From NCBI GenBank assembly GCA_943359455.1, contig CALRHL010000004.1, forward strand, positions 1 through 54,916: 54,916 nt of DNA. The letters are read 5' to 3'. This stretch comes from Candidatus Uhrbacteria bacterium RIFOXYB12_FULL_58_10 (GTDB lineage Bacteria; Patescibacteriota; Patescibacteriia; UBA9934; GWF2-40-263). The translations under genes were made by a program, and so were the position numbers. Shown here piece after piece: positions 1 through 54,916 of the stretch (the first letter of the stretch is position 1; every line of letters starts with the position of its first letter). The notes under the pieces were generated by a model. That model made no database searches and was not told the DNA's origin. It was given only the letters and a program-made list of their open reading frames with translations.

Positions 1-2
1 AA

Positions 3-50
3 GGTAAAAGGTAAAAAGGAAGGAATTCCTACCCTTTTACCTTTTACATT
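3..50 (-). terminator. AT-rich inverted repeat downstream of ndk, possible terminator
   Basis: An inverted repeat (arms reading GGTAAAAGG and CCTTTTTACC on the minus strand) lies just past the ndk stop codon around a GGAATTCC core and is followed by a T-rich tail. It may act as the ndk terminator, or it may be one of the short AT-rich repeats scattered through this genome. Confidence 0.35.
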
Positions 51-59
51 TTACTTTTC

Positions 60-527
60 CTAAATCCCTTCGCCAAACTGGAAGCGATCTGTAATTTTTT
101 CGTAGGAAAATAATTCGTCCTCTTTAAAAAACCGTTTGACTTCTGTCACCGCATTTTCAACCGAATCAGAAGCGTGAATCAAATTCGACGGGACGTTCAT
201 AGAAAAGTCCGCGCGAATTGTTCCCGCATCGGCCGAACGCGGATTTGTTGCACCGACAATTTTGCGGACAGACTCCACACAATCGATTCCTTCCAGAACA
301 ATTCCAACGACAGGAGTTTGCATCATGAATTGTTTAAGCGATGCAAAAAATGGTTTGTCTGCAAGGTGCGAATAATGCTCAGTGAGCATTTCATCACTCA
401 GACGAATAAATTTGAGCGCGACAATTTTAAGACCTTTCAGTTCGAAACGACGGATGATTTCTCCAAGCAAGTCGCGTTGAAGAGCATCTGGTTTGAGAAG
501 AACGAGTGTACGTTGTGTGTCGGGCAT
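60..527 (-). CDS. ndk: nucleoside diphosphate kinase
   Basis: This 155-aa protein transfers the gamma-phosphate from ATP to nucleoside diphosphates through a phosphohistidine and so balances NTP and dNTP pools in the cytoplasm. The start TLVLLKPDA (substrate-binding Lys) and the active-site stretch NLIHASDS, with the phosphorylated His, identify the family; most members have HGSDS, so Gly to Ala next to the His is a mild variation. Length is normal (about 140-155 aa). I chose the ATG at 527 because the 25 residues before it are encoded by a GC-rich repeat (536-562) that recurs in the DUF3048 gene near 42.7 kb, and the family begins at MPDTQRT. No clear Shine-Dalgarno precedes the start. It stands alone, downstream of comEC on the same strand. 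Confidence 0.93.
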   Translation of the reverse strand: MPDTQRTLVLLKPDALQRDLLGEIIRRFELKGLKIVALKFIRLSDEMLTEHYSHLADKPFFASLKQFMMQTPVVGIVLEGIDCVESVRKIVGATNPRSADAGTIRADFSMNVPSNLIHASDSVENAVTEVKRFFKEDELFSYEKITDRFQFGEGI

Positions 528-535
528 ATAAGAGA

Positions 536-562
536 GGCCGGGAGGCATTAGGCCCGGAGGCC
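536..562. repeat. GC-rich direct-repeat element upstream of ndk
   Basis: Two near-identical copies of GGCCGGGAGGC are separated by ATTA. The same unit, expanded around a CCGTCAGACGG palindrome, lies in frame inside the DUF3048 gene at 42726-42783. Here it occupies the immediate 5' leader of ndk; translated on from an upstream ATG it would add residues containing GLMPPGL, the same peptide as in the DUF3048 protein. Confidence 0.7.
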
Positions 563-620
563 AAATGGGTCCGAGGCCGGATAGATAATTCAAATTTGAC
601 ATTAGATTATCGTCTTTGAG

Positions 621-1532
621 CTAAAATGGCAAGGGTGAGCGATGTATCCATGGATCGCCACCGTCAGATGTCAGTAGCAGATCTCCGTCCTTGTCCGTAC
701 GATATATTTCAATCCCCAAATCCCAAAGACGGGATATGACAGCCGGATGCGGATGTCCGTATCGGTTATCGACCCCGCAGGAGATCACGACCTCTTCTGG
801 ATGAGCTGATTGTAGAAAATCATACGACGACGAAGTGACCGATCCATGATGGCCAAGTTTGATCACATCCACTTCCCCGACGCTCGCTTGAATGGCTTGT
901 TCGACGGACTCGGTCGCGTCTCCCATCAGCACAACGGATGTGTCGTGATAGTCGAGGCGATACACGATCGAACCAATGTTTGTATCTGGATCTTCGACCG
1001 CATCCTCCGTTGGCCACAGTTGAGTCAACAACACCTCTCCAAAACGAATCGAATTTCCCAATCTCCCTGTCACGAGCGTCGCACCTGGTTCAGAATCTCG
1101 CGCTTCAAAAAAACCTGCCGCAACCGCCGTTGATTTTTTATCACCATTTGAGACGATCGTTGTGACTTCGTACTGTTGCAATACTCCCGCAAGACCACCA
1201 ATATGATCCGCGTCCGGATGTGTGCCAATAACCACATCAATCGTGCGATCCCAAGGCAACATCACCTGTCCTAGTTTTGTGAGTATGTCGCGATCTGGAC
1301 CACCATCAATCAAAATTTGATGTCCATCTGGTGTTTCGATAAATGCGGAATCGCCCTGTCCGATATCAAAAAACCAGATCCGTAACTCATTTCGATACCT
1401 GAACGCAGATTCATACGTCCACAAACCTCCTGAGACGATCAATAACACCAAAACAAGAACGGTCTGTTGGACTCGAATGCGGTGATTTTTCCACCAACGT
1501 TTAGGTGTGAGGCGTGATGATTTTAGTCTCAT
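621..1532 (-). CDS. ComEC-type metallo-beta-lactamase-fold protein (detached C-terminal domain)
   Basis: A 303-aa protein with one N-terminal membrane segment (about residues 20-38, VLVLVLLIVSGGLW) followed by a metallo-beta-lactamase domain: the core FFDIGQGDSAFIE, the metal motif THPDADHIGG, then GDATE and LGHHGS. This is the nuclease-like domain that normally forms the C-terminus of ComEC/Rec2, the DNA uptake channel of naturally transformable cells. Its ATG (1530-1532) overlaps the TGA of the membrane part in an ATGA junction, so the two pieces are probably translationally coupled subunits. Upstream residues in the same frame (to 1817) are rich in Arg and His and lie opposite the membrane domain, so they are not real. 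Function as a DNA-degrading partner is inferred from family and context. Confidence 0.85.
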   Translation of the reverse strand: MRLKSSRLTPKRWWKNHRIRVQQTVLVLVLLIVSGGLWTYESAFRYRNELRIWFFDIGQGDSAFIETPDGHQILIDGGPDRDILTKLGQVMLPWDRTIDVVIGTHPDADHIGGLAGVLQQYEVTTIVSNGDKKSTAVAAGFFEARDSEPGATLVTGRLGNSIRFGEVLLTQLWPTEDAVEDPDTNIGSIVYRLDYHDTSVVLMGDATESVEQAIQASVGEVDVIKLGHHGSVTSSSYDFLQSAHPEEVVISCGVDNRYGHPHPAVISRLWDLGIEIYRTDKDGDLLLTSDGGDPWIHRSPLPF

Positions 1533-2818
1533 ATCGATCCAAACCAGGTGACGAGATGTAAAACGATCGAGGAGACGGCGAAAGCGGGTGTTGCAAAGAT
1601 AATTCCAAGTGTTGGTAAAATAAATCCAGCCAAAATCGCGATCCCGGTTAGTGTCATGAGGATTGGAACGAGTGGAAGGACGAGAAGATTGACGATCGGT
1701 GCGGTGATCGACGCGGTGCCAAAATGCCAGAGCATGATCGGGAGAGTGGCGATGATGGCGACGATCGATGCGGAGAACGACTTGCGCAACGCGAATATCT
1801 CTGGAACGAACGTGCATTTCTTTTCCATCTGCGTTGCGTACAAAAGCATGGCAGCCGTTGCGACAAAGGATAGTTGAAATCCGACATCATCGAAAAGGAG
1901 AAATGGATTTTGTAGCAACATGAGTGTGAGGGCGAGGAGTAAAACATTTGGCATGTACGGTTTTCGATGGATCAAAAATCCGACCAGAGTAAGCGAACCC
2001 ATCAGTCCTGCACGGACGATGGCTGGAGATGCACCAGCGATGAGAACATAGATGAGTAGTAATCCAGCGGTGAGATACGTTCCATTGCGTCGACCGAGCG
2101 CGGTGTGTGTGATCCAATACAAAAATGTCATGGAAAAAAGTGAGACATTAAAACCGCTGGCTGCGAGAATGTGAGACGTTCCTGTTGATGAAAAATCGTC
2201 TTTTAAATCCGCCGAGAGTGCGGAACTTCCACCAAATAACAGTCCGGACAGGAACGATGCGTGTGGTTCAGGAACGATCATCGCGAGACGATCCACAATC
2301 ACGCGTTTGATCGAAAGAAGTGTCGAAATAATACCAGTGCCAGGCGATTGTATGTCCAAATACTGAGCGCGAAAACAGATCGCGAGAATTCCCTGACTCT
2401 GAAGATATCGATCGTATCGAAATGATTCAATCGGTTTAGGAAGTTCCGGCTGACAATTGAAAACGATGCTGTCACCGTAGGAAATGACAGGAAATGGTTC
2501 TGCATAAACAAGAAGTTTACCGCCAGTAGATTCATCTGCAACAGAAAGATCATCTACTTCGATGCGCTGTCCGTATGATGTGTTTTGAACTTCAGCAACG
2601 ACTGTGCCAGCAATGCGAACTGGATGGCCGACCGATTCTGCGATCGTTGAATGGTTAAAATGGTCGTCAGGTTGAACGAACGGTAAGATCACGTTTCCAA
2701 TCGCAATCCCTAAAACAAAACAGATCATCCCCGCCGCAAAAGATTTCGACGGCGATCGGAGGATCTGAGAAATAAAATGTCTTCTATCATTTTGCATTTT
2801 TAATTTTGCATTTTTCAT
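1529..2818 (-). CDS. comEC: ComEC/Rec2 competence channel, membrane domain
   Basis: A 429-aa polytopic membrane protein with the ComEC order: N-terminal helix and OB-like DUF4131 region (VRIAGTVV onward), then the competence domain with its typical LSGLLFGGSS and LAASGFNVSLF motifs and about eight hydrophobic helices. It would import single-stranded DNA across the cytoplasmic membrane. The usual C-terminal metallo-beta-lactamase domain is absent and is encoded by the next gene, whose start overlaps this stop (ATGA). The first dozen residues (KNAKLKMQND) come from an A-rich tandem repeat, so the true start may be a little downstream; the start also overlaps the last codon of the UDP-glucose dehydrogenase gene upstream. 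Confidence 0.88.
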   Translation of the reverse strand: MKNAKLKMQNDRRHFISQILRSPSKSFAAGMICFVLGIAIGNVILPFVQPDDHFNHSTIAESVGHPVRIAGTVVAEVQNTSYGQRIEVDDLSVADESTGGKLLVYAEPFPVISYGDSIVFNCQPELPKPIESFRYDRYLQSQGILAICFRAQYLDIQSPGTGIISTLLSIKRVIVDRLAMIVPEPHASFLSGLLFGGSSALSADLKDDFSSTGTSHILAASGFNVSLFSMTFLYWITHTALGRRNGTYLTAGLLLIYVLIAGASPAIVRAGLMGSLTLVGFLIHRKPYMPNVLLLALTLMLLQNPFLLFDDVGFQLSFVATAAMLLYATQMEKKCTFVPEIFALRKSFSASIVAIIATLPIMLWHFGTASITAPIVNLLVLPLVPILMTLTGIAILAGFILPTLGIIFATPAFAVSSIVLHLVTWFGSI

Positions 2819-4134
2819 TCTTTCCGCAATCCCACTCCTCGATACAAAAATCCATGCGCGGACAGATTCAAATCAGCCAGATGATTCATCCCATCAAAAA
2901 TTCTAGGCTCAGCCATGCGCTCGCGAACAGCCTCAAACGAAACTTCACGAAACTCTGGCCATTCATTCAAAACAAGAAGTGCATCCGCACCTGTCGTCGC
3001 ATCAACGGCGGTTGGAGCAAACTCGACGGAGGATGGCAACACGCGTTTTGCTGCTTCCATTCCCTTTGGATCAAACGCAACAATCTCGGCACCAAGACCA
3101 ATGAGCCGCTGAACAATATCCATAGGAGCGGATCCACGTACATCATCCGTTCCACCTTTGAATGCAAGTCCCCACACCGCAATGCGACGACCACGAACTC
3201 CGTCAAGATCTGAAACAACGCGAGTCACAAACCGCTCACGCTGACGATTATTCACTTCAATCACCGTTGCAAGCAATCGCGAATCATATCCGCTCGTCCC
3301 CGCCATTTGCATAAGGGCAGAAACGTCTTTCGGGAAACACGATCCACCATAACCAATTCCTGCACGCATAAAATGCGGACCAATGCGTTTGTCCATTCCA
3401 ACCGCTCGTGTCACTTCGCGAATATCTGCTCCAAATCGTTCTGCAATATTTGCAATTTCATTCACAAACGAAACTTTGGTTGCAAGCAAAGCATTCGCGG
3501 CATACTTTGTAAGTTCTGCACTTTGCAATGACATAAACACACGCGGTGCGTTTATCCCATCGTGCAGTCGATCAAGGGTTGTCTGCGCAACGGAATCGTC
3601 CGCACCGATCACAATTCGATCCGGTTCCATAAAATCTTTCAGAGCAAAACCTGGACGTAAAAATTCTGGTAATGAAGCAATTGCCACAACCGATGTCAAC
3701 GCTTCACGACCAACTTCTCCCATCTTCTGACGAATGCGTCGAATCACTTCCTGATTTGTTCCAACAGGCACGCTCGACTTCACAACAATAAGTGCCTCAT
3801 GATCCAGCAATTCTCCAATGCGATCAGCTGCGGCTTCTACGAAAGACAAATCGGCAAATCCGTCTGTCCGCGCGGGTGTTCCTACCGCAATCATAACCAC
3901 CTCTGCTCCATCAATCACTTCTGCCAAATCTGTTGCAAATACAATACGCCCGGCCTCCTGCATTTCGCGCAGGAGCTCAGGAAGCTCTGGTTCATAAAAC
4001 GGTGTCTCCCCCAAATCGAGTTGCGCAATTTTTGATGGATCTGTATCTACACACGCCACTCGATGCCCAAGTTTGGCATATCCAAGCCCCGTAACAAGGC
4101 CAACATATCCCGTGCCGATCATGACAAGATTCAT
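2815..4134 (-). CDS. ugd: UDP-glucose 6-dehydrogenase
   Basis: This 439-aa enzyme oxidises UDP-glucose twice with NAD to UDP-glucuronate, a precursor of surface polysaccharides. The N-terminal Rossmann motif MIGTGYVGLVTGLGYA, the region VDTDPSKI, and the catalytic Cys in YGGSCFPKDVSAL (about residue 265) are all intact, as is the C-terminal UDP-binding domain (AFKGGTDDVRGSAP). Length is typical. It follows leuS on the same strand with a gap of a few bases and overlaps the start of comEC by 4 nt, so the three are probably cotranscribed. No other polysaccharide genes are in the window. Confidence 0.95.
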   Translation of the reverse strand: MNLVMIGTGYVGLVTGLGYAKLGHRVACVDTDPSKIAQLDLGETPFYEPELPELLREMQEAGRIVFATDLAEVIDGAEVVMIAVGTPARTDGFADLSFVEAAADRIGELLDHEALIVVKSSVPVGTNQEVIRRIRQKMGEVGREALTSVVAIASLPEFLRPGFALKDFMEPDRIVIGADDSVAQTTLDRLHDGINAPRVFMSLQSAELTKYAANALLATKVSFVNEIANIAERFGADIREVTRAVGMDKRIGPHFMRAGIGYGGSCFPKDVSALMQMAGTSGYDSRLLATVIEVNNRQRERFVTRVVSDLDGVRGRRIAVWGLAFKGGTDDVRGSAPMDIVQRLIGLGAEIVAFDPKGMEAAKRVLPSSVEFAPTAVDATTGADALLVLNEWPEFREVSFEAVRERMAEPRIFDGMNHLADLNLSAHGFLYRGVGLRKE

Positions 4135-4140
4135 ACCGCG

Positions 4141-6633
4141 TTACTTCACCACAATGTTGATCAAGCGTCCAGGGACGAAAATCACCTTCACTATTTCTTT
4201 TCCTTCGACAAATTTTATGACATTTTCTGTGGCAAGTGCGCGATCTTGAACATCTTTCTCTGGAAGATCTGGTGAGAGCTCGACGGTTGCACGAAGCTTC
4301 CCATTAACTTGAATCGCGATCGGGACGAGCTCATCAACAAGCAAACCAGGATCATACGTTGGCCACGCTTCGTCAAAGATCGACGTTGTGTGTCCAAGAT
4401 CAGACCAGATTTCCTCTGCAAGATGCGGAGCGAACGGCGCGAGGATCGCAATCAACATCTCATACTCTTCTCGTGGCACTTCCTCAAACTCCATCATCGC
4501 ATTTACACAAATCATCATCTGCGAAATCGCTGTGTTGAATTTGAATGCATCTATGTCGTCGGTGACTTTTTTTATTGTTTTGTGAACAATTTTTTTTATA
4601 TTTTCAACTTTCGAATTTTCTTCGGATTTCGAATTTCGAATTTCGAATTTCATTCTCATCCCCCACACCTTATCCAAAAACCTCCTCACCCCTACAATTC
4701 CATTCGTACTCCACGGCTTTGCATCCTCAAGCGGACCCATGAACATTTCGTACAGCCGGATCGAATCCGCGCCGTACAGCTCGATCACTTCATCAGGATT
4801 GACGACGTTCCCACGAGACTTCGACATTTTTTCTCCGTCCGGACCGAGAATCAGACCTTGATTACGAAGTTTCAAGAATGGTTCTTCAAAATCTAGATAT
4901 CCAAGATCATGCAACGCATACGCAAAGAATCGCGAATACAGCAAATGCATCACGGCGTGTTCAGCACCACCTACATACAAATCCACGGGTGCCCAATACT
5001 TGACCATTTCTGGTTCTGCAAATACTTCTGTGTTGTTCGGATCTGTGTAGCGCAGATAGTACCAGGAAGAATCGACAAATGTGTCCATGGTGTCTGATTC
5101 ACGACGGGCTGGACCATCGCATTTTGGACAAGTCACATCATGAAACGTCGCGGAGTCAACGAGCGGCGACCGTCCTGTTGGCTTAAAATCTACATCGCGA
5201 GGAAGTTCTACTGGCAACTGTTTCGGATCAACGGGTTGTGGACCACAGTTTTCACACCAAATGATCGGAATCGGTGCACCCCAGTAACGCTGGCGACTGA
5301 CAAGCCAATCACGCAGATGGTAGTTCACCACACGCTTCCCCTTCCCTTTGCTTTCAAGTTCAATGGCGAGCATTGTCTTCGCTTCCTGACTCGTCAGTCC
5401 GTTAAACTCTTGAGAATGAACAAGTATACCTGGTCCAGTCCAACATCCAGACAAGCTGTCTGACCCTTCGACAAGCTCAGAGAATATATCTGATGGCGGT
5501 GCGATCACCTGTCGCACTGGCAAGCCATACTTCCCCGCAAACACAAAATCACGTTCATCATGCGCTGGCACCCCCATCACCGCGCCCGTTCCGTAGTTCA
5601 TCAAAACGTAATCCGAAATCCAAATCGGCACATCCTCTCCGGTGAGCGGATGTTTTGCGTACGTTCCGATAAACACGCCGGACTTGTCTTTCTCTAATTG
5701 CGTGCGTTCGAGCTCGGATTTTTTTCGTGCTTGATCGCGATACGCAACGACCGCTTCGTAATTGTCTGGCGTTGTCAGAACATCCACAAGCGGATGTTCT
5801 GGTGCAAGGACGACGTACGACACACCAAACAACGTATCCACACGCGTCGTAAACACAGGAATCGAAAACTCCGCCTCGTGCAGACGTTCAGAACCAATCT
5901 CCCCAACCATCTCTGCCCGCAACCCGCGAAACTCGACCTCTACTCCTTCCTTGCGCCCAATCCAGTTGCGTTGCATCGACTTAATGCGCTCAGGCCAATC
6001 AACGGTTTCAATCCCAGCAAGCAAACGATCGGCATATTTCGTAATCCGAAAAAACCATTGCTCTAATTCTTTTTGAATAACCACCGTTGAACAACGCTCG
6101 CACGATCCGTCCACCACCTGTTCATTTGCAAGCACGGTCTGGCACCCATCACACCAATTCACCGGAGCCTTTGCGCGATACGCAAGATCATTTTTGTACA
6201 ACAATAAAAACAACCACTGCGTCCACTTGTAATACGAAGGATCGCACGTTGAAACTTCACGAGACCAATCAAACGACAATCCAAGTGCTTTCATCTGACG
6301 ACGAAAATTCTCTATCGCCTTCCCCGTCGTCTCCGCCGGATGCACCCCTGTCTTCACGGCATAATTTTCCGCAGGCAATCCAAACGCATCCCACCCCATC
6401 GGAAACAAAACATTCTTCCCCAGCATACGAGCTTTGCGCGTCAAAATATCAACCGCAGTATAGGATTCCACATGCCCCACATGAAGCCCTGCTCCAGATG
6501 GATACGGAAACATCGTAAGATAATACACAGCATCATCCGCGTCCTTTGTTTCCTCTCTGACCTTTCCAACCTTTTTTTCCTCCCATTTCTTCTGCCACTT
6601 CGGTTCAATTTCTAAATGGTTATAACTTGGCAT
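4141..6633 (-). CDS. leuS: leucyl-tRNA synthetase
   Basis: An 830-aa class I synthetase that charges tRNA-Leu. HIGH-type HVGH at residues 51-54, the zinc-knuckle pairs CDGC and CERCS, the CP1 editing domain with FTTRVDTLFG and GVPAHDERD, and GEKMSKSRGN (about residue 600) are present, followed by the anticodon-binding domain. I chose the ATG at 6633 (MPSYNHLEIEPKWQKKW); the 15 residues before it look non-native. Two stretches look inserted in frame: the peptide SDIFSELVEGSDSLSGCW (5455-5500), encoded by a dispersed palindrome, and an A-rich repeat encoding KFEIRNSKSEENSKVEN (about 4590-4655) near the catalytic/anticodon-domain border. The enzyme should still be active since both fall in loops. 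Confidence 0.95.
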   Translation of the reverse strand: MPSYNHLEIEPKWQKKWEEKKVGKVREETKDADDAVYYLTMFPYPSGAGLHVGHVESYTAVDILTRKARMLGKNVLFPMGWDAFGLPAENYAVKTGVHPAETTGKAIENFRRQMKALGLSFDWSREVSTCDPSYYKWTQWLFLLLYKNDLAYRAKAPVNWCDGCQTVLANEQVVDGSCERCSTVVIQKELEQWFFRITKYADRLLAGIETVDWPERIKSMQRNWIGRKEGVEVEFRGLRAEMVGEIGSERLHEAEFSIPVFTTRVDTLFGVSYVVLAPEHPLVDVLTTPDNYEAVVAYRDQARKKSELERTQLEKDKSGVFIGTYAKHPLTGEDVPIWISDYVLMNYGTGAVMGVPAHDERDFVFAGKYGLPVRQVIAPPSDIFSELVEGSDSLSGCWTGPGILVHSQEFNGLTSQEAKTMLAIELESKGKGKRVVNYHLRDWLVSRQRYWGAPIPIIWCENCGPQPVDPKQLPVELPRDVDFKPTGRSPLVDSATFHDVTCPKCDGPARRESDTMDTFVDSSWYYLRYTDPNNTEVFAEPEMVKYWAPVDLYVGGAEHAVMHLLYSRFFAYALHDLGYLDFEEPFLKLRNQGLILGPDGEKMSKSRGNVVNPDEVIELYGADSIRLYEMFMGPLEDAKPWSTNGIVGVRRFLDKVWGMRMKFEIRNSKSEENSKVENIKKIVHKTIKKVTDDIDAFKFNTAISQMMICVNAMMEFEEVPREEYEMLIAILAPFAPHLAEEIWSDLGHTTSIFDEAWPTYDPGLLVDELVPIAIQVNGKLRATVELSPDLPEKDVQDRALATENVIKFVEGKEIVKVIFVPGRLINIVVK
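4611..4655. repeat. TTTCGAA tandem repeat inserted in leuS
   Basis: The motif TTTCGAA is repeated about every 8 bases inside leuS. Related AT-rich TTCGAA/TTTGAA strings occur between the divergent genes at 46.2-46.4 kb and upstream of nusG. The stretch stays in frame and encodes a charged peptide not expected in LeuRS. Confidence 0.6.
5462..5482. repeat. CCTTCGAC...CTCAG micro-palindrome in leuS
   Basis: The string CCCTTCGACAAGCTCAG is a copy of a dispersed palindrome family (CTGAGC-nn-GTCGAAGG). Other in-frame copies lie in the DUF3048 gene (42193-42233) and the DHFR gene (53555-53580). Here it encodes part of a peptide that interrupts the LeuRS editing-domain region. Confidence 0.65.
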
Positions 6634-6741
6634 AGTGGAAAGATCGTAACACGGACAGAAAAACAAAAAAAGAGGCAACTAACTATGCCCAAATTTCATC
6701 AAGCTTCATAAATTTTGGGTACAGTTGTAACACATCATTTG

Positions 6742-6777
6742 AAAAAAAGGCGGCTCCCGTACTTGCGCACGAGAGCC
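6742..6777 (-). terminator. intrinsic terminator of the 218-aa orphan gene
   Basis: On the minus strand the 9-bp stem GGCTCTCGT/ACGGGAGCC (one mismatch) closes a short loop and is followed by GCC and a run of seven T. It starts 7 nt after the stop codon of the 218-aa gene. Confidence 0.85.
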
Positions 6778-6783
6778 GAGATT

Positions 6784-7440
6784 TCAGACGTAGAGATCCA
6801 TCCACTGGAAACACCCACCGTTGTAGGTGAGTCCGTGGAATCCATTCGAAGCGTAAGCATCCACTGGGTTCTGGAGGTAGTGCGCTGCGGTCTTGCGAAG
6901 AACAGGGAGACGCATTTCCCGAGGAAGTGCCAACATGCGTGCTGTAATGTCTTGCACCTCATCGTATTCCCAGCCCATGAACGACAGGATCGCGAGAAAC
7001 GCGTACTCCGGCCTGTACGCCGTGCCACCCCAGCGGTGCCCGTACGGTTCACGGAACAAACTGCGAGTCGGGAACGGACGTCCTGCCGGCCACTTCGCGA
7101 TGTACGCCATGAGCCCGTAGTACTCCATGGCCCACAGGTAACTGTGCACCGAGTAGTGCGCGTCGATATCACCGTTCTTGGTCGCTCCGTTCATGTGATT
7201 GAACGCGCCGATTCCGAGCCGAGACATCATGTGGTACGGAGTCACGGACATTGCTTCGCTGAGCTCCCCTTCCTTGATGACTGCCCGCACCGTGATCGTC
7301 GGCGAACTCGAGGCGCGCTCCACGACGTGTGCTGACAGAGTCGAACACTTCGGCGAGCTGTAAAGCACACCAACATCTTTGCTCATCTTTCTAACCTCGG
7401 CCGACGTCATCGACCTTGAAACACCTTGAACTGATTTCAT
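6784..7440 (-). CDS. orphan 218-aa protein, function unknown
   Basis: I do not recognise this protein. It is a soluble, aromatic-rich sequence (many Tyr, Trp, Met and His; for instance SVHSYLWAMEYYGLMAYIAKW) with no signal peptide, membrane segment or known catalytic motif. Coding is supported by a good Shine-Dalgarno (AAGGAAG, about 7 nt before the ATG), a consensus promoter upstream (TTGACA, 17 bp, TATTCT; 7662-7690) and a terminator just downstream. Codon use is visibly more GC-rich than in the neighbouring housekeeping genes, which suggests a separate origin. The transcript would have a leader of about 215 nt containing hairpins. The gene is a single-gene unit between leuS and a divergent cell-wall hydrolase. 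Confidence 0.75.
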   Translation of the reverse strand: MKSVQGVSRSMTSAEVRKMSKDVGVLYSSPKCSTLSAHVVERASSSPTITVRAVIKEGELSEAMSVTPYHMMSRLGIGAFNHMNGATKNGDIDAHYSVHSYLWAMEYYGLMAYIAKWPAGRPFPTRSLFREPYGHRWGGTAYRPEYAFLAILSFMGWEYDEVQDITARMLALPREMRLPVLRKTAAHYLQNPVDAYASNGFHGLTYNGGCFQWMDLYV

Positions 7441-7655
7441 TTTTTCTTCCTTCCCCGCGTTGCGCGAGGTTTAATTTTTGACCCCGTCGGATGACGAGAC
7501 CGTGACCGTCAAACGGCCTGTGTCGCTGCCGTCAACACCGTTCCATCGAACGGCTCGAGATCGTTTGGAAGATATAAACGATTTCGATGCATGTGTATCT
7601 CTGTTCTGATCCTCAAAATGCTTTGCAAATTTAAGGAAATAAGAACGCAAGATAA
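7441..7655 (-). other. long structured 5' leader of the orphan gene
   Basis: About 215 nt separate the predicted transcription start (near 7655) from the ATG. The leader can form a hairpin with arms ATCGTTT/AAACGAT (around 7560-7590) and has repeated ACGGC/CCGTC strings. No known riboswitch core is recognisable. It could host post-transcriptional control. Confidence 0.4.
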
Positions 7656-7661
7656 CGGCTT

Positions 7662-7690
7662 AGAATAGCATATTTTTGTGATTTTGTCAA
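7662..7690 (-). promoter_or_regulatory. sigma-70 promoter for the 218-aa orphan gene
   Basis: On the minus strand TTGACA (7685-7690) and TATTCT (7662-7667) are separated by exactly 17 bp. The region is shared with the divergent cell-wall hydrolase gene, whose likely -10 TATACT, preceded by an extended TG, lies at 7702-7707. Confidence 0.8.
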
Positions 7691-7731
7691 GAAATCTGTG
7701 TTATACTATCTATAGAGACCTCTGTAACTTG

Positions 7732-7750
7732 ACGGGACTCAAGTCCCTAA
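7732..7750 (+). promoter_or_regulatory. leader palindrome shared with the AAA+ operon
   Basis: GACGGGACTCAAGTCCCTA lies 16 nt before the ATG of the cell-wall hydrolase. The same 19-mer with two changes (AA for TC in the loop) lies 12 nt before the ATG of the AAA+ gene (18395-18413, minus strand). The GGGAC/GTCCC arms form a small hairpin that may affect translation or bind a regulator; it could also be a dispersed palindrome. Confidence 0.5.
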
Positions 7751-7766
7751 GAAATCAACGCAATCT

Positions 7767-10391
7767 ATGGACAAATCTACTTCTCCACCTGAAGGTGTAT
7801 CGACGGGGACCGTATCGGAAAAAAAACTACAGGCTCGAAAGCGGATTGAGACGGGAGACGTCATTGCTGGCGTCGCGGCGATTGCAGGAGCGATCCATGT
7901 TCGTGTGAACGTTCCGGAAAAACCACCCGAGCTTGAACAACAAAAACTGACTCCAAATACCGAACATCCTGACTGGCGCTATACGGCGGTTGGAAACATC
8001 GTTCAAGAAACGATGTTTCAGGATGAAACGCACACAGGTGGAATTCAGAATAATTTTGTTGACCTGTTTGAAACGGTGTTCACATCGACAGAAGGCACCT
8101 ACTATTATTTCGATACAAAAGGAACGGTTCTTCTCACAACACACCAACCAGAAGCACTTCGACTGCTCAAAGAATCCGTTATAAAAGCGCGTAAGGACAA
8201 AAAGAATCCTGATACACTTATCGCTGAGCTCAAAAAACAAACTCAAGCGTGGCACAATGAAAATCGCAAGAAAATTTCTGATGTCGCGGTTGTTCCTGTT
8301 GACTACGCCATTGCAGGATATCCGTTTATTACATCCCCGACTCTTCCGGGTGTTGAAATCGAAGGTGAAAAAACGTCCCTTCTTCAAGTCGTGATGGAAC
8401 GACTCAAGGAAAAAACAAAAAGTCTGAAAGAAGGTCCTCGTTATTTTCAAGGAGAAGAACGATCTATCTATAACGGCATTGTCGAAATAGCAAAAGCATA
8501 CGATATGCCACGCGCGATTGTTCTTGGGGTTGCTGCCAATGAAAGCGGATATGATCGAGACGCGATTTCTAAAGCAGATGCCCGTGGTGTTTTTCAGTTT
8601 ACAAAGGGTGGATTTAATGACGCAAAAGAATATCTTCAAAATCACCCAGAACTTGGAATGACCGTCCGTTCAGGATCCATTGGCACATTCGAAGATTCGT
8701 GGAAAAATCGCTTTGTGAGCGCGGAATTGTTTTGTGTATACTTCCGCGTGATTCAAAAACGCATTCGTCCGGACGTCGAAAAACTTGAAAGACGTTTATC
8801 AAAAATCGATTCAAGTTATCAGACAGGTGTCCTTCTCGATATCGCGACGATCAACGCTTACAACGCAGGAGCTAATCGTATTTCTGATTGCATCAATCGA
8901 TTCCTTTCTCTTTCAGATACGCAAATCCAGTCCCACATCGGCAAACCTCCCTATGGAGTCGACACGTGGCTTGCCGTAACGGGACTTTCGTTTGGACTCA
9001 CTGACAAAAACAAAGCCACCCTCGTTGGCCCAGACGTTTTCCTGTACCCACAAAAAGTTCTTGCTATGGGCGCTCTCATCATGGAAGAAAACAACTATCT
9101 GTCCGTTCATGAGCGTGAACGTGATGATGCGGTTACAATGATCCCAGATCCGCAAACACGACGTGGTCTCTGGCAAGGACTAATGATCGGAAGTGGAATC
9201 ACTGCGCTGGCAGCTGGATTATTTACGGGTGCGCGCACTCTAAAAGACACCCATGCAGAAAACCCAAACTACTCGACACGCCGAGATTTTTTAAGAACCA
9301 CGGCCGCAACAATCGGTATTGCATCACCAATTGTTCGTGCAGGAAAGAAGTGGTTCGAAGAACGAAAGGTATCTCCTCTTCCTGACATTGAAGTTCAGCC
9401 AATGCACCATGAATTATTTAAAGAAGTCATGATTGATGCGAAATTTGCTCTCGATGAACTATTAAAAAAACTAAAGCAAAATGCAGAAGATGGAAAAACA
9501 GGATGGACGGCCGACGAGCTTGATCAAATTTATCAGTATCTCGTCCCAGAAAACCGAAAATTACTTGCAAAACGATTTGAAGCAATGTTCGGAAAAGATC
9601 TTGTAAAACGTTTTGCCGAATCCGAGCGTCTTAAATACGAAAAACGTATTCCTGTATACAACGAAGCGATTCCTCTCCAACGTTCCTACATTGAACAAGA
9701 AAAAAACTTGGGGAATTTGATGACGCTCACACAAGATGACCCATCGCTTCCTTACTTCTGCGAGCAAGTTGGTAAACCGACTGGAGTAGGCAATGATCCA
9801 GACGCGATGTACACTCGCAAAGAATTTTTGCCTGTCCTCGGAACACTCATTGAGCTCGTAAATTATCAAATCGATGCATTCAATGTAGACCCGTCGTCCT
9901 ACGGAATTTTGAATGCGACCTTCCCTACCCTCCCGCATATTCGTGCGGTAAAAATTTCTGGGGCGTTACGATTTGTCGAAGGAACGATGGAGATGTTTGA
10001 AAAAGGACAAGGAGGTCGCACAACCACCGGAACCACTCCACATTGGCTTGGATACACCTTAGACATCGCTTCGTTTGCAACAGATGGAAGTCACATGGTT
10101 CGCCTCGATGAAGATTTGCTCGAAGAAAAAGGCGGAACGGTGAAAGTAAAACGAGGGGATAAATTACCAAGCCAAGGATTTGGAAAACGCACACGTGAAC
10201 TGTATTCCACCATGATCGGACGAGCGCTGTTTGCCATGCGCGAGCCTCTTATGAAACAGCAAAGAATAGAAATTCAACCGCTATGGGAAGGATACGGCAA
10301 AGATGAAAAAGGAAGGAAAATTTCTGGAACAAGCAAGGTTTGGGATGGTGGCCAACTCAACTGGCACATTGCCATGGAAGTACAGGAATAA
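7767..10391 (+). CDS. cell-wall hydrolase: lytic transglycosylase plus DUF5715/M15-like peptidase
   Basis: An 874-aa protein. Residues about 225-370 form a lytic-transglycosylase (SLT) domain: the catalytic Glu sits in AANESGYD (about 258), followed by ADARGVFQ and NAYNAGA. Residues about 465-520 hold a hydrophobic segment and then STRRDFLRTTAATIGIA, a twin-arginine-like motif with a second hydrophobic stretch. The C-terminal part (about 670-870) has HWLGYTLDI and LNWHIAME, resembling the H..G.A.DI and WH.. metal ligands of M15/DUF5715 peptidases. It would cut both glycan and peptide of the wall. The internal Tat-like motif suggests that two proteins, or two separately exported halves, were fused. 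No N-terminal signal peptide is evident, so how the first half reaches the wall is unclear. Confidence 0.82.
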   Translation: MDKSTSPPEGVSTGTVSEKKLQARKRIETGDVIAGVAAIAGAIHVRVNVPEKPPELEQQKLTPNTEHPDWRYTAVGNIVQETMFQDETHTGGIQNNFVDLFETVFTSTEGTYYYFDTKGTVLLTTHQPEALRLLKESVIKARKDKKNPDTLIAELKKQTQAWHNENRKKISDVAVVPVDYAIAGYPFITSPTLPGVEIEGEKTSLLQVVMERLKEKTKSLKEGPRYFQGEERSIYNGIVEIAKAYDMPRAIVLGVAANESGYDRDAISKADARGVFQFTKGGFNDAKEYLQNHPELGMTVRSGSIGTFEDSWKNRFVSAELFCVYFRVIQKRIRPDVEKLERRLSKIDSSYQTGVLLDIATINAYNAGANRISDCINRFLSLSDTQIQSHIGKPPYGVDTWLAVTGLSFGLTDKNKATLVGPDVFLYPQKVLAMGALIMEENNYLSVHERERDDAVTMIPDPQTRRGLWQGLMIGSGITALAAGLFTGARTLKDTHAENPNYSTRRDFLRTTAATIGIASPIVRAGKKWFEERKVSPLPDIEVQPMHHELFKEVMIDAKFALDELLKKLKQNAEDGKTGWTADELDQIYQYLVPENRKLLAKRFEAMFGKDLVKRFAESERLKYEKRIPVYNEAIPLQRSYIEQEKNLGNLMTLTQDDPSLPYFCEQVGKPTGVGNDPDAMYTRKEFLPVLGTLIELVNYQIDAFNVDPSSYGILNATFPTLPHIRAVKISGALRFVEGTMEMFEKGQGGRTTTGTTPHWLGYTLDIASFATDGSHMVRLDEDLLEEKGGTVKVKRGDKLPSQGFGKRTRELYSTMIGRALFAMREPLMKQQRIEIQPLWEGYGKDEKGRKISGTSKVWDGGQLNWHIAMEVQE

Positions 10392-10397
10392 AGCTGT

Positions 10398-11624
10398 TCA
10401 CGAATATTGCATCGCCTCTTGTAACCGTCCAAGCGCGACCACAAACGCGGCGCGTCGCAAGTCGGTCTTCAATGTTTGTGCTGTCTCAAAAATTTCCAAC
10501 GCTTCCCTTTCCATAATTTCCTTCAATTTCCCAAAGACTTGTTCCTCAGTCCAATGCTCTCCTTTCAAATTCTGTTCCCATTCAAACGTCGAGACCGTGA
10601 CACCGCCAGCATTGAAGAGAATATCTGGGATGACAGAAATTCCACGAGCAAACAGCGCATCATCTGCTTCTGGAGTCGTCGGCCCGTTTGCAAGTTCCAT
10701 AACTGATTTCGCTCGGATTGAACCAACATTGTCGGCGCGAATCTGATTTTCCAGTGCCGCAGGAATCAAAATATCGCATTCAAGTGCGAGCAACTCGTCA
10801 TTTGTGATCGTCCGAGTTCCTGACATCCCAACAACCGACCCAGTCGCTTTCTTGTGTGCCGTTACCGCATCAATATCAAGTGTGGTATCTGATACAATCG
10901 CGCCTTTTGAGTCTGAAACGGCGATCACACGGTGTCCTGCCTTCGTCCATAAGTCTGCCGCATGATCCCCTGCATTTCCAAAACCCTGAACGACCACACG
11001 ACAGGAAATTGGCAACCCAAGCTGTTCACGCAATGCATCAAACACGTAGAACCCACCTTGTGCCGTCGCGGTTCCGCGCCCTTCTGATCCGCCTTGTCCA
11101 AGCGGCTTGCCAGTAATCACCGCGCCAGACGTATCGCCCGTAATTTTCCCAAACTCATCCGCCATCCATGCCATAATTTCTGGTGTCGTGTTCACATCCG
11201 GTGCTGGCACATCTTTGCGTGGACCAAGGACATCTGCCAAAGCACGCATCCATCCGCGCGACAACCGCTCAAGCTCGCCTTTCGACAACATTTTCGGATC
11301 CACAGTCACCCCACCCTTCCCTCCCCCCATAGGAATTCCAACAACCGAACATTTCATCGTCATCCAAAGGGCAAGAGCTTTCACCTCATGAATATCCGTT
11401 TGTAAATGAAAACGAATTCCACCTTTGTATGGGCCACGCGCATTGTTGTGTTCAACTCGATACCCTTCAAATACACAAAGCGATCCGTCGTCCATGGTCA
11501 CAGGAATCGAAATGTGAATTTCACGATTAGGATGCTTCAGTCGCTCGATAAGATCTGCCGGAAATGGTTTAACAGCGTTCGCTCGTGCGAGTTGATTGAG
11601 AGCGTTGTCAAAAGGGTTATTCAT
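10398..11624 (-). CDS. gdhA: glutamate dehydrogenase (Glu/Leu/Phe/Val dehydrogenase family)
   Basis: A 408-aa NAD(P)-dependent enzyme interconverting glutamate with 2-oxoglutarate and ammonia. The substrate-binding region GPYKGGIRFH, MTMKCSVVGIPMGGGKGG with the catalytic Lys, APDVNT, and the dinucleotide motif VVQGFGNAG are intact. The ATG at 11624 (MNNPFDNAL) is preferred over the frame's first start, which would add 19 residues without homology. A MITE lies 45 bp upstream of the start, so the native promoter is either very short or rebuilt by the insertion. It converges on the cell-wall hydrolase with 6 bp between stops. This is one of the few amino-acid metabolism genes in the window. Confidence 0.93.
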   Translation of the reverse strand: MNNPFDNALNQLARANAVKPFPADLIERLKHPNREIHISIPVTMDDGSLCVFEGYRVEHNNARGPYKGGIRFHLQTDIHEVKALALWMTMKCSVVGIPMGGGKGGVTVDPKMLSKGELERLSRGWMRALADVLGPRKDVPAPDVNTTPEIMAWMADEFGKITGDTSGAVITGKPLGQGGSEGRGTATAQGGFYVFDALREQLGLPISCRVVVQGFGNAGDHAADLWTKAGHRVIAVSDSKGAIVSDTTLDIDAVTAHKKATGSVVGMSGTRTITNDELLALECDILIPAALENQIRADNVGSIRAKSVMELANGPTTPEADDALFARGISVIPDILFNAGGVTVSTFEWEQNLKGEHWTEEQVFGKLKEIMEREALEIFETAQTLKTDLRRAAFVVALGRLQEAMQYS

Positions 11625-11668
11625 ATGCGTGACAGTTTGGCACAAGCTCGCAAGATTCGCAAACGATA

Positions 11669-11829
11669 GGAACCTCTGCAAAAGTCATGTGCGAGGTCAA
11701 ATCGAGACAGATTCGCACGACACGCATGAACGATTTCGAGGTGATATGCAGATATCATTGAGGAATCGTGAATGCGTGTGGTGCGAATATGGCCGATTTG
11801 AAGCCGTGCATGACTTTTGCAGAGGTTCC
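11669..11829. mobile_element. MITE with 21-bp perfect terminal inverted repeats and GATA target duplication
   Basis: The ends GGAACCTCTGCAAAAGTCAT... (11669-11689) and its exact reverse complement (11809-11829) bound a 161-bp element that is an imperfect palindrome over almost its whole length, so its RNA would be one long hairpin. GATA flanks it directly on both sides (11665-11668 and 11830-11833), a 4-bp target-site duplication. It contains no gene and would need a transposase in trans. It sits between gdhA and the PP2C gene. Confidence 0.88.
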
Positions 11830-11844
11830 GATAAAAAACGTCCC

Positions 11845-12546
11845 CTAGCCCGTGGGCGTGGAGACGTCAAGAAAGAGAGCGGTTGCGTTTTCGATTTGAT
11901 GATCTTCGGTGAGCAACATTCGCAGAGCGTCGCGAGCTTGCTTCACGGTCGGTTGGCACAACGCGGTAGCAATGCGACGCGATGACCACAAGCGATCATC
12001 AAGCGAACGCCACACTTCGTCCGAAGCAAGCAACATGTATCGACTCGCAAGTGGCCAGGTGAGAACACGCACATCTGGTGTGCACAAAATGTGTTCAGCT
12101 TTGCGATCTCCAATCGATCGCGTAATACGACCTTTTGTTCCATGATGATCTGCGGTGATCTCTGTCAGACAATGCTGACTGATAAATGCGGCACGAGCGT
12201 CGCCAACATGGGCAACGACAATGCGATCTGGCGACAGGTCAACCATCACAAGTGTCGTTCCTCCATGACAGCGTCGTTTCACATCACGATCGATAATCTC
12301 AATCGCATGATGTAATGATTGAATCGGACATAGAGTGCTGTAGCCGTTCTCTTGGAGAAGCACGGGTAACCGACGTGCTACATATTCTGCGGCCCAGTCC
12401 CCATCCTGTCCGCCATGCCCATCAGCCACTATTCCAATTCTCGATCCTGGTAAAAGCCAATCATCGAGAACAAAATATCGATCCTCCTGAACATCACGAC
12501 ATCCTTTCAGTGAAAATCCAGCCCAACGATCAGATCCTGCCAGCAT
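11845..12546 (-). CDS. PP2C-family protein phosphatase
   Basis: A 233-aa Mg/Mn-dependent Ser/Thr phosphatase. The ordered motifs are RDVQEDRY, VADGHGGQDG, HGGTTLVMV, VAHVGDARA, ITRSIGD and LLASDEVW. The last metal-binding position, usually the Asp of a DN(I/A)T motif, reads IENAT, so Glu may replace Asp. It is small, close to the bare catalytic domain. A good Shine-Dalgarno (GGAGAGG) precedes the ATG. It is the third gene on the same strand after the AAA+ and VWA genes with a 62-bp gap, so it probably reverses phosphorylation in that system; no matching Ser/Thr kinase is visible in the window. Confidence 0.87.
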   Translation of the reverse strand: MLAGSDRWAGFSLKGCRDVQEDRYFVLDDWLLPGSRIGIVADGHGGQDGDWAAEYVARRLPVLLQENGYSTLCPIQSLHHAIEIIDRDVKRRCHGGTTLVMVDLSPDRIVVAHVGDARAAFISQHCLTEITADHHGTKGRITRSIGDRKAEHILCTPDVRVLTWPLASRYMLLASDEVWRSLDDRLWSSRRIATALCQPTVKQARDALRMLLTEDHQIENATALFLDVSTPTG

Positions 12547-12608
12547 GTAAAATCCTCTCCGCGTAATTCAAAACGCAAGCAAGATAATATCACAGATGCG
12601 TTCAATGA

Positions 12609-15143
12609 TCAACCCTTCATCTTTTTCGCCGCACGCCTATCGTGAAACTGATTTCTTAACCGACGAAACTTTGGAGAAGATAATTTTGCCATCAAAACAC
12701 CTGTTAATTTTTCAGGAAGTTCTCCGACACGTGAGGCGTCTACCACGGCGACATTATTTTCGGAATACACATCCGGCTGGGTTTCATCTGGGTACACTCC
12801 TTCATTATAGATATTTATAAATTCTCGTTCTCCTCCACGATTCGCAATCCCAATTCCGACAAAAAATATCTGATCACGAAATCGAGAAATTGACTGAAGG
12901 GTTCGTTCCGAACTACCAGGTTCGATAGATTCCATAATATTTGCCAGCATCTGTGGAGGCGCATCCTGATTTCCATGCAAATAGGATACCAACTTAGTCA
13001 TGCTTTCTGGATCATCAGCGCCTCCGTCTGTAATAAACAAAATAATTTTCACTCGTTCTTCTGATTTGTTAATAAGCCGCTGATCTTGGTAGGCGGCATG
13101 CAGGGCGGAAACTGCCGCAAGGGGATCATTATTATCACCCATTCTCATTTTTCGATACGCAGGAAACATTTCTACTGCAAAGCGCTCTTCTTCTTGTGTT
13201 CGATCAGTTTCTTCTCCGCTTGTATGTATCAACCCTTTTTCCCACCCATCATGATTCATTCTCGCAACATCATTGGAATATAAAATTCCAAGATATCGCA
13301 ATGGTGGACTTGCTTCAATTTCTGGTTCTCGAAAACCAAAACGACGCATACGTCGTGCAATTTCTGAATTAACACGAAGCGCAACACGAGCAAGCATAAC
13401 GTTTGCCGCTTTCGCCGCATTCTCACGATGACCACGCATTGAACCAGAATGGTCATTGACAACGATAATATCGACCCCCATGAAACGTTCGATTGTTTTT
13501 CGGGTCTCTCTTACTTCCGGAAATTTCTTTCCTTCTAACACCATTTGCCGGTACGCCTCCGCCTTTCGTGTTGTTGGAAGCCGACCCATTGGTTGGTCCC
13601 CAATAATGATACGTAATCGATCTTCCAAAAAACTATCAATCAGTTTATTTGTCATCTCATTCAGCGATTCCTCGTCAATCAACCTGATGGCATCAACATA
13701 TTCTTGATGATCCTCCCGCGAAATCGATGCTGGTCGTGGAATTTCTAGAGAGTTTACCCCGCGACTTCCGCTTCGACCGGGTCTACCTTCCGGACTATTT
13801 TCCTTATTATCTCCACCACCTTTACCTTCCCCTTCTCCCTTCCCCTTCCCCTCGCCCTTTCCTTCTCCCTTACCTTCCCCTTCTCCCTTCCCCTCGCCCT
13901 CCCCTTCTCCCTCCCCCTCTCCTTCCCCATCCTTATCCTCACCCGCATTATCCGGATGCCTCTCATCACTTCTATCAATCTCAATATCCTCATGCGTGGC
14001 ATGTCCTCCTTCACCCTTTCCAGAACCGGGATCACCTGCCTTGCCTTCCTCAATCAATCGTCGCAAAAGTTCTAACAATTTTTTTGCAATCTGTTGTATC
14101 GTTTCATCATCCCCAATCTTTTCCTCAGATCCATCCTCTGGACCAAGCTTCTTTTGCATCGCTTCACGAACTTGTTCCGCAACTTCTTTTGCAGAACCAC
14201 CTTCCGCCTCCAATTTATTCAATGTGTCTTCCAAATCTTGTTGTTGTGCGTCAACGAGTTGAAAAAAAACAGGAGCAACCACTTTGTTAAACTCGCGATG
14301 ACGAGAGATCGTCGACTTGCTTCCATTTCCACAAAAACGAGCTGTTTGAATCACGCGAATAAACTCCGCTTCTAAAACAGAATCTCCTAACATGTAAGGA
14401 TTCGGAACACGCTCTTCTTCCGGAATCTTCTCACGCTCATCACTTCCAAAATGGAACGCTTCATGTTTCAGCGCTGACATAAAATAATGAGGACGACGAA
14501 GCACCGCCAACACCTCACGCGCGGCGCGACGTTTATCTGCATCCGCATCTGGTCCAACAACTTGCGTCACACTTGCTTCATACGGATCTTCCAAAATAAC
14601 ACGAGGAAAATAATGATTGTATGCGGCAAAATATGCACCGACCGTTCCTGGGCGCTTTTCGAGATTATTTGCATCAAGCAACATGTCGAGTTTTGTATTC
14701 AAAAACTGCCCGACCACCCCTGCGTATTTCCGTTGACGATCCTCGTACACCTTTTCATCTTGAATTTCGACCGTACGCATCACCTCTTCTCCATGCCCAA
14801 ACTCATGCCAAAATAAAGCAAACATGGAAGCAGGAGGACCTTCCCAATACAGCGCGGGATCATACTCAATTTCTTCTTTGATGACTCGTTTCGTGTCTCT
14901 ATCAAAATACCGTTTATTACAAAATCGATTGCTTCCAAGCGGAGCCTCAGCAAACGAAATACGTCGAGGTGGATCACTGTGAGCCGCTTCTCTTTTAAAA
15001 AACCGTTCAAAATCTTTCAGTTGAACACGAAACGCTTCGTGTTGTTTGACACGTGTCTGTTCTTTTGCCAACCGCTCTTGTTCCTTTGCTAAGCGCTCTT
15101 TCTCCTCAGGTGGCAAATTTGATGATTGTGTCGGATCTGACAT
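12609..15143 (-). CDS. CobT-like VWA-domain protein with low-complexity linker
   Basis: An 844-aa protein. The C-terminal von Willebrand A domain has the MIDAS motif VVNDHSGSM (DxSxS, about residue 560) and a later ITDGGADDP segment. Before it lies a strongly charged linker (about residues 395-455) rich in alternating Gly-Glu and Gly-Lys. The N-terminal half carries two HExxH strings, HEFGH (about 114) and HEAFH (about 226), as in metallopeptidase-like VWA partners, though a zinc role is unproven. It starts 2 nt after the AAA+ gene stop, so the two are a coupled pair like MoxR-VWA or CobS-CobT, in which the ATPase remodels a target recognised by the VWA protein. The target is unknown. Confidence 0.85.
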   Translation of the reverse strand: MSDPTQSSNLPPEEKERLAKEQERLAKEQTRVKQHEAFRVQLKDFERFFKREAAHSDPPRRISFAEAPLGSNRFCNKRYFDRDTKRVIKEEIEYDPALYWEGPPASMFALFWHEFGHGEEVMRTVEIQDEKVYEDRQRKYAGVVGQFLNTKLDMLLDANNLEKRPGTVGAYFAAYNHYFPRVILEDPYEASVTQVVGPDADADKRRAAREVLAVLRRPHYFMSALKHEAFHFGSDEREKIPEEERVPNPYMLGDSVLEAEFIRVIQTARFCGNGSKSTISRHREFNKVVAPVFFQLVDAQQQDLEDTLNKLEAEGGSAKEVAEQVREAMQKKLGPEDGSEEKIGDDETIQQIAKKLLELLRRLIEEGKAGDPGSGKGEGGHATHEDIEIDRSDERHPDNAGEDKDGEGEGEGEGEGEGKGEGEGKGEGKGEGKGKGEGEGKGGGDNKENSPEGRPGRSGSRGVNSLEIPRPASISREDHQEYVDAIRLIDEESLNEMTNKLIDSFLEDRLRIIIGDQPMGRLPTTRKAEAYRQMVLEGKKFPEVRETRKTIERFMGVDIIVVNDHSGSMRGHRENAAKAANVMLARVALRVNSEIARRMRRFGFREPEIEASPPLRYLGILYSNDVARMNHDGWEKGLIHTSGEETDRTQEEERFAVEMFPAYRKMRMGDNNDPLAAVSALHAAYQDQRLINKSEERVKIILFITDGGADDPESMTKLVSYLHGNQDAPPQMLANIMESIEPGSSERTLQSISRFRDQIFFVGIGIANRGGEREFINIYNEGVYPDETQPDVYSENNVAVVDASRVGELPEKLTGVLMAKLSSPKFRRLRNQFHDRRAAKKMKG
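13800..13940. repeat. low-complexity Gly-Glu/Gly-Lys coding repeat
   Basis: Tandem hexanucleotide units of the form CCTTCC/CCCTCG encode the acidic-basic linker of the VWA protein. Units vary slightly and stay in frame. Length variation between strains is likely because such repeats slip. Confidence 0.75.
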
Positions 15144-15145
15144 AT

Positions 15146-18100
15146 CTACGGTTTAACCTCCTTCTCAGGCAGCGGACCAACAACAATTTTTGCTTTACAC
15201 TGACTTCCTTTATTTTCCATTTCTTCCACAAAAATTGTAAGATCTTTCTCTGAATTCTCACCAAGTCGATTTCCTGCTTTTCGAATATACACCGTCCCAC
15301 CAACCGCGCGATTGCACGCACGTTGCCCTGTTTTGTTCAAATGTAACGTTCCACCTTTCATGCCAAACCCAGCGCGATCCTCTGCCGTTTGTAAGACATA
15401 ACCTTCGCCACCTTCCATATTTTGAAAGGCTCTCGCTCCAACCCTATACGCAGTAAGCTCCCCACCATTCATCCGATTCCCAAAATGATTCCCGACTGAA
15501 TCCACCTGTAACTTTCCTCCGGACATTTCTCGCCCAACATAATTTCCAGCAATGCCGATAATTTTTACAAAACCTTTCTGCAAACGATACCCGAGAAGGT
15601 CCAACGATGGACTCGCGCTCAGATTAATCACGATTTCTTGTTTCATTGCATCTTCGTCTGACATATTTTCAAAATGAAGATACAGTAACCTTGAAATAAA
15701 CAACCCAACCATCTTTTGGTCTTCCCATGATCGAGACGGTAAAATCTCCGTTCTGATTCTATTTACATACACCTGCATATCTTCCGGCTCAACGATTCCT
15801 CCTGTCACAATACTTCGAAGAATCTGGGTGTCTGCTATAAGTAATTCTTCAGGGTCTGCTTTCACCTCTGCAGACTCCGCATCGCGCAAGGAAAACCATG
15901 TCTGTGTCAGCTCTCCCAACTGTTTCTGTACGTCCGGATCCCCTCCTTCTTCCTCGATGCGTTTTCTCCACGCTTTATCTTCTTCTGCAAGTATCATTCT
16001 ACTCGACTCAAATCGCAATTCTGAAAACAACGCTTTATTCCTGGCGCGTGGTTTCTCAGAAAGTTTTTTCCCAAAACGAAATGATGCTGGAAGTTCTGTT
16101 TGAGTGGAGCGTCCCACGCTTAAAATTTGTGCGGCATCTTGCACAGACACTCCCGTCAAACGACTCGCAATAAGATGTATGGGATATTCTTGTGTATCCA
16201 AGTCACCGAAAATACCAGATGTTGCAAACTGTTTAAAAATTTCCAAGCGTGCTTTTTTCATGTCATCTTGACGCCACGGACCAGCCATAACAACCTTCCA
16301 TGCTGCCTCAAGAAAATGTGTTGGAATTCCATTGCGATCAACAGAACGTGATTTTGTCGCTGAATTGACAACAAGCGCAATTATATTTTCAAGAGTCCGA
16401 ACGGAAATAGGAGAAACCATGTTTAAATCTCCCGGAGACAGATACATTTTTCGCAATTTTGGAAAAACATCCGAAAGCAACTTTTTCGCCATTTCATACT
16501 CCTCTTCTTTCAACAAGGATTGATGAGGGTCGTCAGGCATTGTACTCATGATTTCAAGCAATTTCATTTCGGTGTCGTACGACAAATAATCCACTTTTCG
16601 TTTTTCTGGAAAACGACTGATCACCGCCGGAGGAATATCCCCTCCACCCGCACGTTCGCTTTGAATATCTCCCCAGTTACTTGTCGCAACCACGCGTGCG
16701 TTTGGATGGATACGAAACTCCTCCGATCGTCCAGCCGGCCGAAATCCCTTTCCCGGACGACGCGTCAACAAATCGTACACTCCTTCCAAACCTTTTCCTG
16801 CCTTATCAACTTCATCAAGCACAATGATGGCACCTTCTTGCAACGCAAGTGATAATGGCTGATCCACCCATGCCGCAAGCGCTTCCTGTCGCGCTTTCAA
16901 AATACGCTTGTCGTCAGGTGCAACCGCACCGATTGCCGCAATACTACGAGCGAGATCAAACTTATACTTGTACCAACGGCGAAAATCTTCCGCTTTCTCC
17001 GCTGGTGTATCTCCAGAAAATTCCTCTAATATTCCTTCAGGAATATGAGCAAGCAGTTCGTCTCCTTTTTTATTTTCAATAGATCGCCAAAATACTTCCG
17101 CGTCCTTAAGTGTTTCTGCTCTCGGAAGTGGCAACTGGTGCATCCCAACAAGTGTTTCAAATGAAGATCCTTCATGAATAGAAATCACGCGACATGGTTG
17201 ATGATTTTCTCGTGCAATTTCACGTAACGATTCGGTTTTTCCCGTCCCTGGTGGTCCATACAAAAGAACGCGCGCCACTTTTCCTCCTGGTGCTAAAACG
17301 AGTTCCCGCAACGTATCCATGTCTGCTTTAATCTCCCCAACAGGAATAAACGTTTTTCCATGCACATGATAATCCTCCAAAAGACTCCCAACTTCTCGTT
17401 CTTGAATATATTCCGCGAGCTCACTATTGCGCGGATCACGAAGTTTTGTTTCGATATCAGATTGCATGTCTCGCTGGCGTTGCTGAAGAACGATTCGTTC
17501 TTGAGACAACGAATCTCCTGATCGTGTTGAACAAACTTCCAACAAAAACGACGAAATTTTTTCTGTTGCATTTTGACTATTTTCTTTATCAAATTCCAAA
17601 ATGTTAGATTCGAGGTACCGATCAACTAAACCATCGAAGTCTTCCTGAAGATGCGTACGCAGAAGTTGATCAATAGACTCTGGTGGACGTTTTGGATCTG
17701 TCGTAAACTGCATGTTCTCTGCGCGTATGACGAGCGCCGTCAATTCATTCAACAGCAATTCTTTTTTGTGCAATTGACTGATTTCAAACAGTTGTTGTTC
17801 ATACACGACAAATTTTCTTCTGGCATCTGCTCGGCGCATCAAAGAAAACAACGTCTCTGATGCAACTTGTTGTTCAGGGGTCGGTTTCTCTGTTTGAAAA
17901 GCAAGTCGTTTACGAACTTCAAAACTTACCCGATCACGCATTTCAAAAAAAGTTTTTGTGAGCTCTGCATGTTCGCGTCGAAGCGCTTCAAGCTGATTTG
18001 TTTTACCTCCTCCAAAAAGATCAGTGAGACCACGAACAGGACTGTTGGGCGCAGACTGAATCTGAACCGCACGTTCGATTGTTTTGATACGCTCAGAAAG

Positions 18101-18382
18101 CGCGCGTCGTTGCTTAATGATGTCGCGATAGCGACGTTCGAGTGTACGGAGTTGAAACGTTTGATTCACTTCAACAGAAATACTTCCGTCTGGATTTGTA
18201 AATGGAACAAACTCTCTCACAGCAGTATGTTCAATATCAACCGGTGTCACTTTTCCAATCGACATGGCTCTTTTCAGTTGTGAAGGAATTGATGTGACTT
18301 CTTCACCTTCCTTCACAGGAAAATATCGATATCGTTTTCCCTCAGGAAGATGCAAGGGTTGGCCAGGTTGTTTTGTAGACAT
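15146..18382 (-). CDS. MoxR/CobS-like AAA+ ATPase with C-terminal beta-helix repeats
   Basis: A 1078-aa protein. The N-terminal 340 residues are mostly helical and charged. The AAA+ module follows: Walker A YGPPGTGKTES (about 374-384), Walker B IIVLDEVDK (about 515), then a VATSNWGD sensor-1 region and a possible arginine finger in ISRFPEKR. Residues about 935-1047 contain five 18-residue repeats with a G..xG..M.GG.L pattern, resembling the GXGXG beta-helix of glutamate synthase and FwdC; this is unusual for an AAA+ protein. It is the first gene of the AAA+-VWA-PP2C unit, with a plausible promoter at 18421-18449 (TTGTAG, 17 bp, TATACT) placed directly after the terminator of the large RNA upstream. 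Confidence 0.87.
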   Translation of the reverse strand: MSTKQPGQPLHLPEGKRYRYFPVKEGEEVTSIPSQLKRAMSIGKVTPVDIEHTAVREFVPFTNPDGSISVEVNQTFQLRTLERRYRDIIKQRRALSERIKTIERAVQIQSAPNSPVRGLTDLFGGGKTNQLEALRREHAELTKTFFEMRDRVSFEVRKRLAFQTEKPTPEQQVASETLFSLMRRADARRKFVVYEQQLFEISQLHKKELLLNELTALVIRAENMQFTTDPKRPPESIDQLLRTHLQEDFDGLVDRYLESNILEFDKENSQNATEKISSFLLEVCSTRSGDSLSQERIVLQQRQRDMQSDIETKLRDPRNSELAEYIQEREVGSLLEDYHVHGKTFIPVGEIKADMDTLRELVLAPGGKVARVLLYGPPGTGKTESLREIARENHQPCRVISIHEGSSFETLVGMHQLPLPRAETLKDAEVFWRSIENKKGDELLAHIPEGILEEFSGDTPAEKAEDFRRWYKYKFDLARSIAAIGAVAPDDKRILKARQEALAAWVDQPLSLALQEGAIIVLDEVDKAGKGLEGVYDLLTRRPGKGFRPAGRSEEFRIHPNARVVATSNWGDIQSERAGGGDIPPAVISRFPEKRKVDYLSYDTEMKLLEIMSTMPDDPHQSLLKEEEYEMAKKLLSDVFPKLRKMYLSPGDLNMVSPISVRTLENIIALVVNSATKSRSVDRNGIPTHFLEAAWKVVMAGPWRQDDMKKARLEIFKQFATSGIFGDLDTQEYPIHLIASRLTGVSVQDAAQILSVGRSTQTELPASFRFGKKLSEKPRARNKALFSELRFESSRMILAEEDKAWRKRIEEEGGDPDVQKQLGELTQTWFSLRDAESAEVKADPEELLIADTQILRSIVTGGIVEPEDMQVYVNRIRTEILPSRSWEDQKMVGLFISRLLYLHFENMSDEDAMKQEIVINLSASPSLDLLGYRLQKGFVKIIGIAGNYVGREMSGGKLQVDSVGNHFGNRMNGGELTAYRVGARAFQNMEGGEGYVLQTAEDRAGFGMKGGTLHLNKTGQRACNRAVGGTVYIRKAGNRLGENSEKDLTIFVEEMENKGSQCKAKIVVGPLPEKEVKP

Positions 18383-18394
18383 AACGTAAAATTC

Positions 18395-18413
18395 ATAGGG
18401 ACTTTTGTCCCGT
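18395..18413 (-). promoter_or_regulatory. leader palindrome of the AAA+ operon
   Basis: GACGGGACAAAAGTCCCTA on the minus strand, 12 nt before the AAA+ ATG. It matches the leader palindrome of the cell-wall hydrolase (7732-7750) at 17 of 19 positions. Confidence 0.5.
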
Positions 18414-18420
18414 CGGTCAT

Positions 18421-18449
18421 AGTATACAACACAAAAGAGACCTCTACAA
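18421..18449 (-). promoter_or_regulatory. promoter of the AAA+-VWA-PP2C operon
   Basis: On the minus strand TTGTAG (18444-18449) and TATACT (18421-18426) are 17 bp apart. The -35 box lies in the T-rich tail of the preceding RNA terminator, so termination and re-initiation are adjacent. Confidence 0.6.
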
Positions 18450-18476
18450 AAGCAAAACCGCCTAAGAAAAGGCGGT
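18448..18476 (-). terminator. intrinsic terminator of large RNA 1
   Basis: On the minus strand ACCGCC/GGCGGT closes an 8-nt loop and is followed by TTTTGCTTTT. Confidence 0.88.
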
Positions 18477-19270
18477 CAAGCGATTTTTGGAGCGTACTCC
18501 GGACGAATCTCTTTTGAAACACATGTCGATCAGGATGGGGATTTAAGCCGTTGTTTCGGCTCCCCACCACAAATCGTCAGCAACGGCGCGTACCGTTGGC
18601 AGGTTGCCCTGCGATGTTTCAACGTTGATTTGCCTGCCTTGCGGCTACCCTCACGGCACGTCGCGTACCGTAACGAGGGACAATTTTCGGTTCCTATGCA
18701 TTCGCGCAGCACAGGGAGACATTGATTAAGCTCTCGTCGACAATGGCATGGCCACGTCGTGCGTCGGCCTAGAGCCGGCGCTGAGATACCTTAATCTGTC
18801 TTTTCACCGAAGGCTTGTTGAGCCTTGTGTGTCTTTTCAAACACACTCACCTCGCCGAAGTTATTTAGGGCAACCGACGAGGGCCCTCGATCCTTACGGA
18901 CCGGGTTTTGGGCGCGTCACACATCTTGTCCAGATCTCATTTCGAATGAATTTTTACAGTTAGATCGAGAAGCGGAATTGCTCTCGAAATCTCTGCGATC
19001 CACCCTCAGGTGAATCCGCTCCGAGCCATTTGCGCTCGAAACGGATAGCACAGGACCACTCCTCGTACTATCATCATTCAAAACGGTCTGGCACAAGCCC
19101 TGTTACTCTCCGCTAATCTCAGGCGGAAACAGTAACAGTTTTTGTGTACGCGTTTACCCAAGGGGCGAGGCTGGTGCCTCTCCGTAGCCCCTTCTGCCAT
19201 TTCTGGCAGTATTCTCAATTGGTTCGGGAGTGAGAACAACCCGGAAATCCACACACCTAATTGCATGTGG
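18448..19270 (-). ncRNA. large structured non-coding RNA 1 (about 820 nt)
   Basis: This unit has a consensus promoter (TTGACA, 17 bp, TAACAT; 19277-19305), an intrinsic terminator, and no credible ORF. It is packed with perfect stems. Examples on the RNA strand are CTGCCA-GAAA-TGGCAG, AAGGGGC...GCCCCTT enclosing GAGGC-ACCA-GCCTC, CTGTTACT...AGTAACAG enclosing CCGC/GCGG, GTGTGT...ACACAC, GCAGG-GCAA-CCTGC and AAGGC...GCCTT. Repeated GNRA tetraloops suggest a compact tertiary fold, as in ornate large bacterial RNAs. I looked for hallmarks of RNase P RNA, tmRNA, SRP RNA, 6S, group I and II introns and rRNA and found none. It lies between the AAA+ operon and a 68-aa gene. Function is unknown. Confidence 0.75.
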
Positions 19271-19276
19271 AAAAAT

Positions 19277-19305
19277 ATGTTAACACGATAATGAACTTTT
19301 GTCAA
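19277..19305 (-). promoter_or_regulatory. sigma-70 promoter of large RNA 1
   Basis: Minus strand TTGACA (19300-19305), 17-bp spacer, TAACAT (19277-19282). The -35 box is preceded by ATCAC, as at the promoter of large RNA 2, giving a shared 11-mer ATCACTTGACA. Confidence 0.85.
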
Positions 19306-19350
19306 GTGATGGATGTACAGAATTGTATGAGACATACCCTCAATCGCCCG

Positions 19351-19379
19351 TTGACATAACGATGAATCTCTGATATTGA
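19351..19379 (+). promoter_or_regulatory. sigma-70 promoter of the 68-aa gene
   Basis: TTGACA (19351-19356), 17-bp spacer, TATTGA (19374-19379), predicting a start near 19386 and a leader of about 15 nt. Confidence 0.75.
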
Positions 19380-19400
19380 GGAAATAGCCAGAGGAGCTCA

Positions 19401-19607
19401 ATGTCAACAAAAATCAGCAAGGAGAACCGCGAAATCATTCGTCAGTATCTTAGACGAATGCAAGAAACGTTCACTTCCGCAGGAATTACCGAAACATTCC
19501 TTGATTCCGATCAAGGACTCATCGTTCATCGATACGCAAACGGAAAAGAAGCAACTGTGGATGCAGACGCCATTCTCAAAGAGATTGGCACGCAAACCAC
19601 CACATAA
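19401..19607 (+). CDS. 68-aa small protein of unknown function
   Basis: I do not recognise this short, soluble, charged protein. It begins with a helical stretch (STKISKENREIIRQYLRRMQ) and then a segment that could form a small beta sheet (DQGLIVHRYANGKEATV). Reality is supported by a Shine-Dalgarno (GAGGAG, 5 nt before the ATG), its own consensus promoter and an intrinsic terminator directly after the stop. It lies between two divergent large structured RNAs. A link with those RNAs, for example as a binding protein, is possible but rests only on position. Confidence 0.75.
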   Translation: MSTKISKENREIIRQYLRRMQETFTSAGITETFLDSDQGLIVHRYANGKEATVDADAILKEIGTQTTT

Positions 19608-19632
19608 CTGCCACAAATCTGGCAGTTTTTTC
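19608..19632 (+). terminator. intrinsic terminator of the 68-aa gene
   Basis: CTGCCA/TGGCAG stem with a 6-nt loop followed by seven T residues (one C after six). It begins 1 nt after the stop codon. Confidence 0.9.
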
Positions 19633-19641
19633 ATTGATCAC

Positions 19642-19670
19642 TTGACAGTTTGGCTGTTTTGTGGTATATT
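19642..19670 (+). promoter_or_regulatory. near-perfect sigma-70 promoter of large RNA 2
   Basis: TTGACA (19642-19647), 17-bp spacer, TATATT (19665-19670). It is one of the best promoters in the window, so RNA 2 is probably abundant. Confidence 0.9.
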
Positions 19671-19736
19671 GATGATCTCAAACATGTTGTTTGGGACTCT
19701 CAGTGTGTTCGCGGCAATTTGCCGAAGGAGGTAAAC

Positions 19737-19760
19737 GTGTCCTTTCTACGAGATCATTAG
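19737..19760 (+). other. possible 7-residue leader peptide inside large RNA 2
   Basis: GTG TCC TTT CTA CGA GAT CAT TAG follows AAGGAGGT with a 4-nt gap. The Shine-Dalgarno is a perfect 8-nt match to the usual 16S anti-SD. It may encode VSFLRDH, or it may be a ribosome-pairing element, or simply one arm of a stem. Confidence 0.3.
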
Positions 19761-20266
19761 TTTGTCATTCTCCATGCCACGTCTCAAATAAAGGCATGGT
19801 AAGCCATTGGTGAAAACCATGGCGGGGGTATCAGTAATACGGCGCTGCCGTCCCCTGAGTAACAATCGGACTAGTAACTATGACTAGGCGTGAAGCCTTG
19901 AGTAGTTCTGGAGCTATCCTATCCGATCTCAAAAAGCAGTCTGATATTTGTCAGTCTGCTGAAGGTTCTTCACCGGTTGCCTACGCTGACCTTCGGTGAA
20001 GTAAGTGCGAAGGTGGATCTACACCTTTGCGCGGGGCCCAACGTCCCTTGGATAAAAATCAGGTATTTGGCGGGAGTTTCGGCTCCCGGCGAAAGATCTG
20101 ATGCTATAGAGCCAAAAACGTTCTCCAATTTAAACGGCGCGTGATGCGTCGTATGGAGTGTCGGTACCGAGAGGCCGACTTAAAGCGCGGGAATGTAATC
20201 CCATCGTCCGCGCTCAAAAGCAAGCACTGTCTGTTGGGAACTCAGTCTCATTTTTCTGCCACTCTT

Positions 20267-20312
20267 AACCCGTCGTCGATGCGCGAGCATTGCCGACGGG
20301 TTTCTTTTTTTT
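20267..20312 (+). terminator. intrinsic terminator of large RNA 2
   Basis: AACCCGTCG/CGACGGGTT stem around an 18-nt loop, followed by TTTCTTTTTTTT. The T-run reaches the stop codon of the convergent trxB gene. Confidence 0.92.
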
Positions 20313-21234
20313 ATTCCCGTCCTGCCAACCATCGCTCTGCATCTATGGCAGCCATGCAGCCGGTTCCTGCTGCTGTCACGGCTTGGCGATAATAATGATC
20401 GGCGACGTCGCCGGCGGCGAAGATGCCTTCGATGTTTGTTTTGGTGGAGCCTGGCGCGGTTTTCAAATAACCTTTTGCGTCGAAATCGAGAATGCCTTTG
20501 AACAAACTTGTGTTCGGTGTATGTCCGATCGCCATAAACACTCCTTCGGTTGGGTGATCGACTGTCTCGTTCGTCTTATTGTTAAAAACTTTCACCCCTG
20601 TAACTTTTTTCCCATCCCCAGTAATTTCCCTAATTTCCGAATTCCATCGGAATTCAATTTTCGGATTATTTCTTGCTCGCTCCTGCATGATTTTACTCGC
20701 TCGTAATTCTTCTTTTCTGACAATCACGGTCACTGTCTCCGCGAATCGCGTCAAAAACGTTGCTTCTTCCATCGCACTGTCTCCACCACCAACCACGATA
20801 ATTTTTTTGCCCTTAAAGAAAAACCCGTCGCATGTTGCACATGCTGAAACTCCACGGCCGCCGTATTCTTTTTCTCCAGGAATGTTTAGCCACATCGCGG
20901 TCGCACCCGTTGCGACAATCACGGACTCAGACAAATATGTCTGATCTGCTGTCTTGACCACGAACGGATGAACAGAAAAATCTACATGGACGACATCGTC
21001 AGCAATCATCCTCGTTCCGAACCGCTCCGACTGCTTCTTAAACTGTTCCATCATCTCCGGACCCATCAGTCCAGATGGAAATCCAGGATAGTTTTCAACT
21101 TCGGTTGTAAGCATGAGCTGTCCCCCAGGAACACGACCTTCAAAAAGAAGCGGCTTCAATTCCGCTCGTGCCGCGTAGATTGCTGCTGTGTGACCAGCAG
21201 GACCAGATCCAATGATGATCAGTTTTTCTGTCAT
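20311..21234 (-). CDS. trxB: thioredoxin reductase
   Basis: A 307-aa FAD flavoprotein that passes electrons from NADPH to thioredoxin. It has the FAD motif IGSGPAGHTAAIYAARA at the N-terminus, the redox disulfide CATCDG (about residues 133-136), the NADPH motif VVGGGDSAMEEA, and the C-terminal GIFAAGDVAD. Length is typical. Its ATG overlaps the trxA TGA in an ATGA junction, so the pair is translationally coupled and forms a complete thioredoxin system. It converges on the terminator of large RNA 2. Confidence 0.96.
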   Translation of the reverse strand: MTEKLIIIGSGPAGHTAAIYAARAELKPLLFEGRVPGGQLMLTTEVENYPGFPSGLMGPEMMEQFKKQSERFGTRMIADDVVHVDFSVHPFVVKTADQTYLSESVIVATGATAMWLNIPGEKEYGGRGVSACATCDGFFFKGKKIIVVGGGDSAMEEATFLTRFAETVTVIVRKEELRASKIMQERARNNPKIEFRWNSEIREITGDGKKVTGVKVFNNKTNETVDHPTEGVFMAIGHTPNTSLFKGILDFDAKGYLKTAPGSTKTNIEGIFAAGDVADHYYRQAVTAAGTGCMAAIDAERWLAGRE

Positions 21235-21542
21235 ACATGTTTCTCAACTCGCCCACGGAGTGTTTCCTTTGCCATCGAACCAGAAAACTGGTCCACAACC
21301 TGTCCGCCTTTGAAAACCAAAAAAGTTGGAATAGACAAAATGTTATAGCGTTGTGCAAGGTCTGCATGGTCGTCGACATTTACCTTTGCAAACACCACGT
21401 CGGAAATTTCACCTGCGAGTTCTTCAACGATCGGCGACATGGCTTTACATGGTCCACACCATGGTGCCCAAAAGTCGACGAATACGGGTTTGGAAGAAGC
21501 GAGTACAGAGGAATCGAAATTTTGTGTTGTGAGTTCGAGCAT
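21231..21542 (-). CDS. trxA: thioredoxin
   Basis: A 103-aa protein-disulfide reductase with the canonical active site WAPWCGPCK, the cis-Pro loop SIPTFLVFKGG, and normal length. The ATG at 21542 (MLELTTQNFD) is chosen; the frame extends upstream only through a tandem repeat (21550-21580, CGTGTAGCGTTTAGC units) that is not protein-like. It is the first gene of the trxA-trxB pair, with infB ending 50 bp upstream on the same strand. Confidence 0.96.
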   Translation of the reverse strand: MLELTTQNFDSSVLASSKPVFVDFWAPWCGPCKAMSPIVEELAGEISDVVFAKVNVDDHADLAQRYNILSIPTFLVFKGGQVVDQFSGSMAKETLRGRVEKHV

Positions 21543-21549
21543 AGGGAGT

Positions 21550-21582
21550 CGCGTGTAGCGTTTAGCGTGTAGCGTATAGGAT
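21550..21582. repeat. GCGTGTAGCGTTTA tandem repeat between infB and trxA
   Basis: Three imperfect copies of a TAGCGT(G/T)TAGCGT unit fill the short gap between infB and trxA. It is one of several unrelated short tandem families in intergenic DNA here. Confidence 0.6.
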
Positions 21583-21591
21583 AAAAAGGAG

Positions 21592-23631
21592 TTAGCGGAG
21601 ATCGACGCCGTCGATCTGAAGGATACGAGTCTTAGATTCTTCAAAATAGGTTTCTAGTATATCACCGACTTCGATTTTCGTGCGACCAAAATATTCGATT
21701 CCACATTCGGACCCGCCAGACACTTCTTTCACATTCTGTTTTCCTGCTTGGAGCTTCACTATTTCTCCTTCGCCCACCACTTCCATGTCCCCTGTGCTTA
21801 CCGAAGCACGGAGGATGCGCAATTTATTTCCGACACGAATTTTATCTCCCAAAATTTTTCCTCCAATGACCGCGCCTTTATCGAGCTTCTTAAACAAGGC
21901 GAGCACTTCAATCTTTCCCATTTCCGTAATGATCTGCTCGTTTGGTAATAATTTTTGTAATCGCACCAAAATATCTTCAAATAATTTGTAGATAACTTGA
22001 AACTGCAACACTTCTACATTCTTGTCGCGTGCCAAAGCTTCAGCGGTGGATGTTGGCTTCACGTCAAAAGCATATAAGATGGACTTAGTTGCTTCTGCTT
22101 TATCAACGTCTGCATCGGTCACATTTCCGAGACCTTTCGCCACCACTTCAACACCAACCGCATCGTGTTTGATTTTCTCAAGCATTCCCAAAACCGCTTC
22201 GAGTGATCCGAGCACATCGGCGCGCAACATAATGTTGAGCAACTGCTTCCCTTCTTTTGAAGATTCTGGTTTTGCAATGGACGACACCGTCGACTCCACG
22301 GCAGACTTCACAGACTTTCGTATTTTCAAAAGTGATTTTTCATCTTCTGGAACTTCGATAACATCTCCAACCGCCGGAGATACTTTGAATCCTAAAATTT
22401 TTACTGGCATGGATGGTGCTGCCACATCGACGGATTCTCCGCGCCAATCTTTCATGAAACGCACACGCCCAAACATCGAACCACGAATACCGATCGTGTC
22501 TCCACGACGCAATGTCCCTGCTTGAATCAGCGCGGTCGCAACCGGACCTTCCCCTTTATCGATGTGTGACTCAATAATCGTCCCAGCGGCGCGGCGCTTG
22601 GGATTGGCTACAATTTTTTCCTGTTCCATTTCATTGACAAGCAAAAGAGCATCGAGCAACTCATCCATTCCCTGCCCTGTTTTTGCCGACACGGGAAGGA
22701 TCATTGTTTTTCCACCCCACTCTTCTGGTAACAAATTGAGTTCTGCAAGCTGACCTTTCACGCGCTCTGGATTTGCATCGGGTTTATCAATTTTATTGAG
22801 GGCCACAATGTACGGCAATCCAGCTGCCTTAATAATATCAACTGCTTCTTTTGTTTGAGGTTGCACTCCATCGTCGGCCGCAACGACTAAAATAGCGATA
22901 TCCGCAACCTTCGCACCACGAGAACGCATCACCGTAAAAGCCTCGTGTCCTGGAGTGTCAATAAACGTAATCAACTTTTCTTTTCGTACAACTTGATACG
23001 CTCCAATGTGCTGTGTAATTCCGCCCGCTTCAGATTCCATGACATTTGTTTTACGAATCGCGTCAAGAATTTTTGTTTTTCCGTGGTCCACATGTCCCAT
23101 CACAACAATAATTGGCGGACGTGGTTCTAAGTCGGTCTGCAATTCACCTGCAAGCATTTCGGATAAACGCAGAACTCCGATGTCTTGTTCGCTATCCCCT
23201 GCCTTCGCAATTTGTGCCGTTGCCGCCACCCCTAAATCTCCCGACACAATCGATGCGGTTTCAAAATCAATACGCTCGTTCAGCGACGCCAAAATTCCAT
23301 TTTTCATGAGTTCGCGCATCACCTTGGCAATCGGAACATCAATCATTGCCGCAAAATCACGCACCGTCATCACCGCTGGTAATTCGACCGTTCGCTCCGC
23401 AACAGGCTTATCTCCCGCCTTCTGAGCCACTCCACGCGACAACTGCTCATCACGCTTCGATGTCATGCGCTCGCGTCGCTTCATCTCATTCCAAGCCTCC
23501 ACAATACGTTGCGCCTCTCGATCGTTTACCTTCACCGCATTTTTTCCATAACCCAAACCGAGCTGAGGAAGTTTCTCCCGCAACTCGTTCGTAGGAATCT
23601 TCAATTTTCGCGCAATCTCTGTAATGTTCAT
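21592..23631 (-). CDS. infB: translation initiation factor IF-2
   Basis: A 679-aa GTPase that brings initiator tRNA to the 30S subunit. The N-terminal IF2-N module ([12 protein letters not shown]) precedes the G domain: G1 GHVDHGKT, G3 DTPGHEAF, G4 [10 protein letters not shown]5 PVSAKTG, then domains II, III and the tRNA-binding IV. The protein is shorter than in E. coli because the N-terminal extension is small. I chose the ATG at 23631; the frame runs 12 residues further but a consensus promoter (23639-23667) has its -10 only 7 nt before this ATG, so transcription should begin at the start codon itself. Confidence 0.96.
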
Positions 23632-23638
23632 GGTCGCA

Positions 23639-23667
23639 ACTATACTGGTTGCAACCAAAAGCGTCAA
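23639..23667 (-). promoter_or_regulatory. infB promoter predicting a leaderless mRNA
   Basis: Minus strand TTGACG (23662-23667), 17 bp, TATAGT (23639-23644), then 7 nt to the infB ATG. With normal promoter geometry the first transcribed base is at or next to the A of ATG. Confidence 0.8.
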
Positions 23668-23678
23668 CGTGTTCCTGT

Positions 23679-24089
23679 TCAGCTGGTTGTTACAGACTGA
23701 AGATGCTCCTTTATTTTCTCCACCATCTCTGTAAGCGAATAGTCTGCCTTCACAAGATATTCTCGAATTCCGAGTTTTTCCATTTGAGCGACATCGTCTT
23801 GTTGACCAAGATTCGAGAGAACAACGACTGGCAGCTTCGCAGTCGATTTATTTTTGCGGATCTCTTTAAGAACTTCAAACCCACTTTTTTTTGGCAAAAT
23901 CAAATCGAGCAGCATGAGCGTTGGGACAAGTTTGATCGCGTCCAAAACAGCTTCTTCGCCATCGGTTGCAACCGTCACATCCATCCCTTCATCTTTCAAA
24001 CGAGCAGACAACACTTTATACAGAAATGGATCGTCCTCTACGAGCAACACAACCGGCTTATTCGAAACGGATTTCTTTTTTACAGGCAT
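23679..24089 (-). CDS. single-domain response regulator
   Basis: A 136-aa receiver (REC) domain without an output domain. It has the acidic pair VEDD, the phospho-acceptor Asp in LLDLILP (about residue 62), a Ser in VVVLSNLG and the conserved Lys in YLVKAD. It probably acts by protein-protein contact or as a phosphate relay. The ATG at 24089 is preferred over a GTG five codons upstream. It follows a second receiver gene with a short gap on the same strand, and a histidine kinase lies just beyond. Confidence 0.88.
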   Translation of the reverse strand: MPVKKKSVSNKPVVLLVEDDPFLYKVLSARLKDEGMDVTVATDGEEAVLDAIKLVPTLMLLDLILPKKSGFEVLKEIRKNKSTAKLPVVVLSNLGQQDDVAQMEKLGIREYLVKADYSLTEMVEKIKEHLQSVTTS

Positions 24090-24113
24090 AGTTCGTGTAC
24101 TCACTACAAGTAA

Positions 24114-24494
24114 TTATTTCTTCAAAATATCCTCAACTGTTTTATAAAGCAGCTCAGGAGAAATAGTTGTCTTTACGAGATAATGCATCGCTCCAAGCGT
24201 GAGACCATGCTTTTGTTCAAAGTCTTGATCGAGGCTCGACAAAATCACCACAGGGAGAGATTTTGTTTTTGGATTACGCCGAATTTCGGTGAGAACTTCA
24301 AACCCATCTTTTTTTGGAAGCAAAACGTCGAGCAAAACAAGATCTGGACTCTCGTGGACAGATTTTTCAACTCCCTCAACACCATCTTCAGCCGTCACAA
24401 CGGTATACCCTGCCTTTTTCAACCACAAAGAATACATCGTGCGCAATGCGGTTTCATCTTCCACCACGAGGATTTTTTGCTTTTTGACTGCCAT
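24114..24494 (-). CDS. single-domain response regulator
   Basis: A 126-aa receiver domain: VVEDE acidic pair, phospho-acceptor Asp in LLDVLLP (about residue 56), VVILSSLD and HYLVKTT with the conserved Lys. No DNA-binding domain is attached. It lies between the histidine kinase and the other receiver. The ATG at 24494 is used because the family begins MAVKKQKILVVED; six codons upstream in the frame look unrelated. Confidence 0.9.
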   Translation of the reverse strand: MAVKKQKILVVEDETALRTMYSLWLKKAGYTVVTAEDGVEGVEKSVHESPDLVLLDVLLPKKDGFEVLTEIRRNPKTKSLPVVILSSLDQDFEQKHGLTLGAMHYLVKTTISPELLYKTVEDILKK

Positions 24495-24524
24495 ACAAAT
24501 GAAGTATATCAAATGCGAGAAATA

Positions 24525-24684
24525 ATACTATCTCCAACTAACCATCCGGCACCATCCCGTCCAAAATTGGGCTCCGACTTTGAGAAAAGTCTTCAACATA
24601 TCTACGGATATGCTTCAGACTTTTCTCTTCGTCTCGCCTCAATTTTGAACGGGCTATACCGAAGCGTTAATGGGAGATGGTATA
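24525..24684. mobile_element. MITE family A, copy 1
   Basis: A 160-bp element with inverted ends (ATACTATCTCC... and ...GGGAGATGGTAT) and a partly palindromic interior. It is nearly identical, in opposite orientation, to copy 2 at 34927-35085. TA dinucleotides flank both copies, as expected for an IS630/Tc1-mariner-like target, though this is ambiguous because the ends are also TA-rich. Its right end supplies the last codons and stop of the histidine kinase gene. Confidence 0.88.
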
Positions 24685-25631
24685 ACAGGAAGCTCCACAC
24701 GCATCGTTGTGCCTTTTCCCTGTCGACTTTCAAAAGTCATCTGACCTCCAAACTCCCTCACAATCGCCTGCGACAGGGTGAGCGAAATTCCAGATCCATC
24801 CACCCACAAGTCAGACGCATTGCTCGCACGATAAAAAGGCGTGAACATGGCGGCTTGTTCTGGTTCCGGGATGCCAATCCCTTGGTCTTTGATCGTGATG
24901 ATAATCTTTTTTTTTTCTTGATCAACGTTAAGGCTCACCACAACTTTCTTCCCGATCTTGGTATACAAAATCGCGTTTGCAAGTAAGGCGTCAAGAACTT
25001 GATGAATGCGATTTGCGTCACAACGAATAGATGGAGATACAGTGAGTGGACGATTCCAAACGAGCGAAATCTTTTTTCGTCTCGCTTGTACGGCCCAACG
25101 ACCGAGCGACTCATCGATGAGCGGAACGATTTCACACACCTTGAGCTTCACACGAAGCTTTTCACCCTTCAACACTCCAAGCGTATCTTGTAAAATCAAC
25201 GTTCGATTCAAAACATCAACCGCAGCGTGTTCAAGGGTATCGAGTAACTCACGTTGCGCGGTGGTGAGACGCCCTGCCTCCTCGTTTTTGAGCATCTCTG
25301 TTGACCATCGAATTTCATTCAGAGGTGTGCGAAGCGTGTGCGCAATTCGCATCATAAAATTATGCAAGTTCGCCGCGGATGTTTCTGCTTGTCGTTCGCA
25401 TGTACTTACTTCGTCTTCAATATGTCGCGAAGCTTGGTAGGCAGCAAAAATTCCACCAAATGAAACGAAAAGACAAATGAGCGTGAGAATGATGACTCCT
25501 GTGGCGGCAGAGGTCACCACGGTTGCGGCAACCATAGACATCACAATGGCGAGAAGACCGCACAAAACATACGCCGTTGCCATGCGTTTTCGAATCACCC
25601 CAATGCGTTTCCATTGTCCCCCTCCTTGCAT
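24654..25631 (-). CDS. membrane histidine kinase, C-terminus completed by a MITE
   Basis: A 325-aa sensor kinase: two transmembrane helices (about residues 17-40 and 44-66) with almost no extracytoplasmic loop, then the H box IAHTLRTPLNE (His 98), N box RIHQVLDALLANAILYT, G boxes DQGIGIPEPE and GSGISLTLSQAI. The small loop suggests sensing in the membrane or cytoplasm. The last ten codons (IPSPINASV and stop) are encoded by the end of the MITE at 24525-24684, so the original C-terminus was replaced after the catalytic core. It probably phosphorylates the two single-domain receivers that follow. The start at 25631 is uncertain; an ATG at residue 17 is possible. Confidence 0.88.
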   Translation of the reverse strand: MQGGGQWKRIGVIRKRMATAYVLCGLLAIVMSMVAATVVTSAATGVIILTLICLFVSFGGIFAAYQASRHIEDEVSTCERQAETSAANLHNFMMRIAHTLRTPLNEIRWSTEMLKNEEAGRLTTAQRELLDTLEHAAVDVLNRTLILQDTLGVLKGEKLRVKLKVCEIVPLIDESLGRWAVQARRKKISLVWNRPLTVSPSIRCDANRIHQVLDALLANAILYTKIGKKVVVSLNVDQEKKKIIITIKDQGIGIPEPEQAAMFTPFYRASNASDLWVDGSGISLTLSQAIVREFGGQMTFESRQGKGTTMRVELPVIPSPINASV

Positions 25632-25664
25632 AGATACATAAAATTATAGCATGATGAAGAAAAT

Positions 25665-26441
25665 ATGTCTGGTTTTCTTCTTATCGACAAACCCGAAGGA
25701 ATGACTTCTCACGACGTCGTGAGTCGTATTCGACGACTGGCAGGTGAAAAACGTGTTGGTCATGCCGGGACACTCGATCCGTTTGCAACGGGGTTGCTTA
25801 TTGTTGGTGTTGGACGAGTCGCCACACGAGAGTTTTCGAAGTTAGTTGGGTTAGATAAGGAGTATGAAGCAGAGTTTGTCCTCGGGGCAACGAGTGATAC
25901 AGATGATCGGACCGGCGTCATTGCGAGCTCCGAAGGAGCGCGGCAATCCACCGAGAGATTGCTTCGCTCCGCTCGCAATGACGAAGTGGCAAACCATATC
26001 ACGGACACAGTGAAACAATTCACTGGCCCAATCCAACAAATCCCCTGCACCTACTCAGCGATCAAAATCAACGGAAAAAAAATGTACGAAGCCGCCCGCG
26101 CTGGAAAACCTCTCGAAGCCAAACCCCGCTCCGTCACCGTCTACTCCTTCGAATTGATTGAATCTATCCAGGACGATGCGGGGTCAAGGGACCCCGCCTA
26201 TATTCGTTTTCGAATCCACTGCTCTTCCGGAACCTACATCCGTGCCCTTGCTCGCGATCTCGGACAGATTCTCAAAACAGGCGGATATGTCCAGGAACTA
26301 CGTCGAACCGCGGTTGGACCATTCCGAATCGAACAATCCACAGCCCTGCGCGACCTCACCCCAGAAACCATCCAGCAAGCAATTTTGCCTATAGAAACCA
26401 TCTTGTCACAGATCCCTTCATCTGCTACTGTATCTTCGTAA
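25665..26441 (+). CDS. truB: tRNA pseudouridine-55 synthase
   Basis: A 258-aa enzyme making pseudouridine 55 in the T-loop of tRNAs. The N-terminal signature LLIDKPEGMTSHDVV, the catalytic Asp in GHAGTLDPFATG, YEAEFVLGATSDTDD, IPCTYSAIKINGKKMYEAAR and CSSGTYIRALARDLG identify it. Two in-frame inserts are palindromes: 25917-25982 (22 codons, IASSEGARQSTERLLRSAR, in the loop after the TDDRTG motif) and 26178-26197. Both fall in loops where length varies, so activity is probably kept. It is the first gene of the plus-strand block with rny and HU. Confidence 0.95.
   Translation: MSGFLLIDKPEGMTSHDVVSRIRRLAGEKRVGHAGTLDPFATGLLIVGVGRVATREFSKLVGLDKEYEAEFVLGATSDTDDRTGVIASSEGARQSTERLLRSARNDEVANHITDTVKQFTGPIQQIPCTYSAIKINGKKMYEAARAGKPLEAKPRSVTVYSFELIESIQDDAGSRDPAYIRFRIHCSSGTYIRALARDLGQILKTGGYVQELRRTAVGPFRIEQSTALRDLTPETIQQAILPIETILSQIPSSATVSS
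25917..25982. repeat. REP-like palindrome in frame in truB
   Basis: GTCATTGCGAGC (25917-25928) and its exact reverse complement GCTCGCAATGAC (25971-25982) bound 66 bp, exactly 22 codons. The ATTGCGAG...CTTCG...CTCGCAATGA family also appears in an intergenic copy at 36399-36432. Confidence 0.85.
26178..26197. repeat. small GC palindrome in frame in truB
   Basis: GCGGGGTC and GACCCCGC arms around AAGG. It encodes AGSRDPA within a loop of TruB. Confidence 0.65.
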
Positions 26442-26604
26442 CTCAGAATCCTTCAGATTTGATACCGTAGCAGGCGTCCCTATGACTTTTCGCTTGATTT
26501 CGCCTTTTTTCCTCGTTTATTCTCTGTCTCATAAGCGACAGACTGTTTAACGTTGATCAAAACGCTACTGTTTCCTTCTGGAGATAACCATCTCGAGAAA
26601 TTTT

Positions 26605-28164
26605 ATGTTCGCGTATCTCCCCCATCTTATCGTCGCCCTCCTCGCTGGAGTCGGAGCCGGATATGTCATCCGTAAGCAGGTCGCCGCTCGCTCAACATCC
26701 GATGCAGAAGGTCGTGCAGAAAAAATTCTGCACGAAGCCAAAGAAAAAGCACAAGAAACGTTGAACGAAGCAAAAAATAAGCATCAGGAGTTGCTTTTGG
26801 ATGCAAAGGATAAATCGCTTAAAGTAATGGAGGAGTCGAAGCGTGAAGAACAAACCAGGCGTCTAGAACTTACCGAAATGCAAAAACGTTTGGAAAAGCG
26901 TGAGACGATGTTTGATACGAAGCTGATTGAAATTGAAGATAAAAAAAATCTCCTTGAGACGAAAGAGAAGCAGATCGAAGATGCGAAAGGGGAAATTCAA
27001 TTGATTCGCCATGAACAGGCAAAGAAATTAGAGGAAATTGCGGCGCTGACAAAAGAACAGGCTGAGGAGAAACTCATGGCGGAAGTAGAAAAAATTTCTT
27101 CAGAAGCGCTCATGAGTCGGCTCAAAAAAATGGAGCAGATTGAGGAGGAAGAGGTCGAAAAACAGTCACGTAAACTTCTTTCGCTTGCCATCACACGATT
27201 TGCCTCCACACAATGTGTCGAGACGACGACGACAGCCGTTGAACTTCCTTCCGATGAAATGAAGGGACGTATTATTGGAAAAGAAGGTCGCAACATCAAA
27301 GCGATCGAAATGGAGACAGGGACGGAGATTATTGTTGATGATACTCCTGGAGCGATTACGATTTCTGGTTTTTCTCCCATTCGCCGACAGGTTGCCAAAC
27401 GTGCGCTTGAGGCATTGATCAAGGATGGACGCATTCATCCAGCTCGCATTGAAGAATCGGTCGCGGAAGCAAAAAAAGAACTGGCAACGGAAATCCGCAA
27501 AGCAGGCGAAGAAGCGCTCGCGACACTTGGAATTCCTGTCGGATCAATCGATCCAAAGCTCGTTTCAATTCTTGGACGTTTGAAGTTCCGCACGTCGTAC
27601 GGTCAGAACGTTCTGCAACATTCCATTGAGGTAGCGCAATTGTCCGCGATGATGGCTGAAGAACTCGGAGCGGATGTGTTTGTCTGTAAAAAAGGCGGGT
27701 TGTTTCATGATATCGGAAAAGCAGTCGACCACGACATGGCCGGCGCGCATCCAGAAATTGGCTACAACATCATGAGAAAGTTCGGATTTCCAGAAGAACT
27801 CGCCTACCAGTCGATCGCTCATCATGAAGACAAACCACGCACCGTTGAAGGAGCGATCGTAAAAGCCGCCGATGCCATTTCTGGTTCACGTCCTGGCGCA
27901 CGCAAAGCATCATTCGAACAGTTCATTCAGCGCATGGAAGAGCTCGAACGCACCGCATCTTCATTTGATGGTGTCGAAAAAGTGTACGCGATCCAAGCTG
28001 GTCGCGAAGTGCGCGTATTCGTCACCCCAGAACGTATCGACGATCTCACCGCATTCAAACTCGCTCGCGATATTGCAAACAAAATCGAAGCAGAGTTGAA
28101 CTACCCAGGAGAAGTTCGTGTCACTGTGATCCGTCAGACACGTGTGGTAGAATACGCTAGATAG
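26605..28164 (+). CDS. rny: ribonuclease Y
   Basis: A 519-aa endoribonuclease that starts mRNA decay. It has one N-terminal membrane helix (about residues 5-22), a long coiled coil (about 35-195, rich in Glu, Lys, Ala), a KH RNA-binding domain with IGKEGRNIKAIE (about 225), and the HD domain with HSIEVA, FHDIGKAVDHD and the later AADAISGSRPGAR. Length and order are typical. It lies 160 bp after truB; that gap holds no gene. It should be the central nuclease for the leaderless and large RNAs of this cell. Confidence 0.97.
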   Translation: MFAYLPHLIVALLAGVGAGYVIRKQVAARSTSDAEGRAEKILHEAKEKAQETLNEAKNKHQELLLDAKDKSLKVMEESKREEQTRRLELTEMQKRLEKRETMFDTKLIEIEDKKNLLETKEKQIEDAKGEIQLIRHEQAKKLEEIAALTKEQAEEKLMAEVEKISSEALMSRLKKMEQIEEEEVEKQSRKLLSLAITRFASTQCVETTTTAVELPSDEMKGRIIGKEGRNIKAIEMETGTEIIVDDTPGAITISGFSPIRRQVAKRALEALIKDGRIHPARIEESVAEAKKELATEIRKAGEEALATLGIPVGSIDPKLVSILGRLKFRTSYGQNVLQHSIEVAQLSAMMAEELGADVFVCKKGGLFHDIGKAVDHDMAGAHPEIGYNIMRKFGFPEELAYQSIAHHEDKPRTVEGAIVKAADAISGSRPGARKASFEQFIQRMEELERTASSFDGVEKVYAIQAGREVRVFVTPERIDDLTAFKLARDIANKIEAELNYPGEVRVTVIRQTRVVEYAR

Positions 28165-28242
28165 TGCTATACTCAGAGAAATAAGACGATGGCTGTGGAT
28201 CTTCCGTAGTTCCGTAGCTGTCTGTAGGTTCGTATCAACATT

Positions 28243-28527
28243 ATGAACAAAGCAGAACTTGCGATGCGGATTGCGGACCGACTTGGATTGTCCAAGAAAG
28301 TCGGCGAAGATGTTATTGAAACGTTTGAGGACATTGTCACCGCCACACTCGTTTCTGGTGGCGAAGTCACAATCGCCGGTTTCGGCACCTTCTCCGCCCG
28401 CGTCCGCCAAGGCCGCATGGGAGTGAATCCACAACGCCCAACAGAAAAAATCCAAATTCCATCTGTCACCGTGCCGAAATTTAAGGCAGGCAAGGCGTTA
28501 AAAGACGCACTAAAAGGTAAGACATAG
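28243..28527 (+). CDS. hup: HU/IHF-family DNA-bending protein
   Basis: A 94-aa nucleoid protein: N-terminal helices (MNKAELAMRIADRLGLS), the saddle GGEVTIAGFGTFSARVRQGR and the DNA-intercalating arm around VNPQRPTEKIQIPSVTVPKFKAGK. The tip has NPQRP in place of NPQTG, a common variant. It follows rny by 78 bp and ends in a strong terminator (28541-28569). It would act as homodimer, with no partner gene visible. Confidence 0.95.
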   Translation: MNKAELAMRIADRLGLSKKVGEDVIETFEDIVTATLVSGGEVTIAGFGTFSARVRQGRMGVNPQRPTEKIQIPSVTVPKFKAGKALKDALKGKT

Positions 28528-28540
28528 CGCCAAAAATAAA

Positions 28541-28569
28541 ACGCGAGAGATCAGCTCTCGCGTTTTTTT
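28541..28569 (+). terminator. intrinsic terminator of the HU gene
   Basis: ACGCGAGAG/CTCTCGCGT stem with a 5-nt loop followed by seven T. It overlaps the end of the convergent TrmB-type gene by 2 nt. Confidence 0.93.
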
Positions 28570-29344
28570 ATTTGCTTGGTATTTTTGCAGATATCCAGAG
28601 AAGATCGAATGTGGATCTCAGGGTAACAGCAATATCACCACTGGCAACGAGGATAACAGAGTTTTCCTTACGAGTCGTAATGAAGGCAACTTCATTTCCG
28701 AAAACAAGAATCGTTGCGGGAAGTTTCACGGATGAAGACAAATATCGAGACTCACGCAATTGATAAGCATCGGTTGCAACGACTTTTTTTGTTTGGGTAT
28801 TTTCCGGAAGCAACTGTCGACTCTTGATCCCAAGTTTCATGCGAGTCGCGACAACATGCTTGATCAGATATTCTTCACGGACATATTCACGCATGCCAAT
28901 TGCACTTGTCAGTAAACAATACTCTTTCACGCCGGAATGAAATAACTTCTGCCAAAACTGTCGAAATCCATCTGTTCCTTCATACATCGTTACTCCTGCA
29001 GATTCACCTGTCGTTGCACAAAGAGATTCCAAATCCGGCAAAATTTCCCGAAAAGTTTTTTCTCGATCTTCTAATCGTTTCAAGAACGTTGCGGGTGGCT
29101 CCGCAGCATATTGTGTACGACCTTTTACTTTGCGCAACCGAAAAAATCCGCGCCGACACAAGTTTTCAAGAATCGGGTAGAGGGTCGTCCGTGGCAACTC
29201 TGTGTGACGAGAGAGCTCAAGCACCGTTATCGACCCTGCTTGCAACCCAGCAAGATAAATCGTGGACTCTTTATCGTCAAACCCATACGAAATAAGTGCT
29301 TCACGAACACGTCGATGATCTTTCATACGCATATAGTTCACCAT
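28568..29344 (-). CDS. TrmB-family transcriptional regulator
   Basis: A 258-aa protein with an N-terminal winged helix-turn-helix (DDKESTIYLAGLQAGSITVLELSRHTELPRTTLY is the recognition region, about residues 22-55), followed by a short coiled coil and a C-terminal domain of about 150 residues that may bind a ligand, as in TrmB sugar-responsive regulators. An inverted repeat at 29373-29413 between this gene and the divergent DUF3307 gene is a candidate operator. The start is uncertain among three close ATG codons. No sugar genes are near, so the regulon is unknown. Confidence 0.82.
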   Translation of the reverse strand: MVNYMRMKDHRRVREALISYGFDDKESTIYLAGLQAGSITVLELSRHTELPRTTLYPILENLCRRGFFRLRKVKGRTQYAAEPPATFLKRLEDREKTFREILPDLESLCATTGESAGVTMYEGTDGFRQFWQKLFHSGVKEYCLLTSAIGMREYVREEYLIKHVVATRMKLGIKSRQLLPENTQTKKVVATDAYQLRESRYLSSSVKLPATILVFGNEVAFITTRKENSVILVASGDIAVTLRSTFDLLWISAKIPSK

Positions 29345-29372
29345 ACCATGCCAGAGATGAAAGACGAATTGT

Positions 29373-29413
29373 TGTCGAAAAAACCGACAGATCCTCTAGG
29401 CAGGTTTTCGACA
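29373..29413. promoter_or_regulatory. inverted repeat, candidate operator
   Basis: TGTCGAAAAAACC (29373-29385) and GGTTTTCGACA (29403-29413) are inverted copies with two extra A in the left arm. They lie between the TrmB-type regulator and the divergent DUF3307 gene, and a weak promoter for the latter overlaps the right arm. Confidence 0.45.
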
Positions 29414-29456
29414 GATGGTAGTGTACTGGTAGATCCTTCACCATAGGAGGTGGATC

Positions 29457-29813
29457 ATGGAACGTCTCTTCCTACTTGTCGGAACGCATTTCCTTGGCGA
29501 CTTCCCTTTCCAGAGCGACTGGATGGTGAACTTCAAGGGAAAAGACTTCGTAATCACGGTCGACGACAAAAAGAAACTCGTCGCCAGATGGCCCGAAGTG
29601 CTGTTCTACCATGTCGCGGTGTACGTCTCAACGATGTACCTGTTCATGCGCGTGTGCGGCTACCACCCAACAGCACAAGGTGTTGCTGTCGATGCGGTAA
29701 CCCACTACTTCATCGACATCCTCAAATGTCGCGGGGTCATCCGGTGGATCTGGCTCGACCAGCTGTGTCATCTCACCGTTCGCACGAGCTTGTGGTATGT
29801 GGGGTGGCTGTAA
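29457..29813 (+). CDS. DUF3307-family small membrane protein
   Basis: A 118-aa protein with the DUF3307 pattern: THFLGDFPFQSDWMVNFK at the N-terminus, a central helix with FYHVAVYV, VTHYFIDILK and the C-terminal WLDQLCHLTV. The conserved His and Asp residues lie in hydrophobic helices. The family function is unknown to me. A strong Shine-Dalgarno (AGGAGGTG, 5 nt before the ATG) and a terminator (29827-29876) support expression as a single gene. Its codons are more GC-rich than those of its neighbours, like the other orphan units. Confidence 0.8.
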   Translation: MERLFLLVGTHFLGDFPFQSDWMVNFKGKDFVITVDDKKKLVARWPEVLFYHVAVYVSTMYLFMRVCGYHPTAQGVAVDAVTHYFIDILKCRGVIRWIWLDQLCHLTVRTSLWYVGWL

Positions 29814-29826
29814 GGAAAATCTAAAA

Positions 29827-29876
29827 GCGGCCCGACTCACCGGGCCGCCTGCCTCGTTCGACGGGGCTCTTTTTTT
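29827..29876 (+). terminator. double-hairpin terminator of the DUF3307 gene
   Basis: GCGGCCCG/CGGGCCGC is followed by a second stem GCCTCGT/ACGGGGC with a 3-nt loop and a run of eight T after TC. Confidence 0.88.
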
Positions 29877-30420
29877 ATTCGAATTGGAACGATGGCAACA
29901 CTCCTTCAAACGCTGATTCTTGATTCAAAAAGACAGACACGATAATCGTTGAACCGTTTGTGTCAAACAAATAGTGCGTTTTATCCTGTTTCATCTCCGT
30001 CGTACTTGTCACTTTTTTCATGGCGATTCCGTTCACGGTCACATCCTCCACATTCGTCACCTTTACCGCTCCATTTGGATTTGTCGCTTCTAAAGAAATT
30101 TTGAATCCGTCGGCGGTGATCGCAGGTGTTACCGCGTAAAAATACGCGATCGTCGTCGGCTTCGTGTCCATCACGATATCACGCAAGGAAACGAAAAAGT
30201 CAACATTCATTCCCAAGTAGTCCGTCGCCCGCGTTTCGTCGGTGCGATTATGCACATCCATGGATTTTGGATAATCAAATCCAAATCCATACTGCGAGTT
30301 CTGATACCCTGTCGACTGTTCTGTTTCCGCTGGCGCCGTCGATGGTGACAGTGGGAAGCTTCTGCAGCCGAAACCAGCAACAGCAATAAGAGATAAGCTA
30401 GCGAGCAAATGTTTCAACAT
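29875..30420 (-). CDS. lipoprotein of unknown function
   Basis: A 181-aa protein starting MLKHLLASLSLIAVAGFGCRS: a signal peptide ending in a lipobox-like GFGC, so it is probably lipidated and held on the outer face of the membrane. The mature part (YGFGFDYPKSM...) resembles the short beta-rich domains common on cell-surface lipoproteins of such bacteria, but I cannot name a family. The start at 30420 overlaps the proS end by 23 nt; the frame's earlier starts lie wholly in proS and give no signal peptide. Confidence 0.78.
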   Translation of the reverse strand: MLKHLLASLSLIAVAGFGCRSFPLSPSTAPAETEQSTGYQNSQYGFGFDYPKSMDVHNRTDETRATDYLGMNVDFFVSLRDIVMDTKPTTIAYFYAVTPAITADGFKISLEATNPNGAVKVTNVEDVTVNGIAMKKVTSTTEMKQDKTHYLFDTNGSTIIVSVFLNQESAFEGVLPSFQFE

Positions 30421-31663
30421 ACGAGACAATATCAGTGAGTGTAACAAGTTTTGATTCTGTTGACGCACGCTCTTTCCATTCGATAGATGACTGCGCGAGT
30501 GATTTTTCAGAAACAACAAGTCGAAGTGGCATCCCGAGCAAGTCCGCATCAGCAAATTTTTCTCCAGCAGAAACTCCGACACGATCATCCCAGAGAACTT
30601 CAACTCCCGCACGAGTTAGTTGATCGTACAAATCTGTCGCAGACTGTTGAACGCGTTCATGCACCGCCACATCTTTTGAACCAATCGACACAACATGGAC
30701 CGCAAATGGAGCGACAGACTTCGGCCAAATAATGCCACGTTCGTCATGAGACACTTCGACAATCGAACCCATGAGACGCGACATGCCAATTCCATAACAA
30801 CCCATCCAGACTTTTCCTTGTGTTCCATCTTCGAGCGTTACCGTGAATCCAAAATCATCCGCAAAGCGCGTTGATAATTTGAAAATATTTCCAACTTCGA
30901 TTGCCTTTGTCTCGATAATTTTTCCATCACACTTCGGACAGATGTCCCCATTCTTCACCTCAGCAATTTCACGATTCACCGCCCAGCGACATTTGTCACA
31001 AACGTAAATCAGATCTTCACCGTATGGTGTTACAACTTGATACTCATGACTGTACTTTGAAAACACTCCTCCAGATGCTTCCGTCTTGATTGCATCGAGT
31101 CCCATGCGGTTAAACAGATGGGTGTATTGTTCGGCAACGGTGTCGTAGTACGTTTCTAGATCTGCTTCTGACCTGTGGAACGAATACATATCCTTCATCG
31201 AAAATTCGCGACCTCGAAGCAATCCAGATTTTGCACGCGCCTCATTGCGAAATTTGTCCTGAATTTGATATGCCGAACAGGGCAAATCTTTGTACGATTT
31301 CACAAACGCTTGCACAAGCGGCGTGACGACTTCCTCATGCGTTGGACCAAGCGCAAACTCTTTGTCCCCTGCCCCCGTGAGTTTATACAACACATCAATC
31401 GAATCCCAACGCTTCGTCGTTTCCCACGGTGCTTTCGGAATCAAGGCAGGCATGAGTACTTCCTGTCCTCCAACCATATTCATTTCTTCGCGGACGATCG
31501 CTTTGATTTTGTTGAGAACACGCAGTCCAAGCGGCAAAAACGTATAAATGCCCGCCGCAAGCTGATTTACAAATCCACCCTGAATAAGCAACCGCGCATT
31601 CGTCGAATCTGCATCCGCTGGAGCCATTTTGTTGGTTTTCGCAAAAAGGTGAGAATACTTCAT
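30398..31663 (-). CDS. proS: prolyl-tRNA synthetase, short form
   Basis: A 421-aa class II synthetase for tRNA-Pro. The bacterial-type start KYSHLFAKTNKMAPADADS, motif 2 (FRNEARAKSGLLRGREFSMKD), and motif 3 (GIGMSRLMGSIVE) are present, then the anticodon-binding domain. The usual INS editing domain (about 180 residues between motifs 2 and 3) is missing; the gap has a short zinc ribbon, CDKC...CPKC. This organism would therefore lack INS-based clearance of Ala-tRNA-Pro unless a separate YbaK-type protein does it; none is in the window. It overlaps the lipoprotein gene downstream. Confidence 0.95.
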   Translation of the reverse strand: MKYSHLFAKTNKMAPADADSTNARLLIQGGFVNQLAAGIYTFLPLGLRVLNKIKAIVREEMNMVGGQEVLMPALIPKAPWETTKRWDSIDVLYKLTGAGDKEFALGPTHEEVVTPLVQAFVKSYKDLPCSAYQIQDKFRNEARAKSGLLRGREFSMKDMYSFHRSEADLETYYDTVAEQYTHLFNRMGLDAIKTEASGGVFSKYSHEYQVVTPYGEDLIYVCDKCRWAVNREIAEVKNGDICPKCDGKIIETKAIEVGNIFKLSTRFADDFGFTVTLEDGTQGKVWMGCYGIGMSRLMGSIVEVSHDERGIIWPKSVAPFAVHVVSIGSKDVAVHERVQQSATDLYDQLTRAGVEVLWDDRVGVSAGEKFADADLLGMPLRLVVSEKSLAQSSIEWKERASTESKLVTLTDIVSYVETFAR

Positions 31664-31686
31664 ATCGCACGGATCGTATCAAACCC

Positions 31687-31715
31687 TTGATCAATCTTCA
31701 AGTATTTGATAGAGT
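31687..31715 (+). promoter_or_regulatory. promoter of the 164-aa/33-aa unit
   Basis: TTGATC (31687-31692), 17 bp, TAGAGT (31710-31715). A moderate match, with the expected start near 31722. Confidence 0.55.
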
Positions 31716-31736
31716 CTCTCCACGAAAGGAGTGCTA

Positions 31737-32231
31737 ATGCTGCTGCTCATTCTATTCCGTTGCACAGCTGGTGATGACGACGAAACGTGGCCAATAGATG
31801 AAGAAATGGCTGCACTCGAAAAAGAGATTCCCTTCAACCTCCGGACCGTACAAACATGTGCGGTTTTGTCGGAACACTCACCAACATTTCCGGAGCGACT
31901 TGTCTTTTTGTACAAGCTCGACGGAAAAGGCATTGATGCGCAGGCTGAACTGATTGCAGTGACAACAACGCGATTGCGCTGTGGAGAAGTTCATCTCGCA
32001 TTAAAACCTGGAAAAGAAGGGACGAACGTGATGATGGATTTCATGTCGCCGAAAGATCCAGTCGTCATCGACGAACTGCGCATCTATCCGCGTCTCACCA
32101 ATTGGTCTGAACAAGATCCGTACGCTGTCGCGAAAGAGACTCATATTCCATGGAGCGATTACGTCTTCCGAGTGAACCAGATCGCACCTGCAACTGACGA
32201 TGTCTCTACAATCCTCGTGGGACAACAATGA
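31737..32231 (+). CDS. 164-aa protein of unknown function
   Basis: I do not recognise it. The N-terminus is a short hydrophobic stretch ending in Cys (MLLLILFRC), which is too poor for a confident lipoprotein signal. The remainder is acidic and beta-rich with repeated segments ending in DDVSTILVGQQ. The ATG at 31737 is chosen because AAAGGAG (31725-31731) lies 5 nt before it; a GTG two codons upstream overlaps the Shine-Dalgarno. Its TGA overlaps the ATG of a 33-codon ORF (ATGA), and the two end in one terminator, forming a small independent unit between proS and tsf. Confidence 0.72.
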   Translation: MLLLILFRCTAGDDDETWPIDEEMAALEKEIPFNLRTVQTCAVLSEHSPTFPERLVFLYKLDGKGIDAQAELIAVTTTRLRCGEVHLALKPGKEGTNVMMDFMSPKDPVVIDELRIYPRLTNWSEQDPYAVAKETHIPWSDYVFRVNQIAPATDDVSTILVGQQ

Positions 32232-32329
32232 TCATCGAAATAATCATGAACTTCTTTCAACGACTGTGTGGCTTCCCTAATTACGAGCCGATCTACGAAG
32301 CACCACCAACTCAAAAACGCACCGACTAA
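32228..32329 (+). CDS. 33-aa miniprotein, translationally coupled
   Basis: Too short for usual gene calling. The ATG overlaps the TGA of the 164-aa gene in an ATGA junction. The peptide begins MIIEIIMNFFQRLCGF, an amphipathic helix that could attach to the membrane, then has NYEPIYEAPPTQKRTD. The stop codon lies in the loop of the terminator. The coupling and the amphipathic N-terminus favour a real small membrane-associated protein, but no homolog is known to me. Confidence 0.55.
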   Translation: MIIEIIMNFFQRLCGFPNYEPIYEAPPTQKRTD

Positions 32330-32343
32330 CGTGCGTTTTTTTC
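32313..32343 (+). terminator. intrinsic terminator of the 164-aa/33-aa unit
   Basis: AAAACGCAC/GTGCGTTTT stem with an 8-nt loop and a T-run of seven. The stop codon of the miniprotein is in the loop. Confidence 0.9.
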
Positions 32344-32354
32344 TTATCGTCTTC

Positions 32355-32942
32355 CTATCCAATCATGAATCGCGAGAATCGACTCACTTGGATATTTTCA
32401 CCAATCGTTGCAACTTTTCCTTTGATGAACTCGTCAACGGTCTTGTCTTCGTCTTTAATGAACGCCTGCTCGAGCAGACAAATATCGCTGTAATATTTGT
32501 TCAACTTACCTTCGACAATTTTTTCGACAATCTCTGCGGGTTTCGCTTGCTCAGCCATTTCTGCGCGAAATAATTCTTTTTGCTTTTCAATCAGATCCAC
32601 AGGAACGTCTTCGCGTTTTACATAGAGTGGGTCAGAAGCAGAAATGTGCATCGCGATATCATGGCACATCGCGATAAATCCTTCGGTGCGTGCAACGAAG
32701 TCCGTCTCACATAACACTTCAACCATAGCCCCGAGTTTCGCGTTGCCATGTAGGTACGCATGCACACGACCTTCTTTGGTCGCGCGTTCCGTTTTCGAAG
32801 CTGCTTTCACGAGCCCTTTCACTCGTAATGCATCCGCAGCTGAAGCGAGATCACCATTCGTTTCTTCTAAAGCACGCTTGGCATCCATCATGCCTGCACC
32901 GGTCATTTCGCGAAGTTGAGAAACAAGTTTTGCGTCAATCAT
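32355..32942 (-). CDS. tsf: elongation factor Ts, short form
   Basis: A 195-aa guanine-nucleotide exchange factor for EF-Tu. The N-terminal UBA-like domain LVSQLREMTGAGMMDAKRALEE and the core KEGRVHAYLHGNAKLGAMVEVLCETDFVART with the EF-Tu-contacting TDFVA are intact. It is much shorter than the E. coli protein (about 280), as is common in bacteria with a single core subdomain. It follows rpsB by 21 bp, the usual rpsB-tsf order. Confidence 0.96.
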   Translation of the reverse strand: MIDAKLVSQLREMTGAGMMDAKRALEETNGDLASAADALRVKGLVKAASKTERATKEGRVHAYLHGNAKLGAMVEVLCETDFVARTEGFIAMCHDIAMHISASDPLYVKREDVPVDLIEKQKELFRAEMAEQAKPAEIVEKIVEGKLNKYYSDICLLEQAFIKDEDKTVDEFIKGKVATIGENIQVSRFSRFMIG

Positions 32943-32963
32943 AGAAAAAGGAGCGTTAGTTGT

Positions 32964-33716
32964 TTAGACGGCAACAGGTTTTACAACATCGGTAGGTTTC
33001 TGTGCAGCGACGGCGGCAGCGATCTTCACGGCTTCTGCTTTTCCTTCCTGGACAGCCTCCGCAACAAGACGTGTGATCAATTCGATCGCCTTTACCGCAT
33101 CATCGTTAGAAGGGATCACATAGTCAACACCTCCTGGATTCACATTGGTATCACACATCGCAACAACTTTTGTTCCCGTTGTGTTCGCTTCGTCAACAGC
33201 CGTTTTCTCTGTGCGAATATCCACGACAAAAATCGCTTCTGGTGGTTTTTCAAGCAATTGAATTCCTCCTACCTTTTCTTCTTTTTCCAAAATTTCACGA
33301 TCGAGAATAATCTGTTCTTTTTTCGTGTATTTTTTCAACTCACCCTTTTCGCGCTGATCTTTAAGGGTGCGTAAACGTTTGAGAGTAATTTTCAACTGAA
33401 CAAAGTTTGTGAGTGTCCCTCCAAGCCAACGACCGGTCACATGTGGCATGCCACACTGCTCCGCATACTTACGAACGATCGGCTGTGCTTGACGCTTCGT
33501 ACCCACAAACATCACATTACCACCACGAGCCACAACAGACTTCACATACTCAAGCGCCTGTGGAAGCATGGTTTGCGTTTTTTCCAGATCCACAATGTGA
33601 ATTCCTCCACGCGAACCAAAAATATAATCCGCCATCTTCGGATGCCAACGCGACGTCTGGTGCCCAAAGTGCACTCCTGCCTGTAACATGTCAACTAAAC
33701 TAGGCATTTTTGCCAT
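32964..33716 (-). CDS. rpsB: 30S ribosomal protein S2
   Basis: A 250-aa protein of the small-subunit body. The start MAKMPSLVDMLQAGVHFGHQTSRWHPKMADYIFG and internal segments NVMFVGTKRQAQPIV and GTLTNFVQLK are characteristic; the C-terminal AVAAQKPTDVVKP is a short extension. AAGGAG lies 7 nt before the ATG at 33716. The frame extends to 33803 through a leader that includes an inverted-repeat-like stretch and is not part of S2. It heads the rpsB-tsf operon. Confidence 0.97.
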   Translation of the reverse strand: MAKMPSLVDMLQAGVHFGHQTSRWHPKMADYIFGSRGGIHIVDLEKTQTMLPQALEYVKSVVARGGNVMFVGTKRQAQPIVRKYAEQCGMPHVTGRWLGGTLTNFVQLKITLKRLRTLKDQREKGELKKYTKKEQIILDREILEKEEKVGGIQLLEKPPEAIFVVDIRTEKTAVDEANTTGTKVVAMCDTNVNPGGVDYVIPSNDDAVKAIELITRLVAEAVQEGKAEAVKIAAAVAAQKPTDVVKPVAV

Positions 33717-33863
33717 ATTGAATCTCCTTTTTACACCGAGGGCACGTTTTGGCCCTCCAATATATGTTGAGCTGAGCTCGACACACGTCGGAGAGAGGAG
33801 CAAAATCGCTAATTTCCCTCTGTTTGATTTATGGCAGGAGTATAGAGGAAAGATAAAAAACGG

Positions 33864-34883
33864 TCAATGGATAAACATCGCATCACCAAATGAAAAGAAT
33901 CGATATCCAAGACGAACAGCTTCTTCATACGCATGCAGGATATTTTCTCTTCCTGCAAACGCACTCACAAGAACAAGGAGGGTCGATTTGGGAAGATGGA
34001 AGTTCGTGATAAGTCCATCGATAATTTTGAATTCAAAACCTGGGGTGATGAATAGATTCACATCTTGTGTTCCAACACGCAATTGCGTTCCTTCCAGCGC
34101 TCGGACTGTTGTCGTCCCGACAGCGATCACGCGACGCCCTTCCTGTTTCGCAAGCAAAATCCGCTTTGCTGTCTCGGCCTCAATCGTGACTAGTTCGCTA
34201 TGCATCTCATGCTCCTCAAGTGTTGCTGTCTTCACCGGTCGAAATGTCCCAATCCCAACATGAAGGGTAACAAACTCAAATTGCACTCCTTTCACTTTTA
34301 TTCGTTCAATCAGCTCAGGTGTAAAATGAAACCCCGCCGTCGGTGCTGCAACCGATCCAACCGTCTTTGCGTAGACCGTCTGATAATCATCTAACTTTTC
34401 AGGCGCTCGAGCCACATACGGCGGAACAGGAATCTCGCCGTGCAAATCGGTAAACGCGAGCACCTCCTTGATGGTTGCATTCATTTCAAGTGTCACGATT
34501 CCATCTGCCTGTTTCTCGAGCACGACCGCAACAAGCCCGCGAAGATTAATCCAGTCCCCAACAAGCACCTTCTTCCCGGGTCTTATCATCGCCGTCCATT
34601 TCGTCCCTTCCCCTCTCAACAAAAAAACCTCAATCATTTTAAATCTTCCATTTTGCATTTTGCATTCCCCGTTCAACCGCGCCTTAAACACCTTACTATC
34701 ATTCATCACCAAAACATCCCCTTCCCTCAACTCTTCTTCGATCTGAAAAAACTTTTTATGCTCCATCGCTCCCGTTTTTCGATCCATCACAAGCAACCTC
34801 GAGTGATCCCGCGGCTGAATCGATTCCTGAGCGATTTGTTCAGGTGGAAGACGATAGTCGAACAATGAGATTGGGGTTGACAT
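33864..34883 (-). CDS. queA: S-adenosylmethionine:tRNA ribosyltransferase-isomerase
   Basis: A 339-aa enzyme that converts preQ1 in tRNA to epoxyqueuosine. LFDYRLPPEQIAQ, VMNDSKVFKARL, the APTAGFHFTPEL core and HEMHSELV are signature motifs. An A-rich in-frame insert (34636-34670, encoding CKMQNGRFKM) follows KARLNG, a position where relatives have a shorter loop. A weak promoter (TTGCAT, 17 bp, AATATT) ends 7 nt before the ATG at 34883. The tRNA-guanine transglycosylase gene is not in the window. A MITE sits 44 bp upstream. Confidence 0.95.
   Translation of the reverse strand: MSTPISLFDYRLPPEQIAQESIQPRDHSRLLVMDRKTGAMEHKKFFQIEEELREGDVLVMNDSKVFKARLNGECKMQNGRFKMIEVFLLRGEGTKWTAMIRPGKKVLVGDWINLRGLVAVVLEKQADGIVTLEMNATIKEVLAFTDLHGEIPVPPYVARAPEKLDDYQTVYAKTVGSVAAPTAGFHFTPELIERIKVKGVQFEFVTLHVGIGTFRPVKTATLEEHEMHSELVTIEAETAKRILLAKQEGRRVIAVGTTTVRALEGTQLRVGTQDVNLFITPGFEFKIIDGLITNFHLPKSTLLVLVSAFAGRENILHAYEEAVRLGYRFFSFGDAMFIH
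34636..34670. repeat. TTTTGCATTT repeat inside queA
   Basis: Copies of ATTTTGCATT encode KMQN-type residues in queA. The same unit starts the comEC ORF (2793-2818), and related strings lie between the deaminase-fusion and DHFR genes (53266-53300). Confidence 0.6.
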
Positions 34884-34926
34884 GTAAGGAAATATTGATG
34901 GTTTCGTTGTAGAATGCAACTAACTT

Positions 34927-35085
34927 ATACTATCTCCAATTAACGCTTCGGCATAGCCCGTTCAAAATTGAGGCGAGGCGAAGAGAAAAGGCTGAAGCAT
35001 ATCCGTAGATATGTTGAAGACTTTTCTCAAAGCCGCAGCCCAATTTTGGACGGGATGGTGCCGGATGGTTAGTTGGAGATAGTAT
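34927..35085. mobile_element. MITE family A, copy 2
   Basis: A 159-bp element, reverse complement of copy 1 (24525-24684) at about nine positions in ten. Ends are ATACTATCTCC and GGAGATAGTAT, flanked by TA. It lies between queA and the lipoprotein gene at 35099; its end reads TAGTAT 13 nt before that ATG and may supply the -10 box. Confidence 0.88.
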
Positions 35086-35098
35086 TAAAATCACAAAT

Positions 35099-36289
35099 AT
35101 GACAATCAAACAATCTGCCGCATTTATCGCCATTATGGCGACCATTACTCTTACCGGGACAGGATGCCTCTCAACTTCACGTGAGCAGACTCCTGTCGCT
35201 CGTCCGGTCGAAGTCAGTACAAAAGAAATGCCTAAATCTGTCGCGTCCGTTCCATCTCCCGCCGACACAAGTGATGTCGAAGACTGGGTGCGTTATGAAA
35301 GTTCCACGGCCGGTCAAATCGGCATGAGTTTCCTCTACCCACCAGAACTCAGTCCTGTTGTCTGGGACACAACCGCTTGGGGAACCGATTCCGTTGGTGT
35401 GGACTTTGGAGGATTCGGTGTTGCTCGCATTCCAAATACGAGCCGAGTGTCTATCTCCGAATGGTTGGACGCACAGTATCCTGAATTCGCTTTCAATCTA
35501 TCAGCCGTAAATCGTGATGATGCGTTTTATCCGGCACTCACAAGTGGAGCGTGTGAATCCTATTACGTCATGGATAACTTCGACGAAGACAACGGTCTTT
35601 CTGGAATTGGAGGAACGGTGTTCATGAATCTCGGTGATACATCTCTCTATACATTCACTCTTGCACAAGATTGGAACCAAGAACTCGGGGATCGTGTGGA
35701 AGTAATCCGAAAGATCATGGGTACGGTTGAATGGTTTGCAGAACGCGCATCGTGTTCAACAATGATCGTGGTTCAAGACGACACAGTCGGAATCTCGTTT
35801 ACTATTCCTGCGGCGTATGCACCTGTTTACACACAAGACGAGTATGGAATAGGCTCCGAAGAAACATTTGAAACAACACCTTGGACCTGTCTTACAAACC
35901 ATATATTTCTCTCTCGACTAGGCGATGCCGAATCTGTTTTCCTCTCCGTCAACGACACTTGGGAGTGTGAAGTTCCGGGACGTGATGGCTACTGGGGAGA
36001 TCAGGCCACACGATTTGATACAGAAGATGAAATCGAAACGTGGTGTCAAACGAAAGATACATGCGAATCGTTTGCCAATGCACAAGGAATCCAAATCTGG
36101 CACGCATACTCTGCATTTGTTGACGACTGGGGCGATGTCCTTTCAGACATCGACGAGTACGCCGCATGGAATCCAAACAAATCCATTCACGGAATCCTCT
36201 TCTCAAACCAAGGCTTCGTCAAAAACGGCCTCGGTCGCCAACTCACAACACTCCGTGCAATCGTCGATTCGCTAACCTTCCCCGAATAA
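35099..36289 (+). CDS. secreted lipoprotein of unknown function
   Basis: A 396-aa protein with a signal peptide ending in a lipobox (LTGTGC, Cys 23) and then a Ser/Thr/Pro-rich linker. Two similar beta-rich halves follow: residues about 60-220 and 225-390 each begin with a segment like IGMSFLYPPELSPV or VGISFTIPAAYAPV and end in a similar pattern, suggesting an internal duplication. Cysteines in the second half (CLTN, WECEV, WCQTKDTCES) may form disulfides outside the cell. No family is recognised. The MITE directly upstream may provide its promoter. A 21-bp-arm terminator follows. Confidence 0.8.
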   Translation: MTIKQSAAFIAIMATITLTGTGCLSTSREQTPVARPVEVSTKEMPKSVASVPSPADTSDVEDWVRYESSTAGQIGMSFLYPPELSPVVWDTTAWGTDSVGVDFGGFGVARIPNTSRVSISEWLDAQYPEFAFNLSAVNRDDAFYPALTSGACESYYVMDNFDEDNGLSGIGGTVFMNLGDTSLYTFTLAQDWNQELGDRVEVIRKIMGTVEWFAERASCSTMIVVQDDTVGISFTIPAAYAPVYTQDEYGIGSEETFETTPWTCLTNHIFLSRLGDAESVFLSVNDTWECEVPGRDGYWGDQATRFDTEDEIETWCQTKDTCESFANAQGIQIWHAYSAFVDDWGDVLSDIDEYAAWNPNKSIHGILFSNQGFVKNGLGRQLTTLRAIVDSLTFPE

Positions 36290-36304
36290 CCCTTCCGACA
36301 TCCA

Positions 36305-36359
36305 AACACCCAATAACCAAGTTGAAGCATATGCGTCAACTTGGTTATTGGGTGTTTTG
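36305..36359. terminator. long inverted-repeat terminator
   Basis: AACACCCAATAACCAAGTTGA and its reverse complement are separated by 10 nt, giving a 21-bp stem with T-run on both strands. It ends the lipoprotein transcript. Confidence 0.85.
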
Positions 36360-36398
36360 TCGTTTCATTCTATTCTGAGACCATTTTTCTGAGAAAAC

Positions 36399-36432
36399 GT
36401 GAGATTGCTTCGTCGGCTGAGGCCTTCTCGCA
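36399..36432. repeat. REP-like palindrome, intergenic copy
   Basis: GAGATTGCTTCG...TTCTCGCAATGACA matches the right half of the truB insertion (25952-25982). It lies between the lipoprotein terminator and the promoter of the propeller gene. Confidence 0.75.
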
Positions 36433-36462
36433 ATGACAGACGTTCTGAATTTTGCAACGGTC

Positions 36463-36488
36463 GCTCTACTCTACATCGCTCTACTCTA
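36463..36488. repeat. CGCTCTACTCTA direct repeat
   Basis: Two copies of CGCTCTACTCTA spaced 12 bp lie just before the promoter of the gene at 36532. Confidence 0.5.
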
Positions 36489-36491
36489 TTC

Positions 36492-36520
36492 TTGACAAAA
36501 CCCACTTTTTGTGATATGAT
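36492..36520 (+). promoter_or_regulatory. consensus promoter of the propeller protein gene, very short leader
   Basis: TTGACA (36492-36497), 17 bp, TATGAT (36515-36520). The ATG is 11 nt downstream, so the leader would be about 4-5 nt with no Shine-Dalgarno. Confidence 0.85.
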
Positions 36521-36531
36521 TCGCTCAAATT

Positions 36532-37950
36532 ATGACAAATAAATTTCTCAAATTTCCAATAATTTCCTTCATTTCCCTTTTTCTCATCGTCGGACCTGTT
36601 CTTGCCTATTCCTCATGGCCAGGGCCGTCTACTGCGACAGATATAGGATCCGCTCTCCTCACAAGTGATCCTGGTTTTGAACCATCCGGTATTGTGTATC
36701 ATCCTGGACGTGACACCTACATTACTGTTTCCGACGAAGGTCAAATTGCAGAAGTCGAACCAGACGGTACGCTTGTCGATGAATGGGATCTTGGGCGCAG
36801 TTACGATCTTGAAGATGTCACCGTTGCAGACGAATCAAGCTCTCTTGTTTATCTTGCCGACGAAAATACGTCGAGTGCCATTGCATTCGACCTTGATACC
36901 GGAGCGCTCACAGGCGACAGTTGGAGTTTTTCTGCATACATCACAGAAACAGATAATCTTGGTCTTGAAGGCCTTGCGTGGGTACCTGATGGCGATCACT
37001 CCTACGGAACGACGACTTCTGGAGGATTATTTTATGCAGGCTGGCAAGAGGACGCGGATATTTATGTATTTGAACCAGACCTCACGACGGGCAGTGTCAC
37101 TTTTCTCGAAGAACTTCGCACGACATCCGGAATGACAGATCTTTCTGGTCTTGCGTATGATCACATGACAGGAATACTTTACGTTGTCTACGACGGATAC
37201 GACTTATTCGAAATGCGAGACACCAACAGTACTCTGCTTGGTTCCTACACCTTACCTGGTTCCGGACAAGAAGGAATTGCTGTTGCAACAAACTGTCCAT
37301 CAACCGACTCAATCACGATCGTAATTTCCGAAGACGACGACACACTCGAGTCCTACGCATCTGTCCCTGTCACTTGCACCGTACGTGATGACGACGGCGA
37401 CGGAGTGGATACAGAATCCGATTGTGACGACACCGACGCGACGGTTTCTAGTTCTCAAATGTATTACATCGATGCTGATGGTGATGGATACGGTTCTGAT
37501 ACAACTGCGACATTTTGTTCATCGACAGCACCATCCGGTTACGCATCAAATTCAGACGATTTGTATGACACTCGTCGTGTTGAAATATGTAATGATGGAA
37601 CAGACAACGACGGTGATGCTTCCATTGATGAAGCAAACACCCTTGCAGAAAATGGACCGCATCCGCTCTATAGTACATACTCCGTCAGCACGACTGGCTG
37701 GATTACGAGTGCATCCGGATCTGCTCCTGGTACAGCCCGTATCGTTTACACAGACGCATCTTGTTACGACTACGTTGTTCCAGTTTCGACTGTCCCAATA
37801 CTCACGGTTATTACAGGAACATCATCCTACACCATCACGTCTAGTGGGATGAAAACAACAATTAATGGCCTTACGGGAACGACAACAAGTGTTTCACCAA
37901 CGGTAACCGTATCTCCGAGAAAAAAATTAAAAATCCCCCTAAAACCATAG
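36532..37950 (+). CDS. secreted SdiA-regulated-like beta-propeller with Asp-rich repeats
   Basis: A 472-aa exported protein. The signal peptide (about 1-27, FPIISFISLFLIVGPVLAY) is followed by a propeller-like domain (about 40-285) with repeated FEPSGIVYHPGRDTY and LGLEGLAWVPDG units, as in SdiA-regulated or phytase-like propellers. The segment about 285-365 contains DDDGDGVDTESDCDDTDA, DADGDGYGSDT and DGTDNDGDA, thrombospondin-type-3-like calcium-binding repeats with paired Cys. The C-terminus is Ser/Thr-rich and ends in a basic tail. It would act at the cell surface; the substrate is unknown. Promoter geometry suggests an ultra-short leader. Confidence 0.82.
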   Translation: MTNKFLKFPIISFISLFLIVGPVLAYSSWPGPSTATDIGSALLTSDPGFEPSGIVYHPGRDTYITVSDEGQIAEVEPDGTLVDEWDLGRSYDLEDVTVADESSSLVYLADENTSSAIAFDLDTGALTGDSWSFSAYITETDNLGLEGLAWVPDGDHSYGTTTSGGLFYAGWQEDADIYVFEPDLTTGSVTFLEELRTTSGMTDLSGLAYDHMTGILYVVYDGYDLFEMRDTNSTLLGSYTLPGSGQEGIAVATNCPSTDSITIVISEDDDTLESYASVPVTCTVRDDDGDGVDTESDCDDTDATVSSSQMYYIDADGDGYGSDTTATFCSSTAPSGYASNSDDLYDTRRVEICNDGTDNDGDASIDEANTLAENGPHPLYSTYSVSTTGWITSASGSAPGTARIVYTDASCYDYVVPVSTVPILTVITGTSSYTITSSGMKTTINGLTGTTTSVSPTVTVSPRKKLKIPLKP

Positions 37951-37964
37951 AAGAACGCGAGTGA

Positions 37965-37993
37965 TTGACACCCAATGCTGATTTTGATATATT
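37965..37993 (+). promoter_or_regulatory. consensus promoter of rpmE, very short leader
   Basis: TTGACA (37965-37970), 17 bp, TATATT (37988-37993), then 11 nt to the ATG, the same spacing as for the gene at 36532. No Shine-Dalgarno is present. Confidence 0.85.
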
Positions 37994-38004
37994 TCCGCTC
38001 GTAT

Positions 38005-38289
38005 ATGAAAAAAGAAATTCACCCAGAATATTTTGAAAAGGCAAAAATCACCTGTGCCTGTGGTGCCAAATACGAAATTGGCTCAACCATGGCAGAAATT
38101 TTTGTTGAATTGTGCGCCGCGTGTCACCCATTCTACACAGGCAAACAAAAAATTCTCGATACGGCTCGCCGTGTTGAAAAGTTTGGCGACAAGCTCACCA
38201 AGAAGGACGCAGGAAAAACCGTAGCAAAGCGCGCAAAAACAGCTGCACGTGGTGCAAAAAAGAAAGCAAAAGCAACCAAAGCATCCTAG
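38005..38289 (+). CDS. rpmE: 50S ribosomal protein L31
   Basis: A 94-aa zinc-type L31: MKKEIHPEYFEKAKITCACGAKYEIGST with CAC and a later CAACHPFYTGKQ give the four-Cys zinc site. The C-terminus is an Ala/Lys-rich tail (KRAKTAARGAKKKAKATKAS) that may contact rRNA. The ATG at 38005 is selected because it is the family start and because the promoter predicts transcription beginning only a few bases before it; a longer start at 37975 would lie within the promoter. prfA begins 12 bp after its stop. Confidence 0.95.
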   Translation: MKKEIHPEYFEKAKITCACGAKYEIGSTMAEIFVELCAACHPFYTGKQKILDTARRVEKFGDKLTKKDAGKTVAKRAKTAARGAKKKAKATKAS

Positions 38290-38301
38290 ATCTTGATTCT
38301 C

Positions 38302-39384
38302 ATGAATCTCCTCGACGAGCTCAAACGAGTTCAGGCGCGAAAGAGCGAGCTCGAGTCACAGTTAAGTGACTCGAGCGTTCTTTCTAATATGGCAAAGTTG
38401 CGAGAGCTGAATGAGAAATACGTTGAGGTTGTTGAGGTGGTTAAGGTGGGTGAGGTGTTTGAAAAGGCTGTATTGGATTTAAAAAGCGCGGAAGCAACAC
38501 TGGCGAATGAGAAAGATCAGGATATGCGTCAAATGGCGCTCGATGAGATCGAAGCGGTGAAAGGACGTTTGCCGAAATTAGAGGAAGAATTCACCCTTGC
38601 ACTTGTTCCTCCAGATCCTTTGGATAAAAAAAACACGATCGTGGAAATCCGTCCCGCGGCTGGTGGAGATGAATCGGCGCTTTTTGCCGCCGAATTGTTT
38701 CGCATGTACACACGCTACGCAGATAAGCATGGATGGAAAATAAACGTGATCACGGCAAATAGAAATGATTTGGGTGGATATAAAGAAATCATTTTTTCGG
38801 TGGAAGGAAAAAATGTTTATAGCAAACTCAAGTATGAATCTGGAGTTCATCGAGTTCAGCGTGTCCCGGAAACAGAAAAAGCTGGACGTGTTCATACGTC
38901 AACGATCACGGTCGCGATCATGCCAGAAGCAGAAGAAATCGATGTGAAAATCGATCCAAAAGATGTACGCATCGACACGATGACGTCTGGTGGCGCGGGT
39001 GGTCAAAGTGTGAACACAACGTATTCCGCCGTGCGCCTCACACATATTCCGAGTGGTCTCGTCGTACAATGTCAGGATGAACGCAGTCAAACACAAAATA
39101 AAGAGCGGGCGTTTTCAGTATTACGCGCGCGTTTGTTTGCATTTGAACAGGAAAAAGTTGCAAAAGAACGTGGAGATAAGGTACGTGGTCAAATCGGTTC
39201 CGGCGACCGCTCTGAAAAAATTCGCACATACAACTTTCCACAAGATCGTGTTACCGATCACCGCATTGGTCAAAATTTTCACAATATTCCAGCCATTATG
39301 GAAGGAGACTTCGAAGAGATTATTTCCGCGTTAAAAACAGCCGAGTTGAATAACGCGTTCGTTCACGAAACAGACGAGGAGTAA
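38302..39384 (+). CDS. prfA: peptide chain release factor 1
   Basis: A 360-aa factor that ends translation at UAA and UAG. The catalytic GGQ is in [17 protein letters not shown] (about residue 235), and the codon-recognition domain has [19 protein letters not shown]. The start is the ATG at 38302, with the upstream frame using a non-ATG codon. It is followed 4 bp later by the nucleotidyltransferase gene. The methyltransferase that modifies its GGQ Gln (prmC) is 1.5 kb downstream, separated by the large RNA 3. Confidence 0.96.
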
Positions 39385-39388
39385 ACGT

Positions 39389-40069
39389 ATGCAGGCTGTT
39401 ATTCTTGCAGCTGGCAAAGGCCTTCGCCTGCGCCCGCTGACCGATACCATTCCAAAAGCGCTCGTCGATATCTGCGGTCAACCGCTGATTTTTCATATTC
39501 TCACCTCCCTACCAGACGATGTGACGGAAATTTTTATCGTCGTTGGATATTTAAAAGAACAGATCATGCAGATGGTTGGGGATGCGTGGAACGAAAAACC
39601 TGTCCAATATATTCTCCAAGATCCGCTTGATGGAACAGGGTCCGCACTGCATTTGGTGAAAAATGATTTGCATGGAAAGTTTTTGGTCGTGAATGGAGAT
39701 GATCTCTATGACAAGAAAGATCTGGAATGCTTGGTCGTTCATGATCATGCCTTGCTTGTGTCTGCGACCAAAAATCCGGTTGCTGCGTCTGCCTTAGAAG
39801 ACCGTGATGGAAACTTTATCGGACTTGAGTCCTACGCGCCTGATCAAGAAGTAAAACTTCGAGTGTGCGGGGCGTATATTCTTGATGAACGATATTTCCG
39901 CTATACGCTTGCAACAGTCAACGTTCACAACAAGATAGAATATAGTTTACCGCACACGATCGTTGAAATGACAGCTGATTTAAAGATAAAAATCGAACAT
40001 GCGGATAACTGGCAACCTGTTGGAACACATGAAGAGCTATCGAAAATCCGGATGAACTGCCTGCAGTGA
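39389..40069 (+). CDS. sugar nucleotidyltransferase
   Basis: A 226-aa NTP-transferase: the signature AVILAAGKGLRLRPLTDTIPKAL binds NTP and sugar phosphate, and NGDDLYD carries the metal-binding Asp pair. It lacks the beta-helix acyltransferase of GlmU, so it is a lone nucleotidyltransferase (glucose-1-phosphate thymidylyl- or mannose-1-phosphate guanylyl-type; the substrate cannot be told). It directly follows prfA, probably in the same transcript, and together with ugd could feed surface polysaccharide. Confidence 0.9.
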   Translation: MQAVILAAGKGLRLRPLTDTIPKALVDICGQPLIFHILTSLPDDVTEIFIVVGYLKEQIMQMVGDAWNEKPVQYILQDPLDGTGSALHLVKNDLHGKFLVVNGDDLYDKKDLECLVVHDHALLVSATKNPVAASALEDRDGNFIGLESYAPDQEVKLRVCGAYILDERYFRYTLATVNVHNKIEYSLPHTIVEMTADLKIKIEHADNWQPVGTHEELSKIRMNCLQ

Positions 40070-40114
40070 GGGACGAACTGTGGATAACTAGATAATTTCG
40101 CTAACATACAGCCC

Positions 40115-40143
40115 TTGACGGCTGTTTTATGTTCCGGTAATAT
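40115..40143 (+). promoter_or_regulatory. sigma-70 promoter of large RNA 3
   Basis: TTGACG (40115-40120), 17 bp, TAATAT (40138-40143). Confidence 0.83.
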
Positions 40144-40427
40144 ACGTTTTACCACTCGCTGAGAGCGCGCCACGAAAATCACTGGTCCTCACAGTCGCAA
40201 GACAAAGGGAACAGCGTACTAAGTGACGCAGACAGGAAGTCATTCACGTGACAAGAAGTCACCTCACAGCGTTGGACGGCAGAAGTCGCTCATGTACTGA
40301 ATCGCAAGATTCCCAATCCGCCTCGTGCAGATTGTGCCAAGAGCTTCTGAAGCCAACCGGTTCGTCAGACAAGTTGAAGCTTTCCAAAGCGCTCTCTCTT
40401 TCAATCGTAGAAGTAGTCGAATCATTT

Positions 40428-40544
40428 AAGTGGAACAATTGGTCTTCGGATCATGAGGGAAACAAAGATGAATTGATTGCAGAAGCGAACGAAACAATCC
40501 AAGTGGAACGATTGGTCTTCGGATCATGAGGGAAACAAAGATTG
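40428..40544. repeat. direct duplication of a 43-nt block in RNA 3
   Basis: AAGTGGAAC(A/G)ATTGGTC... to ...AACAAAGAT occurs at 40428-40471 and again at 40501-40544 with one mismatch. The 73-bp period is not a multiple of three, so it is not a protein repeat. Each copy has a C(TTCG)G hairpin. Confidence 0.85.
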
Positions 40545-40828
40545 CGAGATCGAATAGGCCAGCCAAAACGAAATCTGAATTCAGAACGGAATTCAAAGAC
40601 AATGCCAGCAACTCGTGCAATACCGAGAAGCTACTCTCTCCAAATGCGAAACTTAACGGTGCTGGTCAGCTTGCTGATCAACAACGAAGACACGAACGAA
40701 TGGAGTCGAGTAAAAGCAACGTCTGTGAAGACAGAGAAGAATAAGCCCTCAAAGCCAAAACCTTCCGCGTCCTCCATATGGATGCATCTGCGATAACATC
40801 AAAGAAGCCGAACCACCCCTTCCCCTTT

Positions 40829-40860
40829 GCGCTGTTGACTTCGGTCCAGCGCTTTTTCTT
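40829..40860 (+). terminator. intrinsic terminator of large RNA 3
   Basis: GCGCTG/CAGCGC outer stem with an inner GAC-TTCG-GTC hairpin, then TTTTTCTT. It ends about 20 bp before prmC. Confidence 0.88.
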
Positions 40861-40881
40861 TTGTGATACACTTTTCAAACT

Positions 40882-41808
40882 ATGCTGATCATGGAAGCAC
40901 TTCAGTGGGCGAATGATGTCCTTAAACGACAGACAGATCTAACGAACCGTCTTGATTCGCCAATGCTTGATGCGGAGGTTTTGTTGTCTGCAGTGCTTGA
41001 GGTGAACAAAACGTGGTTGTTTACCCACCTGGATTATGAATTGAAAACAGATCAAAATGAGCGCTATCGCGAATCTGTAAATCGACGTGCAACGCATGAG
41101 CCTGTTGCTTACATCGTCGGCTCGCGTGAATTCTACAAACGGGATTTTGCTGTGAATCGATTTGTCTTAATCCCACGTCCAGCCACCGAAGTCCTCGTCG
41201 AACACGCCTTGCAAATTTCCTCCTCAGTCATTTCTCCAATTTCTCCAGATTTCAAAATTTCCTCCGTCCTATTCGCCGACATCGGAACGGGTTCAGGGGC
41301 GATCGCTGTCACGTTGGCAACGGAATCCAAACTCCCTGTCATTGCAACAGACACGAGCAAGCAGGCTCTTGTTATCGCAAAAACAAATGCTCATAAACAT
41401 CACGTCGAAGAACTCGTCGATTTTCAACATGGAAATCTCGCAGAACCTATTATCAAAATTTTTAAATCCCTCGGGGTACAAAAACCGTTCCAGCATCTCA
41501 TCCTCTGCGCCAACCTGCCGTATCTCTCAGAGAAACAGATCGACACAGGACAGCGCGACGTTCGCGACTTTGAACCAAGAGAAGCCCTCGTCGCCGGACA
41601 CGACGGTCTCGACGCCTACTGGAACCTCTTCCGACAATTAAAACAAAACCGTTCGGTTTTACCCGAACGTGTTACCACTCTCATTGAAATCGATCCATCC
41701 CAAAATCTCTCCATCCAAAACCTCATCCGCCACGCCTTCCCACATTCCTCCCCACAAATCACAAACGATCTCGAAAGCCTCCCCCGCGTCGTGATCACAG
41801 AGATTTAA
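40882..41808 (+). CDS. prmC: release-factor glutamine methyltransferase
   Basis: A 308-aa SAM-dependent enzyme that methylates the GGQ Gln of release factors. It has the N-terminal helical domain (LDAEVLLSAVL), the PRPATEVLVE region, SAM motif FADIGTGSGAIAVTLA, and the catalytic loop, which reads ANLPYLSE instead of the usual NPPY. Replacement of the first Pro by Leu is notable because that motif holds the substrate Gln. A repetitive insert (41214-41270, SSSVISPISPDFKISS) lies before the SAM motif. Its end overlaps the convergent DUF3048 gene by 14 nt. Confidence 0.9.
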   Translation: MLIMEALQWANDVLKRQTDLTNRLDSPMLDAEVLLSAVLEVNKTWLFTHLDYELKTDQNERYRESVNRRATHEPVAYIVGSREFYKRDFAVNRFVLIPRPATEVLVEHALQISSSVISPISPDFKISSVLFADIGTGSGAIAVTLATESKLPVIATDTSKQALVIAKTNAHKHHVEELVDFQHGNLAEPIIKIFKSLGVQKPFQHLILCANLPYLSEKQIDTGQRDVRDFEPREALVAGHDGLDAYWNLFRQLKQNRSVLPERVTTLIEIDPSQNLSIQNLIRHAFPHSSPQITNDLESLPRVVITEI

Positions 41809-42955
41809 TCCCAACCGTCACATCCTCCTCGTCCCCAACGACTTCAATCCACGTGTTCCCAGCGTTCATGGTGATCTCATTTCCTGTCATGTCGAAAAAT
41901 CTGAGTCGTTCGCTTGTGGATGGTTTTTTCCATGTTGCTTCGATCGTGATTCCGTCTTGCGCTAACCATGCCTTCCCTTCTCCAACAGTGCGTATCTCGC
42001 GACGACCGACGTAGTCGAGGATTTCGATGTCTGTGACGATGACGGCGACGTTGGTGGCGGTGACCTGTGTTCCGTCTGCTGTGAGATAGGGTCGACCGCC
42101 TTGTGAGCGGATATACTGTCCGGACTCAGAATCGTACGTCCAGTTAGCTGTGTACAGGTCGGAGTTGAAGTAGACAGTGACAAACGAAGACTGACCCTTC
42201 GACTCCCCCGCCACGGCGGGGTCGCTCAGGGAGTATTTATTTGTGTCTGAACTTTCCTGTGGTGATCCTATGGAAGGCTCAGCTTGAATATCCTTAAAAT
42301 TCCATACCCCATATAACACCTCTGGTGCACGATCTCGATCTATTGCGGCTTCCACATACTTCCCTAACAGCTCCGTGGATGTATAGGTATTGTGCGGAGC
42401 ATAGCGATCAGAAGCGCGCCAGAAATAGTCTCCGTTCCAGAACTCGTTAATGTCAAACGTTCCTGTGGATGAAATAACTTCAAGGGCGGCGTTCGAACCG
42501 CCGACGTGTGTGTATAGCGCGTCGAACTCATTTGCCCAGTCAATAAAGTACGGGCGTGCGGATCGAACAGGGCCGATCTTCAGAACGACCGTGTCGGACG
42601 AAAAAAACGCCTCCAGACGAGGAATCGCGGCTTCTACAGGCGCTTCGATGACGAGAAATGCTTTATCGATTCCAGAAACAGGCCACGCGTCGACGGCGTT
42701 GTCGATCATGACGGCGTAGACAGGTAGGCCGGGAGGCATAAGGCCGTCAGACGGCCTTTGGCTTAAGGCCGGGAGGCCAGTGAGCGGGTGGCGGTGAAGA
42801 GGTTCGGAGGATTTCAGATCCTGAGGTTCAAAGAGGTTTATTGATTCTTGACTCTTGAATCTTGACTCTTTTATCCATGCCTCTAAACTAAACGCAAGCG
42901 CCAGAAATATGGCGCTTGCGATGATGATCCTCTTATTTTTTTGCAACAGGGGCAT
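41795..42955 (-). CDS. DUF3048 (YerB-like) membrane-anchored protein
   Basis: A 386-aa protein with an N-terminal membrane helix (about 8-28, IIIASAIFLALAF) and the DUF3048 start PLTGLP...YAVMIDN, then KIGPVRSARPYF and the C-terminal DUF3048_C region. Relatives are anchored cell-surface proteins of unknown role. The gene carries several in-frame repeats: 42836-42868 (TCTTGAATCTTGACTC units), 42726-42783 (between PLTGLP and YAVMIDN), and 42193-42233. The conserved core continues on both sides, so they are inserts. The start at 42955 overlaps the rplY stop by 23 nt. Confidence 0.87.
   Translation of the reverse strand: MPLLQKNKRIIIASAIFLALAFSLEAWIKESRFKSQESINLFEPQDLKSSEPLHRHPLTGLPALSQRPSDGLMPPGLPVYAVMIDNAVDAWPVSGIDKAFLVIEAPVEAAIPRLEAFFSSDTVVLKIGPVRSARPYFIDWANEFDALYTHVGGSNAALEVISSTGTFDINEFWNGDYFWRASDRYAPHNTYTSTELLGKYVEAAIDRDRAPEVLYGVWNFKDIQAEPSIGSPQESSDTNKYSLSDPAVAGESKGQSSFVTVYFNSDLYTANWTYDSESGQYIRSQGGRPYLTADGTQVTATNVAVIVTDIEILDYVGRREIRTVGEGKAWLAQDGITIEATWKKPSTSERLRFFDMTGNEITMNAGNTWIEVVGDEEDVTVGIKSL
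42193..42233. repeat. CCTTCGAC...GCTCAGG palindrome with inner GC hairpin in the DUF3048 gene
   Basis: The outer CCCTTCGAC/GTCGCTCAGGG arms belong to the same family as the leuS and DHFR copies; the inner CCCCGCC/GGCGGGG is a nested palindrome. In frame. Confidence 0.75.
42726..42783. repeat. GGCCGGGAGGC element with CCGTCAGACGG palindrome in the DUF3048 gene
   Basis: Two GGCCGGGAGGC copies flank AAGGCCGTC-A-GACGGCCTT. It encodes SQRPSDGLMPPG inside the DUF3048 N-terminal motif. The flanking unit matches that upstream of ndk; the palindrome core matches that after rplA. Confidence 0.8.
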
Positions 42956-43628
42956 TTTTCTTTTCATCACCTTCTGCCGTTTCATCGTCTGCTTTCTTTT
43001 CCTTTTCAACTTTCTCAACCGCCGTCACATCAATTTCGACTGCCTTGCTCAACTCATCCATTTCCGCATCGGTGCGTGGAGCGGCGACAAGCGCAACGGT
43101 TGCATCCATATCTTCAAGCACTTCAACCGTGGATGGAATCGGCAAATCTTTTACATGAATTGCATCGTCAAATGTAACCAGTTTAGAAATATCAATTTCG
43201 ATAAACGAAAGCAAATCTTTTGGCAAAGCTTTAATACGAATTTCATCCATTGGACGAACGAGTGTTCCTCCAAGACCTTTGACTGCTGGTGATTCGCCAA
43301 TGAAGTGCAGTTTTACCTCTGCTTCAATTTTCTTCAACATGTCCACCGCGCGGAAATCGGCGTGAATGAACTCGTCGCGAAGAGGATCGGTTTGCGAGTC
43401 TTGAATAAGAACATGCAATGGCTTACCTCCATCGATCGCCAACGCAACAAGCGTTGATTCCCCAGCACCTTTAAGCACTTTGGCAAACTCGTTATGAACT
43501 ACTTCAATACTGATTGGCTCTATTCCTGAACCGTACACAACAGCAGGAATACGACCATCGTTTCGAAGATGGTAGTTCTTGCGACCAATAAGATCGCGCT
43601 TTTTCGCGTTGAGAGTAAATAGTTCCAT
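42933..43628 (-). CDS. rplY: 50S ribosomal protein L25 (CTC type)
   Basis: A 231-aa 5S-rRNA-binding protein. The N-terminal L25 domain (MELFTLNAKKRDLIGRKNYHLR) and the C-terminal TL5/CTC domain (EAEVKLHFIGESPAVKGLGGTLV) are present, with an acidic then Lys-rich tail. The ATG at 43628 fits the family start. A promoter (TTGACA, 17 bp, CACAAT; 43658-43686) predicts a leader of about 22 nt. Confidence 0.95.
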   Translation of the reverse strand: MELFTLNAKKRDLIGRKNYHLRNDGRIPAVVYGSGIEPISIEVVHNEFAKVLKGAGESTLVALAIDGGKPLHVLIQDSQTDPLRDEFIHADFRAVDMLKKIEAEVKLHFIGESPAVKGLGGTLVRPMDEIRIKALPKDLLSFIEIDISKLVTFDDAIHVKDLPIPSTVEVLEDMDATVALVAAPRTDAEMDELSKAVEIDVTAVEKVEKEKKADDETAEGDEKKNAPVAKK

Positions 43629-43657
43629 ATAAAACAAAACCAGCAATTAATGCCGGC

Positions 43658-43686
43658 ATTGTGCGTGATAGAGAAAAAGTTGTCAA
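43658..43686 (-). promoter_or_regulatory. rplY promoter
   Basis: Minus strand TTGACA (43681-43686), 17 bp, CACAAT (43658-43663). Confidence 0.7.
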
Positions 43687-43701
43687 CCCCGTCTCACGTG
43701 G

Positions 43702-44094
43702 CTAGCCTTGAGTTGTGTGAAGAACTTTCGTGCGGGTTTTTGCACGGATGGATCGACGCTTTTTTACAGGAACTTGGAAACGGGTCGAAAAACTCGTAAG
43801 AAGTGCCTGATGAACGTCGATGACGTCGTCGGTTGTTACCTTTACATTGTTATGAAAATCTAAGACATCTGTGTGCGATAAATCTGTGATAAGTCCAACA
43901 GAACTCGCACCCGCCTCATGTTCTTGCAACAAGGAAAGTGTCGCGGATCCGCATTCTTCGCACGTAACGTGAATCAGTCGCATCTGTCCTGATTCGGAAA
44001 GAATGCGAGCATGCATTGGCTCGTATCGTGTATCGCACAAAGGACAGTATGCCATGACGCGCAAGGCGTCGAAACCTGGAGGGTTTGGTTTCAT
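43702..44094 (-). CDS. zinc-ribbon protein of unknown function
   Basis: A 130-aa protein with a four-Cys zinc ribbon (CPLC at about 17-20, CEEC at about 45-48) and a basic C-terminal tail (KKRRSIRAKTRTK), so it may bind nucleic acid. I do not know a function. A promoter (TTGTCC, 18 bp, TAATAT) has its -10 only 8 nt before the ATG at 44094, predicting a leaderless transcript. Confidence 0.75.
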   Translation of the reverse strand: MKPNPPGFDALRVMAYCPLCDTRYEPMHARILSESGQMRLIHVTCEECGSATLSLLQEHEAGASSVGLITDLSHTDVLDFHNNVKVTTDDVIDVHQALLTSFSTRFQVPVKKRRSIRAKTRTKVLHTTQG

Positions 44095-44153
44095 ATGTTT
44101 CTATATTATCACTCAAGCTTGATAGAGGACAAGACTTACCTTCGACCCAGTGT

Positions 44154-45263
44154 CTAAGACGTTTTCCTATTCCCTCCGTGGATCACAACACTCTGTGCGA
44201 TTCCGAGCATCACAAGAGTAAACAACAACGAGCTTCCGCCGTAACTGACAAGCGGTAACGCAATACCGGTCACCGGAAGCAAACCGATATTCATCCCGAC
44301 GTTAATAAAAAATTGAACAAACAACACCGCACCAATCGCAATGAGAAGATAACTGGTGAAGTCATCGCGTGTTTCTTTCGCAATGGACCAAAGACGGAAA
44401 AAAACGATGCTAAATGCTGTGAGAACAAGAAGCACTCCAACAAACCCGAGCTCTTCGGCGATTACCGCAAAAATAAAATCCGTTTGTGATTCTGGAAGAA
44501 ATTTCAACTGACTTTGTGAACCAAACCCAAGTCCACTCCCAAACCAACCTCCCGCACCCACAGCAATGATCGCTTGAGTCACGTTATACCCTTGACCAAG
44601 AGCATCAGAAGCAGGGTCGAGAAAGGTCGTGATGCGATCTTTTTGATACGGGAGAAAAAGAAAATTCCAGGAGATGAGTAAAGAAATTATGGAAATTATG
44701 GAAATGATTAGTAAATGAAATTTTTTAATTCCGGCGAATAGAATCATGATTCCCCACATGCCGACGAGCAGAATAGCGGAGCCGAGGTCAGGTTGGAGGA
44801 AAATGAGACCAACGGGAAGTGCGGTGATCATTCCGCTTTCAAAAAGTTCCTTCCAACCAAATTCAATACGTGCGCGACGTGCAAAGTAGGCGGCAAGAGC
44901 AACGGCAAGCGCCGCTTTCATAAATTCAACAGGCTGAAAACTAACCGGTCCGAATGCATACCATCCCGTCGTATTACGGATCGTGACTCCAAATAACAGC
45001 ACACCGATCAAAAGCAAAATACCAATCCCATACAACAAAATCGCATAATTTCTAAGCAGATGATAATTCGATCCAGCAATCAGAAAAAAAAAGACGCCAC
45101 CGATCAACGCCGCAATGGTTTGTTTTTGAACGTTCAAAAAATCTCCCCCACCGTGTGACAGTTCAACCGAGTAAATCGTGGCAAGACCAAACAACACAAG
45201 GGTAAAAATACCCATGATCAAAATCCAGTCCGCGTTTTGCCATTGCCGAAATTTCGACAACAT
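44154..45263 (-). CDS. rodA: RodA/FtsW-family peptidoglycan glycosyltransferase
   Basis: A 369-aa SEDS protein with about ten membrane helices. Motifs FQPVEFMKAALAVALA, LIFLQPDLGSAILL (catalytic-loop Asp), FLPESQTDFIFAVIAEELGF and LPVTGIALPLVSYGGSSLL are classic RodA. It polymerises lipid II during elongation. No class B PBP partner or mreB is nearby; the gene downstream is the zinc-ribbon protein and that upstream a membrane-anchored protein. Confidence 0.95.
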   Translation of the reverse strand: MLSKFRQWQNADWILIMGIFTLVLFGLATIYSVELSHGGGDFLNVQKQTIAALIGGVFFFLIAGSNYHLLRNYAILLYGIGILLLIGVLLFGVTIRNTTGWYAFGPVSFQPVEFMKAALAVALAAYFARRARIEFGWKELFESGMITALPVGLIFLQPDLGSAILLVGMWGIMILFAGIKKFHLLIISIISIISLLISWNFLFLPYQKDRITTFLDPASDALGQGYNVTQAIIAVGAGGWFGSGLGFGSQSQLKFLPESQTDFIFAVIAEELGFVGVLLVLTAFSIVFFRLWSIAKETRDDFTSYLLIAIGAVLFVQFFINVGMNIGLLPVTGIALPLVSYGGSSLLFTLVMLGIAQSVVIHGGNRKTS

Positions 45264-45273
45264 GTGACTCCTG

Positions 45274-46197
45274 TCAACGCGTCAATACGCGCGTTCTCGT
45301 ATCCTCCGTGGATTCTCCTTGTAACGGTTTATAGGATGCAATGTCAAATGGATTGACGTCTGGGAACACTTCTACCTGCGTCACGGCGGGAATCGTCCCA
45401 AACCAATTGAGGGAAATATCTTGTGTCTCTCCTGCGTCGATGGAATGTAAAACTGTTCCGGTGACCCCAACAACGGCAGGCCCACGTGTGAGCATCACCG
45501 TTATCGTTGGATCGTAATAACTGAAAGCAGAATTATTTGTGAGAGAAAAAGTAACACGCCCAATCGTTTCTCCCTCAATCTCGATGCGATCAAATACAGG
45601 ATCATTGACTTGCATTTGAAGCCGGTCCCCCGTCCAAACCGCAACATCCCCAGTATCATGATGATCAATGCGATGCCAGACAAGGTCGGTAATTTCCAAA
45701 GAAACAGATCGTGGGGTTGCGGACGAAACGGTCGCGTAAGCAACGAGTGGTTTTTCAACTCCGGGAAGCGCGTACGCATGTTGTGGTTCTGTTTCCCCCG
45801 CTGTTGAAGAAAACGAATAAGAAAATTCTGCCCACCAATCGTTGTTTGGGTTTGTAACGGTGGTATAAAAATCAAACTTCCCTTCCACAGAAGGCACCGC
45901 AATCGCCGTGGATGTTTTTAAGTCTTTCGCGGCATTTGAAAGAGAAAAACTTCTGAGGTCGGTTTGTCCATAAGCAACCATTTCAAGGGTGGCTTGTGTT
46001 TCATCCGCATAGCTTACAAGATACGCATCCGCAAAGGTCCAAATTACAAAGAGAAGAATGAGACCGTCCACACAGGCAAATAAAAACAACCCGAGTCTTC
46101 GTAAGCCGTCGCGATGCTCAATCCACCATTTGGAACGGCGATATTTTTTTTGATCCTCCTGCTCCGATTGAAGCAAGACAGGTTGGTCGTCGGACAT
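45274..46197 (-). CDS. single-pass membrane protein of unknown function
   Basis: A 307-aa protein with a basic cytoplasmic N-terminus, one membrane helix (about 37-60, LFLFACVDGLILLFVIW) and a large extracellular beta-rich part with repeated Ig-like patterns (SNAFSYYDPTITVMLTRG-like segments). It lies 10 bp before rodA on the same strand and is probably cotranscribed, so a role in envelope assembly is possible. No family is recognised. Confidence 0.75.
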   Translation of the reverse strand: MSDDQPVLLQSEQEDQKKYRRSKWWIEHRDGLRRLGLFLFACVDGLILLFVIWTFADAYLVSYADETQATLEMVAYGQTDLRSFSLSNAAKDLKTSTAIAVPSVEGKFDFYTTVTNPNNDWWAEFSYSFSSTAGETEPQHAYALPGVEKPLVAYATVSSATPRSVSLEITDLVWHRIDHHDTGDVAVWTGDRLQMQVNDPVFDRIEIEGETIGRVTFSLTNNSAFSYYDPTITVMLTRGPAVVGVTGTVLHSIDAGETQDISLNWFGTIPAVTQVEVFPDVNPFDIASYKPLQGESTEDTRTRVLTR

Positions 46198-46234
46198 AAC
46201 AGTCTTAGTATACAGGAATAGTCTATAAATTCTA

Positions 46235-46355
46235 AATTCGAAGTATCAAATCCGAAATAATATTCAAAGCATAAAACTCAAAATTAAAAAAATTCGTTTT
46301 TTTGAGTTTATTATTTCAAATTTGGTGCTTATTTCGAATTTGATACTTCGAATTT
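46235..46355. repeat. AT-rich inverted repeat between divergent operons
   Basis: AAATTCGAAGTATCAAAT...GAAATAA (46235-46261) and its reverse complement (46329-46355) are 27-bp arms with one mismatch; inner ACTCAAAAT and TTTTTTGAGT also pair. The TTCGAA units match the repeat inside leuS. It lies between the membrane-protein gene and gyrB. Confidence 0.8.
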
Positions 46356-46364
46356 CGAGTTTAA

Positions 46365-48506
<2,142 letters not shown>

Positions 48507-48523
48507 GTGTGTATGGAGAATAC

Positions 48524-49132
48524 ATGACTGAACCTACTCTTGTAACAGACATCGAAAAACTCGAAGCTCGAAAGAAGTTCCAGCAGGAACAAATTCTAGG
48601 TGGAAAGTCGCAGGCAACATTCGCTGACATGGGGATCTGTACTCCCTACCAGCTCGTTTTCGATCTTGGTGACGACATGTCGTACCAAGGGGCTGAAGCC
48701 GTCAATGCCAAAGTCGCCACCTGCATCGAACAGTGGCTACAAACACAAATCACTCTGTGGGTTGAAAAGGACGCAGGTGATGATCACGCACGACGACTAC
48801 CCGTCGGAGAACTTTCTGTGGCTCGAAGAAAGAAAATGCACCTCAGAAAAGAAGGTGACAGTCCGCCAAAACCGATCTTTGTGATCGAATACGAAGGTAG
48901 TCTCCCTGCCACACACATCGATCAAAACGTTCTTGATCAATCGGTGTACATCGACTTGTGTGCTCTGTACGTGGCGATCGTGTGTGAATGTGGATTTTTT
49001 CCTGCGCTCATTGTCGTAGGTAACCACCACTGGCAGGCAACAATGAACGGAAACGACGCAACGTTCACTAAGCCCCAAGAACCGCAAGGCAATTTCACCG
49101 TCACGAGTAGCCAGGAACCATCAACCCTCTGA
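48524..49132 (+). CDS. 202-aa protein of unknown function
   Basis: I do not recognise it. The protein is soluble, with a middle region (FVIEYEGSLPATHIDQNVLDQSVY) and a hydrophobic beta-like stretch (LYVAIVCECGFFPALIVVG). The ATG at 48524 has GGAG 6 nt before it. It ends in its own terminator (49131-49153) and lies between gyrB and the secE operon. Codon use is more balanced and GC-rich than in gyrB, as in the other orphan units. Confidence 0.72.
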   Translation: MTEPTLVTDIEKLEARKKFQQEQILGGKSQATFADMGICTPYQLVFDLGDDMSYQGAEAVNAKVATCIEQWLQTQITLWVEKDAGDDHARRLPVGELSVARRKKMHLRKEGDSPPKPIFVIEYEGSLPATHIDQNVLDQSVYIDLCALYVAIVCECGFFPALIVVGNHHWQATMNGNDATFTKPQEPQGNFTVTSSQEPSTL

Positions 49133-49153
49133 GGCATTCTGCCTCTTTTTTTT
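49131..49153 (+). terminator. intrinsic terminator of the 202-aa gene
   Basis: GAGGCA/TGCCTC stem with a 3-nt loop followed by eight T. It starts within the stop codon region. Confidence 0.92.
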
Positions 49154-49168
49154 ATCCACCCCTTGCCC

Positions 49169-49197
49169 TTGCCAAACGAACAAGAACCGTGTATATT
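49169..49197 (+). promoter_or_regulatory. promoter of the secE-nusG-rplK-rplA operon
   Basis: TTGCCA (49169-49174), 17 bp, TATATT (49192-49197). The leader then forms AGCCCC-GCGA-GGGGCT (49208-49223), a GNRA hairpin before secE. Confidence 0.85.
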
Positions 49198-49237
49198 TGC
49201 ATTAAATAGCCCCGCGAGGGGCTCTTAGAATACTCTT

Positions 49238-49444
49238 ATGTTGAAAACACAGGCAAAAAAGGCTGTTTCTTATTTCAGGGAATCTAAAGAAGAGCTTGAA
49301 AAAGTTACTTGGCCAACTCGACAGGAAACCATACGCTATTCGATCTTGGTCGTGATCGTTTCTGTATTCATGGCCTTTTTCTTCGCCAGCCTCGACTGGG
49401 CGTTGAATCTAGGTCTTGAACAGCTCATCAGATTGACATCTTAA
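49238..49444 (+). CDS. secE: preprotein translocase subunit SecE
   Basis: A 68-aa single-helix SecE: the cytoplasmic amphipathic part ESKEELEKVTWPTRQETIRYS is the family signature, followed by one membrane helix (about 37-58). It clamps SecY in the translocon. The order secE-nusG-rplK-rplA is conserved in bacteria. Confidence 0.95.
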   Translation: MLKTQAKKAVSYFRESKEELEKVTWPTRQETIRYSILVVIVSVFMAFFFASLDWALNLGLEQLIRLTS

Positions 49445-49500
49445 ATTAAGCTCCAAACCTTCGAGTTTCGAGTTTCAACTTTCGATCTTTTTTTACTCCT

Positions 49501-50046
49501 ATGCCAAAGCAAACAGCGAATTATGGTCGGCGTTGGTACGCCATTCACACCTATTCCGGATATGAGGACAATGTGTGTGAAGCGCTTAACCAACGCATCG
49601 ATACCATGGACATGCATGACAAAATCTTTGCTGTGCTCGTTCCAAAAGAGAAAAAAATCAAAATAAAAAATGGAAAACGGAAAACGCTCGAGGAGAAAAT
49701 TTTTCCAGGCTACGTTCTTGTGGAGATGATGGTAGACGACGATTCCTGGTACGTCGTACGTAACACACCAAACGTCACAGGTTTTATTGGCACGGGAACG
49801 ATTCCAACTCCGATAGCTCCAGAAGAAATTGAAGCACTCATGAAACGCGTTGGTGTCGACGAACCAGAAATGACGCTCGATGTCTCAAAAGGTTCTGTTG
49901 TGCAAATTACCGACGGTCCATTCAAAAATTTCGAAGGAAAAGTTTCTGCGATTGATGCAACTCGTGGAAAGATCAAAGTACTCGTAAACATGTTTGGTCG
50001 AGAAACTCCTGTCGAACTCGATTTCCTTCAAGTAAAAAAAATCTAA
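49501..50046 (+). CDS. nusG: transcription antitermination factor NusG
   Basis: A 181-aa factor with the NGN domain (RRWYAIHTYSGYEDNVCEAL, IFPGYVLVEMMVDDDSWYVVRNTPNVTGFIG) and a C-terminal KOW domain (GSVVQITDGPFKNFEGKVSAID). It binds RNA polymerase and couples to the ribosome through S10. The 56-bp gap from secE contains AT-rich GAGTTTC repeats. Confidence 0.97.
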   Translation: MPKQTANYGRRWYAIHTYSGYEDNVCEALNQRIDTMDMHDKIFAVLVPKEKKIKIKNGKRKTLEEKIFPGYVLVEMMVDDDSWYVVRNTPNVTGFIGTGTIPTPIAPEEIEALMKRVGVDEPEMTLDVSKGSVVQITDGPFKNFEGKVSAIDATRGKIKVLVNMFGRETPVELDFLQVKKI

Positions 50047-50061
50047 TAATTCACATAGCAC

Positions 50062-50102
50062 TGGTCGCCTCCCTTCGTGGGTTGAATCCAGTCAAACAAA
50101 AC
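50062..50102 (+). promoter_or_regulatory. hairpin in the nusG-rplK gap, candidate L1 or L11 control site
   Basis: ACTGG...CCAGT arms around CCC-TTCGT-GGG form a hairpin just before rplK. In many bacteria uL1 represses the rplK-rplA mRNA at such a site; here only position and fold are seen. Confidence 0.35.
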
Positions 50103-50106
50103 TGCT

Positions 50107-50529
50107 ATGGCAAAGAAAATCTTGACTCAGGTTAAGCTCCAGATTCCAGGTGGAAAAGCGACTCCTGCCCCGCCAGTTGGTCCAGCACTTGGTCAGCACG
50201 GTTTAAACATTGCGGCGTTCGTCAAGCAATTTAACGACGCAACGCAAAGTCGTATTGGTGAGGTGGTGCCAATTATCATCAACGTATATGAAGATCGAAC
50301 GTTCGACTTCATCATGAAAGTTGCTCCCGCTTCTGGACTTATTGCAAAAGCTGCAGGGATAGAAAAAGGCTCTGGAAAACCGCTCACGGAAAAAGTGGGG
50401 AAAATCACGAAGACTCAACTGCGGGAAATCGCCGAAAAAAAATTACCTGATCTTAACACCACCGACATTGACGCTGCGATGAAAATAATCGCTGGCACCG
50501 CGCGTCAAATGGGAGTGGATATTATATGA
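50107..50529 (+). CDS. rplK: 50S ribosomal protein L11
   Basis: A 140-aa protein of the GTPase-associated centre. [35 protein letters not shown] and [21 protein letters not shown] are diagnostic. The stop overlaps the ATG of a small membrane-protein gene (ATGA), which is placed between rplK and rplA. Confidence 0.97.
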
Positions 50530-50876
50530 CAAAAGGTGGATCGATCATTCTCAGAATTTACTTCACGCTCGTCTCATTTGTTACGCTCATGATGCTTGTG
50601 TTCTCGGTGTCCGATCTTGTAAACATCGCGCTTAAATCGTTCGTGTTTACGAAAGCCGATACAGGTTATCCAACCTACTGCGATTTGCAATACCAGACAC
50701 AAGAGCAGTGTGACCAACAAAAAGTGCAAAGCTCTGATCAAGCGGTTGTTGAAAAACAACAATCAGCCGTCCGAGACATTTCCCTTCTGCTTGTCGCCGC
50801 ACCTTTGTTCTGGCTCCACTGGAGAATGGTGTATCGGGATTGGATGGATAGTAAAAAGGAAGAAAAAGGAAGTTAA
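50526..50876 (+). CDS. small membrane protein inserted between rplK and rplA
   Basis: A 116-aa protein with two hydrophobic helices (about 8-30, [16 protein letters not shown], and about 88-104, [15 protein letters not shown]) enclosing an extracellular loop with two Cys ([11 protein letters not shown]) that could form a disulfide. It is translationally coupled to rplK (ATGA). Nothing of this kind is usual between L11 and L1. The function is unknown; DUF5671-like envelope proteins are similar in size, but I cannot assign it. Confidence 0.75.
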
Positions 50877-50895
50877 CACATAAAAAACGTGGGAG

Positions 50896-50916
50896 GTCCG
50901 ACGTATGTCGGACCGT
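50896..50916 (+). repeat. GGTCCGAC palindrome in the rplA leader
   Basis: GGTCCGACGTATGTCGGACC, a perfect 20-bp palindrome, lies 17 nt before the rplA ATG. It can form a hairpin in the mRNA and may be a control site or a dispersed palindrome. Confidence 0.6.
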
Positions 50917-50933
50917 TTGAACCACTTATCGAT

Positions 50934-51614
50934 ATGGGAAAACGATTTGAGACAGCAAAAAAACTCGTTGAGGTGAAGAAAGTTTATTCGGTAACGGATG
51001 CGATCGCGCTTTTGAAAACGTTTCCAAAAGCTGGATTCGATGAGGCGGTTGAATTGCATATAAATCTTGGAATCGATCCAAGCAAAGGTGATCAACAAGT
51101 ACGTGGAACGATTGCATTTCCGCACGGAGTCGGAAAATCGAAACGTGTTATTGCCTTCGTTGAAGCCGCAAAGGAAGCTGAAGCAAAAGCGGCAGGAGCA
51201 GACATCGTTGGTGGCGAAGAGCTTATTGCAGAGATCGCTTCCAAGGGTGTTCTCGACTTTGATGTCGCCGTTGCAACTCCTGCGATGATGCCAAAGATCG
51301 CGAAACTCGCGAAACTTCTCGGACCAAAAGGACTCATGCCGAACCCAAAGAATGATACAGTCGGTCCAAACGTTGCAAAAATGATTGGGGAACAGAAAGC
51401 AGGTAAACAGTCGTTCAAAAACGACACAACGGCGAACATCCATCAAATTGTCGGTCGTGTCTCCATGAGCGAAATTCAGCTCAAAGAAAACCTGACTCCG
51501 TTTATCGACCAGATCCGAAAAATCAAACCAGCGTCGTCAAAAGGAATCTATTTCAAAAACGCGGTTCTCACAACCACGATGGGTCCGGGAATTAAAGTAG
51601 ATCTCAACAGCTAG
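50934..51614 (+). CDS. rplA: 50S ribosomal protein L1
   Basis: A 226-aa protein of the mobile L1 stalk. MGKRFETAKKLVEVKKVYS, FPHGVGKSKRV, LLGPKGLMPNPKNDTV and SMSEIQLKENLTPFI are typical. The ATG at 50934 is chosen since the family begins with GKRF; a GTG at 50889 in frame would translate the leader palindrome. No clear Shine-Dalgarno precedes 50934, so translation may depend on the upstream frames or leader fold. Confidence 0.95.
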   Translation: MGKRFETAKKLVEVKKVYSVTDAIALLKTFPKAGFDEAVELHINLGIDPSKGDQQVRGTIAFPHGVGKSKRVIAFVEAAKEAEAKAAGADIVGGEELIAEIASKGVLDFDVAVATPAMMPKIAKLAKLLGPKGLMPNPKNDTVGPNVAKMIGEQKAGKQSFKNDTTANIHQIVGRVSMSEIQLKENLTPFIDQIRKIKPASSKGIYFKNAVLTTTMGPGIKVDLNS

Positions 51615-51648
51615 ATCCCGTCAGACGGGGTAGACCCCGTCTGACGGG
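51606..51648. repeat. tandem CCCGTCAGACGGGG palindromes after rplA
   Basis: Two copies of a palindrome with the core CCGTC(A/T)GACGG, joined by TAGA, follow the rplA stop. The core is shared with the element in the DUF3048 gene (42741-42758). Confidence 0.75.
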
Positions 51649-51660
51649 GTAGACAAAAAG

Positions 51661-51695
51661 CACCCGTCCGCGATAAGCTGACGGGTGTTATGATT
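51661..51695 (+). terminator. possible weak terminator after rplA
   Basis: CACCCGTC/GACGGGTG stem followed by a T-poor tail (TTATGATTTT), which overlaps the start of the next gene. Termination here would be weak. Confidence 0.3.
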
Positions 51696-52343
51696 TTATC
51701 TCGCCAAGACATCGTCTCACAGATCAAGTCTGGAGGAATTCGACTCACCCCAGAGCTCGATCAGTTTCAGATGCAGCCGCACGCCATTGATCTGCGTCTT
51801 GGTTATAAGTTTTTGATCCCGCGTAATTGGACGATCGATGAAAAAGGTCGTCGTGCCATTAAAGTTTCGATCGACAATGTCACCGCGCATCCAGAACAGT
51901 TTGATGAGGTCATCCTCCAGCCAGGACAATATTTTGAACTGCTCCCAAATGAATTTGTGATCGGAACATCTCTCGAACGCATAGAAATGAATGCACCAAA
52001 CCTGATGGCGATCCTCTTCCCTCGTACATCCACGAATCGTCGAGGAATCGATCTGTCACTTTCTGGAATCATTGATGTTGGATACAAAGGCCATCTCATC
52101 TTTCCAATGAAAAACGAAGCAGGTGATCAGGTCATCCGGATCTATCCTGGCGAACGTGTTTGCCAAGTTATTTTTGAAGAGTTGAAATCCCCACTAACTC
52201 CAGAGGAGGCAAATCAACACGGACTGTCCGGAGCAAAATACAGCGAGACGACGGATCAGACGTTCAAACTGGACAAAGATGAGGAACGTCGTGCTCTCGT
52301 AGAAGGAAAGCTTGATGAGATGAAAAAACGATTCGGAGTCTAA
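51690..52343 (+). CDS. dCTP deaminase/dUTPase-family protein without the deaminase Glu
   Basis: A 217-aa trimeric-type protein of the Dcd/Dut fold: MQPHAIDLRLG, LQPGQYFELLPNEF, FPRTSTNRRG and SGIIDVGYKGHLIFPMKN. In dCTP deaminases the base-catalysing Glu sits after the beta strand in ..GxIxLE; here that position reads LIFP (Pro 139). The GIIDVGYKG string fits dUTPase motif 3. So it may be a dUTPase, or a regulator that has lost deamination. Annotation as plain Dcd would be unsafe. It converges on the deaminase-fusion gene. Confidence 0.8.
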   Translation: MILSRQDIVSQIKSGGIRLTPELDQFQMQPHAIDLRLGYKFLIPRNWTIDEKGRRAIKVSIDNVTAHPEQFDEVILQPGQYFELLPNEFVIGTSLERIEMNAPNLMAILFPRTSTNRRGIDLSLSGIIDVGYKGHLIFPMKNEAGDQVIRIYPGERVCQVIFEELKSPLTPEEANQHGLSGAKYSETTDQTFKLDKDEERRALVEGKLDEMKKRFGV

Positions 52344-52351
52344 AGAAACCT

Positions 52352-53260
52352 CTAAAGTTGTCTCAAAACATTTTTCATCATCCAACAGGCATCTTCGGGA
52401 GTTTGGTATTCGATATGGTAAACAATCGCGGGATTGCCGCGGGCGAAGCGGGAAACCGATGCGCCTTTTTTTGATAAAAGAACGATTGGTTTGCCGGCCA
52501 TCTGTGCATAGGCGAGTTCTCCTCCAACTCCGAGGGATGTATACGTAACATCGGCCACAATCACGTCTGAGGCACGCACCTGATCGACATCGATCTGCCA
52601 GACTTCTTGTGAGGTACGGCAGTCGTTGGAGCGTGGATCACAATGCATGTGTGGAACATACGGCTTGATGCCGATTTCAAGACAAGCGTCTGCGAGTGAT
52701 TCGTACAGTTTCCGCATCGGTCCATACTCCTCTTCTGGCATGTTTGTCATCGGTCCAGAAATGTAGGAAGACTGAACGGATGGTTTCAATGTCTGTGCAA
52801 ACACATTGTCACGACTAAACCTATCGTGCGCGTCGTCTGTCACGTACAAATCACGAATCCCTGCGTTAATGAGTGTTGTCCAGCACGATTCACAAGCCCA
52901 CCAGTGACCATACATGTACGCATCGGCTCCTATGAGGTCGATTCCACGCTCAGTCGCCATTTTGACCGCCATCTGCTCTGCGTGTCCCGGAGCATCATGA
53001 AGGGTGCACAGATCATATCCTGTCCCAGACGGACAATCTAAAACAACGCGTGGGCAAATATGTACAGTTCCTGCCCCCCGACTAAACCCGTTCCCCGCTG
53101 TCACGAGTACTTCCCCATCCCGCACCATAGCGATTCCGACAGGATAAAGTGTATCTCCTGACTGCTCTGCACGAGCTTTTGCTGCAGAAAGCATAAAACG
53201 GTCGTCGTGAGGAACATACTTGAGCTGACGATCAGATGGCATGTAGGGATAGTCTGGCAT
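52352..53260 (-). CDS. dCMP deaminase-like domain fused to nucleoside deoxyribosyltransferase-like domain
   Basis: A 302-aa two-domain protein. Residues 1-160 form a cytidine/dCMP deaminase: zinc ligands in GHAEQMA (His 93, proton-shuttle Glu 95) and ACESC (Cys 123, Cys 126), with ICPR and GYDLCTLHDA as in dCMP deaminases. Residues about 165-302 (SYISGPMT, EIGIKPYVPH, ASDVIVADVTYTSLGVGGELAYAQ, GKPIVLLS) match the NDT/Rcl family, which cleaves the glycosidic bond of deoxynucleoside (mono)phosphates; the catalytic Glu is in VGGELAYA. The fusion would deaminate and hydrolyse or sanitise pyrimidine deoxynucleotides. It lies downstream of DHFR and the ThyA homolog, same strand. Confidence 0.83.
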   Translation of the reverse strand: MPDYPYMPSDRQLKYVPHDDRFMLSAAKARAEQSGDTLYPVGIAMVRDGEVLVTAGNGFSRGAGTVHICPRVVLDCPSGTGYDLCTLHDAPGHAEQMAVKMATERGIDLIGADAYMYGHWWACESCWTTLINAGIRDLYVTDDAHDRFSRDNVFAQTLKPSVQSSYISGPMTNMPEEEYGPMRKLYESLADACLEIGIKPYVPHMHCDPRSNDCRTSQEVWQIDVDQVRASDVIVADVTYTSLGVGGELAYAQMAGKPIVLLSKKGASVSRFARGNPAIVYHIEYQTPEDACWMMKNVLRQL

Positions 53261-53289
53261 AGTAGGAATGCAAAATTCAAAATGAAAAA

Positions 53290-53796
53290 TTATGAAATGG
53301 TAAAATGCATTAAAATTCCTTGCCCAAGCGGTCGTGATTCGATCAACTTCAAATCGATTCGTCCGATCCCAGATACAAGTGGGATCCCTTCACCAAATAG
53401 AACGGGTTCGACGGTTAGGAACAGTTCGTTGACGAGACCTGACTGTAGGAACTGCGAATATACAGATGCACCACCGCAGACAGCGAGATGGGTGACGCCT
53501 TCGTTCTCGAGACGGGCGACGAGAGCAAGGACAGATTCAGAAGTGAACTCGATTCCTTCGACTCGCTCCGCTCGCTCAGGAGATATGGTATGAGTCATAA
53601 CAATCAGCCGTCTTCCCTTCAATGGCTTCCCGAAGGTCTTAAACGTTGTATTCCCCATCACCACCGTCCCAATCTCTTTTGTTTTTTCAACAAAAAAACG
53701 TGTGTCTTCTTTGCTCGTCCATTCAAGCGAAGATTGTCCTGGAGCCTGCCCAATTTTTCCATCCGCACTGATGGCGGCGATAAGGGTGATGATCAT
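53290..53796 (-). CDS. folA: dihydrofolate reductase-family protein
   Basis: A 168-aa protein that would reduce dihydrofolate with NADPH. MIITLIAAISADGKIG, EWTSKEDTRFFVEKTKEIGTVVMGNTTF, GRRLIVMTH and VCGGASVYSQFLQ match the DHFR/RibD C-terminal fold. A palindrome (53555-53580) encodes an in-frame ISPERAERVEG insert after IVMTHT. Its ATG overlaps the ThyA-homolog TGA (ATGA), so the two are translated together, which fits a folate cycle that yields dihydrofolate. A RibD-type reductase is the alternative. Confidence 0.85.
   Translation of the reverse strand: MIITLIAAISADGKIGQAPGQSSLEWTSKEDTRFFVEKTKEIGTVVMGNTTFKTFGKPLKGRRLIVMTHTISPERAERVEGIEFTSESVLALVARLENEGVTHLAVCGGASVYSQFLQSGLVNELFLTVEPVLFGEGIPLVSGIGRIDLKLIESRPLGQGILMHFTIS
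53555..53580. repeat. CCTTCGAC...GCTCAGG palindrome in the DHFR gene
   Basis: CCTTCGACTCGCTCCGCTCG with terminal GCTCAGG belongs to the leuS/DUF3048 palindrome family; it is in frame within the DHFR gene. Confidence 0.75.
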
Positions 53797-54626
53797 AATG
53801 CAATTTGTACTTTTTTCATGGCAGCGCCTGGATTGTACTGACATTGAAACATTTCGATCAGTTCTGTGACGAGTGTAGCATCTGCTTCTAATGCTCGTTG
53901 GAAGGAGTGTTGAGGAAGCTGGCAGATAATTTCTGGATGGACTACGACTTCCCGACCAAGAATATCCTCGACGGCTTCGAACTGATTTTCGTAAATGTGT
54001 GCGTGTGAAATGGAAACCGTGAGTTTACCGACGGCAACAGCGAGCTCTTGCGCAAGCATGGCTTGCAAGAGAGCGAAGTCAGCGGTGTCGTTTGGGTTTC
54101 CAAGTACCATGTCGTTTGATCGGATAACGACGTGAAGATTCAATTTTCCGCCGATGATATTTACCGTCCAGGTGAATGGACACGGAACATTTTTCTTTTT
54201 AGGTGCACGCAATCCATCATCGCTTGGATCCCACATGATGACAACTCCCTGTCGGGATGTCGGTTCCTCACGCAGATGCTCAACCAACTCAATCAACTGG
54301 TCACGACCAAAATGATGACGCCAACGATATCCATACGCGGTCTCAACCGTTCCATCTGCTTCCAAAAAACTATCCCAACCTTTTGTAAACTGTTGCAAAA
54401 AACCAGCGTGCTTATGGCCCGCAATAAACCAGACTGTTTCTGCACAAAAAAACTTTGGAAACATTTTGCGCACGGTCAAGAGAGGAAAACCACTCGCAGG
54501 TTGAAGCTCATACGTCACTCCCGGGATCGCACGCGTCGAAAAACCCGTCCGTTCATTTTGAACAGTCTCCCCTTCGTGGTAAATGCGTCCAAGAGCGTCG
54601 AGATAGACTCGATCAAATGTCGTCAT
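53793..54626 (-). CDS. thyA: thymidylate-synthase-family protein with Asn-to-Asp change
   Basis: A 277-aa ThyA-family enzyme. It keeps ERTG (phosphate-binding Arg), the Glu in AETVWF (residue 63), the nucleophilic Cys 149 in NVPCPF, IRSND (Arg 169), and HIYENQ. Two positions differ from thymidylate synthases: PCH is PCP, and the LG.PFN..(A)YALL segment reads LGNPNDTADFALL, so Asp 180 replaces the Asn that hydrogen-bonds uracil. In L. casei enzyme the same single change turns TS into a dCMP methylase, and dCMP hydroxymethylases have Asp there. It is therefore possibly a dCMP-acting enzyme. It overlaps DHFR. A weak promoter (TTGGAT, 17 bp, TAGGAT) ends 9 nt before the ATG. Confidence 0.85.
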   Translation of the reverse strand: MTTFDRVYLDALGRIYHEGETVQNERTGFSTRAIPGVTYELQPASGFPLLTVRKMFPKFFCAETVWFIAGHKHAGFLQQFTKGWDSFLEADGTVETAYGYRWRHHFGRDQLIELVEHLREEPTSRQGVVIMWDPSDDGLRAPKKKNVPCPFTWTVNIIGGKLNLHVVIRSNDMVLGNPNDTADFALLQAMLAQELAVAVGKLTVSISHAHIYENQFEAVEDILGREVVVHPEIICQLPQHSFQRALEADATLVTELIEMFQCQYNPGAAMKKVQIAL

Positions 54627-54695
54627 AACCCACTCATCCTATCAGACCAAACATAACTATCCAAACGTGGACTTTTCGGCTAATATACGACTATT

Positions 54696-54916
54696 ATGCA
54701 ACTGCCTGTGGATATAAAAAGGATTCGTCCAGACGTTCCGTTTCCGGAGTACAAAACTGCTGGGGCGATTGCGTTTGATATCGCCGTTTCAGAAGGCAAA
54801 ACGATGCAACCGGGCGAAACGGTCTTTTTTTCAACAGGATTAGTAGTCTGCACGCCTCCTGGCTATGGCCTCATTATTGCCGGACGATCATCAAACGCAA
54901 AAAAACAGATTACCCT
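54696..54916 (+). CDS. dut: dUTP diphosphatase, N-terminal part (cut by window end)
   Basis: The first 73 codons of a dUTPase: MQLPVDIKRIRPDVPFPEYKTAGAIAFDI contains motif 1 (AGAIAFDI, usual AGYDL), and motif 2 appears as GLIIAGRSSNAKK. The rest lies outside the window. It would convert dUTP to dUMP. It is divergent from the ThyA homolog, with TAATAT 9 nt before the ATG as a possible -10, so the leader may be very short. Confidence 0.85.
   Translation, partial: MQLPVDIKRIRPDVPFPEYKTAGAIAFDIAVSEGKTMQPGETVFFSTGLVVCTPPGYGLIIAGRSSNAKKQIT

Follow-up and report, generated by a model that had tools for sequence, protein, structure and literature searches.

A large structured RNA, very likely of an undescribed family, heads a MoxR/VWA locus in a Candidatus Uhrbacteria genome

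Only a few bacterial RNAs of several hundred nucleotides and comparable structural complexity are known. Three of the best-studied large structured bacterial RNAs form unexpected assemblies (PMC12286853). ROOL and GOLLD are located in phages or prophages, often near tRNA islands, and no protein partner has been identified for ROOL (PMC12286853). A second group of systems relevant here is that of the AAA+/VWA pairs, which are remodellers of bound targets and whose eukaryotic representative, midasin/Rea1, remodels a ribosomal RNP (PMC13036017). The bacterial MoxR/VWA pairs known so far, such as NorQD and RavA-ViaA, act on proteins. The locus that we describe here touches both groups: an RNA of about 820 nt (RNA1) lies directly upstream of a gene for a MoxR/CobS-like AAA+ ATPase, which is followed by genes for a VWA-domain protein and a PP2C-type phosphatase (Table 1). 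Like OLE, ROOL and GOLLD, which measure from hundreds to over 800 nt, RNA1 is a stand-alone non-coding RNA with many local hairpins, and the functions of those RNAs are, as for RNA1, unknown or only partly known. It is undescribed, its source belongs to the Candidate Phyla Radiation, which has been little studied, and we found no other case of a large structured RNA heading a MoxR/VWA locus.

Table 1. Features of the island and its edge. Positions are those of the window, the whole stretch of 54,916 nt that was analysed.
Feature	Position	Strand	Remarks
PP2C-type protein phosphatase, 233 aa	11845..12546	-	
VWA-domain protein, 844 aa	12609..15143	-	MIDAS-type DHSGSM, HExxH motifs; weak CobT/ViaA-like matches
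MoxR/CobS-like AAA+ ATPase (AAA_5), 1078 aa	15146..18382	-	C-terminal FwdC/GXGXG-like beta-helix
Putative separate -10 region of AAA+ gene, GTTGTATACT	18421..18430	-	read from sequence, downstream of RNA1 terminator
RNA1, ~820-nt structured non-coding RNA	18448..19270	-	promoter and terminator, fold z, strand asymmetry, best sustained structure run, covarying homologue
RNA1 intrinsic terminator	18456..18477	-	counterpart at about L003:207-237
RNA1 3′ domain	18487..18648	-	conserved in L003:33-199
RNA1 promoter TTGACA-17-TAACAT	19277..19305	-	10/12 match, TG ahead of -10
ORF68, small protein between RNA1 and RNA2	19401..19607	+	modelled as alpha-beta-beta-beta-alpha; no relative reaches significance
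RNA2, second structured non-coding RNA candidate	19677..20312	+	z -9.4; promoter 19642-19670; terminator about 20267-20312
Palindromic repeat, 167 bp	11666..11832	.	gdh edge of island; MITE-like family

The window is one whole contig of a 1.07-Mb genome, in which RNA1 occurs as a single copy. When the whole window was scanned for structure in 150-nt pieces, no run of ten pieces on the minus strand was more strongly structured than RNA1 (mean z -3.26). Its minimum free energy is -365.6 kcal/mol (z -12.3 against dinucleotide shuffles), and folding favours the minus, transcribed strand over the plus strand (-365 versus -316). These values, together with the covarying homologue of the 3′ domain presented below, uphold the original prediction of a large structured RNA of about 820 nt. 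The predicted promoter, TTGACA-17 bp-TAACAT, and intrinsic terminator are likewise both present, on the minus strand, which the prediction had left unstated. The terminator consists of a GACCGCC-TTTTCTTA-GGCGGTT hairpin followed by the T-rich tail TTGCTTTT. Because promoter-like matches are no commoner than chance in the RNA1 region (2 found, 3.1 expected), the promoter call rests on its position and on its agreement with the other evidence. The span also holds no convincing gene: sense-strand ORFs of at least 50 aa within RNA1 are few and short, do not exceed 85 aa if they start inside and begin with GTG or TTG. Coding potential in the conserved part was considered too and rejected, the frame matches being marginal (E 0.002 and worse, through stops). 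What proved overstated was the claim of a dozen perfect stems with GNRA tetraloops, since the full-length structure has 19 hairpin loops, four of them GNRA (GAAA twice, GUAA and GCAA), and the 3′ domain folded separately adds one GCAA hairpin.

Further evidence for RNA1 comes from a genome of the same genus, G001 (Ca. Uhrbacteria), whose locus L003 contains a homologue of the last ~240 nt. The G001 contig starts 295 nt ahead of the match to the AAA+ gene, and this stretch aligns with the end of RNA1 in the same orientation, at 64% over 161 nt. A covariance model made from the single RNA1 sequence (window 18648-18487) matches L003:33-199 end to end (44.5 bits, E 3e-10). In the model-guided alignment of the two sequences, standard pairs occupy 95% of cells; shuffles give 83% and slid controls 34-42%. 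Both sides have changed in 15 pairs, a number that none of 500 shuffles reached (mean 7.4). This alignment is fitted to the structure of the window, and therefore the G001 sequence was also folded alone. In this independent fold 44 of the 55 pairs are found again, while 200 mononucleotide shuffles gave 0.2 on average and 6 at most. The whole 242-nt G001 stretch has a z of -6.5 versus shuffles, and the terminator hairpin is kept. The structure of RNA1 thus goes beyond chance, because the homologue keeps the fold through compensatory changes; selection on structure is shown, for the 3′ domain only. No homologue was found for the 5′ ~580 nt, and the remainder of the G001 RNA is absent from the 831 kb that were searched, which make up most of that genome. 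A weak match at locus L111 of G001 was considered as the rest of the RNA and judged to be chance, as it lies at a gene end over an unrelated hairpin.

One explanation that these data address is that RNA1 is a chance or decayed sequence, either structure without function or a pseudogene. Its one-genus distribution and the lack of a homologue for most of its length are compatible with this possibility. However, the compensatory changes and the conserved architecture at about 64% identity contradict it for the 3′ domain, and the bias towards the transcribed strand also speaks against it. We consider it very unlikely. The homologue evidence consists of two sequences, one of them truncated, and there are no transcript data; with structural selection shown for the 3′ domain, we consider it very likely that RNA1 is a real, conserved structured RNA.

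Does RNA1 belong to a known class? The search against Rfam 15 gave no match at the gathering threshold or at E<10. Rfam 15 includes OLE, ROOL, GOLLD, RNase P, tmRNA and the self-splicing group I/II introns, and RNA1 matched none of their covariance models. A full-text search of one literature collection for structured or non-coding RNAs of Uhrbacteria, Patescibacteria or the Candidate Phyla Radiation turned up no paper. The absence of an Rfam match and the covariation of the 3′ domain make it very likely that RNA1 represents an undescribed family, distinct from OLE, ROOL, GOLLD and the housekeeping RNAs. The original prediction, which knew of no class that fitted, is supported in this point by the same two results and by the kept position upstream of the AAA+ gene. 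It would have been refuted by a housekeeping match in Rfam or by a lack of covariation, and neither occurred. The likeness that it drew to cage-forming RNAs finds no support here but is not ruled out either.

The distribution of RNA1 follows that of the AAA+ protein, as far as it could be traced. This protein occurs in 2 of 43 genomes of the family, the present one and G001, which has the sole relative among the other 42. A two-sequence RNA model has matches in 2 of the 73 genomes of the order, the same two in which the AAA+ protein is known, and in none of the 71 others. This model found no further match among 381 genomes of the class, and an AAA+ profile detected no further protein of this kind in samples of 381 genomes of the class and 380 of the phylum. 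Only G001 came back from a pattern scan of GTDB genomes, and blastn of RNA1 gave no match in 96 related genomes, phages or plasmids. Relatives of the AAA+ or VWA proteins were not found in viral contigs, nor relatives of the AAA+ protein in phages. A single DNA-pattern match in viral contigs was rejected, as it lies within a coding region and does not match the RNA model. These negatives differ in weight. The known G001 copy escaped the genome search with both the raw sequence and the one-sequence model, which makes the negatives of these two weak, and the two-sequence model finds this copy but was trained on it. Since the model search depends on a first filter, which with the weaker model missed G001, and the better model had learnt from G001, the absence of diverged copies elsewhere is unproven. 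The VWA gene was found in no other genome of the order, and the G001 contig ends inside the AAA+ gene.

RNA1 is part of an 8.6-kb island between trxB (20311-21234) and gdh (10398-11681), which contains, in order, RNA2 (+), ORF68 (+), RNA1 (-), AAA+ (-), VWA (-) and PP2C (-). Many members of the family have the order IF2-trx-trxB-gdh at this place, sometimes with leuS next, while a different gene follows trxB in G001 and in another genome, G003. In a third, G002, no structured RNA was seen behind trxB. The G001 contigs end in this area, so that its RNA copy may or may not lie at the same locus. What is kept in two of two genomes is the RNA1 homologue upstream of the AAA+ gene; the other parts of the island were seen in one genome. 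The island is flanked by chromosomal housekeeping genes, neither a tRNA nor a tmRNA (ARAGORN) was found in the window, and there was no phage match.

Such a position could suggest that RNA1 is, or once was, a mobile or selfish RNA element resembling an intron or a MITE. In favour of this view, the island sits at a conserved junction and has a dispersed palindromic repeat at its edge, which recurs at about 15 further places in the genome with 77-99% identity. Against it, RNA1 is present in a single copy, matches no intron family and shares no more than 13 nt with the repeat, and no reverse transcriptase, transposase or endonuclease was recognised among the island genes. We regard this explanation as very unlikely.

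Other palindromes and rearrangements were observed elsewhere in the window. A second long-palindrome family is represented at 24523-24685 and 34925-35087 by two copies of ~160 bp each, 96% identical and in opposite orientation; a nearly perfect 54-bp palindrome follows a gene end at 36304-36357 and a longer AT-rich one lies at 46226-46363. In some relatives gdh and leuS are direct neighbours; here the region 6784-10391 between them carries the gene for an 874-aa SLT-domain protein and a 218-aa ORF, a second apparent insertion. At 621-2818, ComEC is split into two overlapping ORFs, a membrane part and a metallo-beta-lactamase part, which are also separate in G001.

Immediately behind RNA1 lies the AAA+ gene, whose product has an AAA_5 match at 3e-11, GvpN-like and CobS-like matches and a C-terminal GXGXG/FwdC beta-helix. 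Its best PHROG match is annotated 'porphyrin biosynthesis', which we take to mean CobS-like. The homologue behind the RNA in L003 is 44-46% identical. In the VWA protein, DHSGSM and HEFGH/HEAFH motifs can be read in the sequence; the CobT_C, VWA and ViaA profile matches are weak. This arrangement raises the possibility that RNA1 is a very long 5′ leader which controls the AAA+ operon by conditional termination, in the manner of a giant riboswitch-like attenuator. Indeed, RNA1 is on the same strand as the AAA+ gene and directly upstream of it in both genomes, with a distance from terminator end to start codon of ~65-75 nt in the window and about 36 nt in L003. However, a separate -10-like box follows the terminator in both genomes (TGGTAGAAT in L003), and an AAA+ gene with a box of its own argues against a plain leader, an inference made from sequence without transcript data. 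Moreover, known attenuators manage with less than 800 nt of structure, an alternative anti-terminator pairing was not identified, and RNA2, of similar size and also part of the island, has no co-directional gene behind it. We consider a leader function unlikely.

RNA2 is the best 10-window structure run on the plus strand of the window, with a TTGACA-17-TATATT promoter and a strong terminator. No homologue of it was found. The idea that RNA1 and RNA2 are paralogues was discarded, as they show no meaningful similarity and the RNA1 3′-domain model does not match RNA2. Their promoters have ATCACTTGACA in common, and these are its sole two exact occurrences in the window. With one mismatch allowed, its count of 3 in the window is not unusual (20 of 100 shuffles), so that common control of RNA1 and RNA2, though possible, is merely hinted at by the shared promoter sequence. 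ORF68, located between both RNAs, has its own promoter-like site and ribosome-binding site. Its single-sequence structural model (pLDDT 81) has an alpha-beta-beta-beta-alpha topology, and this topology occurs in dsRNA-binding domains and in SRP9/14. The fold search gave no significant match, with dsRNA-binding domains and SRP Alu-domain chains appearing merely at E 0.5-1.1. That ORF68 is an RNA-binding protein of the island is thus no more than a possibility resting on a predicted model.

What might RNA1 do? We propose, in the absence of transcript data, that it is non-coding and highly structured, is transcribed on its own and represents an undescribed family. It would fold into the scaffold of a ribonucleoprotein, which the AAA+/VWA pair would assemble or remodel, or which would recruit the pair; the RNA-protein contact is itself inferred. 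By analogy with NorQD and midasin/Rea1, the VWA protein would act as a substrate adaptor docking in the ATPase ring, and the PP2C would reset the complex. Every step beyond a conserved RNA linked to an AAA+ gene is a hypothesis. We favour RNA1 as scaffold or client of the machine because MoxR/VWA pairs remodel their targets and midasin/Rea1 remodels a ribosomal RNP. Also for it are the finding of the RNA in just those two of the order's 73 genomes in which the AAA+ protein is known, and the location of the island where many relatives have a trxB-gdh junction. On the other hand, a linkage seen in two genomes of one genus could possibly be a mere inherited neighbourhood, and the role of the known bacterial pairs on proteins also counts against this reading. 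With no binding data, we hold the inferred scaffold or client role to be slightly more probably wrong than right. If the proteins do act on RNA1, bacteria would have in this locus a compact equivalent of midasin and the ribonucleoprotein on which it acts.

The closest competitor is a free-standing RNA1, a passenger of the island with a role of its own, for example as an RNA regulator or in a homo-oligomeric complex made of RNA only, like those of the ROOL/GOLLD/OLE type. Its own promoter-like site and terminator, a size and hairpin density like those of ROOL, GOLLD and OLE, and the presence of a second, unrelated large RNA nearby would fit this possibility, and ROOL is likewise without an identified protein partner (PMC12286853). 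Against it, the RNA and the AAA+ gene co-occur in 2 of 2 genomes, the 71 others of the order gave no match to the RNA, and there is no phage or tRNA context. Our ranking thus places the scaffold or client reading first, followed by the free-standing RNA sharing the island and then the leader. A bolder version of the scaffold reading, which we consider unlikely, is a new Patescibacteria RNP system comprising RNA1 and RNA2, an RNA-binding ORF68, a midasin-like MoxR/VWA pair and PP2C control, possibly a device for defence or conflict.

In this respect, the MoxR-vWA-centric ternary conflict systems (eLife 2020, PMC7159879) resemble the island in their MoxR and vWA core, sporadic distribution and island-like location. 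The joint encoding of MoxR AAA+ and vWA is met, the latter by the DHSGSM motif and only weakly by profiles. However, no third component (VMAP, iSTAND or FtsH) was recognised among the island genes, which include a PP2C instead, and the passages of that study on which we draw mention no RNA component. Without a recognised third component we do not assign the island to these systems. In NorQD, RavA-ViaA, CobS/CobT and midasin/Rea1, as in the island, a protein carrying a MIDAS-type motif of the VWA kind comes after an AAA_5 ATPase, but the island differs from MoxR AAA+/VWA pairs in the long N-terminal part of the AAA+ protein, its C-terminal FwdC-like beta-helix, the PP2C partner and the large structured RNA that heads the locus. 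Compared with OLE, ROOL and GOLLD, RNA1 matches none of their models, lacks a tRNA-island or phage context and is linked to MoxR, VWA and PP2C genes. RNA1 is thus very likely a new family among the few bacterial RNAs that are large and structured, and its gene linkage has not been described for the others.
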